A stretch of DNA of 42,669 nt from Deltaproteobacteria bacterium (GTDB lineage Bacteria > Desulfobacterota > Binatia > UTPRO1), in contig JADLHM010000105.1 in the NCBI GenBank assembly GCA_020848745.1, positions 1 to 42,669 on the forward strand, in the 5' to 3' direction. This document shows positions 1 to 42,669 of this stretch, piece after piece. How positions within the stretch are numbered: position 1 is the stretch's first letter; each line of letters starts with the position of its first letter. The position numbers were made by a program, and so were the translations under genes. Below the pieces are notes generated by a model. The model saw only the letters and a list, made by a program, of their open reading frames with translations, was not told the origin of the DNA and ran no database searches.

Positions 1-1112
<1,112 letters not shown>

Positions 1113-1167
1113 CGTTCCTCCCCGGCATGTCCCTTGCTCCCTGCGTGAGTTCGCGGAGGTACGCCCG

Positions 1168-2271
1168 ATGGTGAACATCCAGGATTTCCTTCAACTGATG
1201 CTGGAAGCGGGGGCCTCCGACCTGCACGTGACGCAGGACAGCCCGCCGCTGATCCGCGTGCACGGCGAGCTCCGACCGCTCGCCTACCCGCCGCTCACGG
1301 CGACCGACACCCGCCAGCTCTGCTACAGCATCCTCACCGAAGCGCAGAAAAAGAAGTTCGAGGAGGACAGCGAGCTCGACTTCTCGTTCGCCGCCAAGGG
1401 CGTCTGCCGCTTCCGCGGCAACCTCTACAATCAGAAGGGAGCCGTCGGCGGCGCGTTTCGCGCCATCCCCTACGAGATCCCGCCGCTCGACAAGCTGGGG
1501 CTGCCGCGCTCCGTCATGGAGCTCGCCGCCTTGCCGCGCGGCCTCGTGCTCGTGACCGGACCGACGGGCAGCGGCAAGTCGACGACGCTCGCGGCCATCA
1601 TCGACAAGATCAACGCCACCCGGCCCGAGCACATCATCACGGTCGAGGATCCGATCGAGTTCGTGCACAACCACAAGCGCGCGATGATCAATCAGCGCGA
1701 GGTCTTCGCGGACACCCACGGTTTCGCGCCCGCCTTGAAGCACGTTCTCCGGCAGGATCCCGACATCGTGCTCATCGGCGAAATGCGCGACCTCGAGACG
1801 ATCGAGGCGGCGCTGGTCGTCGCCGAAACCGGCCACCTGGTGTTCTCGACGCTGCACACCAACTGCGCGGTGCAGACCATCAACCGCGTGATCGACGTCT
1901 TCCCGCCGCACCAGCAGGAGCAGGTGCGCGCGCAGCTCTCGCTGGTGTTGCAGGGCGTGGTGTCGCAGCAGCTCATCCCGCGCGCCGACGGCCGCGGCCG
2001 CTGCCTCGCCTCCGAGGTGATGATCCCGAACGCCGCCATCCGGAACCTCATCCGCGAGGCCAAGGTGCACCAGATGTACTCGCAGATGCAGGTCGGCCAG
2101 CAGAAGTTCGGGATGCAGACGATGAGCCAAGCGCTCATCGACCTGCACCAGCGCCGCCTGATCACGACCGAGGAGGCGCTCGGCCACGCGACCGAGCCCG
2201 ACGAGCTCAAGACCATGATGGGACAACAGGCCGCCATCGTCGAGAAGGTGCGGCCGATGGCGCGCCACTGA
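1168..2271 (+). CDS. pilT: Twitching motility retraction ATPase PilT
   Basis: This hexameric ATPase drives pilus depolymerisation and twitching. Its 367 aa fit the family (about 340-370). Residues 131-139 form the Walker A motif GPTGSGKST, followed by the Asp box, Walker B (DPDIVLIGEMRD) and the His box. The PilT-specific AIRNLIRE motif is present near residue 290, and the tetracysteine of PilB is absent, which separates it from an extension ATPase. The start at 1168 is backed by CGGAGGT at 1154-1160. It sits between pilB and pilC and is probably cotranscribed with them. Confidence 0.96.
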   Translation: MVNIQDFLQLMLEAGASDLHVTQDSPPLIRVHGELRPLAYPPLTATDTRQLCYSILTEAQKKKFEEDSELDFSFAAKGVCRFRGNLYNQKGAVGGAFRAIPYEIPPLDKLGLPRSVMELAALPRGLVLVTGPTGSGKSTTLAAIIDKINATRPEHIITVEDPIEFVHNHKRAMINQREVFADTHGFAPALKHVLRQDPDIVLIGEMRDLETIEAALVVAETGHLVFSTLHTNCAVQTINRVIDVFPPHQQEQVRAQLSLVLQGVVSQQLIPRADGRGRCLASEVMIPNAAIRNLIREAKVHQMYSQMQVGQQKFGMQTMSQALIDLHQRRLITTEEALGHATEPDELKTMMGQQAAIVEKVRPMARH

Positions 2272-2309
2272 GCGCGACGCGCCGAAGCGAGCGAAGGAGG
2301 CGGTAGGCC

Positions 2310-3530
<1,221 letters not shown>

Positions 3531-3531
3531 G

Positions 3532-5571
<2,040 letters not shown>

Positions 5572-5669
5572 CACCGCCGCGCGCAGCCGCATGGCGAACG
5601 CGCACCGCGCGCCGTCGGGCCGCGAAGAGCAGGCGTCGCGTCGCGCGCTCGACCGCAGGGCGGCGCGGC

Positions 5670-5737
5670 TGGGTCGGCTCGAACGCGCCGCCACTGAGCG
5701 CGCGTGGCAGGGGACTCGACTCTTTCGAGCCGACCCA
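5670..5737 (+). repeat. 14-bp perfect inverted repeat with 40-base loop
   Basis: TGGGTCGGCTCGAA at 5670-5683 is exactly mirrored by TTCGAGCCGACCCA at 5724-5737. It lies 98 bases after the activator stop. There is no T-run after it, so it is not a canonical intrinsic terminator. It could be a Rho-independent-like transcript end, a structured RNA or a protein-binding dyad. Confidence 0.6.
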
Positions 5738-5825
5738 ACCCACCGCAGTCGCGAGCGGAGCACGACTCCGCGATGGCGCATCGGCTGCGCGCGATGTCGT
5801 CGCCGACCCGATCAGCGGCGTTTTC

Positions 5826-5874
5826 GTGACAGTCAAAAAATGTCACCGTCAAGGAATTCGCCGGTTTTTGACGG
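5826..5874 (+). promoter_or_regulatory. Candidate upstream activator sites for pilA
   Basis: Two nested dyads lie here: GTGACA (5826-5831) with TGTCAC (5841-5846), and CCGTCAA (5846-5852) with TTGACGG (5868-5874). They lie about 160-200 bases upstream of the sigma54 promoter, the usual distance for enhancer-binding proteins. The TGTC core resembles the tandem TGTC sites described for Pseudomonas PilR. Binding by the upstream fusion regulator is inferred. Confidence 0.45.
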
Positions 5875-6029
5875 TCTCGCTGCGCGCACGCGTTGCGCTC
5901 TCGTACACGAAGCGGCGTCGCGGACGCGAAAGCGACTCGCGGGTCGACGTAGCGGCCATGCGAGAAATCCGCGTTCCCGCTGAAAACCGGGCGCGCCGCC
6001 CGCCACGGCGGCCGGGCCTCCGGGCTCCG

Positions 6030-6045
6030 TGGCACCTCGCTTGCT
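6030..6045 (+). promoter_or_regulatory. Sigma54 (-24/-12) promoter of pilA
   Basis: TGGCACCTCGCTTGCT matches the sigma54 consensus TGGCAC-N5-TTGCW at every fixed base, with the GG and GC elements correctly spaced. Transcription should start near 6055, leaving a leader of about 57 bases to the pilA ATG at 6112. A sigma54 promoter before pilA is the rule in many proteobacteria, and a GAFTGA-bearing activator is encoded just upstream. Confidence 0.88.
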
Positions 6046-6111
6046 CCCCCAGCGCTCCAACAAATCGGCTTCGGGACGATGGACGCCCCGAGACACTAGG
6101 AGGCAGACACA

Positions 6112-6489
6112 ATGACTAAGCAGAATCAGTCCGGTTTCACCTTGATCGAGCTTCTGGTCGTCGTCGCGATCATCGGCATCTTGGCCGCGATCGCGATTCC
6201 GCAGTTCGCCGCGTACCGTGCCAAGGGCTTCGACGCCCGGGCCGAGAGCGACTGCCGCAACGCCGCGACGGCCGAGGAAGCGTACTTCGTCGACAACGCG
6301 ACGTACTCGGACGCGGCGGGCAGCCTTCCGGGCTTCGTGCAGTCGGAAGACGTCAACGTCGCACTCACCGCGAGCGACACCGACTTCAGCGTGACCTGCG
6401 ACTCGCCGAAGGGCACCTCCGGCTTCTCGTGCACATGGACGAGCAACCCGACCTCCGGCGAGCCGAACATGGTGTGCACCACCTCGTAA
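6112..6489 (+). CDS. pilA: Major type IVa pilin PilA
   Basis: The 125-aa prepilin has a short leader MTKQNQSG cut before FTLIE, giving a 117-aa mature pilin with Glu5 and the hydrophobic alpha-1N helix. Mature aromatics fall at positions 1, 24, 27, 32, 51 and 57, the same positions as in the short Geobacter PilA, but here a C-terminal globular part follows. Four cysteines (prepilin 48, 96, 107, 122) could form two disulfides. The start is preceded by AGGAGG at 6098-6103. It is transcribed from the sigma54 promoter at 6030 and ends at an intrinsic terminator, so it is probably a strong, separately controlled unit. Confidence 0.96.
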   Translation: MTKQNQSGFTLIELLVVVAIIGILAAIAIPQFAAYRAKGFDARAESDCRNAATAEEAYFVDNATYSDAAGSLPGFVQSEDVNVALTASDTDFSVTCDSPKGTSGFSCTWTSNPTSGEPNMVCTTS

Positions 6490-6526
6490 TGCCCGCAGTC
6501 GGCTGACACTGGTGTGACCGTAACGG

Positions 6527-6563
6527 CGCGGGCGCACCTGCGGGTCCGCCCGCGTCTCTTTTT
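6527..6563 (+). terminator. Rho-independent terminator after pilA
   Basis: CGCGGGCGCACC (6527-6538) pairs with GGTCCGCCCGCG (6543-6554) with one C-C mismatch around a TGCG loop, followed by TCTCTTTTT (6555-6563). It lies 37 bases past the pilA stop and just before the ribosome binding site of the next gene, so downstream expression would depend on read-through or another promoter. Confidence 0.85.
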
Positions 6564-6583
6564 GTGGAGGAGAGCGAGTCGAG

Positions 6584-8155
6584 ATGCGCGAACGGCTGAC
6601 CTTGCACGGACTCTGGATCGCCACCGCTCTCACGATCCTCGTCCCTTCCTTCGCCGACCCCGACCTCTGGGGTCACCTGATCTTCGGCTCCTCGCTCCTC
6701 GCCGGTACGCTCCACCTCGAGAACACCTTCGCCTACACCACGCCCACCCAGCCCTGGGTGAACCACGAGATCCTGGCCGAAGGCGCGATGGCCCTCGCGT
6801 ATCGGCTCGCCGGCTCGGCGGGCCTCGTGGCGCTGAAGGTCACGCTCGGGATCGCGACCGCCGCAGTCCTCTGGCGGACGGCGCGGCGACGGAGCGGCGA
6901 CGCCCTCGCCGCGACCCTCGCGGTCGTCTTCGCGCTCTACGTGATGCGCCCGGGCTTCATGATCCGGCCGCAGCTCTTCACCATGCTCTTCCTGGCGGTG
7001 GCGCTCGAGGTCGTGGGCGCGAGCGGCCGCCGCGCCGTCGGCGGCGCCTGGATGCTGCCGCTCCTCGTCGCCCTCTGGGTGAACGTGCACGGCGGCGTGC
7101 TCGCCGGCGTCGGGCTGGCCGCCATCGCGCTCACGGCGGCGCGCACCACCGAGCTCTGGCACGGGACGCTCGGAGTCCGGGACGCGGGCGGCTCGACGCT
7201 GCTCCTCGCCCTGACGGCCGCCGCCCTCGCCGTGAACCCCTACGGCCTCCGCCTGGTCGCGTTCCTCCTGCGCGACGTCACGCCGGCCGTGCCCATCACC
7301 GAGTGGGCGCCGGTCGGCCTCCTCGACGCGTCGTTCCCGCTCTTCAAGCTGATGCTGCTCATCGCGACCGTCGGGACCGTGATGCTCCGGCCGGCGCTCG
7401 CGGAGACGGCCGTGGTCGCGGCGACCGCCGTCGTGGCGCTCCGCCATCAGCGCCACGTCCCGCTCTTCGCGATCGCCGCCGCGCCGTTGGTCGCCGCGAC
7501 GCTCGTCGAGCTCGGACGCCGCTGGGTGGCCGCCGCCGGCGCTCGGATCTCGGTCGTCGCGCGCGCGGCGCTCGCCGCCGCGGCGACGATGCAGGCCGTG
7601 TTCGCGATCCTCCTCGCCGGGGCGTGGCGGGGCGAGATCACGGTGCTCCCGAGCCATTACCCCGTCCAGGCCGTGCGCTTCCTCGTGCAGAATGACATCG
7701 TCGGCAACGTCGCCCTCCCGTTCAGCTGGGGCGAGTATGCGCTATGGGCGCTGCCGACCGGCTCGCGGGTGGCCGTCGACGGGCGGTTCACGACCGCCTA
7801 CCCGCAGGATCTCCTTGCCGCCGCCTGGCGCTTCATGACCGGCGAGCCCGGCTGGGACGACCTCCTGAACCAGTACCCGACCGACGTCGTCATCGCCGAC
7901 CGCGCGCACGGATCGGCCGAACACCTGCGCGGCCACCCGGACTGGCAGTACGTCTACTCGGACAAGGTGAGCTTCGTCTTCCTGCGGATCGGCGAGCGCC
8001 ACGCGGACGCGCTCGCGCGCTTCCATGCCGGCCGGCTCGTCTACGACGCCAAGCCGTTCGCGACGACCTTCCCGGCCGCCGACCGCTCGTGGGCTCCGCC
8101 GCCGCGCGACGCGCGCATGGCCGCGAGCGCCGTCGTCCCTCCCGGCCGATTCTGA
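6584..8155 (+). CDS. Polytopic membrane protein, GT-C glycosyltransferase-like, next to pilA
   Basis: This 523-aa protein has roughly ten hydrophobic helices up to residue ~360 and a soluble C-terminal domain (~365-523). The first loop carries an acidic patch (FADPDLWGHLIFG) and PWVNHEILAE, as in many GT-C type transferases. The C-terminal part (SWGEYALWALP, VAVDGRFTTAYP, YSDKVSFVFLR) resembles the periplasmic tail of uncharacterised GT-C-like proteins. GGAGGAG about 10 bases upstream supports the start. Its place between pilA and pilD makes a role in pilin glycosylation or assembly attractive, but no catalytic residue can be assigned from sequence alone. The function is inferred. Confidence 0.6.
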   Translation: MRERLTLHGLWIATALTILVPSFADPDLWGHLIFGSSLLAGTLHLENTFAYTTPTQPWVNHEILAEGAMALAYRLAGSAGLVALKVTLGIATAAVLWRTARRRSGDALAATLAVVFALYVMRPGFMIRPQLFTMLFLAVALEVVGASGRRAVGGAWMLPLLVALWVNVHGGVLAGVGLAAIALTAARTTELWHGTLGVRDAGGSTLLLALTAAALAVNPYGLRLVAFLLRDVTPAVPITEWAPVGLLDASFPLFKLMLLIATVGTVMLRPALAETAVVAATAVVALRHQRHVPLFAIAAAPLVAATLVELGRRWVAAAGARISVVARAALAAAATMQAVFAILLAGAWRGEITVLPSHYPVQAVRFLVQNDIVGNVALPFSWGEYALWALPTGSRVAVDGRFTTAYPQDLLAAAWRFMTGEPGWDDLLNQYPTDVVIADRAHGSAEHLRGHPDWQYVYSDKVSFVFLRIGERHADALARFHAGRLVYDAKPFATTFPAADRSWAPPPRDARMAASAVVPPGRF

Positions 8156-8195
8156 GGTTAACGGCCCGGCGGTCTCTGCTACATTGACCCGCGAC

Positions 8196-8960
8196 ATGGA
8201 GACCCTGACGCTCGCGTTCGTCTTCACCTTCGGCGCGATCATCGGCAGCTTCCTGAACGTCTGCATCGCGCGGCTCCCCGACGGGCGCTCGATCGTGCGG
8301 CCGCCCTCGCACTGCCCGACGTGCCGGACCTTCCTCGCGTGGTACGACAACGTCCCGATCCTGAGCTACCTCGTGCTGGCCGGCCGCTGCCGTGGCTGCC
8401 GCGTCCGGATCTCGGCGATCTATCCCGCCGTCGAGGTGCTCACGGGCGCCCTCGCGGTCGCTCTCTTCCTGCGGCTCGGACCGACGCTGGCGTTCGCCGG
8501 CTACTTCGCCTTCGCCGCCGCGCTCGTCGTCATCACCTTCATCGACCTCGACCACCAGATCATCCCCGACGTCATCAGCCTCCCGGGCATCGCGATCGGC
8601 CTCGCCTTCTCGCTGGTGTCGCCGCTCGTGACCCCGCGCGACGCGCTCCTCGGCGTGCTCGCCGGCGGCGGGACGCTGCTCGCCGTCGCGTGGACCTACC
8701 AGAAGCTCCGCGGCGTCGAGGGCATGGGCGGCGGAGACGTCAAGCTCCTCGCGATGATCGGCGCCTTCCTCGGCTGGCAGAGCATCTTCGTGACGCTCTT
8801 CGTCGGCTCCGTGATCGGCTCGCTGATCGGCGTCGTCGTGATGCTCTACGAGGGCGCCGACACGAAGCTCGCGATCCCGTTCGGTCCATTCCTCGCCGGC
8901 GGCGCGCTCGTCTACCTCTTCTGGGGCGAGCGCATCCTCGCCTTCTACTTCGGGAGCTGA
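8196..8960 (+). CDS. pilD: Prepilin peptidase / N-methyltransferase PilD
   Basis: This inner-membrane aspartyl peptidase cleaves prepilin leaders after Gly and methylates the new N-terminus. The 254-aa frame starting METLTLAF is chosen because upstream in-frame codons overlap the previous gene and are Arg-rich. The zinc-binding methylase loop has C40, C43, C65 and C68 (two CxxC pairs). The peptidase aspartates lie in the FIDLDHQIIPD stretch (residues 115-125) and in the GGGD motif (D181). Further helices fill the C-terminus. It would process PilA and the minor pilins encoded nearby. Its last 16 bases overlap the convergent gene. Confidence 0.95.
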   Translation: METLTLAFVFTFGAIIGSFLNVCIARLPDGRSIVRPPSHCPTCRTFLAWYDNVPILSYLVLAGRCRGCRVRISAIYPAVEVLTGALAVALFLRLGPTLAFAGYFAFAAALVVITFIDLDHQIIPDVISLPGIAIGLAFSLVSPLVTPRDALLGVLAGGGTLLAVAWTYQKLRGVEGMGGGDVKLLAMIGAFLGWQSIFVTLFVGSVIGSLIGVVVMLYEGADTKLAIPFGPFLAGGALVYLFWGERILAFYFGS

Positions 8961-10945
8961 TGCGGCGCGGCGGCGGCCGCGAACGCGTCGCCGCGATCGG
9001 CGAGACGGACGAACGGTGACGCGCCGTCGCGCTGCGGCCCGCGATACCGGTAGACGGGACGGTCGGGATAGCGGCGCGCGAGCTCCGCGTCCTCCGCGCC
9101 GAGCTCCCGCGCCCACACGATGGGCCCGTCGAGCTCCGGGGCGTTGAGATAGGCGTAGGGCGCGAACTGGAGCATCCCGGCGCGGTCGCGCGCCAGCTCG
9201 GCCGCGCAGCGGGGCGAGAGCTTCCGGTCGTCGGGGAGGCGCAGCAGCGGATCGGGACTCGCTCCGGCGACGCGGTGCCCCGGCGACGCGTCGGCGAGCG
9301 CGGCCGCGAGGCGCGTCTCCGCGTCCGGTCCCGGCGCGAGGCGCGCGAGCTCGTCGCCGAGCCGGCAGGCGTCGGCGCGCTTGTAGTAGCGCGTGGAGCG
9401 CGCCATCGGCACGCCGCGCGCCCACATGCGCACGATCAGCCGCGAGCCGAGACCGTCCGGCACGAGGATCAGGGCGCGGTCGATGCCGGTGCGGCGCGCG
9501 TCCTCCTCGGGATGGAGGGCGATCGCCGTCCCGCGCGTCGCGTGCGAGGCGAGGCGGGCCGGGGCGAGGCCGATCGTGGCGACGATCGCCGTCGTCGCGA
9601 CCGTCACCGTCACGACGTCGCCGAGCGCGAGGCGCGTCCCCGAAAACACGCGTCGCCGATCGGCGAGCCCGACGACGCCGGCGGCCACGAGCACGACGAG
9701 GGCCGGGACGGCGGAGAACACGAGGCGCGGTCCGAACAGAGTGTCGCGGTGGAAGTAGAAGAAGAGACATCCGACGAGCGTCAGCAGGTAGCCCGCGAGG
9801 AGGCGGGTCCTCGCCGCCGCGAGCCAGCAGCCGGCCGCCGCCAGGAGCGTGACCGGCACCGGCCATTCGAGCAGGTAGACGTTCGTCTGATGGGCGTCGA
9901 TCGCCGTCAGCCCGAGAGCGCGCGCGAGGGTGAGCGTCGAGCCCCAGGGCACGTCGCGCTCGAGGCCGAGGAGCGTGCCCTGGACGAGCGCGTAGGTGAA
10001 CGTGAACGCGCTCCCCGTCGTCGCGTGGTTGTAGACGAGCGTCGGCAGCAGCGCGACGGCCGCCGCGGCCGCCGCGGCCGCGAGGGTGGACGGCCCGCCG
10101 CGCGCGCGCAGCGCCACGCACGCGCTCGGCGCGGCGACGAGGGCGAGCGCGATCGTGTCGAGCGGCCGGAGACCGAGCCCCGCGCCGACGGCCGCGCCGA
10201 GCGCGACGCCCGCGCGCACGCGCCCCGCCGCCACCGCTGGCAGCGCGGCGAGGCCGGCCGTGACGACGAGCGCCGCGGGCAGGTGGTTCATGGCGCTCGC
10301 GTCGATCGCGACGACGAACGGCGAGGCGAGCACCAGCAGCGCCGCGAGGCGCGCCGTGCGCTCGTCGAGGTCCACGGCGCGCGCCAACGCGTGGACGGCG
10401 GCCGGCAGCGCGGCCGCGAGGAGCGGCGTCACCAGCCACGGCGCGCCGACCGCCAGCCCGAGCGCCAGCAGCATGGGATGGATCGGCGGATACTGCCCGA
10501 ACCATCCGTGCGACGTGACGGGCGCGAAGAGCGTCTCGAAATGCGCCCGCGACGGCGGTACGGGCGCGACCCATTCCCCGGAGAGCAGCAGGCGCGCCTG
10601 GAAGTACTGCACCCAGGCGTCGATCACCGGCGGCATGCGGCCGAAGTGCCACCAAGCGACCGCCGCCGCCTCGGCCGCGGCGAGCAGCCCGATCGCCGCG
10701 AGGAACCGACCACGCGAGGGCGCGAGCACGCGGGCGAGTCCGGCGCGCAGCGCCGCCGGCGCCCGCTCGCGCCCGACGAGCAGGACCAGGACCGTCAGGA
10801 GGGCGACGACCAGCAGCGCCCACGCCCAGCGGGTCCACGCGGCGCCGTAGTAGGCACCGTCGGTGACACCGGTCCACGCGCCGACCGGGAGGAGGCCGAG
10901 GAGCGCCCAGGCGCTGAGGAGGACGGCGAAGACGCGGTCCATCAC
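8945..10945 (-). CDS. GT-C family membrane glycosyltransferase-like protein
   Basis: This 666-aa protein has a dozen or more hydrophobic helices in residues 1-460 and a soluble C-terminal domain. After the second or third helix it carries a typical PMT/ArnT-like first loop: PPVIDAWVQYFQARLLL with an acidic residue, then GWFGQYPPIHPMLLALG. Lipid-linked sugar transferases of the GT39/GT83 type share this layout. It is on the opposite strand to the pilus genes and runs into pilD by 16 bases. The substrate is unknown; pilin or surface glycan modification is only a guess from context. Confidence 0.65.
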   Translation of the reverse strand: MMDRVFAVLLSAWALLGLLPVGAWTGVTDGAYYGAAWTRWAWALLVVALLTVLVLLVGRERAPAALRAGLARVLAPSRGRFLAAIGLLAAAEAAAVAWWHFGRMPPVIDAWVQYFQARLLLSGEWVAPVPPSRAHFETLFAPVTSHGWFGQYPPIHPMLLALGLAVGAPWLVTPLLAAALPAAVHALARAVDLDERTARLAALLVLASPFVVAIDASAMNHLPAALVVTAGLAALPAVAAGRVRAGVALGAAVGAGLGLRPLDTIALALVAAPSACVALRARGGPSTLAAAAAAAAVALLPTLVYNHATTGSAFTFTYALVQGTLLGLERDVPWGSTLTLARALGLTAIDAHQTNVYLLEWPVPVTLLAAAGCWLAAARTRLLAGYLLTLVGCLFFYFHRDTLFGPRLVFSAVPALVVLVAAGVVGLADRRRVFSGTRLALGDVVTVTVATTAIVATIGLAPARLASHATRGTAIALHPEEDARRTGIDRALILVPDGLGSRLIVRMWARGVPMARSTRYYKRADACRLGDELARLAPGPDAETRLAAALADASPGHRVAGASPDPLLRLPDDRKLSPRCAAELARDRAGMLQFAPYAYLNAPELDGPIVWARELGAEDAELARRYPDRPVYRYRGPQRDGASPFVRLADRGDAFAAAAAPHQLPK

Positions 10946-11052
10946 GGAAGTATCGGCCTTCCGGCCCGGACGCTTGAGCCGCCGGACCCGCTACGAATAG
11001 CGGTTCCTCCGCCGCGCCCGGCGCGTAGAACGAGCGTCGGAGGTGACATGCG

Positions 11053-11511
11053 ATGCGGGTCGTCGACGAGGCATGCGGTTTCACGGTGGTGGAGCTCGCG
11101 GTCGTGATGGGGGCGCTCGGGATCCTGGCGGCTGGCGCGGTGCTCGGGTGGGCGCGGCTCGAGCCGGTCTTCCGTCTCGACGCGGCGACCCACGCGCTCG
11201 CGGCCGATCTGCACGATGCGCGCGTGCGCGCGGTCGCATCGGCGGCGCGGGCGCGGCTCGTGTTCACGCGCGGCGCCGCCAGCTATCGCGTCGAGGGCGC
11301 CGACGACGAGGGCACGTTCCACCTGACGGCGCTCCGCACCCTCCCGCGCGGCGTCCGGATCGCCGACGCCAACTCGGGGGGCGACCTGGTGTTCTCGCCG
11401 CGCGGTATGGCCGAGAACGGGACGGTCGTCCTGGTCGATCGCCGCGGACTGCGCGCGACGCTGCGGCTGAACCAACGCGGCCGGGTCACGATCGAGTGGG
11501 GCCGGACGTGA
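11053..11511 (+). CDS. Minor pilin, GspH/FimT type
   Basis: The 152-aa prepilin has a leader ending in Gly9 (MRVVDEACG), followed by FTVVELAVVMGALGILAAGA with Glu5. After the helix comes the GspH/FimT pattern (DAATHALAADLHDARVRAVASAARARLVF) and a small beta-rich domain. GGAGG at 11039-11043 supports the start. It is the first of four genes joined by 4-base overlaps, the fimT-pilV-pilW-pilX order of minor pilin operons that prime pilus assembly. fimT versus gspH cannot be decided by name alone. Confidence 0.88.
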   Translation: MRVVDEACGFTVVELAVVMGALGILAAGAVLGWARLEPVFRLDAATHALAADLHDARVRAVASAARARLVFTRGAASYRVEGADDEGTFHLTALRTLPRGVRIADANSGGDLVFSPRGMAENGTVVLVDRRGLRATLRLNQRGRVTIEWGRT

Positions 11512-11879
11512 GACGGCGCGAGGCAGGGTCGGCGGTCGTCGAGTCGCTCGTGGCGCTCGTGCTGGTCGCGCTCGCGGGCGCGCTCGTCGCGTCGGCGGCG
11601 CGGAGCGCGCTCCGCGCCGCACACCGCGCGGCGACCCTCGCGCGCACGACGGCGCTCGCCGGTCGCGAGCTCGCGCGGCTCGCGGCAACGGCAGCGACCG
11701 CCGCGAGCGACGAGGCCACGCTCGACATGGCGGGCTTTCCCGGGCCGGTCGGGCGCGTGCGCACGGTCGCGCACGATGGTCTCGTGGCGGATCTCCGCAT
11801 CGCCGTCGCCGCCGGGCGGCCGCCGGAGCGCGTCGCGCTCGGCACGCGGCGCCTGTTGCCGCCCCCGGTGGGCGAATGA
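11508..11879 (+). CDS. Minor pilin, PilV-like
   Basis: The 123-aa protein starts at a GTG that overlaps the previous stop (GTGA). The leader MRRREAG is followed by SAVVESLVALVLVALAGALV, so the cleavage Gly, Glu5 and hydrophobic helix are in place. The globular part is short and carries no cysteine. The sequence just upstream in this frame is an Arg-rich shadow of the FimT gene, so the start is well fixed. Its position second in the minor pilin operon fits PilV, which links initiator pilins in the priming complex. Confidence 0.82.
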   Translation: MRRREAGSAVVESLVALVLVALAGALVASAARSALRAAHRAATLARTTALAGRELARLAATAATAASDEATLDMAGFPGPVGRVRTVAHDGLVADLRIAVAAGRPPERVALGTRRLLPPPVGE

Positions 11880-12445
11880 GGCGCCCCGCCGCGGAGCGCG
11901 GGATGACGCTCGTCGAGCTCCTGGTGGCGATGGTGCTCGGCCTGGTCGCGACGGCGGCACTCGGGGCCGTCGGTCGCGCCGGCCTCGCGGCGGGTCTCCG
12001 CGCCGGCACCGACGCCGAGGCCGCGATCGAGACCGCGGCGGCCCTCGACCAGCTCGTGCGCGACCTCCGCGTCGCCGGCTACAACCCGCGGGGCGTGGGA
12101 TTCCCGGCCTTCACCGTCGTCGCCGCCGACCGCGTCGAGCTGCACGCCGACCTCGACGGCAACGGCGCGATCGACGCGACCTCCGACGAGCGTATCGCCT
12201 ATCGGGTCGCGGCGGCGAGCCGGAGCCTGCAACGGGTCGTCGGCGCACAGTCGCTCCCGATCCTCTCCGACGTCGCGAGCGACGGGCTTCGCCTCGACTG
12301 GCTCGACGCCGCGGGGGCGGCGCTCGACCCGGCCGATCCAGCGGCCGCCGCCGCGGCGCGGCTCGTCGCGATCGACCTGACGGCGACGCCGCCCGGACGG
12401 CCCGCCGTGCGCGTGCACGGCGGCGCGCGCCTCCTCAACCGATGA
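11876..12445 (+). CDS. Minor pilin, PilW-like
   Basis: The 189-aa prepilin has leader MRRPAAERG, then MTLVELLVAMVLGLVATAAL with Glu5. The region AAALDQLVRDLRVAGYNPRGVGFPAF is the PilW signature (dimension of a long alpha helix followed by the AGYN motif), with a beta-rich C-terminus. It overlaps the preceding gene by ATGA and the following gene by the same arrangement, so the operon is translationally coupled. Confidence 0.86.
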   Translation: MRRPAAERGMTLVELLVAMVLGLVATAALGAVGRAGLAAGLRAGTDAEAAIETAAALDQLVRDLRVAGYNPRGVGFPAFTVVAADRVELHADLDGNGAIDATSDERIAYRVAAASRSLQRVVGAQSLPILSDVASDGLRLDWLDAAGAALDPADPAAAAAARLVAIDLTATPPGRPAVRVHGGARLLNR

Positions 12446-13476
12446 CCGCCCGCGGCAGCGCGCTCCTCGCGGCGCTCCTCCTGATGGCGCTCGCGGGCAT
12501 CGTCGCGAGCGGGCTCGCCGAGCTCGGCCGGCGCGCGCTCGCGCGGGCGCGGCTCGATCGCGACGGCGTGCGCGCCTGGTATCTCGCCGAGGCGGGGCTG
12601 GCCGACGTCACGGCCGGGTTGCCGCCCGGCCACGCCTTCACCGACGCGCTCGCGACGACTCCCGCCTCGCCGCCCGCGAGCGGAGCCGCCTGGACCTGGG
12701 GCGAGGGCCTCGCCGACGACGCCGACGAAACGCCGCCCGACGACACGCGAGATGGCAACGCACGTGTCATCCTGCGGGTGAACGCCTTCGGCCCGCCGCC
12801 CGTCCGGCGACGGCTCGAGGCACTGATCGGCCGCGAACGCGCGCCGTTGCAGCCCGGCGCCCTCTCCTTGACGGGAGATCTCGGGTCGCTGACTCCAGAT
12901 TTTTCGCTGGACGGCCGAGATTTCGACATGGCCAGCGGCTGTACCGCTCCCGGCCCGGGCCCTGCACGGCCCGGCCTCGCGCTCCCGGAAGGCGCCGGGC
13001 TGCCCCTCCTCGCGCACCCCGAGCGCATCGTCGGGCGCGGCGCCGCGCCGAGCATCACGCGCCGGGAGGCCCCCTCGTTCGCCGAGGTCGAGGGCGACGC
13101 GCGCGCGACGCGCCTCGCCGCGGGCGCGTTGCCGGCGGCGCTCGGCGACCCCGCGGCGCCGCGCTTCACGGTCGTCGACGGTGACGCCGTCGCCGATCAG
13201 CCGACCGCGGGCGTCGGCGCCCTCTACGTCGCGGGTCGTCTCCGGATCGCGAGTCGCCTCGCGTTCACCGGCGTGCTCGCGGCGGCCGGCGGCATCGACG
13301 TCGCGCCCGGCGCGACCCTCGAGGTGTGCGGCGGCGCGTGGGCCGCGGGCGCGCCCGCCCTCGCCGTCGACGGCGCCGGATTCGTGCGCGCGAGCGACGC
13401 CGCGCTCCGTCTCGCCGCCACGCTCGCCCCTCTGCCCGCGCGCGCGCGCATCGTCGCCGTGCGCGAAGCCCCCTAA
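12442..13476 (+). CDS. PilX-like minor pilus component
   Basis: The 344-aa protein opens with MTARGSALLAALLLMALAGIVASGL, matching the PilX N-terminal pattern (G-SALL then a helix). Next is the ARLDRDGVRAWYLAEAGLAD segment common to PilX/GspK-like pilins. It lacks a Glu at position 5 of the mature form, as PilX and GspK often do. The remaining ~280 residues are a larger soluble domain than the 150-200 residues typical of PilX. Long upstream in-frame codons overlap pilW and are rejected. No PilY1 adhesin gene follows, which is unusual after pilX. Confidence 0.72.
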   Translation: MTARGSALLAALLLMALAGIVASGLAELGRRALARARLDRDGVRAWYLAEAGLADVTAGLPPGHAFTDALATTPASPPASGAAWTWGEGLADDADETPPDDTRDGNARVILRVNAFGPPPVRRRLEALIGRERAPLQPGALSLTGDLGSLTPDFSLDGRDFDMASGCTAPGPGPARPGLALPEGAGLPLLAHPERIVGRGAAPSITRREAPSFAEVEGDARATRLAAGALPAALGDPAAPRFTVVDGDAVADQPTAGVGALYVAGRLRIASRLAFTGVLAAAGGIDVAPGATLEVCGGAWAAGAPALAVDGAGFVRASDAALRLAATLAPLPARARIVAVREAP

Positions 13477-13492
13477 CCGAAAGGACGCCTTC

Positions 13493-13891
13493 ATGGGAGA
13501 CACCATCCTCGTCGTCGACGACAGCGCGGACATCGCGCTCATCAGCGCGCGCATGCTCACGCAGCGCGGCTTCGCCGTGATCACGGCCCACGACGGCGCC
13601 GAGGCGCTCGCGATGGTCGAGCGCCAGCGCCCGAGCCTGGTGCTGCTCGACGTCATGATGCCCGGCATGAGCGGGCTCGACGTACTCCGCGCGCTGAAGG
13701 CGGATCCCGCGACGGCGACCATCCCGATCATCATGGTGACCGCGAAGTCGACCGACGACGACCTGCTGAGCGGCTACCAACAGGGCGCCGACTACTACAT
13801 CACCAAGCCCTTCACCGCCGACGAGCTGATCTACGGCGTGAGCTTGGCGCTCGGGCGCCAGGTCGCGCAGCCGGCGCCGCGCGCGACCTGA
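13493..13891 (+). CDS. Stand-alone response regulator receiver (PilG/PilH/CheY-like)
   Basis: The 132-aa single REC domain has the acidic pair D9-D10, phosphoacceptor D53 in LVLLDVMMPGMSG, the switch Thr in MVTAKS and Lys in ITKPF. There is no output domain. AAAGGA precedes the ATG at 13493, and the upstream in-frame extension is a shadow of pilX. It lies 16 bases after the minor pilin operon and is probably cotranscribed, so it may tune pilus dynamics. No histidine kinase is encoded in the window. Confidence 0.9.
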   Translation: MGDTILVVDDSADIALISARMLTQRGFAVITAHDGAEALAMVERQRPSLVLLDVMMPGMSGLDVLRALKADPATATIPIIMVTAKSTDDDLLSGYQQGADYYITKPFTADELIYGVSLALGRQVAQPAPRAT

Positions 13892-13936
13892 GAACGACGG
13901 CCGCGCCGGCGTGAGCGGCGCACAAGGAGGCACACG

Positions 13937-14335
13937 ATGGCCGACACGATCCTGGTGGTCGACGACAACGAGAACGCCACCCGCATGACCGCCCGCATGC
14001 TCTCCGGACTCGGCTTCGAGGTGCGGACGGCGCTCGACGGCCCGGACGCGCTCGCGCAGATCGCCGAGCGCCACCCGGACTGTATCCTCCTCGACGTCAT
14101 GATGCCGCGCATGAGCGGCCTCGAGGTGCTGTCGCGCCTGAAGCGCGATCCCGCGACGACCGCCATCCCCGTCATCCTGCTGACCGCGAAGAGCCAGGAC
14201 GAGGACGTGCTGACCGGCTACAAGGAGGGCGCCGAGTACTACCTCACGAAGCCCTGCACGACGCGCGACCTGGCCTACGGCATCCGGCTGGTGCTCGGGA
14301 ACCACCGCCCCCAGGGGGCGAGCGCCGCCGGCTGA
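13937..14335 (+). CDS. Second stand-alone response regulator receiver
   Basis: This 132-aa REC domain is a close paralogue of the preceding one and the same length: D9-D10, D53 in ILLDVMMPRMSG, the Thr in LLTAKS and Lys in LTKP. AAGGAGG at 13924-13930 gives it a stronger ribosome binding site than its neighbour. Tandem receivers next to pilus genes recall PilG and PilH, which act oppositely on extension and retraction. That parallel is inference, as the Chp-type kinase is absent here. Its 3-prime end overlaps a convergent gene by 61 bases. Confidence 0.9.
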   Translation: MADTILVVDDNENATRMTARMLSGLGFEVRTALDGPDALAQIAERHPDCILLDVMMPRMSGLEVLSRLKRDPATTAIPVILLTAKSQDEDVLTGYKEGAEYYLTKPCTTRDLAYGIRLVLGNHRPQGASAAG

Positions 14336-14958
14336 GTCCCGAGCGCCGCCGAGCGGGCCGCGGCGACACTGAGCGCCCCGAGCCAGCCGAGCGCCGCCAT
14401 CACGAGCACCACGCGCGCGTACAGCAAGAGATCGTTGCCGAGCGGCGGCTTGATCGTCGCGAGCGCGAGCGGCACGACGGCCGCGATCGACCACCCGCGA
14501 CGCACACACCACCAGGCCGCCGCGAGCGCCGCTGCCACGATCAACGTCGTCTGGCCCATCCACAGCACGAACGCCGTCGACAGGTTCCCCACGACGAGCG
14601 CCGGCACGTACCAGCGCTGGACCGTGGACGTCGTGGGGGGGACCGCTTCCTCCACCATGGCCACGGCGATCCAGGCGAGGACCGCCGTAGCGGCGAGGTT
14701 GAGCACGGCCATGAGCAGCACGGCCGTCCGCAGCGACCCGCGCGCGAGCACCATGCAGAGCGGAGCCGCCTGCGGCGCATACGCATTCACCCCCGCGAGC
14801 CAGTACTTGCCCGCGAGGTAGAGGAAGCGGGTGTCGGGCGCGGTCGCCCCGGGCCCTCCGTGCCCCAGGCCGAGCACGCCGGCGCCGAGACAGATCGCAA
14901 GGCTCCCGATCACCACCGCGAGGCGCCGCCTACGCTCCGCCGTCGAAGGGATGACCAT
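14275..14958 (-). CDS. Shortened GT87-like (DUF2029) membrane protein
   Basis: The 227-aa frame has a signal-anchor helix, then FLYLAGKYWLAGVNAYAP, a GT87-type entry loop, and further on the pairing VLWMGQTTLIVAAALAAAW and LALATIKPPL. These are the conserved GQ and KP segments of GT87 (polyprenol-phosphate mannose transferase family). The normal family length is about 400 aa. The YPP segment between the entry loop and helix 2 is missing and the C-terminal helices are cut short. The stop lies inside the convergent receiver gene. It is best read as a truncated or decaying gene, though a functional short form cannot be excluded. Confidence 0.5.
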   Translation of the reverse strand: MVIPSTAERRRRLAVVIGSLAICLGAGVLGLGHGGPGATAPDTRFLYLAGKYWLAGVNAYAPQAAPLCMVLARGSLRTAVLLMAVLNLAATAVLAWIAVAMVEEAVPPTTSTVQRWYVPALVVGNLSTAFVLWMGQTTLIVAAALAAAWWCVRRGWSIAAVVPLALATIKPPLGNDLLLYARVVLVMAALGWLGALSVAAARSAALGTQPAALAPWGRWFPSTSRMP

Positions 14959-15076
14959 CCGGTCGTCACGATAGCGGGCGCCCCGTGCAACCGAACAGCC
15001 ACCGAATCACACGGCGCCCCGACGTGGACCTCGCGCGCGCGGCGGGCTACAGTCCCCGCCCTTCGAGGTCGCCGAC

Positions 15077-15745
15077 GTGAGTCCACCGAGCCGAGCCCGC
15101 GGGTGCCTGATCACGGTCGAGGGAATCGACGGCGCCGGGAAGAGTACGCAGGTCGAGCGGCTGGCGGCGCTCCTCGCCGGCCGCGGCCATCGCCTGGTGA
15201 CCACCCGCGAGCCGGGCGCGACGCCGCTCGGGCGCGAGCTCCGCCGCATGGTGCTCGGCCGCGAACTCGCCCTCGCGCCCGACGCCGAGCTCTTCCTCTT
15301 CCTCGCCGACCGCGCCGAGCACGTCGCGACCGTGATCACGCCCGCCCTCGCCGAAGGCGCGGTCGTGCTCTGCGACCGCTTCACGGACTCGACCATGGCG
15401 TACCAGGGACACGGCCGCAGCCGCGACCTCGCGCGCGTCCGCCGCTGGAACGCCGAGAGCGCCGCCGGCGTGGTCCCGGACCTCACGCTCCTCCTCGACT
15501 GCCCGATCGAGCTCGGCGCCGAGCGCCGCCACCGTGAGACCGACCGCTACCAGGCGCTCGACCGGGCCTTCCACGAGCGCGTCCGCGCCGGATTCCTCGC
15601 CGAGGCGGCGGCGGCATCCGGACGCGTCCATCGCATCGACGCGAGCCGCGCGCTCTCCGACGTCAGCGCGGAGGTCGCGCGCGTGACGGTCGCCTGGCTC
15701 GACGCCCACGGCTTCCGCGCCGCGGCCGCCTCGGCGAGCGCCTGA
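15077..15745 (+). CDS. tmk: Thymidylate kinase
   Basis: This enzyme phosphorylates dTMP to dTDP. The 222-aa protein starts at GTG and has the P-loop EGIDGAGKST, the DRF motif (VLCDRFTDSTMAYQG) and a LID region (ERRHRETDRYQ). The start is fixed by MSPPSRARGCLITVEGIDG, with no closer in-frame start. It heads a compact string with holB, ricT, metG and tatD, a gene order shared by many bacteria. Confidence 0.96.
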   Translation: MSPPSRARGCLITVEGIDGAGKSTQVERLAALLAGRGHRLVTTREPGATPLGRELRRMVLGRELALAPDAELFLFLADRAEHVATVITPALAEGAVVLCDRFTDSTMAYQGHGRSRDLARVRRWNAESAAGVVPDLTLLLDCPIELGAERRHRETDRYQALDRAFHERVRAGFLAEAAAASGRVHRIDASRALSDVSAEVARVTVAWLDAHGFRAAAASASA

Positions 15746-15747
15746 GC

Positions 15748-16770
15748 ATGCCGCCCCGCCGCCCCGCCGCGCCCGAGCCGGCACCCGCCGCGCGCACCCC
15801 CGTCGTACGCTTCGCCGACGTCCGGGGCCACGAGCGCGCGATCGCGCATCTCCGCCGCGGCTTCGAAGCAGGCCGCCTCGCGCACGCGTTCGTGTTCACG
15901 GGACCCGCAGGGGTCGGCAAGCGCATGGTCGCGCGCGCCCTCGCGGCCGGCCTGCACTGCGACACCACGCCGTTCGCGGCCTGCGGCGCCTGCACCGCCT
16001 GCCGGACGATCGCCGCCGGCACCCATCCCGACGTGCGCATCGTCACCGGGCCGCTCGAGGGCAAGCGCGACATCTCGATCGAGCAGGTGCGCGACCTGCA
16101 GCGCGAGCTCGGCTTCCGCTCGCTCTCCCGCCATCCGAAGGTGGGGATCATCGACGACGCGCACCTCCTCACCGCGCAGGCGCAGAACGCCCTCTTGAAG
16201 ACGCTCGAGGAGCCGAACGGCGACAGCGTGCTCGTGCTGGTCGCGGTCCAGCAATCGGTGCTGCTGCCGACGATCCTGTCGCGCTGCCAGCGCGTGGGCT
16301 TCGGGCCGCTCCCAACCGCGGACGTCGTCGCGATCCTCGAGCGCCACGGCCGGACCGCCGCCGATGCGCGCGCGCTCGCCGCCTATGCGAACGGCAGCCC
16401 CGGCGTCGCCCTCGGGCTCGATCCCGACTTCTTCGGCCGGCGGCGCCGCGAGCTGCTGGCGGCGCTCGCGGGGCTCCGCGGCGCCGGCTTCAAGCAGCTC
16501 ACGGACTTCGCCCAGACGCTCGCCAGCGAGGAGAAGGATCCGACGGCGGTGCTGGCGCTCGTCGCGTCGTGGCACCGCGACCTCTTGCGCCGGGCCGTGC
16601 TCGGCGCCGACGCCGAGCTGCAGAACGCCGACCTCGTCGACGCGGTCGGCGCACCCGACGTCGCGCGCAGTCTTCGCAATCTCGAAACGACGTATGCTAC
16701 GATGCGTGCCCTTCGTCAGAACGCCAACCGCAATCTGGCCCTCGTCCAGATGCTGATGCGCCTCGAGTGA
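15748..16770 (+). CDS. holB: DNA polymerase III delta-prime subunit
   Basis: This is the AAA+ clamp-loader subunit of the replicative polymerase. Its 340 aa include GPAGVGKRMVARAL, a four-cysteine zinc module (CDTTPFAACGACTACRT), the HPDVRIV segment and LLTAQAQNALLKTLEEP (the sensor-like NALLKTLEEP stretch characteristic of delta-prime and DnaX). It starts 3 bases after tmk, and the next gene starts 2 bases after its end. Confidence 0.93.
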   Translation: MPPRRPAAPEPAPAARTPVVRFADVRGHERAIAHLRRGFEAGRLAHAFVFTGPAGVGKRMVARALAAGLHCDTTPFAACGACTACRTIAAGTHPDVRIVTGPLEGKRDISIEQVRDLQRELGFRSLSRHPKVGIIDDAHLLTAQAQNALLKTLEEPNGDSVLVLVAVQQSVLLPTILSRCQRVGFGPLPTADVVAILERHGRTAADARALAAYANGSPGVALGLDPDFFGRRRRELLAALAGLRGAGFKQLTDFAQTLASEEKDPTAVLALVASWHRDLLRRAVLGADAELQNADLVDAVGAPDVARSLRNLETTYATMRALRQNANRNLALVQMLMRLE

Positions 16771-16771
16771 C

Positions 16772-17599
16772 ATGACCAGCGCCATCCATTCGTCCACGCC
16801 TCACGTGGTGGGCGTGCAGTTCCAGCCCGCCGGCCTGATCCACGACTACGATTGCGGCGGCCTCGATCTCGCGCGCGGGGACCGCGTCGTCGTCGAGGTC
16901 CGGCGCACGACGGTGCTCGCGACCATCGCGCGCCCGCCGCGACCGGCCGCGCCCGCCGCCGACGACGCGCCGCGCGTCCTCCGCCGCGCCGACGAGCGCG
17001 ACCTCGCGCGCGACGAGCAGAACCAGGTCCGCCAGCACGAAGCCTTCCGGTTCTGCCTCCAGCGCATCCGGGCGCGCGCCCTGGGGATGAAGCTCGTGAA
17101 AGTGGACGTGCTCTTCGACGGGACCAAGGGCGTCTTCTACTTCACCGCCGAGGGACGAGTCGATTTTCGCGAGCTCGTCCGCGACCTCGCTGGCGGGCTG
17201 CACATGCGGATCGAGATGAAACAGATCGGTGCCCGCGACGAGGCCAAGATGCTCGGGGGCGTCGGACCGTGCGGCCGCGAGCTCTGCTGCTCGACCTGGC
17301 TCCGCGAGTTCCAGGCGGTGTCGGTGCGGATGGCGAAGGCGCAAGGGCTGTCGCTCAATCCCGCGAAGCTCTCCGGCATGTGCGGACGCCTCAAGTGCTG
17401 CCTGCGCTACGAGTACGACACCTATCTCGAGCTGCGGCGCGAGCTCCCGAAGATCGGCGTCCGGGTGACGTCGGTGAAGGGCGACGGCGTCGTGCTCCGC
17501 CACGACGTGCTGAAGCAGACCGCCGTCGTGCGGCGGGCGGACGACGACGTCGAGATCGAGGTGACGCTCGAGGATCTGGTCGAGAAGCGTGCCGACTGA
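16772..17599 (+). CDS. ricT: PSP1 domain protein RicT (YaaT-like)
   Basis: The 275-aa protein has the PSP1 C-terminal domain with its cysteine signature: GVGPCGRELCCSTWLREF, then SGMCGRLKCCLRYE. In Bacillus, RicT (YaaT) works in the Ric complex with RicA and RicF to mature RNase Y targets and carries iron-sulfur clusters. Here only the single protein is seen, between holB and metG as in many genomes. The role in this organism is inferred from the family. Confidence 0.9.
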   Translation: MTSAIHSSTPHVVGVQFQPAGLIHDYDCGGLDLARGDRVVVEVRRTTVLATIARPPRPAAPAADDAPRVLRRADERDLARDEQNQVRQHEAFRFCLQRIRARALGMKLVKVDVLFDGTKGVFYFTAEGRVDFRELVRDLAGGLHMRIEMKQIGARDEAKMLGGVGPCGRELCCSTWLREFQAVSVRMAKAQGLSLNPAKLSGMCGRLKCCLRYEYDTYLELRRELPKIGVRVTSVKGDGVVLRHDVLKQTAVVRRADDDVEIEVTLEDLVEKRAD

Positions 17600-19142
17600 C
17601 GCAACCGCAAACGGAGCGCGGCGCATCTACGTCACGACGCCGCTCTACTACGTGAACGCCGAGCCACATCTCGGCTCCGCGTACACGATCCTCATCTGCG
17701 ACACGATCGCGCGCTTCCACCGGCAGCGCGGCTACGACACCTACTTCCTCACCGGCACCGACGAGCACGGCGACAAGATCGCCGAGGCCGCCGCGGCTGC
17801 CGGCGAGGAGCCGAAAGCCTACACCGACCGCATCAGCGGCATCTTCCGCGGCACCTGGGAAGCGAGCGGCCTCACCTACGACCGCTTCATCCGCACGACC
17901 GACGCCGACCACGTCCGCACCGTCCAGAAGATCCTGCAGCAGGTCCACGACGCCGGTGACATCTACTTCGGCAGCTACGGGGGGCTCTACTGCACGGGAT
18001 GCGAGCGCTTCTACACCGAGAAGGAGCTCGTCGACGGGAAGTGCCCCGACCACAAGACCGTCCCCGACTTCATCGAGGAGGAGAACTACTTTTTCCGGAT
18101 GGGGAAGTATCAGGAGCGTCTCCTGGCGGCGATCGAGTCCAAGCCCGACTTGATCCGCCCCGAGCGTTACCGGAACGAGGTGCTCGCGATGTTGCGCGAG
18201 CCGCTCGAGGACCTCTGCATCTCGCGCCCGAAGAGCCGGCTGACGTGGGGCATCGAGATGCCCTTCGACGACCGCTTCGTGACGTACGTCTGGTTCGACG
18301 CGCTCATCAACTACGTGACCGCGGTGCAGGAGCTCGGCCCCGAGCGCTTCCGGACGCTCTGGCCGGCCGCCCAGCACTTCATCGCCAAGGACATCCTGAA
18401 GCCGCACGCGGTCTACTGGCCGACGATGCTCATGGCCGCGGGCCTGCCGCTCTACGATCACTTGAACGTCCACGGCTACTGGACGGTCGACGGGCAGAAG
18501 ATGTCGAAGAGTCTCGGCAACGTCGTCCGTCCGCTCGACATGCAGGCCAAGTACGGACGCGACGCCTTCCGCTACGTGCTGCTGCGCGAGAGCGTCTTCG
18601 GCCTCGACGCCGACTTCCGCGAGGACGCGCTCGTCACCCGCATCAACGCCGACCTCGCGAACAACATCGGGAACCTCGTCAGTCGGACGCTCTCGATGCA
18701 GCAGAAGTACTTCGCGGGCGTGGTGCAGCCGCTCGGCGAGCGGACGCCCGAGGACGCCGCCCTCGCCGCCGCCTTCGCCGAGGCGGCCCGCGAGGTCGAA
18801 ACGCAGGTCGCAGACCTCATGCTGTCGCGCGCGCTCGAAGCGATCCTGCGCGCCGCCGACCACGCCAACAAATACATCGTCGAGACCGCGCCCTTCACGC
18901 TCGCGAAGGATCCCGCGACCAAGCCGCGGGTCGGCGCCATCCTGCACAATCTCCTCGAGGCGCTGCGGACGACGGCGCAGCTCGCGGCGCCGTTCGTCCC
19001 CGAAACGTCCGGACGCATCATCGAGCTCCTGGGCCTCCCGACCGGGGCGCTGCGGCTGCCGGGCGCGGCGTGGGGCGCGGCGTTCCCCGCCGGCCACACG
19101 GTGCAGAAGCCGGTCCCGCTCTTTCCCCGCATCGAGCCCTGA
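17589..19142 (+). CDS. metG: Methionyl-tRNA synthetase
   Basis: This class I synthetase charges tRNA-Met. The 517-aa protein starts at a GTG overlapping ricT by 11 bases; no later start keeps the RIYVTTPLYYVNAEPHLGS opening. The HIGH-like HLGS, the zinc-knuckle region (CTGCERFYTEKEL then CPDH) and KMSKS (GQKMSKSLGN) are all visible, followed by the helical anticodon-binding domain. It is the short form, with no C-terminal tRNA-binding (EMAP-like) domain. Confidence 0.96.
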   Translation: MPTDATANGARRIYVTTPLYYVNAEPHLGSAYTILICDTIARFHRQRGYDTYFLTGTDEHGDKIAEAAAAAGEEPKAYTDRISGIFRGTWEASGLTYDRFIRTTDADHVRTVQKILQQVHDAGDIYFGSYGGLYCTGCERFYTEKELVDGKCPDHKTVPDFIEEENYFFRMGKYQERLLAAIESKPDLIRPERYRNEVLAMLREPLEDLCISRPKSRLTWGIEMPFDDRFVTYVWFDALINYVTAVQELGPERFRTLWPAAQHFIAKDILKPHAVYWPTMLMAAGLPLYDHLNVHGYWTVDGQKMSKSLGNVVRPLDMQAKYGRDAFRYVLLRESVFGLDADFREDALVTRINADLANNIGNLVSRTLSMQQKYFAGVVQPLGERTPEDAALAAAFAEAAREVETQVADLMLSRALEAILRAADHANKYIVETAPFTLAKDPATKPRVGAILHNLLEALRTTAQLAAPFVPETSGRIIELLGLPTGALRLPGAAWGAAFPAGHTVQKPVPLFPRIEP

Positions 19143-19155
19143 GCGCCGGTCCGCG

Positions 19156-20016
19156 ATGGAAACCTCCAGTGACGACGGCGGCGTGACGGCACGGCCGCGC
19201 GCCGCCGGCTGGCGGCCGCCCGCGACGGTGGTGCCGCTCGTCGACTCACACTGCCATCTCGACCAGGACGCCTTCGCCGACGACCGCGACGCGGTGATCG
19301 CCCGCGCCCGCGCCGCCGGCGTCGGCCGCATGATCACGGTCGGCGCCGGGGGGCCGCTCGCGAGCAACCACGCCGCCGTCGCGATCGCCGAGCGCGACCC
19401 CGGCATCTTCGCCGCCGTCGCCGTCCACCCGCACGACGCGAGCGACGTCACCGACGACACCTGGAACGAGCTCCGCCGCCTCTGGGCGCACCCGAAGGTC
19501 GTCGCGGTCGGCGAGACCGGCCTCGACTACTACTACGAGCACTCCCCGGCCGACGTACAGCAGCGACACCTGCGCCGCTTCGTTCGCGAGGCGGGACGCG
19601 TCGACCTGCCGCTCGTCATCCATTGTCGCGACGCCTTCCCCGACCTGCTCCGCATCTTCGCCGAGGAAGAGGCGGCGGCGGTCGGCGGGGTGATCCACTG
19701 CTTCAGCGGCACGCCCGCGGAAGCCGAGGCGTGCCTGACGCTCGGCTTCGCTCTCTCGTTCTCCGGGATCGTGACCTTCAAGACCGCCGACCGGCTGCGC
19801 GAAGTGGTGCGTCTCACCCCGCGCGACCGCATCCTCGTCGAGACCGACGCGCCGTTCCTGGCACCGATCCCGCACCGCGGGAGGCGCAACGAGCCCGCGC
19901 TCGTGCGGCAGGTCGTGGACGAGGTCGCGCGCGTCCTCGAGGTCGACGTCGCCGAGGCGGCGCGGCTCACGGTCGCCAACACCGAGCGCGCGTTCCGACT
20001 GCCGGCGCCGCGCTGA
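19156..20016 (+). CDS. TatD family metal-dependent hydrolase
   Basis: The 286-aa TIM-barrel nuclease/deoxyribonuclease family protein has all metal ligands: DSHCHLD, GETGLDYYYE, VIHCRDAFPD, IHCFSGT and ETDAPFL. About 24 residues precede VVPLVDSHCHL, so the true start may be GTG at 19228 or 19231. It is last in the tmk-holB-ricT-metG string, its usual place. Confidence 0.94.
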   Translation: METSSDDGGVTARPRAAGWRPPATVVPLVDSHCHLDQDAFADDRDAVIARARAAGVGRMITVGAGGPLASNHAAVAIAERDPGIFAAVAVHPHDASDVTDDTWNELRRLWAHPKVVAVGETGLDYYYEHSPADVQQRHLRRFVREAGRVDLPLVIHCRDAFPDLLRIFAEEEAAAVGGVIHCFSGTPAEAEACLTLGFALSFSGIVTFKTADRLREVVRLTPRDRILVETDAPFLAPIPHRGRRNEPALVRQVVDEVARVLEVDVAEAARLTVANTERAFRLPAPR

Positions 20017-20075
20017 GCCGGCCCCTGCGCGCGCGGCCCTTGCTCCGGCCACGCGGACCCCGTACTACGTCGGCC

Positions 20076-20729
20076 GTGCTCGTCGGCCACTACAGCTCCG
20101 CGTTCGTCGGCAAGGCGGTCGCGCCCCGGACCCCGCTCTGGGTGTTCTTCGTGGCGGCGCAGCTCGTCGACGTCGTATGGGCGTTCTTCGTGCTCGCCGG
20201 CATCGAGCGCTTCACGCTCGATCCGGCCCTGCCCTCGAATCCGCTGGTGCTCGAGCACATGCCGTTCACCCACAGCCTCGTCGGATCGCTCGCGTGGGCC
20301 GCGCTCGCGGCGGTCGTCGTCGCGCGCATCGGCGCGCTCGGCGGCTCCTGGCGCGCCGGCGTCGTCGTCAGCGCGGTCGTGCTGTCGCACTGGGTGCTCG
20401 ACCTGATCGTACACCGGCCGGACCTCACGCTCGCGGGCGGCGACGCGAAGCTCGGCTTCGCGCTCTGGAACCGTCCGCTCGTGGCCTTCGTGGTCGAGAT
20501 CGCGCTCCTCATCGCCACGGCGGCCTTCTGCGCGCGCCGCCCCGGCACCCCCGCGCCGGCGCGCCGGGCGATCGCGCGGGGGCTCGGCGTGCTCGTCCTC
20601 CTGCAGGTCGGCTCCTCGCTCGGACCGCTGCCGACGTCCACGACCGCGCTGGTCTTCACCATGCTGGCGTCGGTTGCGGGGCTCGCGTGGGCGGCGGCGT
20701 GCGCCGAGCGAAGCGTGTCGGCGGTCTGA
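20076..20729 (+). CDS. YdjM-like (DUF457-type) membrane protein
   Basis: The 217-aa protein starts at GTG with LVGHYSSAFVGKAVAPRTPLW and has about five membrane helices. His residues in GHYS, MPFTHSLVGSL and LSHWVLDLIVHRPD match the metal-binding pattern of the PF04307 inner-membrane putative hydrolases. Upstream in-frame codons overlap tatD and are discarded. Its function is not known; LexA control of ydjM in E. coli does not transfer by itself. Confidence 0.6.
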   Translation: MLVGHYSSAFVGKAVAPRTPLWVFFVAAQLVDVVWAFFVLAGIERFTLDPALPSNPLVLEHMPFTHSLVGSLAWAALAAVVVARIGALGGSWRAGVVVSAVVLSHWVLDLIVHRPDLTLAGGDAKLGFALWNRPLVAFVVEIALLIATAAFCARRPGTPAPARRAIARGLGVLVLLQVGSSLGPLPTSTTALVFTMLASVAGLAWAAACAERSVSAV

Positions 20730-20781
20730 ACGGCATCGGCGCGGAGCCGCGGCGATCCACCGGGTGCGGCACGCGGTCGCG

Positions 20782-22125
20782 TCAGCCTGGTGGGCGCGGC
20801 AGGACCGGCGCGCGCGCCGCCCGCGCGAGGTCGGCGTCGGGGTCGACGAAACGGCGGCTCGGACGGCCGTTCAGCGAGACCCAGACGTCGGCGCGCACCT
20901 CGACCTCGCCGCGACCCGCGCGCCGCGCATCGGCGGCGAGATGGCGTGCGTAGTCCGCGATCATGTCGGGCTGGGTCGCCATCATGCTCGCCTGGAGCGG
21001 CGTCAACTCGGCGCGCGGGTCGACCTTCCAGACCGCGCCGGTCGCGGGGTCGCGCAGCCGAAACGTCGCGGTCCCGGCCTTCTCCATCGCCATCACGCGC
21101 CACGCGAAGCGGAAGCCCTCTTCCGTCCACGCGACGTCGTCGGTCGCGACGAACGTCCGGAGGGGGATCGTCGCCTGGAGCGCGAGGTGCAGCACGAGCA
21201 CGCTCATGACCACGCGCTCGGCCGGTACGATCGCCACGCGTCCCGCGCCGGGCGTACGCGCCCCGCACGCCATGGCCGGAAGCCCCGCCGCCACGGCGGC
21301 GCGCACGCGCCGCGGCCATCCCGGATCGAGGAAAACGGGCGTGAGCCCGATCATCAGCCACGGAAAGATCCCGATCGGAAAGAGCAGGCTCGTGAGCACG
21401 TGGAACACGACGACCACCACGTACGCGAGAAGCCGCGTCCGCCGCCAGAACAGGAACGGCGCGACGCCGAGGTCGAAGGCCGCGCCCGCCCAACTGAACG
21501 CCCAGGCTACCCACGGCTCCTCCAGCCACGGCCCGAGCAGCGGCAGGTCGCCGCGCGCCGCCAGCCAGATACGGAGCGGCTGCGCATGCACGAGCCAGTC
21601 GGTGTTCAGCTTCGCGACGCCGCCGTAGAAGTAGACGAGCGCGAGCTGGACCCGCAGCACCCACACCACCCATGCCGGCACGCGCTCCGCCGCGCGCTCC
21701 GGAGCGCGCCACGCATCGACCGACCCCGCGACGCCCATCGGCAGGAGACACATCACCGCCGCGAGCACGCTGACCAGGTAGTAGTGGTTCAGGTAGATCG
21801 TCTTGTCGAGCAAGTGCACCCACGTGAACCCGAGCGCGAAGAGCGCGAGCGAGAGCCGCGTGCAGCACCCCGCGGCGATCGCCAGCGCGAGCACCCCGAG
21901 CGCCGCGAAGTGCAGATGCATCCCCCACGCCGGCCAAGGCCGGATCCACTCGAATCCCGGATACGCGAAGAAGAACCGCGGCCGCACGAACAACGAGTCG
22001 ATCCACCCGTACGCGAAGTACCGCACGACCGCCGCCGCCATCACCGTCCCGAACGCCACCCGAAAGAAGACGAGCGAAGCTGCGTCCACCGGCGAACCCG
22101 GCAATGACCGCCACGCGCCCCTCAT
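20782..22125 (-). CDS. HTTM-domain (gamma-carboxylase-like) membrane protein
   Basis: The 447-aa frame begins MRGAWRSLPGSPVDAASLVF; codons upstream lie in repeat sequence. It shows the HTTM layout: helices with RVAFGTVMAAAV, then LALVYFYGGVAKLNTDWL (the conserved YFYGGxAKLN with the Lys that is catalytic in vitamin K-dependent carboxylase), and FPIGIFPWLMIG. The C-terminal ~130 residues form a soluble domain. Bacterial HTTM proteins are mostly uncharacterised. It lies downstream of the iron-regulated operon but is separated by an inverted repeat, so cotranscription is doubtful. Confidence 0.8.
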   Translation of the reverse strand: MRGAWRSLPGSPVDAASLVFFRVAFGTVMAAAVVRYFAYGWIDSLFVRPRFFFAYPGFEWIRPWPAWGMHLHFAALGVLALAIAAGCCTRLSLALFALGFTWVHLLDKTIYLNHYYLVSVLAAVMCLLPMGVAGSVDAWRAPERAAERVPAWVVWVLRVQLALVYFYGGVAKLNTDWLVHAQPLRIWLAARGDLPLLGPWLEEPWVAWAFSWAGAAFDLGVAPFLFWRRTRLLAYVVVVVFHVLTSLLFPIGIFPWLMIGLTPVFLDPGWPRRVRAAVAAGLPAMACGARTPGAGRVAIVPAERVVMSVLVLHLALQATIPLRTFVATDDVAWTEEGFRFAWRVMAMEKAGTATFRLRDPATGAVWKVDPRAELTPLQASMMATQPDMIADYARHLAADARRAGRGEVEVRADVWVSLNGRPSRRFVDPDADLARAARAPVLPRPPG

Positions 22126-22220
22126 CTCGCGAAGGCGAGCGAAGCGAAGCCAACCACCAGAACCTCGGAAGGCGACGAGCGAAGCGAGTTCGCCCACCAA
22201 TCCACCCACCAGCGACCGGA

Positions 22221-22337
22221 GCGCGCTCAAAAGCGGGCAGATGCTAGGCGCGACCGACTGAGCGCGGAGGCGTAGCGGAGCTACGTCGCACAAGCGAAGG
22301 AGGGAGCAACGACGCAGATGCCCGCTTTTCAGCGCGT
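22221..22337. repeat. REP-like inverted repeat element
   Basis: GCGCGCTCAAAAGCGGGCA (22221-22239) and TGCCCGCTTTTCAGCGCGT (22319-22337) are near-perfect complements (two mismatches) around about 79 bases. These contain a further small hairpin (GTAGC-GGA-GCTAC). The neighbouring bases carry repeated GAGCGAAGCGA motifs. It sits between two minus-strand genes and could end transcription in both directions. No second copy was found in the window. Confidence 0.6.
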
Positions 22338-22342
22338 GACCG

Positions 22343-23647
22343 TCAGTCGCCGTCGTTGCCTCCAAAGGTGAGCTTGACCCCCAGCACGCTCGCCACGTCC
22401 ACCGTCAACGCCCGCCGCAACCGCTGCACCGCCTCGTACGCCGCGAGCGCCTCGTCGCGATGGTTCACGACGGCGTCCGCGAGCGGCTCCGGCACCGCCG
22501 CGACGGCTGCCAGCGCCTCGGTAAGGAGCGCGCGGACCTCCGCGTCGATCTCGGCGCTGAGCGGCGCCACCTGCGAGCCCAGGCCCGTCGCCTGTCCGCC
22601 CGTGTAGGTGCCGCGATAGACGTCGGCGATGCCCTGGAGGTTGGCGCCGATGCCGGCGAGGGCGTCGCCGCTGCGCGGCGACTCGACGAGGTCGGGACGC
22701 GGTCCGCCGGCGTCCACGCCGAGCGGCGCGCCGAGCCGGTTCTCCTCGACGTTCTCGGCCGTGAAGATCATGCGGTTCACGACCTCGTCGAACGCCTCCT
22801 TCAAGGACGCGAACGTCGAACCGCCGATGCCAGAGTCGACGAAGTCCCGACCGAAGTCGCCGCCTCCCGGCTCCCAAGCATCGCGAAGCTCCTCGGTCCG
22901 CTCGCGCACGTTCACGGAGAGCGCCAGCAGATAGGCCCGCCGCCGCGCGTCCTCGTTGCCGAGGAGACGGCCCACCACGCCCGCATCGCCGCCGACTGGG
23001 TCGAAGAGGAAGTACTCCATCGCCTGGAACCCGACCTTCTGCGCACCGAGCGTGTCGAGGTAGGCCGACGAGAGCGCGTTGCCGCCGGCGACCTCCGCGT
23101 CGATCTGGGCCGTGTTCGCGGTCGGCCAGTCGATCCGCGCGCTCGTCCGCTGGGACTCCGAAGGACCGAGACGAAACGCTTCGGTCTCCTTCCACGCGCG
23201 CCGCGTCGCCCGCCACGCCGCTTGTGCGAACGCGAGGCGCTCGCCCCCCGGCGCGGTCACGAGATCCTCGACGGCCACCTGCAACGACGTGGCTTCCGCG
23301 GCGAGCGCGCGATAGCCCGCGATCGCGCCGGCGCTCGAGAGGTCGCGGAGGAAGGTGCGCCGCGGCCCGAGCGACCCGCCCGTCGGGCAGCCGGTCGGGA
23401 TCCCGAGGCCGGCCGCCGCGCGCAGCACGTTGACACCGTCGCTCACGGTGACGGCACCGCTTCCGTCGGCGTCGCAGCGCGCGAGCTCACACTCGCCGAG
23501 CCCGGCCGCCGCGCGCAGGACGCGCACGCCGTCGGTCACGCTGATCGCGCCGCTGTCGTCCGCGTCCCCGCAGATCTGGGCGCGCGCCGCGCCCGTGAGC
23601 GCCAGCACCGCGACCGCCGCCACCAGGATCGTTCTCGAGAGCATCAT
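22343..23647 (-). CDS. Secreted imelysin-like protein with N-terminal dockerin-like repeats
   Basis: The 434-aa protein has a signal peptide (about residues 1-23, cut before QICGDAD) and two dockerin-like calcium loops: GDADDSGAISVTD (27-39) and CDADGSGAVTVSD (58-70), each followed by GVxVLRAAAGL. Residues ~105-425 are all-helical and imelysin-like. The family motif GxHxxE reads GFQAME (206-211) with Gln208 in place of His, so metal binding or activity may be altered. AAAGGA lies 4-7 bases before the two possible ATGs (23647, 23644). It is the last gene of the Fur-box operon, 11 bases after the di-heme protein. Imelysins such as IrpA are iron-regulated and tied to iron uptake. Confidence 0.82.
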   Translation of the reverse strand: MMLSRTILVAAVAVLALTGAARAQICGDADDSGAISVTDGVRVLRAAAGLGECELARCDADGSGAVTVSDGVNVLRAAAGLGIPTGCPTGGSLGPRRTFLRDLSSAGAIAGYRALAAEATSLQVAVEDLVTAPGGERLAFAQAAWRATRRAWKETEAFRLGPSESQRTSARIDWPTANTAQIDAEVAGGNALSSAYLDTLGAQKVGFQAMEYFLFDPVGGDAGVVGRLLGNEDARRRAYLLALSVNVRERTEELRDAWEPGGGDFGRDFVDSGIGGSTFASLKEAFDEVVNRMIFTAENVEENRLGAPLGVDAGGPRPDLVESPRSGDALAGIGANLQGIADVYRGTYTGGQATGLGSQVAPLSAEIDAEVRALLTEALAAVAAVPEPLADAVVNHRDEALAAYEAVQRLRRALTVDVASVLGVKLTFGGNDGD

Positions 23648-23658
23648 GCGTCCTTTTG

Positions 23659-25251
23659 TCACAACGATTCCAGAAAGCGTACGAGAGCGGCGCGGTCGTC
23701 GGCCGGAAGGGCCCGGAACGCCTCGCGCGCGGACGTCGCCTCGCCGCCATGCCAGAGGACGGCCTCGGCAAAGCCGCGCGCGCGCCCGTCGTGCAGGAGG
23801 AAGAGATGGTCGTTCACCGTGAGCACGAGGCCGAGGCCCCAGAGCGGCGGCGTCCGCCACTCGCTGCCGCTCGCGAGGTGGTCCGGGCGTCCGTCGGCGA
23901 GATCCGGCCCGAGGTCGTGCAGCAGGAGGTCGGTGTACGGATGGATGGTCTGTCCCGAGACCGCCGGAAATCCGGCGAGCTCGCCGGTGGCGAGCGTCGG
24001 CACGTGACAGGACGCGCAGCCCGACGCCGCGAAGAGCGCCTCGCCGCGGCGCACGATCGGGTCATCGACGTCGCGCCGGGCCGGCACCGCGAGCAACGTC
24101 ACGTAGAACGTCACCAGGTCGAGCTTCAGTTGGTCGATCTCCGGCACGCCGCCGTTCGGCGCGTCCGCGCACGCGGCCTCGGCGGCCGTGCAGTCCTCGG
24201 ACTCGAACAGGGGCGACGTGATGCCGATGTCGCCGACGAATGCGCCGGCCGTCTGCTGCTCGATCGTCGGCGTGCTCGCCTTCCAGCCGAACCGGCCGAC
24301 GGCCGGCTCGCCGCGCCGGCGGTCCCAGACGAGGTTCGGCCGGCCGGAAATGCCGTCGCCGTCCCCGTCGTCTGGATCGGCGTGGGCGAGGAGCGTCGCC
24401 TCGTCGACCGCCGCGAGGAGGCCGAGGCCGACGATCTGCTGCGCGGTCCGTACCGACGTCAGCACGTCGGGCGCGAGGGGCCCGTAGGCGAGTGCGTCGA
24501 TCGCGAGGTGCGGGGCACGCAAGCGGTACGGCGCGCCGTCGTCGTACGATCCCGCGCGTTCCTCGTAGACGAGGCGCGGCGCGCCCTCGGCGGGCACGCC
24601 GAGAATGGAACGGTTGCCGAGCTGACGCCCATAGCGCGGATCGGCCACGCTCCCGCCGGAGGCGTCGTCGCCCGGGACGCTCAAGCGCACCACCAGCGAC
24701 TCGAAGGCCTCGCCGTCGGCGATCGGCGGCCGGCCGCGCCCGTCCTTGAAGTGGCAGGCCGAGCACGACGCGGCATTGAAGATCGGCCCGAGACCGTCGC
24801 TGCCGACGGTCGACGACGGCGCCGTCACCCAGTTGCGATTGAAGAGCGCGTTGCCGGTGAAGAAGTCGGGACGCTCGCCGAACGGCAGATTCGGCGCGGG
24901 CTGCCCGAACGCGTTCACGGAGGCGTCGAAGACGGTCGCATCACCGCCCGAGCGCGGATCGGGCGCGAGGCCGGGACAGACGAGCGCGCCGTCGAGCCCG
25001 GCCGCGGCGCGCAGCAGGCGCACGCCGTCGGTGACACCGACGGCGCCGCTGCCGTCGACGTCGCACACCGCGACCTCGCAGCCGGCGGCGAGGTTGGCCG
25101 CCGTGCGAAGCGCGCGCACGCCGTCGGTGAGCGACACCGCGCCGCTCCCGTCGGCGTCCCCGCAGACGGCGGCGCGCGCGACGGATGCCGCGAACGCGAC
25201 GGCCGCGCCGAGCAGCAGCGCGGCCGCGCCATGGGATGCGCCGGCCCTCAC
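23659..25251 (-). CDS. Di-heme oxidoreductase (DHOR family) with N-terminal dockerin-like repeats
   Basis: The 530-aa periplasmic c-type cytochrome has two heme motifs: CSACH (163-167, in CSACHFKDGRGRPP, characteristic of the PF06537 family) and CASCH (412-416). A GTG at 25251 gives a clean signal peptide ending ARA before AVCGDADG; upstream codons overlap the neighbour and are Arg-rich. Residues ~30-88 hold two dockerin-like loops (GDADGSGAVSLTD and CDVDGSGAVGVTD), nearly identical to those of the next gene. Such proteins, annotated as thiol oxidoreductases, occur beside imelysin genes in iron-regulated operons. A role in electron transfer to or from iron is inferred. Confidence 0.88.
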   Translation of the reverse strand: MRAGASHGAAALLLGAAVAFAASVARAAVCGDADGSGAVSLTDGVRALRTAANLAAGCEVAVCDVDGSGAVGVTDGVRLLRAAAGLDGALVCPGLAPDPRSGGDATVFDASVNAFGQPAPNLPFGERPDFFTGNALFNRNWVTAPSSTVGSDGLGPIFNAASCSACHFKDGRGRPPIADGEAFESLVVRLSVPGDDASGGSVADPRYGRQLGNRSILGVPAEGAPRLVYEERAGSYDDGAPYRLRAPHLAIDALAYGPLAPDVLTSVRTAQQIVGLGLLAAVDEATLLAHADPDDGDGDGISGRPNLVWDRRRGEPAVGRFGWKASTPTIEQQTAGAFVGDIGITSPLFESEDCTAAEAACADAPNGGVPEIDQLKLDLVTFYVTLLAVPARRDVDDPIVRRGEALFAASGCASCHVPTLATGELAGFPAVSGQTIHPYTDLLLHDLGPDLADGRPDHLASGSEWRTPPLWGLGLVLTVNDHLFLLHDGRARGFAEAVLWHGGEATSAREAFRALPADDRAALVRFLESL

Positions 25252-25270
25252 GTCGCTCGGTGGCCTTCCC

Positions 25271-26485
25271 TCATGCGCCGGTGCCCATCGACACGCCGAG
25301 CGCGTCGGCGACGCCCGCGAGACCGTCGGCCTGCGTGAAGAGCGCCGTGATCGCCGCCTCCACGGCGACGCGCCCCGGGCTCTCGTCCGCACCCAGGATT
25401 GCCTGATCGAACGGCTCGGGGATCGCCTGGATCGCGGCGACGCTCGCCGCGAGCTGCTGCTGCACCGCCGCGTCGAGCGCCGGATCGACCTGGCGCACGA
25501 GATCGTCGAGGCCCGGGCCGTCGAGGTCGCGGTACCGCCCGAGGTAGCCGTTCTGGATCCCGACGGCGTCGTTCGCGAGGTCGTCGCGGGTCCTGTCGGA
25601 GAAGCACGAATGCTCGTCTTCCTGGTCGCGGGTCTCGAAGGCGACGCTCAAGCGCTCGCCGCCGAGCTCGCTCGCGCTGAGCGTCCCGAGCCCGGTGAGG
25701 ATGCGGCCGAGGGCCTCTTCGGGGTCGAGGGCGAGGAACTCGGCCCGGTAGTTGCCGGCGTCGCCCGGCGCCCATGCTTCGACCACCTGCTCCAGATCGT
25801 CGATGAGCAGATCCGCCGCCGCTTGCAGGTACGCGCCCCGGCGCTGCTGGTTCTCCGCCGTGCCGGTGCCGTCGGTCACGTAGTCGGTGAACGGCCGGGC
25901 GCCCGGCCCCGTCGCGCTGCGGTCCTGTCCCCAGAGCAAGAATTCGATCGCGTGGTAGCCGGTCGCGACGTTGGTCTCGCCGCCGTCCTCGTTCGCCGCC
26001 GCGAGCGTCTCCCGGTCGATTACCGGGAACCCGGCCGGATCGTTCACGATGCCGCTCGTCGGCGCGCCCTCGACGTAGTCGATGTAGTTCTCGTCGAGCG
26101 GCCAGGCGTTGATGCGACCCTCGGGGCCGGTCTCGGGATCGTCGATCGGCCCGTTGTAGAAGCGGCCGATCTCGCTCTGCTGATAGGCCGGGCGCGCCGC
26201 GATCCACGCCGCCTTGGCGGCGTCGAACGTCGCCTGGCTCGGCGCCTCGACGAAGGCGTCGATCGCATCGCGCAGCGCCTCCGCGCCCGCGAGGGCGTCC
26301 TGGTAGGCGGCATGGAGCCCGTCGGCGTAGTGGGCAACGACGGCGGCGGCGGTCACCTGGGTCGGCGTCGCGGTCGCCGTGGGCGCCGGCGTCCCGTTGC
26401 CGCCGCCATGGCCGTTGTCGTTGTCACCGCAGCCGGCCGCGAGCACGGCGGCGGCGGCCATCATCACGAGCAGTCGCTTCATCAT
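25271..26485 (-). CDS. Imelysin-family lipoprotein (IrpA-like)
   Basis: The 404-aa protein has a lipobox VLAAGC with Cys19, a Gly/Asp- and Thr/Pro-rich spacer (20-43), then the helical imelysin domain. The family motif GxHxxE is intact as GYHAIE (176-181), followed by FLLWGQD, and the WPLDENYIDYVEG segment is also typical. It is probably anchored in the outer or inner membrane facing the periplasm. It lies 19 bases from each operon neighbour. Imelysin-type proteins are implicated in iron uptake; direct peptidase activity is doubtful for most. Confidence 0.92.
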   Translation of the reverse strand: MMKRLLVMMAAAAVLAAGCGDNDNGHGGGNGTPAPTATATPTQVTAAAVVAHYADGLHAAYQDALAGAEALRDAIDAFVEAPSQATFDAAKAAWIAARPAYQQSEIGRFYNGPIDDPETGPEGRINAWPLDENYIDYVEGAPTSGIVNDPAGFPVIDRETLAAANEDGGETNVATGYHAIEFLLWGQDRSATGPGARPFTDYVTDGTGTAENQQRRGAYLQAAADLLIDDLEQVVEAWAPGDAGNYRAEFLALDPEEALGRILTGLGTLSASELGGERLSVAFETRDQEDEHSCFSDRTRDDLANDAVGIQNGYLGRYRDLDGPGLDDLVRQVDPALDAAVQQQLAASVAAIQAIPEPFDQAILGADESPGRVAVEAAITALFTQADGLAGVADALGVSMGTGA

Positions 26486-26504
26486 CGGGATCTCCTGTCT
26501 GCGC

Positions 26505-27020
26505 TCAGTCGTCGTCGTCCGGCGCGCTCGAGCGGTAGTCGTTCGGTTGTATGGTGTAGATGGCCCAGAGCACCGCGCCGATCATGAACGCGAGCACGGC
26601 TTCGAGGCCGAGGAAGGCCGCGACCTTGAGCCAGGCGAAGAGCGGCGAGACGAAGCGGACCAGCCAGCCTGCCGCCTCGTCCGCGAGGGCGGCCGTGAAC
26701 GCGAGGCTCACGACGAGCGCCTTGCGGTGGTTCGGCATCGGCACGAAGAGCAGGAGGTGCGTCATCGTCAGCACCAGCATGCCCATGGCGAAGAGGTGGA
26801 AGTGGGTGATCTCGAGGAGGCCCTGATAGCTCCGCGGCTGGGTGAACATCGCCTCGTCGCCGAGGTAGTAGGCGACGACCGACGCCGGGTTCAACGTCAT
26901 CTTGGCGAAATAGAGGAGCGCGTTGGTCACCCAGAGGAGCGTGACGAACACGAGGAACCACACCAGCACGAGCCGGAGCAGCCGGTTGTCCTTCCAGTCG
27001 CGCGTGATGGTGAAGCGCAT
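26505..27020 (-). CDS. Four-helix membrane protein of unknown family in the iron operon
   Basis: I do not recognise the family with confidence. The 171-aa protein has a basic N-terminus (MRFTITRDWKDNRLLRL), about four membrane helices (~17-38, 72-94, 100-120, 130-160) and an acidic tail (APDDDD). Histidines lie in EITHFHLFAMGMLVLTMTH (H73, H75, H88), which could ligate heme or metal in the membrane. It begins directly where the FMN-binding gene ends (27020/27021), so the two are coupled. It may pass electrons across the membrane to the flavoprotein, or anchor it; both ideas are inference. Confidence 0.7.
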   Translation of the reverse strand: MRFTITRDWKDNRLLRLVLVWFLVFVTLLWVTNALLYFAKMTLNPASVVAYYLGDEAMFTQPRSYQGLLEITHFHLFAMGMLVLTMTHLLLFVPMPNHRKALVVSLAFTAALADEAAGWLVRFVSPLFAWLKVAAFLGLEAVLAFMIGAVLWAIYTIQPNDYRSSAPDDDD

Positions 27021-27656
27021 CTAGCGTCCCGTCCCCGGAACGGCGGCGGGCGTGGCACCGGCTTCCGGCGCGGAGACGGGCGCGCCGGCCGCGCGCTCCG
27101 CGTCCGGGGCGAGCACCACGACCGCGACGAGGGCCAGAGCGCGCCGCACGCCGGCCGTCATCGCTTGCGCGCTCAACGTGGCGCCGGTGATGCCCTGGAT
27201 GCCGGCGCCGAGCTTGAGATCGCCGTCGAGCGCGCGGCCGTCGAACTGCCCGATCCAGCGCTCGGTCGGGAGGTACTCGGGCGGCTCGTGGAAGGCGAGC
27301 ACGTCGACCCGGCGGAGCTTGCCGTCGGGATCGACCACCACCATGAACGTCTCGGGCAAGGTGCGGACGATGTGGCTGTCGATGACGGCGTAGCCCTGCA
27401 CCGCTCCGGCCTTCCAGCCGACGTGGATCGTCCACAGCTGGGTGTCGAGCGGCGCGCGGGCGCGCTGCTCGACCTCGGCCTTCTGGGCGTCGGTGAGGAT
27501 GACGACCCGCTCCTCGATGCGGTCGTTCTCGGGAAACGCGAGGGCCAGCGCCTCGTCCTTGGCGAGGAAGACGGCGGCGCGCGCCGCGCGGCCCGCCGCA
27601 CACGCCGCGACGACCATGCCGAGCAACGCCGCCAGCCGCAGACGCCGAACGCGCAC
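27021..27656 (-). CDS. FMN-binding domain protein (periplasmic, probably flavinylated)
   Basis: The 211-aa protein starts at a GTG 2 bases after the porin stop. The N-terminus can be read as a lipobox (VVAAC, Cys19) or a signal peptide cut near ARAAVF. The domain resembles RnfG/NqrC FMN-binding regions and contains GITGATLSAQAMT; Thr160 in TGAT is the expected covalent FMN site. The same operon encodes ApbE, which transfers FMN to such threonines. An Ala/Pro-rich tail (185-211) ends the chain. It is likely an electron carrier between the membrane and a periplasmic partner. Confidence 0.82.
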   Translation of the reverse strand: MRVRRLRLAALLGMVVAACAAGRAARAAVFLAKDEALALAFPENDRIEERVVILTDAQKAEVEQRARAPLDTQLWTIHVGWKAGAVQGYAVIDSHIVRTLPETFMVVVDPDGKLRRVDVLAFHEPPEYLPTERWIGQFDGRALDGDLKLGAGIQGITGATLSAQAMTAGVRRALALVAVVVLAPDAERAAGAPVSAPEAGATPAAVPGTGR

Positions 27657-27658
27657 CG

Positions 27659-29131
27659 TCAGAACACGAATCCCGCGCCGAGGTTGACCTCGTCGGCGCG
27701 CGGCTTGCCGCCGCCCGCGTTGAAGTTGCGGTACTCGAGCTTCAAGACGACCTGCGGGTGCGGCTTGTAGTCGAGGCCGACAGTGTAGAGCTGGACGTCG
27801 TTCCCCGGCACGCGGGCGAAGCCCCGCGGCACCTTGTCCTGCGTGTCGAAGATCTCGTAGCGGAAGAACGGCGAGAGGTACTGCGTCGTGTCCGGAAGGA
27901 CGAGCGGAAGGACGTCGTACGCGGCCTCGGCGTAGAAGCCGAAGATGTCCTCGGCGATCGTCTCCTCGGCGGCGCGGCTCAGCGTGTCGGCGTCGTCGAT
28001 CGAGGTCATCGCGCCGAGCACGCGGAGCTCGAGGCCCCGGTACCGGGCCTGCGCGTGCGCCTCCCAGAGCAGCGTGAAGGCATTCGGCTTGTCACCGTCG
28101 AACTCGCCGTTCTGGCCGGTGTTGCCGGCGAAGAAGGACGCGCCGACCATGGTCCCCGCGAAGGGCGTGTAATCGAGGCGCATCGTGCCGGCGAGGTCCT
28201 CGGCGACGGCGCGGTTGCCGCTCTGCCTCCCGTCGCGAATGCCCTTCGACTCGTAGCCGGCGGCGTTCAGGCTGTTCATGAGGTAGGCGCGATACTCGAG
28301 CCCGGGCGCCAGGGTTCCGAAGAAGCCGACGCCGCCCTCGCGCCAGGTCGTCGGGATGATCGAGCGCTCCACCTCCGGACGGAGGACGCCGTGGAAGAAC
28401 GGCGGCTCGTGCACCTCGTTGATGAAGCCCATCGGGACGAGGAGGAGACCGGCGCGCACGTTCAGCTGTTGCCAGAGCATGAAGTCGAGGTACGCGAACT
28501 CGACCTCGACCGCGCCGCTGTCGGAGCTGACGGTCTCCTCGCCGATGAGCGCGTGCTCGAACTCGATCTCCGCGTTCATCAGGATGCGATCGGTGAACTT
28601 GTAGCCGGTGTACAGGACGAAGCGCAGGACGTCGAAGCGATCGCGCTTCCCTTGCTGATCGCTCACGTACTTCTGGAAGTTGTACTCCCCGTAGCCGCCG
28701 ATCGAGAGGCCGCGGTCGACCTGGTAGACCTTCGACGCCGCCGGGCCGAGGCCGTAGACGCTCTTGAGCTCCTTGTGCTCGGGGAGGACAAGGGCACGCT
28801 TGAGACGATCCACCTCCGTCGCGAGGACGCCGATCTTGCGATCCTGCTCGGCGGCCGCCCCGGCCGTCACCTCCTGCGCGGATGGGGACGCCGCGGGGGC
28901 GGTCGCCGCGGGCGCCGCCGCTCCCTTCGGCGCACGGCTCGGCGTGCCCCGCTCCGCTTCGAGCGCCCGCAGGCGCGCACGCATGTCCTCCATCTCCTTC
29001 TGCATGCGATCGAGCTGCTCCTGATAGGCGCGGATGCGCGGATCGTCGGCGGCGAACGCCGGCACGATCCCCGTCTGGGCGGCGAGGAGGACGACCAAGA
29101 GCGACCACGCGACGATACGACGATTCTTCAT
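27659..29131 (-). CDS. OprO/OprP-like outer-membrane porin
   Basis: The 490-aa protein has a signal peptide (cut near AFA-ADD), a coiled coil (~30-65, YQEQLDRMQKEMEDMRARLRALEAE), an Ala/Pro linker, and a beta-barrel of alternating strands ending in Phe (GAGFVF), the outer-membrane insertion signal. Segments such as GLSIGGYGEYNF and LRPEVERSIIPTTWREGGVGFFG match the phosphate-selective porin superfamily. It overlaps apbE by ATGA. The substrate cannot be read from the sequence; in an iron operon it may admit iron chelates, which is inference. Confidence 0.85.
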   Translation of the reverse strand: MKNRRIVAWSLLVVLLAAQTGIVPAFAADDPRIRAYQEQLDRMQKEMEDMRARLRALEAERGTPSRAPKGAAAPAATAPAASPSAQEVTAGAAAEQDRKIGVLATEVDRLKRALVLPEHKELKSVYGLGPAASKVYQVDRGLSIGGYGEYNFQKYVSDQQGKRDRFDVLRFVLYTGYKFTDRILMNAEIEFEHALIGEETVSSDSGAVEVEFAYLDFMLWQQLNVRAGLLLVPMGFINEVHEPPFFHGVLRPEVERSIIPTTWREGGVGFFGTLAPGLEYRAYLMNSLNAAGYESKGIRDGRQSGNRAVAEDLAGTMRLDYTPFAGTMVGASFFAGNTGQNGEFDGDKPNAFTLLWEAHAQARYRGLELRVLGAMTSIDDADTLSRAAEETIAEDIFGFYAEAAYDVLPLVLPDTTQYLSPFFRYEIFDTQDKVPRGFARVPGNDVQLYTVGLDYKPHPQVVLKLEYRNFNAGGGKPRADEVNLGAGFVF

Positions 29132-30165
29132 TGCCTGCTCTCCATGATGGCGGGGCGCACGGCCGGCGGGGAGGCGGCGGGACGCGGGTCAAAGCCTCGG
29201 GGCGGTACTCCGGCGAACGTGATACGGCCGTCCTCGACGAACAGCGCGCCGACGCCGGACAAGCGCGCCAGGACGGCGGCGGCCCCCGGGGGGCCGACCA
29301 CGAGGAGCGCCGTCGAGAGGGCGTCGGCGGTCGTGGCGTCGGGCGCCCACACCGTGACGGCGAGATCACCGCCCACGGGACGTCCGGTACGCGGATCGTA
29401 GACGTGGCTCGGCGCGCGCCAGCCCTCGGCGGCGAAGTCGCGCGCGTAGTTGCCGGACGTCGAGACGGCGAGGTCGCGATCGAGCACGAGCGTTCCGACA
29501 CTGCCCTCCGGGTCCTCGGGATCGCGGACGGCGATGCGCCAACCGCCCTCCGGACCCTCGCCGAGCAGCGCGAGGTTACCCCCGAGATCGATGACCCCGC
29601 GGCGTGCGCCCATGGCCAGAAGCGCCGCCCGGGCCCGATCGAGGCCGTAGCCCTTGGCGATCCCGCCGAGGTCGACCGCCATCCCGTCGCGAGCGAAGCG
29701 GACGGTACGGGTCGGAGCGTCGAGGAGGAGGCCGCCCCACCCGACGGCGTCGACGCGGCCGGGCGGAAGATGCGCGAGCTCCCGATAGGCGCCCCACCTC
29801 CGCAAGAGCGGCAAGACGGTCGCGTCGAACGCGCCGTCGGTGAGCGCGCTCAGGGCGCGGGCGCGCGCGAGGCACTCGAACAGCTCGGCGTCCACGGGCT
29901 CGGCATGGCGCGCGGCGTGGAGGTTCACCCGGACGAGCGCGCTTTCCGGCCGGTAGAGGCTCATCGTCGCGTCGACGCGCCGGAGCGCCGCGAACGCCGC
30001 CTCGAAGACGTCGCTCCGCGGGTCCGCGAGCGTGACGCGCGCGATCGTTCCCATAACCAGCTCGGCGCGGGTGGCAGACCCAGCGGCGGCCGAGGCCGCG
30101 CCGAACGTGAGGAGGCCGAGCATCACGAGCGCGGCGACGGGTCGTCGGGGACGCATGGAGAACAT
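29128..30165 (-). CDS. apbE: FAD:protein FMN transferase ApbE
   Basis: ApbE uses FAD to attach FMN covalently to Thr in FMN-binding domains outside the cytoplasm. The 345-aa protein has a signal peptide (residues ~1-29), the opening ELVMGTIARVTL, the conserved DGAFDATVLPLL, DLGGIAKGYGLDRA (nucleotide and Mg site), a VIDLGGNLALLG stretch and the C-terminal TADALSTALLVVG with its catalytic Asp and Thr. It is the first gene after the Fur box, and its target is two genes downstream. No clear Shine-Dalgarno precedes either ATG (30165 or 30156). Confidence 0.94.
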   Translation of the reverse strand: MFSMRPRRPVAALVMLGLLTFGAASAAAGSATRAELVMGTIARVTLADPRSDVFEAAFAALRRVDATMSLYRPESALVRVNLHAARHAEPVDAELFECLARARALSALTDGAFDATVLPLLRRWGAYRELAHLPPGRVDAVGWGGLLLDAPTRTVRFARDGMAVDLGGIAKGYGLDRARAALLAMGARRGVIDLGGNLALLGEGPEGGWRIAVRDPEDPEGSVGTLVLDRDLAVSTSGNYARDFAAEGWRAPSHVYDPRTGRPVGGDLAVTVWAPDATTADALSTALLVVGPPGAAAVLARLSGVGALFVEDGRITFAGVPPRGFDPRPAASPPAVRPAIMESRQ

Positions 30166-30174
30166 GGCGATTAC

Positions 30175-30191
30175 TTGAAAATGATTTTCAA
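30175..30191. promoter_or_regulatory. Fur box
   Basis: TTGAAAATGATTTTCAA is a perfect 8-1-8 palindrome, close to the GATAATGATAATCATTATC consensus core and the only A/T-rich island nearby. It ends 10 bases before the apbE start and follows a candidate promoter at 30210-30238, a typical repressor position. The fur gene is 140 bases upstream on the same strand. Confidence 0.85.
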
Positions 30192-30209
30192 TTTCGCGGA
30201 ACGGCCCGT

Positions 30210-30238
30210 TCCTTACGCGGGGACCCCCCGCGTGTCAA
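30210..30238 (-). promoter_or_regulatory. Candidate sigma70 promoter of the apbE operon
   Basis: On the minus strand a consensus -35 TTGACA (30233-30238) is followed by a 17-base spacer and a weak -10 TAAGGA (30210-30215). The spacer is a dyad: ACGCGGGG (30215-30222) pairs with CCCCGCGT (30226-30233). Transcription would start about 38 bases before the apbE ATG with the Fur box just downstream. The weak -10 keeps this tentative. Confidence 0.35.
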
Positions 30239-30332
30239 GCGCGCGCCCGCGCGCGTGCCCGCGCGCGCTTTCCGATGGTCCGGAACGACCGGAGGTCCCG
30301 CGCGGTCGCGGACCCCGCGAGGAACGCGCCGC

Positions 30333-30875
30333 TCAGGTCTGAAAGACGTGGTGCGCACGCCGCGCGGCGGTGCGTGGTCCGCGGCCGGCTCGGCACTCGG
30401 CGCAGACGCCGTAGATCTCCATCTTGTGCCGGGTAATCACGAAGCCGAGCTTCTGCGCCACCTGCTCCTGCAACCGCTCGATCGAGTCGTTCGCGAACTC
30501 CACGATGCGCCCGCAGCGCTCGCAGATCAGGTGGTCGTGGTGGTGCTCGTGCTCGACGTTCTCGAATCGCGCCTCGCCGTCGTGGAAGTGACGCTCGGCG
30601 GCGAGCCCGCATTCGCGGAGCAAACGCACGGTACGGTAGACCGTCGCGTATCCGACCCGCGGGTTCACCTGTTTCACCTCGCGGTAGAGCTCCTCGACGC
30701 TGATGTGCCGGTTGTTCGCGAAGAAGACGCGCGCGATGTCGTCGCGCTGGGAGGTCGACCTGAGCGACCGCTCGCGGAGGGCGTCCTTGAACGCGGAAAA
30801 CCGCTGCGCCTGCGTTCGCTGACTCACGGCCGTCGACGAGCCCCTGGCATGCGTTGCAGCGGCGCTTGCCGTCAC
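30333..30875 (-). CDS. fur: Ferric uptake regulator Fur
   Basis: The 180-aa metalloregulator has the winged-helix region with RSTSQRDDIARVFFANNRHISVEELYREV and GYATVYRTVRLLRECGLA. The metal-binding segment is HEHHHDHLICERCGRIVEF with a second CAEC pair, the structural zinc site of Fur proteins. A GTG at 30875 overlaps the upstream stop (GTGA). An internal GTG at 30827 (SQRTQAQRFSAF) would give a more usual length of 164 aa. The N- and C-terminal Ala/Arg tails are longer than in typical Fur. It probably represses the apbE operon through the adjacent Fur box. Confidence 0.93.
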   Translation of the reverse strand: MTASAAATHARGSSTAVSQRTQAQRFSAFKDALRERSLRSTSQRDDIARVFFANNRHISVEELYREVKQVNPRVGYATVYRTVRLLRECGLAAERHFHDGEARFENVEHEHHHDHLICERCGRIVEFANDSIERLQEQVAQKLGFVITRHKMEIYGVCAECRAGRGPRTAARRAHHVFQT

Positions 30876-31177
30876 GCCTCCGCCATCGCGGCCGGCTTGC
30901 GCCCCCCGATCAGCGCCCGCAAAGCCGGAGACAGGAATACCTGCTCCAGGTCCCGCTCCGCGAGCGCCGCACAGAGCACCTCGACGCGCTCCGGACCCGA
31001 GAGCTTGCGGTCCATCAGGATGACGTCGCGCCCACCGAGCCGGCAGACGCCGCTGCGCGGCCGGTAGCCGACGTCGCGCAACAACTCCTCCTCGCGCACG
31101 TCGAACCCGAGCTCGCGCGCCACCCGCGTGAGCTCCTCGACCATCGCCCCCACCGCCGCCGATTCCTTACGCTTCAC
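30872..31177 (-). CDS. 101-aa protein of unknown function coupled to fur
   Basis: I do not recognise a named family. The soluble 101-aa protein starts MKRKESAAVGAMVEELTRVARELGFDVREEELL. It has a middle part with one Cys and a Gly-rich turn (PRSGVCRLGGRDVILMDRKLS), then a helical end. There is no signal peptide or membrane helix. It overlaps fur by GTGA, so the two are made together. The balanced composition and operon position support a real gene. It could partner Fur or sense a small molecule, but nothing in the sequence decides this. Confidence 0.8.
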   Translation of the reverse strand: MKRKESAAVGAMVEELTRVARELGFDVREEELLRDVGYRPRSGVCRLGGRDVILMDRKLSGPERVEVLCAALAERDLEQVFLSPALRALIGGRKPAAMAEA

Positions 31178-31214
31178 GGCCGGGGATCATAGTGGTAAAC
31201 GCTGGTCAGAGTCC

Positions 31215-32057
31215 ATGATCAAGAGCATCCTCGCGACGCTGGACGGCTCCGAGCACGCACAGACCGCGACCCGGTACGCGATCTGGTTGGCGGAGCGACT
31301 ACAGGCGACGGTCGTCGGCATGCACGTCGTCGACGTCGTGTCGATCGAAGGCTCCGGGGCCTTCCTCCACGACGTGTCCGGCTCGCTCGGCTTCGAGCCC
31401 TACCTCGACTTCTCGTCGAAGATGCGCGAAGCGCTGCACGAGCGCGGCCGCATCATTCTCGACCAGTTCCTCGCGACGTGCGCCGAGCGCGGCGTCCGAG
31501 CGGACACCTATCTCGCAACCGGCATCGTCGCGAACGAGATCTGCGAGCAGGCTCGGACCGCCGATCTGGTCGTCGTCGGGCATCGCGGCGTGAACGAGCG
31601 CTTCTCGACCGGCCTCCTCGGAAGCACCACCGAGAGCGTCACCCGCAAGTGTCCGAAGCCGCTCTTCGTGTCGCCCTTGGAGTTCCGTGAGATCCGCCGC
31701 CCGCTCCTCGCCTACGACGGCAGCCAACGCGCCGCCGCCGCCATGCACGAAGCCGCCGAGCTGGCGACGGCGCTCGGCCTGCCGCTCACCGTCCTGCACG
31801 TCGGCAAGGAGGACGCCGCGACCGACCGCGTCGTCGACGAGGCGCGCCGCTATCTCGCGTCCCACAAGGTCGAGGCAACGTTCACTACCCGCCCCGGCCA
31901 CGCCAACGAGGCCATCCTCGACGCCATGGCCGAGGGTGACCACGACCTCCTCCTGATCGGCGCCTACGGCCACAGCCGCATCATCGAAATGGTGCTCGGC
32001 AGCACGACCGAGTACGTGCTGCGGAACGCCACCGCCCCCGTCTTCCTCTGCCGCTGA
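31215..32057 (+). CDS. Tandem universal stress protein
   Basis: The 280-aa protein has two UspA domains. The first (MIKSILATLDGSEHA to ~157) ends in VVGHRGVNERFSTGLLGST; the second (RRPLLAYDGSQRAAAA to the end) has LIGAYGHSRIIEMVLGST. Both match the ATP-binding G-x2-G-x9-G-S/T pattern. The ATG at 31215 begins the canonical sequence; earlier in-frame codons run into the divergent gene. It is transcribed away from the fur pair, with only 37 bases between starts, and stops at a strong hairpin. Confidence 0.93.
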   Translation: MIKSILATLDGSEHAQTATRYAIWLAERLQATVVGMHVVDVVSIEGSGAFLHDVSGSLGFEPYLDFSSKMREALHERGRIILDQFLATCAERGVRADTYLATGIVANEICEQARTADLVVVGHRGVNERFSTGLLGSTTESVTRKCPKPLFVSPLEFREIRRPLLAYDGSQRAAAAMHEAAELATALGLPLTVLHVGKEDAATDRVVDEARRYLASHKVEATFTTRPGHANEAILDAMAEGDHDLLLIGAYGHSRIIEMVLGSTTEYVLRNATAPVFLCR

Positions 32058-32060
32058 ACG

Positions 32061-32102
32061 CACGAAGGGCTCGCGGCCGTCCGTGGCCGCGAGCCCTTCG
32101 TG
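32061..32102. terminator. Bidirectional hairpin terminator
   Basis: CACGAAGGGCTCGCGGCC (32061-32078) and its exact complement at 32085-32102 flank a 6-base loop: an 18-bp perfect stem between two convergent genes, 3 bases after the stress protein stop. There is no clear T-run, so termination may rely on stem strength or Rho. Confidence 0.75.
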
Positions 32103-32135
32103 GCGTCGAGCCCGGAACGAAGCCGGGTCGAACGC

Positions 32136-33401
32136 TCAGCTGCCGGAGCTGATGAGCTCGGCGATGGTGAACTTGTCCTCGACCGTCCCGGCCTTGTCGC
32201 CCTGCGACCAATACCATCCGGGCTCCCCCGGGAAGCGGTGGCTCGGAAGCGCCGCCTTGGTGGCGTGCTGGAGCTGCATGTCGACCATGACGATGCAGGG
32301 GGTCAGCGTGGTCTCCTCCTCGTACTTCATCGCAGCGCCCGCGAAGGCCTCCTTCCGCTGCGTGAAGTTGTTGACCCAGATTTTCCAAAGCTGCCCGGCG
32401 CGGTCGTACATGTCCGTGAAGGGCACCTCGTAGACCTCCTTGTCGACGTAGAGGACGCGCTTCGAATACGCGTACTGCGGGAGCTTCGACTCGCCCTCGA
32501 CCACCCACACCTTGCGCTTCTCCCATTCACCCTCGAACGACCAGTCGATCGCTCCGTCGTTCCACTTCACGGGGAAGTTCGTGGTGTGGAAGGCGCCGAG
32601 CATTTCCTTCTCGCCCAGGAACTTCCAGTTGGCCCAGGCGATCTGTCCGGCGTAGCCGCCGTAGCTGTCCTGGTCGGTGTCCTGGCCGAAGAGCGCGTCG
32701 GAACGCTGCGCGGTCGAGAGCCGGCGCACGCGGCGGAGCGACGGCAGGTAGAGCCAGCTGTCGTCCTGCTTCGCGGGGTCGAAATAACGGTAGTAGGTGA
32801 ACCCGACGCCCTTCAGATCGAACGGCTCGATGAGCGGATGAAGCGTCTCCTTGAACTCGAACTTCTCGGTGTTCGGGATCTCCGGCTTCGGATCGACGTA
32901 GAGTCGCCCGACGTAGCGCAGCCGGCGGAAGTGGTCGACCAGGAAGTGGCGCTCGACCTGCAGCGGCCGATCGTCGGAGATCGGGCCGGTGTCGGCGTCG
33001 AAGTTCCGCAGATCGAGATCGTCCTCGAAGCCCGGACGGAAGTTGAAGTTCCACATGATCTTGTTCGCGACGTACTGGTCCCCGGTGTCGAGCTTCGGAA
33101 ACGGCTGGCCCGCGACGTAGTTCTCGAGACCCTGGCCGTCCGGGCCGAGTTTCACCTGCGCCGAGAACTTCTCGGTCGCCTCCTTGTAGGCCTTCTTGAA
33201 GACGATGGGCTTGGAATCGATGATCTTCATCGGCCAGCCCTTCTGCACGCACCAGAACATGCCCGGCGACACGAGGTCCTTCACCTTGTCGGCGTTCGCC
33301 TTCGTGATGACGTCGCCGGGAGCGACCTGAGCGGCGACCGGCGCGGCCGTCAGCAATGCGATCGCGGCGACGGCGAGCGAGCTGCGCGTGAGATTCCGCA
33401 T
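32136..33401 (-). CDS. DUF1329 outer-membrane-associated protein
   Basis: The 421-aa secreted protein has a signal peptide (cut near VAA-QVAPGD) and the PF07044 (DUF1329) features: KANADKVKDLVSPGMFWCVQKGWPM, DDSWLYLPSLRRVRRLSTAQRSDALFGQD and GEPGWYWSQGDKAG. The fold of this family is thought to resemble LolA/LolB. Its genes often pair with DUF1302 proteins and RND exporters, which are not seen here. AAAGGA lies upstream of the ATG at 33401, preferred over an earlier ATG without a site. The function is unknown. Confidence 0.9.
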   Translation of the reverse strand: MRNLTRSSLAVAAIALLTAAPVAAQVAPGDVITKANADKVKDLVSPGMFWCVQKGWPMKIIDSKPIVFKKAYKEATEKFSAQVKLGPDGQGLENYVAGQPFPKLDTGDQYVANKIMWNFNFRPGFEDDLDLRNFDADTGPISDDRPLQVERHFLVDHFRRLRYVGRLYVDPKPEIPNTEKFEFKETLHPLIEPFDLKGVGFTYYRYFDPAKQDDSWLYLPSLRRVRRLSTAQRSDALFGQDTDQDSYGGYAGQIAWANWKFLGEKEMLGAFHTTNFPVKWNDGAIDWSFEGEWEKRKVWVVEGESKLPQYAYSKRVLYVDKEVYEVPFTDMYDRAGQLWKIWVNNFTQRKEAFAGAAMKYEEETTLTPCIVMVDMQLQHATKAALPSHRFPGEPGWYWSQGDKAGTVEDKFTIAELISSGS

Positions 33402-33432
33402 GAGATGTCCTTTCTGTGGTTGCGAAGCCGAA

Positions 33433-33449
33433 CGCGTGGTGATCACGCG
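33433..33449. promoter_or_regulatory. Dyad upstream of the DUF1329 gene
   Basis: CGCGTG and CACGCG form a 6-bp perfect inverted repeat around GTGAT, 32 bases before the start codon. It could be an operator, but GC-rich sequence yields such dyads by chance. Confidence 0.25.
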
Positions 33450-33534
33450 CGAGGACCCAACGTCAGGCTCGGAGATCCGACCCCAGATACGCCGCCCCCA
33501 GTTTCCATGTCAAACGTGAAGGCGGCGCGGACCC

Positions 33535-34188
33535 TCAGCCGACGACGTCGCCGCCGCGCGAGGAATCGACCTCGTCGCGCCGCAGGCGGGCGAGCCGCTC
33601 CTCGAGCTTCTTGATCGACCGCTCGATGCGCTGGACCTCGTGCTGGACGACGGGGTGGTTGGTGATGCGATCGACCGAGGACTTGATGCGCTCGTCGATC
33701 GAGCGCTGCAGCGCCTCGAGACGGCGCTGCGGAGCCGCGAGCAACTCGTCGAAGAATCCCTTGCCGTGCTCGCGTTCCGGGATCGTCGGCGTCGCTCCGA
33801 GCGCCGCATCCGGCCGCTCGCCGACCGAGCCGGAGACGATCTCCTGCATCCGGCGACCCGCCTTCTCGCCGATCGTCCCGATCGCCTCCACCCCCTTCTC
33901 CACCCGGGTGCGGATCTCGGCGAGCGTGTCCTCGCCGTGCTGCACGAGCTCGCGCAGGAGGCCGAGCGAAATGAGGCTCGAGCGGCGCTTCTCCTCTTCC
34001 AGGATGATCTGGGCGAAGGTGATCGCGGTCAGGTCGTCGCCGTTCTCGTTGTCGATGACCTTCACGTCGTTCCCCGAACGCACCAGGCGGGCGATCTCGT
34101 CGAGGGTGATGTAGCGGCTCTCCGACGTGTCGTAGAGCTTCCGGTTGCCGTATCGCTTGATCAGTCGGAGGGGGGTCGTCTGGCTCAT
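33535..34188 (-). CDS. phaR: Polyhydroxyalkanoate synthesis regulator PhaR
   Basis: The 217-aa regulator opens MSQTTPLRLIKRYGNRKLYDT, the PHB accumulation regulatory (DNA-binding) domain, followed by a second PHB_acc repeat (AITFAQIILEEEKRR). The C-terminal half is a long charged coiled coil ending LEERLARLRRDE. GGAG precedes the ATG at 34188. PhaR represses phasin and PHA granule genes; no PHA synthase or phasin is in the window. The next gene upstream, yjbQ, ends 11 bases before it and may be cotranscribed. Confidence 0.9.
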   Translation of the reverse strand: MSQTTPLRLIKRYGNRKLYDTSESRYITLDEIARLVRSGNDVKVIDNENGDDLTAITFAQIILEEEKRRSSLISLGLLRELVQHGEDTLAEIRTRVEKGVEAIGTIGEKAGRRMQEIVSGSVGERPDAALGATPTIPEREHGKGFFDELLAAPQRRLEALQRSIDERIKSSVDRITNHPVVQHEVQRIERSIKKLEERLARLRRDEVDSSRGGDVVG

Positions 34189-34198
34189 TGGGAGCTCC

Positions 34199-34615
34199 TC
34201 ACTCGGCCATGATCCGCATGAGCACCGTGCGCGAACGTGGACCGTCGAATTCACAGAGATAGATCGCCTGCCACGTCCCGAGCGCGAGCTTGCCGTTTTC
34301 CACGAGCAGGCTCTGCGAGGCACCGACGAGGGTCGAGAGGAGGTGTGCCGCCGCGTTGCTTTCGGTGTGCAAGGAATCGTCCTGCATGGGGATCGTCTTC
34401 AACAACTCGCGGATCATGCCCTTGCGGACGTTCGGATCGGCGTTTTCGTTGATCGTGATGGCGGCAGTCGTGTGCGGGACGAAAACGTGGCACATCCCGC
34501 TCGTGACTCCCGATTCCCTGACGACGCGACGTATGCCCGCGGTCACGTCGATCATCTCCATCTGCGACTCGGTCTCGACCTTGAATCTGTGCACGGGATT
34601 GACGCGGAGTACCAT
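34199..34615 (-). CDS. YjbQ family protein (UPF0047)
   Basis: The 138-aa protein carries the family signature GMCHVFVPHTTAAITINENADP and a C-terminal GTWQAIYLCEFDGPRSR. YjbQ proteins have weak thiamine phosphate synthase activity, but their real role is unsettled. The start at 34615 (MVLRVNPVHRFKVET) matches the family. A frame extension to 34663 is possible but Ala/Arg-rich. It is divergent from the nitrilase gene. Confidence 0.9.
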   Translation of the reverse strand: MVLRVNPVHRFKVETESQMEMIDVTAGIRRVVRESGVTSGMCHVFVPHTTAAITINENADPNVRKGMIRELLKTIPMQDDSLHTESNAAAHLLSTLVGASQSLLVENGKLALGTWQAIYLCEFDGPRSRTVLMRIMAE

Positions 34616-34724
34616 ACGCTGCAGCGCGTGATCAAGGTGCCGCGCCGCTCCGGCGCAGGCCAAGCCCTCGATATGGCGAGTCGACTCTCCTCATCGTCGC
34701 TTCACGCTGGTAGAGTTCGCCGCC

Positions 34725-35537
34725 GTGCGTAATCCCGTCGCCGCTGCGGTGCAGATGGAGAGCGGCCCGGACCTTGCCGCGAACCTCGCCCGGTCGCGGG
34801 CTCTGGTCGTCGAAGCCGCCGCGCGTCATGCGCGTCTCGTCGTGTTGCCGGAAGTCTTCGCGTGGCGCGGTCCGCGCGAGGCGGAGGCCGGCGTCGCCTC
34901 CCCGATCCCGGGTCCGGTGAGCGACTTCCTCTGCGGGCTCGCGGCGGAGCTCGGGGTGACGCTCGTCGGCGGATCCTTCCTCGAGCGCTCGGACGAGGCG
35001 ACGCGCTCCTTCAACACCTCCCTCCTGATCGATCCGCGCGGAGCGATCCGCGCGGTCTACCGGAAGATGCACCTCTTCGACGTCGACCTCCCGGGCCGGG
35101 TGACGGTCCGCGAGTCGGACGCCCGCATCCCGGGAACCGACGTGGTCACGGCGCCGACCGAGCTCGGGACCGTCGGGATGAGCATCTGCTACGACCTCAG
35201 GTTCCCGGAGCTCTTCCGCCGGCTCGCCGTCGCGGGCGCGACCATCGTCACGATCCCGTCCGCCTTCACGGCCTACACGGGCGCCGCGCACTGGGAGCCC
35301 TTGCTTCGCGCCCGCGCGATCGAGAATCAGGTGTTCGTGATCGCCCCGAACCAGACCGGCACGAGCCCGCACGGCTTCCACGACTACGGCCACTCGATGA
35401 TCGTCGATCCCTGGGGCACCGTGCTCGCGCGCGCGTCCGAGGGCGAGGCCGTGATCACCGCGGAGCTCGATCTCGATCACCTGGCGCGCGTCCGCCGCGA
35501 AATGCCGTGCCTCCACCACACGCGGTTGCTCTCGTGA
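34725..35537 (+). CDS. Nitrilase-family amidase (Nit1/Nit2-like)
   Basis: The 270-aa carbon-nitrogen hydrolase has the Glu-Lys-Cys triad at E43 (VVLPEVF), K114 (YRKMHLFDVD) and C155 (SICYDLRFPEL). The KMHLFDVD segment and overall length are typical of the Nit branch, whose members include deaminated glutathione amidase and omega-amidase. It starts at GTG 34725. moeA overlaps its end by GTGA. The exact substrate is not certain. Confidence 0.92.
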   Translation: MRNPVAAAVQMESGPDLAANLARSRALVVEAAARHARLVVLPEVFAWRGPREAEAGVASPIPGPVSDFLCGLAAELGVTLVGGSFLERSDEATRSFNTSLLIDPRGAIRAVYRKMHLFDVDLPGRVTVRESDARIPGTDVVTAPTELGTVGMSICYDLRFPELFRRLAVAGATIVTIPSAFTAYTGAAHWEPLLRARAIENQVFVIAPNQTGTSPHGFHDYGHSMIVDPWGTVLARASEGEAVITAELDLDHLARVRREMPCLHHTRLLS

Positions 35538-36823
35538 GATCCCGCGCCCGTCGTCCGACGGCTCCCGATCCGCACACCGGCGGCCCGAGCCGGTTCCCGC
35601 TGGTCACGGTCGCCGAAGCGCTGGCGGCGCTCCGGGGCTTTCGCCCCGTGGCCGCCGAGCGCATCCAGGTCGCCGACGCGCCCGGACGCGTCCTCGCCCG
35701 CGACGTCCGCACCACCATCGACCTCCCGCATTTCGAGCGCTCCTACATGGACGGCTTCGCGGTCCGTGCCCGCGACACCGCCGCTGCCGGCACGGATCGT
35801 CCCGCGCGCCTCGCGATCGTCGGCAGCGTGCGCATGGGCCATCCCGTCGACGCACGCCTCGGTCGCGGCGAGTGCATGCGGATCCCGACCGGCGGCATGC
35901 TCCCGGCGGGAGCCGACGCCGTCGTCATGGTGGAGCACACCGCCGAAGCGGCCGACGGCACCGTCGCCATCGCGCGCGCCGCGAGCGCCGGGCAGCACGT
36001 CATGCGGCGCGGCGAGGACGCTCGCAAGGGCGCCCGCATCTTCGAGCGCGGGCACCGACTGCGGCCCGCCGATGTCGGGGCGCTCTCGGGCATCGGGCTC
36101 GACCGCGTGTGGGTCGTACGCCGGCCGCGGGTCGCGGTGCTCGCCACCGGGGACGAGATCGTTCCGCCGGACGTCACCCCGCAGGCCGGACAGGTACGGA
36201 ACGTCAACCAGTACGCGCTCCGCGCGCTCATCGCGGCGGCCGGCTGCGAGCCCGTCGAGTTCGGCGTGCTGCCGGATCGCGAAGGGGTGATCCGGTCGGC
36301 GATGCGGCGGGCGCTCACCAAGGCCGACGCGGTGCTCGTGTCGGGCGGCAGCTCGGTCGGCACCAAGGACCTCACGCCGATGGTCGTCGCCGCGATGCCG
36401 CGCGCGCGCATCCTCGTGCACGGTATCCGGATCAGGCCCGGCAAGCCGACGCTGATCGCGCGGGCCGCCGGGAAGCCCGTCATCGGGCTTCCCGGCAATC
36501 CGACTTCCGCGCTCGTCATCTTCCACGTCTTCGCCCTGCCCCTCCTGCGTCTGCTCGGCGGCGAGCCGCGGGACGCGGCGTTCGCCCCGCGCCGGGCCGT
36601 CGTCGCGGAGCTCGGCGCGCGCGTCGGATCGCTCGTGGGCCGCGAAGACTGGATCCGCGTCGCGCTCGTCGCGCGACCCGACGGCACGCTCGCGGCGCGC
36701 CCGGTGGCGGGCGGGTCGGGCGACATCGTCGGGTTCGTGCGGGCGGACGGGCTCGTGCGGATCCCCGCCGACGCCGCCGAGCTCGCCCCCGGCGCGCGGG
36801 TCGTCGTCACGGTCATCGATTGA
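35534..36823 (+). CDS. moeA: Molybdopterin molybdenumtransferase MoeA
   Basis: MoeA inserts molybdate into adenylated molybdopterin to finish the molybdenum cofactor. The 429-aa protein begins at a GTG overlapping the nitrilase stop. Key segments are the RSYMDGFAVRARD motif, PTGGMLPAGADAVVMVEHT, the MoCF domain with VSGGSSVGTKDLT and the IGLPGNPTSALV loop. All domains up to the C-terminal beta part are present. No other cofactor gene lies nearby. Confidence 0.95.
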   Translation: MRSRARRPTAPDPHTGGPSRFPLVTVAEALAALRGFRPVAAERIQVADAPGRVLARDVRTTIDLPHFERSYMDGFAVRARDTAAAGTDRPARLAIVGSVRMGHPVDARLGRGECMRIPTGGMLPAGADAVVMVEHTAEAADGTVAIARAASAGQHVMRRGEDARKGARIFERGHRLRPADVGALSGIGLDRVWVVRRPRVAVLATGDEIVPPDVTPQAGQVRNVNQYALRALIAAAGCEPVEFGVLPDREGVIRSAMRRALTKADAVLVSGGSSVGTKDLTPMVVAAMPRARILVHGIRIRPGKPTLIARAAGKPVIGLPGNPTSALVIFHVFALPLLRLLGGEPRDAAFAPRRAVVAELGARVGSLVGREDWIRVALVARPDGTLAARPVAGGSGDIVGFVRADGLVRIPADAAELAPGARVVVTVID

Positions 36824-36964
36824 GGAACGCCGACGGGCGGCCTCCCTCGGGATCGGCGCCCCCACGAGCACTCGCCTCTTTACGGTCCGATCGGCGCTGC
36901 GTAGAGTCCCGCCCATGCTCGGCGGGCTCGTCACGAAGCAGTTCGCGCGCGGCCGGAGCCCCGC

Positions 36965-37387
36965 ATGACGCAGCAATCCGCCTCGACCGACCCGTGGACC
37001 TGGATCTTCCTCTTGAGCGGGCTCGGCAACCTCGTGAACGGCCTCTGGATGCTCGCCGATCCGGCGCACTGGTACGTGACCCTGCCGGCCGCCGTCCCCG
37101 ACTTCGGTCCGCTGAACGAGCACTTCGTGCGCGACATCGGATCGGCGTTCGCGATGCTCGGGCTCGCGCTCGTGTGGGGCGCGGCGCGCGCCGAGGTGCG
37201 CCTGCCCGTGCTCGTCCTGGTCACGCTCTTCAACGCGCTGCACGCGCTCGTGCACGTATGGGACACGAGCCGCGGGCTCGTCGGCTCCGAGCACTGGGCC
37301 ATCGACTTCCCCGTCGTCTACCTGCCGACCATCGTCCTCGTGGTCCTCACGGCGATGCTCGTGCGCCACACGGAGGCGCGCAGATGA
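36965..37387 (+). CDS. Small four-helix membrane protein, unknown function
   Basis: The 140-aa protein has about four membrane helices and the conserved-looking motif WYVTLPAAVPDFGPLNEHFVRDIGSAFAMLG between helices 1 and 2, plus FNALHALVHVWDT. The size and layout recall DoxX/DUF4345-type proteins, but I cannot name the family firmly. CGGAG lies 6-7 bases before the ATG. The following 44-aa gene overlaps its stop by ATGA. The preceding 140 bases hold no gene. Confidence 0.75.
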   Translation: MTQQSASTDPWTWIFLLSGLGNLVNGLWMLADPAHWYVTLPAAVPDFGPLNEHFVRDIGSAFAMLGLALVWGAARAEVRLPVLVLVTLFNALHALVHVWDTSRGLVGSEHWAIDFPVVYLPTIVLVVLTAMLVRHTEARR

Positions 37388-37518
37388 ACGCGCACCCCGT
37401 GCTGCGCCTCGTCGCGGGCGTGCTCCTCGGGCTCGCGCTCGGCAGCGTCCCGTTCCTGCGCTACGGCGCGTGCGGTCACCATTCCGCGCCCGCCGTCGTC
37501 CACGTCCATCGGCACTGA
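37384..37518 (+). CDS. 44-aa single-helix protein with His-rich tail
   Basis: The ATG at 37384 overlaps the previous stop (ATGA). The product is MNAHPVLRLVAGVLLGLALG followed by SVPFLRYGACGHHSAPAVVHVHRH: one membrane helix or signal anchor, then a tail with one Cys and five His. The tail could bind metal. No family is recognised. Coupling and a sensible membrane-protein composition argue that it is translated. Confidence 0.6.
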   Translation: MNAHPVLRLVAGVLLGLALGSVPFLRYGACGHHSAPAVVHVHRH

Positions 37519-37542
37519 TCGTCCTCCGAAGGGAGAACCGCC

Positions 37543-37809
37543 ATGCGTCTCGCGCCCATCGAACGGCCATCCACCCTCGTCGGGAAGCTCGCCTACTGGA
37601 TGACCGAGCGCCGCCTCGGCAAGGTCATCACCCCGATGAAGGTGATCTACGCGCGCCTTCCCGCGCTCTTCCGCCACGCGTAGCAGCAGACCCGGATCGT
37701 CGAGATCACGTGGCTGAACGCGCTCGAGAACTACTACAATCTCTTGAACCTGCCGCTCGGCATCGAGGCGGACGGGCTCTGCGCGATCGCGCAGCGGCGG
37801 GCGGCGTGA
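37543..37809 (+). pseudogene. Carboxymuconolactone decarboxylase-like gene with core deleted and an in-frame TAG
   Basis: GGGAGA precedes an ATG giving 46 codons (MRLAPIERPSTLVGKLAYWM to ALFRHA), then TAG at 37681-37683. The same frame continues QQTRIVEITWLNALENYYNL to the end CAIAQRRAA and TGA. The two halves look like the N- and C-termini of an alkylhydroperoxidase/carboxymuconolactone decarboxylase-like protein (normally ~160-180 aa). The middle, which holds the CxxC/His active site, is missing. The gene is therefore broken by an internal deletion plus a stop. Confidence 0.75.
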
Positions 37810-37864
37810 GGCAGCCGTTGGGACATCCCCTCGAGATGCCGCATCATGGACCGAATGTCTGTAG

Positions 37865-38008
37865 CCCGATGGCAAAGTCGTGGTGGGCGGCACGCGCCTC
37901 GTCGCCGAAGCCTTCGACTTCGCGCTCGTGCGCTACGATGCGCGGCAGGGAGATGAAACCAGGAGCACATTGGCACGCCGAGCGACCGGCGATCCGACTT
38001 TTGCGTGA
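37865..38008 (+). pseudogene. Delta-60 repeat gene fragment
   Basis: Right after a TAG (37862-37864) the frame reads PDGKVVVGGTRLVAEAFDFA then LVRYDARQG, and ends at TGA 38006. This matches the repeat unit of delta-60 beta-propeller-like proteins (DGKI-VAG ... DFALARY). There is no start codon or ribosome binding site and only one repeat remains, so it is a remnant. Confidence 0.5.
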
Positions 38009-38030
38009 TTGTGGCTGGTAAGGCGCTTTG

Positions 38031-38047
38031 ATATGGGCCACCCATAT
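38031..38047. promoter_or_regulatory. Operator-like palindrome overlapping the vapB start
   Basis: ATATGGG and CCCATAT form a perfect 7-bp dyad around CCA, and the last two bases fall in the ATG at 38046. Toxin-antitoxin complexes usually repress their own promoter through such dyads. Confidence 0.5.
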
Positions 38048-38285
38048 GAAGACGACCCTGGAGATCGACGATCGGCTGCTCGAGCGCGCCAAGCGGCACG
38101 CGGCGGCGCACCGTACGACGCTCCGCGCCGTGGTCGAGGATGCGCTCCGGGCGCGGCTCGCCGCCCGGCCTGAGGCTACCCGGCGCTATCGCTTCGCGCC
38201 GCCGATCATCAAGGGAACGCGCCCGCCCGCCGTGGACGTCGCCGACCGCACCGCGCTCTACGATCTCCTCGACGAGCGTCGATGA
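38046..38285 (+). CDS. VapB-type antitoxin (ribbon-helix-helix)
   Basis: The 79-aa protein MKTTLEIDDRLLERAKRHAA... has the short beta strand and two helices of a ribbon-helix-helix DNA-binding domain, then a toxin-binding tail (IIKGTRPPAVDVADRTALYDLL). The canonical start is ATG 38046. The only ribosome-site-like AAGG (38020-38023) lies nearer an in-frame TTG at 38028, so a 6-residue longer form or leaderless translation is possible. The toxin gene overlaps its stop by ATGA. Confidence 0.85.
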   Translation: MKTTLEIDDRLLERAKRHAAAHRTTLRAVVEDALRARLAARPEATRRYRFAPPIIKGTRPPAVDVADRTALYDLLDERR

Positions 38286-38713
38286 TCGCCGTCGACACGA
38301 ACGTGCTGGTGCACGCACACAGGGCCGAGCTGGCCCTGCACGCTGCCGCGCTGGCGCGGCTCCGGGGTCTCGTCGAGGGCAACGTACCGTGGGCCCTCCC
38401 GGTATTCTGCATCGGAGAGTTCGTACGGGTGGTGACGCACGCGCGCGTGTTTCGTCCACCGACCGAGCTCGAGACGGCGCTCGCCTTCATCGCGCAGGTG
38501 CTGGGTAGCCCCTCGGCGCGACTGCTCTTACCCGGCGTTACATTCGCGGCGCTCTTCGGCGAGGCGTGCCGCGACGGCGGTGTGCTCGGCAATCTCGCCT
38601 TCGACGCGCAGATCGTCGCCCTCTGCCGCGAGCATGGCGTCTCGGCAATTCTCACCGAAGACCGCGACTTCGCGCGCTTCGAGAACCCGACGGCCATGAG
38701 GCTCGAAGCCTGA
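38282..38713 (+). CDS. VapC-type PIN-domain toxin ribonuclease
   Basis: The 143-aa PIN protein has the acidic quartet of the family: D5 (VDTNVL), E46 (IGEFVR), D108 (AFDAQIVAL) and D127/D129 (TEDRDF). VapC toxins cut tRNA or rRNA when not bound by VapB. It is coupled to the antitoxin gene by a 4-base overlap. The module sits in a patch of gene debris, consistent with lateral arrival. Confidence 0.9.
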   Translation: MIAVDTNVLVHAHRAELALHAAALARLRGLVEGNVPWALPVFCIGEFVRVVTHARVFRPPTELETALAFIAQVLGSPSARLLLPGVTFAALFGEACRDGGVLGNLAFDAQIVALCREHGVSAILTEDRDFARFENPTAMRLEA

Positions 38714-38965
38714 CGCGGATCCCCCTCGACTCGTCGGTAGAGGTCGTGCTTCCACGGCTCTTTCCCGAGATGTAGCGACGCCTCGCGGGCCGACAACGTA
38801 CCCGCCGCACGGCCCGGTTCACCGCGACTTCACCGACTTCGAAACCGAGATACTCCCCCGACTGGACCGTCGAGAAGCCCGAGTATGCCTGCGACGCAAC
38901 AATCGTGGCCCGCACGTATCGCTCCCCGAGCTGTGGCACATTCGAACCTCGATGCGGGCGCAGCG
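38714..38965 (-). other. Intergenic patch with a possible minus-strand coding remnant
   Basis: On the minus strand from a GTG at 38939 a frame reads PQLGERYVRATIVASQAYSG then FSTVQSGEYLGFEVGEVAVN, with balanced composition unlike the Arg-rich shadows. It then degrades into Arg/Ser-rich sequence and runs antisense into vapC. No family is recognised and no ribosome site is seen. It may be a relic; otherwise nothing is seen here. Confidence 0.25.
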
Positions 38966-40528
38966 TCAGCCGCGCCAGACGCGCGCGATCGCATCGGCGA
39001 CGGCGAGGCCGTCGAGCGCCGCGCTCACGATGCCGCCCGCGTAGCCCGCGCCCTCGCCGCACGGGTAGACGTTCGGCCGCGCCGGCGCGGCGAAGGTCGT
39101 GGGGTCGCGCAGGATCCTGACGGGGCTCGACGACCGCGTCTCGACGCCGACGACGATCGCCTCGCGCGTGTCGAAGCCGCGGAGCTGCCGACCGAAGCCC
39201 CGCAGCGCGGCGCGCAGCCGCCCGGTAACGAAGGGCGGCAGCAGCTCGTCGAGCCGCGCCGGGCGAACGCCGGGCCGGTACGAGCAGCGCGGCAGGTCGG
39301 CGCTCGCCCGCCCGCCGATGAAGTCCGCGAGCCGCTGCGCCGGCGCGACCTGCGCGCCGCCGCCGCTCGCGAACGCGCGGCGTTCGATCGCCGCCTGGAG
39401 CATCGTACCGCCGGTCGGGCCGGGGAAGCCGAGCGCGGCGACGTCCGCCGGCTCCAGCGCGACGACGATGCCGCTGTTCGCGAAGGGCGAGTCGCGACGC
39501 GCGAGCGACATCCCGTTCACGACGACGGCGTCGGGCTCGGTGGTCGCCGGCACGATCCACCCGCCCGGACACATGCAGAAAGAGAAGACGCCGCGCTCCT
39601 CGACCGTCGCGGTGAGCCGATACGAGGCGGCCGGCAACGGGAACCGCTCGGCGTCGGCGCCGTATTGCGCGCGGTCGATGAGCGGCTGCGGATGCTCGAC
39701 GCGGATGCCGAGCGCGAACGGCTTCGCCCGGAGCTCGAGCCCGGCCGCGGCCGCCAGCGCGTGGACGTCGCGCGCGCTGTGGCCGGCCGCGAGCACGACG
39801 GCCGACGCGGCGAGCTCGCGTCCGTCGGCGCAGCGCACCGCTTCGATCGCCGTCCCGCGCACGAGCAGATCCAGGAGGCGAGCCTCGAATTCGACCGCGA
39901 CGCCGGCGCGCGCCAGCGTCTCGCGGATCGCCGTCACGATCCTCGGCAGGCGGTTCGACCCCACGTGGGGCCGCGCCTCGATGCGGATCTCCGGGTCAGC
40001 GCCGTGGGCGATCAGATGGTCGAGCACCGTCGCGACCGAACCGCGCTTCTGGGAGCGGGTGTAGAGCTTGCCGTCGCTGTACGTGCCCGCGCCGCCCTCG
40101 CCGAAGCAGTAGTTCGACTCGGGGTTCACGAGACCTGCACGGTTCAGGAGCGCGATGTCGTGCCGGCGCGCTCGCACCGCCTTGCCGCGCTCGAGCACGA
40201 CGGCCGGGATGCCGTGCTCGGCGAGCCGGAGGGCCGCGAAGAGCCCGGCCGGCCCGCCGCCGACGATCACGACGGGCCGCCCGGGGCGCGACGCGGGGAA
40301 GGTCGGGAGGGCGGGCGCGGCCTCCGGCACGGCGACCTCGCCCGCGAGCCATGCCCGCACCCGCAGCTGGTAGCGCACGCTCCGCCGCGCATCGAGCGCG
40401 CGCTTGAGGATGCGGAGCTCGACGACGTCCTCGGACCGGCAGCCGATCGCCCGGCTCGCGGCCGCACGCAGCGCGCCAGGGTCGAGCGCCACGTCGGGTC
40501 GGACGACGAGGTCGAGGTCGCGCGGCAT
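38966..40528 (-). CDS. FAD-dependent dehydrogenase (COG2509 type)
   Basis: The 520-aa flavoprotein has an N-terminal ~75-residue alpha/beta domain (CRSEDVVELRILKRALDAR), then an FAD-binding GGGPAGLFAALRLAEHG. Further motifs are YCFGEGGAGTYSDGKLYTR, FSFCMCPGGWIVPA, TREAIVVGVETRSSSPVRI and a C-terminal YPCGEGAGYAGGIVSAALDG. These are hallmarks of the uncharacterised FAD-dependent dehydrogenase group COG2509. It is complete and lies 22 bases after pyrF on the same strand. Confidence 0.9.
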   Translation of the reverse strand: MPRDLDLVVRPDVALDPGALRAAASRAIGCRSEDVVELRILKRALDARRSVRYQLRVRAWLAGEVAVPEAAPALPTFPASRPGRPVVIVGGGPAGLFAALRLAEHGIPAVVLERGKAVRARRHDIALLNRAGLVNPESNYCFGEGGAGTYSDGKLYTRSQKRGSVATVLDHLIAHGADPEIRIEARPHVGSNRLPRIVTAIRETLARAGVAVEFEARLLDLLVRGTAIEAVRCADGRELAASAVVLAAGHSARDVHALAAAAGLELRAKPFALGIRVEHPQPLIDRAQYGADAERFPLPAASYRLTATVEERGVFSFCMCPGGWIVPATTEPDAVVVNGMSLARRDSPFANSGIVVALEPADVAALGFPGPTGGTMLQAAIERRAFASGGGAQVAPAQRLADFIGGRASADLPRCSYRPGVRPARLDELLPPFVTGRLRAALRGFGRQLRGFDTREAIVVGVETRSSSPVRILRDPTTFAAPARPNVYPCGEGAGYAGGIVSAALDGLAVADAIARVWRG

Positions 40529-40550
40529 GGCGAGCCGACGCGCGCCGCCG

Positions 40551-41288
40551 TCAGCGCGCCGCGAGCCCGCGCGCCATCGCGCCCACGATGGCGCGCGCGA
40601 CCGCGACCGGATCGGCGGCGTCGCGGATCGGGCGACCCACGACGAGATAGTCCGCGCCGGCGCGCATCGCGGCCTCCGGCGTTTCGACGCGCTTCTGATC
40701 GCCGAGCGCGTCGCCGGCCTGGCGGATACCCGGGGTGAGGATCACGAACGACGGCCCGCAGGCGCGGCGGATCGCGGCGATCTCGCGCGGCGACGCGACG
40801 ACGCCGTCCATCCCGTTCGCCTGCGCGAGCCGGGCGAGACGCACCACCTGGCGCGCGGCCGTCGACGCGACGCCGACCCGGCGGAGATCCGCGTCGACGA
40901 GGCTCGTGAGCACCGTCACCGCTAGAAGAAGCGGCCGCCGCAGACGCTCGCGGCGACAGACGTCGCGCACCGCGGCCGCCGTCGTCGCCATCATCTCGGC
41001 GCCGCCCGAGGCATGCACGTCGAAGATGCGGACGCCGAGACGGGCCGCTTCGACGCCCGCGAGCGCGACGGTGCGGGGAATGTCGTGGAACTTGAGGTCG
41101 AGAAAGACCTCACCGCCGCGGCGCTGGACGCGGCGTACGACCTCGGGGCCGGTGTGCATGAACAGCTGCTTCCCGATCTTGAAGATGCCGACCTCGCCCC
41201 CGAGCAGCCGCACCAGGCGATCGGCCGCACGGACGGAATCGACGTCGAGCGGCAGCACGAGGCGGCGGCGGGCCGCGGCGACGCTCAC
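40551..41288 (-). CDS. pyrF: Orotidine 5-phosphate decarboxylase
   Basis: This enzyme makes UMP from OMP. The 245-aa protein has LPLDVDS, the catalytic Lys-Asp cluster DLKFHDIPRT, VTVLTSL, and the phosphate-binding ending (ILTPGIRQAGDALGDQKRV, VVGRPI). It overlaps proS by 4 bases and probably shares its transcript. Confidence 0.95.
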   Translation of the reverse strand: MSVAAARRRLVLPLDVDSVRAADRLVRLLGGEVGIFKIGKQLFMHTGPEVVRRVQRRGGEVFLDLKFHDIPRTVALAGVEAARLGVRIFDVHASGGAEMMATTAAAVRDVCRRERLRRPLLLAVTVLTSLVDADLRRVGVASTAARQVVRLARLAQANGMDGVVASPREIAAIRRACGPSFVILTPGIRQAGDALGDQKRVETPEAAMRAGADYLVVGRPIRDAADPVAVARAIVGAMARGLAAR

Positions 41289-42669
41289 GCGCGCGTTCCG
41301 CCGGCGAGCTCCGCCGCGACCAGCTCCGCGACCCGGGCCGCGACCTCGCCGACCGGCACCTCGGTAGGCTCCTTCTCGGTGCGGCGCTTGAGCTCCACCG
41401 CGTCGCGCTCGAGCGCGCGCGGCCCGACGGTGACGCGGAGCGGACAGCCGATCAGGTCGGCGTCCTTGAACTTCACGCCCGGCCGCTCGTCGCGGTCGTC
41501 GAGCAAGACGTCGATGCCGCGCGCCGCGAGGTCGTCGTGCAAGCGTTCGGCCGTCGTCCGCAGGCGCTCGTCGCCGAGGTTCACCGGCACGATCACCACG
41601 TGGAAGGGCGCGAGCGGCATCGGCCAGACGATGCCGGCGTCGTCGTGGTTCTGCTCGATCGCGGCGGCGATCGTGCGGGTCACGCCGATGCCATAGCAGC
41701 CCATCTCGAGGACGCGCTCCTTGCCCTCGGCATCGAGCACCGTCGCCTTCAGCGCTTCGCTGTACTTCGTGCCGAGATAGAAAACCTGGCCGACCTCGAT
41801 GCCGCGCTGGAGCGCGAAGCGACCGTCGCAGCGCGGGCAGCGGTCACCGGCGCCGGCGGTGCGGAGGTCGGCGAACTCGGCGCCCGCGAGATCGCGCGCG
41901 GCGCTGACGCCTTTGACATGCATGTCGGCCTTGTTGGCGCCCGCCACGGCGGCGGTGATGCCGGCGAGCGCGTGGTCGGCGAGAAGCCGCACCCTGCCCC
42001 TCAGGTTCATCGGACCCGCGAACCCGACCGGCGCGCCCGTCACGCGCTCGACGACGTCCTCGGGCGCAAGCTCCACGGCGGGCGTCCCGAGCGCGTCCTT
42101 CAGCTTCGGCTCCGAGAGCGCGTGGTCGCCGCGCACCAGCGCCACCACGACGGTGTCACCCGCCACGTAGAGCAGCGTCTTCACGAACCGGTGCGGCTTC
42201 ATCTTCATGAACTTCGAGACTTCCTCGATGGTGCGCTGCCCCGGCGTCGGCACCTCGACGAGCGGGCTGGGCTCGCCCGCGGCCGCGGGCGCTTCGCTCG
42301 CGCCGATCCCGGCCTTCTCGACGTTCGCGGCGTACTCGCACTGGTCGCAGCTCACGATCGAATCTTCGCCCGACGCCGCGAGCACCTGGAACTCGTGCGA
42401 GCGGCTGCCGCCGATGGCGCCCGTATCGGCCTCGACCGGGCGATAGGCGAGCCCGCAACGGTCGAAGATGCGGCGGTAGGTGCGGAACATGTTGTCGTAC
42501 TCGCGGTCGCAGTCCGCCCGGTCGACGTGGAACGAGTACGCGTCCTTCATGATGAACTCGCGCCCGCGCATGAGCCCGAAGCGCGGCCGCACCTCGTCCC
42601 GGAACTTCGACTGGATCTGGTAGAGGTTCATCGGCAGCTCGCGGTACGAGCGCACGTCGCGGCGCACGA
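41285..42669 (-). CDS. proS: Prolyl-tRNA synthetase (5-prime partial)
   Basis: The 3-prime part of a bacterial-type class II ProRS is visible (about 460 codons). It contains the motif 2 region (NLYQIQSKFRDEVRPRFGLMRGREFIMKDAYSFH) and an inserted YbaK-like editing domain (TIEEVSKFMKMKPHRFVKTLLY to CPRCDGRF). Motif 3 follows (MGCYGIGVTRTIAAAIEQN), then the anticodon-binding domain (VVIVPVNLGDE to the end). The N-terminus with motif 1 lies beyond base 42669. Confidence 0.96.
   Translation of the reverse strand, partial: VRRDVRSYRELPMNLYQIQSKFRDEVRPRFGLMRGREFIMKDAYSFHVDRADCDREYDNMFRTYRRIFDRCGLAYRPVEADTGAIGGSRSHEFQVLAASGEDSIVSCDQCEYAANVEKAGIGASEAPAAAGEPSPLVEVPTPGQRTIEEVSKFMKMKPHRFVKTLLYVAGDTVVVALVRGDHALSEPKLKDALGTPAVELAPEDVVERVTGAPVGFAGPMNLRGRVRLLADHALAGITAAVAGANKADMHVKGVSAARDLAGAEFADLRTAGAGDRCPRCDGRFALQRGIEVGQVFYLGTKYSEALKATVLDAEGKERVLEMGCYGIGVTRTIAAAIEQNHDDAGIVWPMPLAPFHVVIVPVNLGDERLRTTAERLHDDLAARGIDVLLDDRDERPGVKFKDADLIGCPLRVTVGPRALERDAVELKRRTEKEPTEVPVGEVAARVAELVAAELAGGTRA

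Follow-up and report, generated by a model that had tools for sequence, protein, structure and literature searches.

The window, that is, the whole stretch of 42,669 nucleotides analysed here, is contig C105 of a Deltaproteobacteria bacterium genome of 4.88 Mb in 155 contigs. Its minus strand carries, in the order of transcription, genes for ApbE, a porin-like barrel, an FMN-binding protein, a small membrane protein, imelysin 1, a di-heme oxidoreductase (DHOR), imelysin 2 and an HTTM/vitamin K-dependent gamma-carboxylase-like membrane protein. The first four genes (26505-30165, minus strand) are tightly packed into one operon with those for the imelysins and DHOR, an arrangement suggesting that flavin-based electron transfer outside the cytoplasm is coupled to metal handling. 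Imelysin 1 (25271-26485, minus strand; PF09375, E=9.5e-83), the upstream partner of the two proteins considered below, is a lipoprotein with the lipobox LAAGC, a GxHxxE motif and no additional module. DHOR (23659-25251, minus strand; PF06537, E=2.5e-95), for which a GTG start at 25251 was inferred, consists of a type I signal peptide, a dockerin-type module and a DHOR domain with two CxxCH motifs in its sequence. Imelysin 2 (22343-23647, minus strand; PF09375, E=1.4e-42) is built likewise from a type I signal peptide, a dockerin-type module and an imelysin domain, here of the GxxxxE kind (GFQAME). No lipobox was found when the N-termini of imelysin 2 and DHOR were scored for one. The HTTM gene (20782-22365, minus strand; PF05090, E=3.6e-83, and synteny) overlaps imelysin 2 with its given start, the true start being probably lower. 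It is a conserved neighbour in clusters with and without the module, and we rejected a special tie between the two because the gene also occurs in module-free clusters. Among named relatives, the closest to share this cluster is the MAG 'Deltaproteobacteria bacterium isolate SJ588' (JADYZW010000041.1), and the order imelysin 1, DHOR, imelysin 2, HTTM recurs in Archangium, Polyangiaceae MAGs and others.

A first-pass annotation made from the letters alone had proposed that imelysin 2 and DHOR share an N-terminal module with paired calcium loops, more alike than the domains behind it. The alignment bears this out: over the mature N-termini, 43 of 64 residues are identical (67%, E=2e-19), and the remainder of the two proteins yields chance matches alone. 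The module, of about 65 residues, comes immediately after the signal peptide in DHOR as in imelysin 2 and is a tandem of two loop-helix units; its two loops, each 12 residues long, fit the pattern D-x-D-x-S-G-x(5)-D and lead into GVxxLRxAAxL. In imelysin 2, it spans 23384-23578 (minus strand; profile match 1.4e-37, modelled), with putative calcium loops, recognized in the sequence, at 23531-23566 (DADDSGAISVTD) and 23438-23473 (DADGSGAVTVSD), both on the minus strand. The module of DHOR lies at 24973-25170 (minus strand; profile match 5.9e-37, aligned), and its putative loops, again read from the sequence, at 25123-25158 (DADGSGAVSLTD) and 25027-25062 (DVDGSGAVGVTD), also on the minus strand. 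At the DNA level, these are four 114-nt units with a repeat identity of 61-72%. Recent duplication of one module from the other was considered and rejected: the two are 65% identical, close to the mean of 61% over all pairs in the genome, and do not group in a tree that is itself poorly resolved. For the same reasons, they look separately acquired. Both are conserved in the sister species, at 86-95% identity.

An alignment of 54 copies from relatives contains eight invariant columns: four are Cys, and the other four are the Asp residues that open and close each loop (positions 1 and 12). Loop position 3 is D or N and position 5 is S, D or N in most of the 54 modules, and every aligned copy retains the loop and helix positions. 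Furthermore, at positions 10, 13, 14 and 21, both loops change together between lineages, as the two faces of a two-sided binding surface would. An AlphaFold2 model of the imelysin 2 module, computed from our own alignment of the 54 copies, has a pLDDT of 93.3 and a pTM of 0.81, with helices at residues 14-24 and 45-55, and the paired EF-hand-like loop geometry anticipated in the first pass is present in it. The best 33 rows of a Foldseek search against the PDB are all dockerins; against 4uyp/4uyq the model reaches Z 10.5 over 65 residues. The VIA-align rows, too, comprise dockerins only, but they cover just Foldseek's own matches and so carry no evidence against other EF-hand folds. Type I dockerins comprise two repeats, each with a 12-residue calcium loop (ligands at positions 1, 3, 5, 9 and 12) and a following helix. 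The module has the same two loop-plus-helix repeats, with Asp at loop positions 1 and 12 in 54 of 54 copies, and a broad module profile matches the sequence of the dockerin 1ohz_B at 7.5e-5. PF00404 and NCBIfam miss both window copies, no PF00404 match exceeds the cut-off anywhere in the genome, and NCBIfam yields nothing usable there, although the copy of one relative (L228) does pass PF00404 (23.4 versus 22.9 bits); such a cut-off marks the limit of detection and does not define a dockerin. Judged by its predicted fold and sequence profile, and despite the Pfam and NCBIfam misses in the window, the module belongs to the dockerins, as a divergent form that has four conserved Cys.

The genome-wide search proposed in the first pass, run with a profile built from the two window copies, recovered 16 strong copies. 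The suggestion that the module is movable thus holds, given that the 16 copies reside on unrelated secreted proteins, but it is not exclusively N-terminal, with four of the 16 at the C-terminus. Nor is it a general feature of exported proteins, 16 of which carry it rather than all. Copies sit either after the signal peptide, in many cases with a similar junction (A-x-A-Q-x-CGDAD), or C-terminally behind linkers. The carriers include a matrixin-like metalloprotease, a subtilase, a sugar dehydrogenase (GSDH), an Ig-domain protein and propellers. On contig C145 (L063, 7153-10987), three adjoining dockerin-tagged proteins with no Pfam match are followed by a dockerin-tagged subtilase. Family searches detected no glycoside hydrolase among the 16 dockerin proteins, and each cohesin protein of this genome has a single cohesin; the complement is therefore not that of a cellulosome, in which a scaffoldin with several cohesins and a carbohydrate-binding module gathers dockerin-tagged glycoside hydrolases.

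That no cohesin is visible, as stated in the first pass, is correct for the window; elsewhere in the genome there are five cohesin-type domains. A PF00963 search of the genome (G000) at E<=0.01 gave no match, which again concerns a detection limit and not a trait that defines cohesins. The C56 operon encodes a dockerin-bearing protein that ends in a cohesin-looking domain, and a neighbouring protein ends in a similar one. The first of these domains, which was modelled (L061, contig C56, 7665-8042; pLDDT 90.4), gives Z 9.6 to the cohesin 1anu and 9.5 to the non-cellulosomal 2xdh, and its best Foldseek rows are cohesins, so that by its predicted fold it is a cohesin. A broader profile identified the five domains (C56, 6955-7362 and 7665-8036; C30, 213-521; C110, 90170-90463; C52, 9263-9556) at E<1e-4 and gave nothing below E 0.1 in eight module-free genomes; its sole sequence match in the PDB is 2xdh. 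In profile comparison, Pfam-detected cohesins match the family of the modelled domain (profile A8) with a probability of 88 and E 2.9e-6. An earlier impression that cohesin counts are unlinked to module number, obtained with the first profile (A2), was a sensitivity artefact that vanished with the broader profiles A6 and A8, and an alignment in which module and cohesin rows were mixed (A4) was misaligned and discarded.

Two of the five cohesins, one of them with its own dockerin, are encoded in the C56 operon. This operon (L061, 1-9872) is preceded by a cobalamin riboswitch and is cobalamin-uptake-like, encoding a TonB receptor, a YncE-like lipoprotein, TonB and a periplasmic binding protein; in genomes G003 and G004, the cohesin domain is instead fused to the YncE-like lipoprotein. 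A different context is provided by contig C30 (L062), where positions 3-566 encode a lipoprotein with the lipobox MTGGC, a Pro/Thr linker and one cohesin-type domain. This domain matches profile A8 with a probability of 98.4 and E 1e-14, and a set of five Pfam-type cohesins weakly (probability 7%); on profile comparison, it falls into the family of the modelled C56 cohesin. The ends of contigs C145 (end of L063) and C30 (start of L062) overlap by 97 identical bases, which places the lipoprotein gene directly after four dockerin genes; one more dockerin gene lies beyond it on the opposite strand. The sister genome G001 breaks at the same place (C20/C47), and the C145/C30 junction is therefore probably a repeat-caused assembly break. 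In G002 and G004, the lipoprotein cohesin adjoins dockerin genes. In relatives, single proteins combine the module with two or three cohesin-type domains, and in some of the multi-cohesin proteins (L227, L228, L229, L232), Cys-rich DUF4215/myxo_disulf repeats lie between the cohesins and the dockerin.

In a set of 58 genomes from the class, the module and cohesin-type domains occur together: 21 genomes contain both, three the module only, three the cohesin-type domain only and 31 neither (p=9.6e-10). When PF00963 matches are added, 24 of 24 module genomes have a cohesin. At the family level, the corresponding counts are 10/0/1/4 (p=0.004). Within carriers, the numbers of modules and cohesins correlate weakly (rho 0.38, p=0.07), and PKD domains, chosen to control for genomes rich in secreted modules, show no significant correlation with it (rho 0.21, p=0.11). 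In G008 and G054, there are 84 and 106 modules versus 10 and 13 detected cohesin-type domains.

Several characterised imelysins are reported to be lipid-anchored (PMC3143127), and in other species the DHOR and imelysin 2 of the same cluster are lipoproteins without the module. We scored 33 imelysin and DHOR N-termini from 13 loci of this cluster, with start codons picked by hand. A clear lipobox and no module were found in 26 of the 33; three more have a correctly placed Cys in an atypical motif, again with no module. The remaining four are devoid of a lipobox, and all four carry a paired calcium-loop module: the window DHOR, the window imelysin 2, imelysin 1 of MAG Co_bin.149 and imelysin 1 of G050. 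In the Co_bin.149 protein, the module is an EF-hand pair of another type directly behind the signal peptide. Imelysin 1 of G050 (L175, 8622-10001, minus strand) likewise has a paired calcium-loop module of another type, inserted inside the imelysin domain. The mutual exclusion of lipobox and module gives a Fisher p of 2.4e-5 with the three atypical proteins taken as lipoproteins and of 8.6e-4 (by hand) otherwise, both values being optimistic because the sequences are related; the counts, moreover, are not independent because the exchange in DHOR and imelysin 2 represents one lineage. Read against their relatives, the module has taken over from a lost lipobox in the window DHOR and imelysin 2. 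Two further genomes with another gene arrangement, G048 and G028 (L173, L174), were left out of this count. Their imelysin and DHOR have in common an Ig-like N-terminal region of about 190 residues and no lipobox, by sequence a second, independent case of an imelysin/DHOR pair sharing an accessory domain.

The explanation that we favour, and consider reasonably probable, is that a non-cellulosomal dockerin/cohesin system serves as a lipid anchor in trans and co-locates imelysin 2 and DHOR. In relatives, the imelysin and the DHOR of the cluster each have an N-terminal lipid that keeps them at the membrane, whereas in this genus DHOR and imelysin 2 have a cleavable signal peptide and a dockerin in its stead. 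In the presence of calcium, the dockerins are predicted to plug into cohesin domains of their own genome, the chief candidate for the socket being the small lipoprotein made up of a single cohesin joined by a Pro/Thr linker to its lipid anchor. Imelysin 2, DHOR and the other dockerin-tagged secreted proteins would thus sit at the membrane near one another, anchored in trans, and lipidated cohesins could bring DHOR and imelysin 2 beside the lipidated imelysin 1. What the computations show is the common module with its predicted dockerin fold, the cohesin fold predicted for one domain, a cohesin lipoprotein gene within a dockerin gene cluster, the exchange of lipobox and module, and the co-occurrence across genomes. 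Calcium binding, cohesin binding, the cohesin used and the membrane face are features that we infer; that metal handling is involved is deduced from the protein families to which the imelysin and DHOR belong. This genome has 16 dockerins for its five cohesins, and the location of two of the five in a cobalamin-riboswitch operon does not suit a single general scaffold.

Alternatively, the module might lack a protein partner and serve at the end of secreted proteins as a cap that promotes folding or stability with calcium, or as an aid to export. Paired calcium loops with four conserved Cys would fit a rigid cap, as would the position at chain ends beside linkers. Such a cap, however, would not be expected to match dockerins specifically among solved structures, to replace lipid anchors, to be tracked across genomes by cohesin-type domains or to be joined with several cohesins in single proteins, and we regard it as unlikely. 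Docking on something other than a cohesin, be it a polysaccharide, an S-layer-like or outer-membrane protein or another dockerin, as in a mutual hold of DHOR and imelysin, appears distinctly unlikely. The skewed copy numbers in G008 and G054 speak for it, and the similarity of the two loops within one window module (71-75%) could permit self-pairing, but known dockerins of this fold bind cohesins, with solved complexes among the matches, and every module genome has a cohesin-type match by some profile. A third possibility is that recombination spread a cassette of signal peptide plus module, which took the place of lipoprotein signals fortuitously and has no selected role in DHOR or imelysin 2. 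This would account for the similar junctions and for window modules that are not sisters in the tree, but is highly improbable given that both members of one functional pair changed, that both modules are conserved in the sister species and that loop and helix positions are retained in all copies.

Cohesin-dockerin pairs are known mainly from cellulosomes. The module resembles the type I dockerins of clostridial cellulosomes (1ohz, 2ccl, 4uyp) in its two calcium loops, each with a helix (predicted fold, Z 7.6 to 10.5), in its near two-fold symmetry and in its location at the end of secreted proteins. It differs in having four conserved Cys, in the window copies falling below Pfam detection, in its frequent N-terminal position right behind the signal peptide and in being attached to metal-handling and uncharacterised proteins rather than plant-wall enzymes. 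Non-cellulosomal cohesins and dockerins have been described, for instance, the Archaeoglobus fulgidus cohesin 2xdh (Peer et al., 2009, as cited in PMC9012536). With these, the present system shares single or few cohesins and the lack of a cellulase context; by contrast, dockerins in this class number as many as 106 per genome, relatives encode multi-cohesin proteins, and there is a cohesin that is lipidated. ANME archaea possess dockerin-tagged substrate-binding proteins, TroA and NikA/OppA (PMC9012536), and syntrophic sulfate reducers cohesin/dockerin adhesins (PMC10553843). Dockerins on metal-uptake proteins and a proposed surface attachment are common ground, but the families here are imelysin and DHOR, and the exchange with a lipid anchor is visible within the same gene cluster. 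In imelysin/DUF1111 iron-uptake gene clusters, the imelysin and the di-heme enzyme are likewise neighbours (PMC3143127); in the cluster studied here, by contrast, two of the three proteins have a dockerin in place of the lipid. Our literature search found no paper linking a dockerin with imelysin or with Binatia.

More tentatively, and as a proposition that falls somewhat short of evenly balanced, the system may operate genome-wide as a sorting system in an uncultured Gram-negative lineage: dockerin tags would replace lipoboxes, proteins exported in soluble form would be caught on the membrane by one-cohesin lipoproteins, and pathway partners would come to lie side by side, all below the detection of domain libraries. 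Species differ in whether this cluster uses a lipid anchor or a dockerin, which makes anchoring in trans directly testable. The dockerin/cohesin complement reaches 106 and 13 copies per genome and falls largely below the Pfam and NCBIfam cut-offs, and such systems are therefore probably under-counted in uncultured bacteria.
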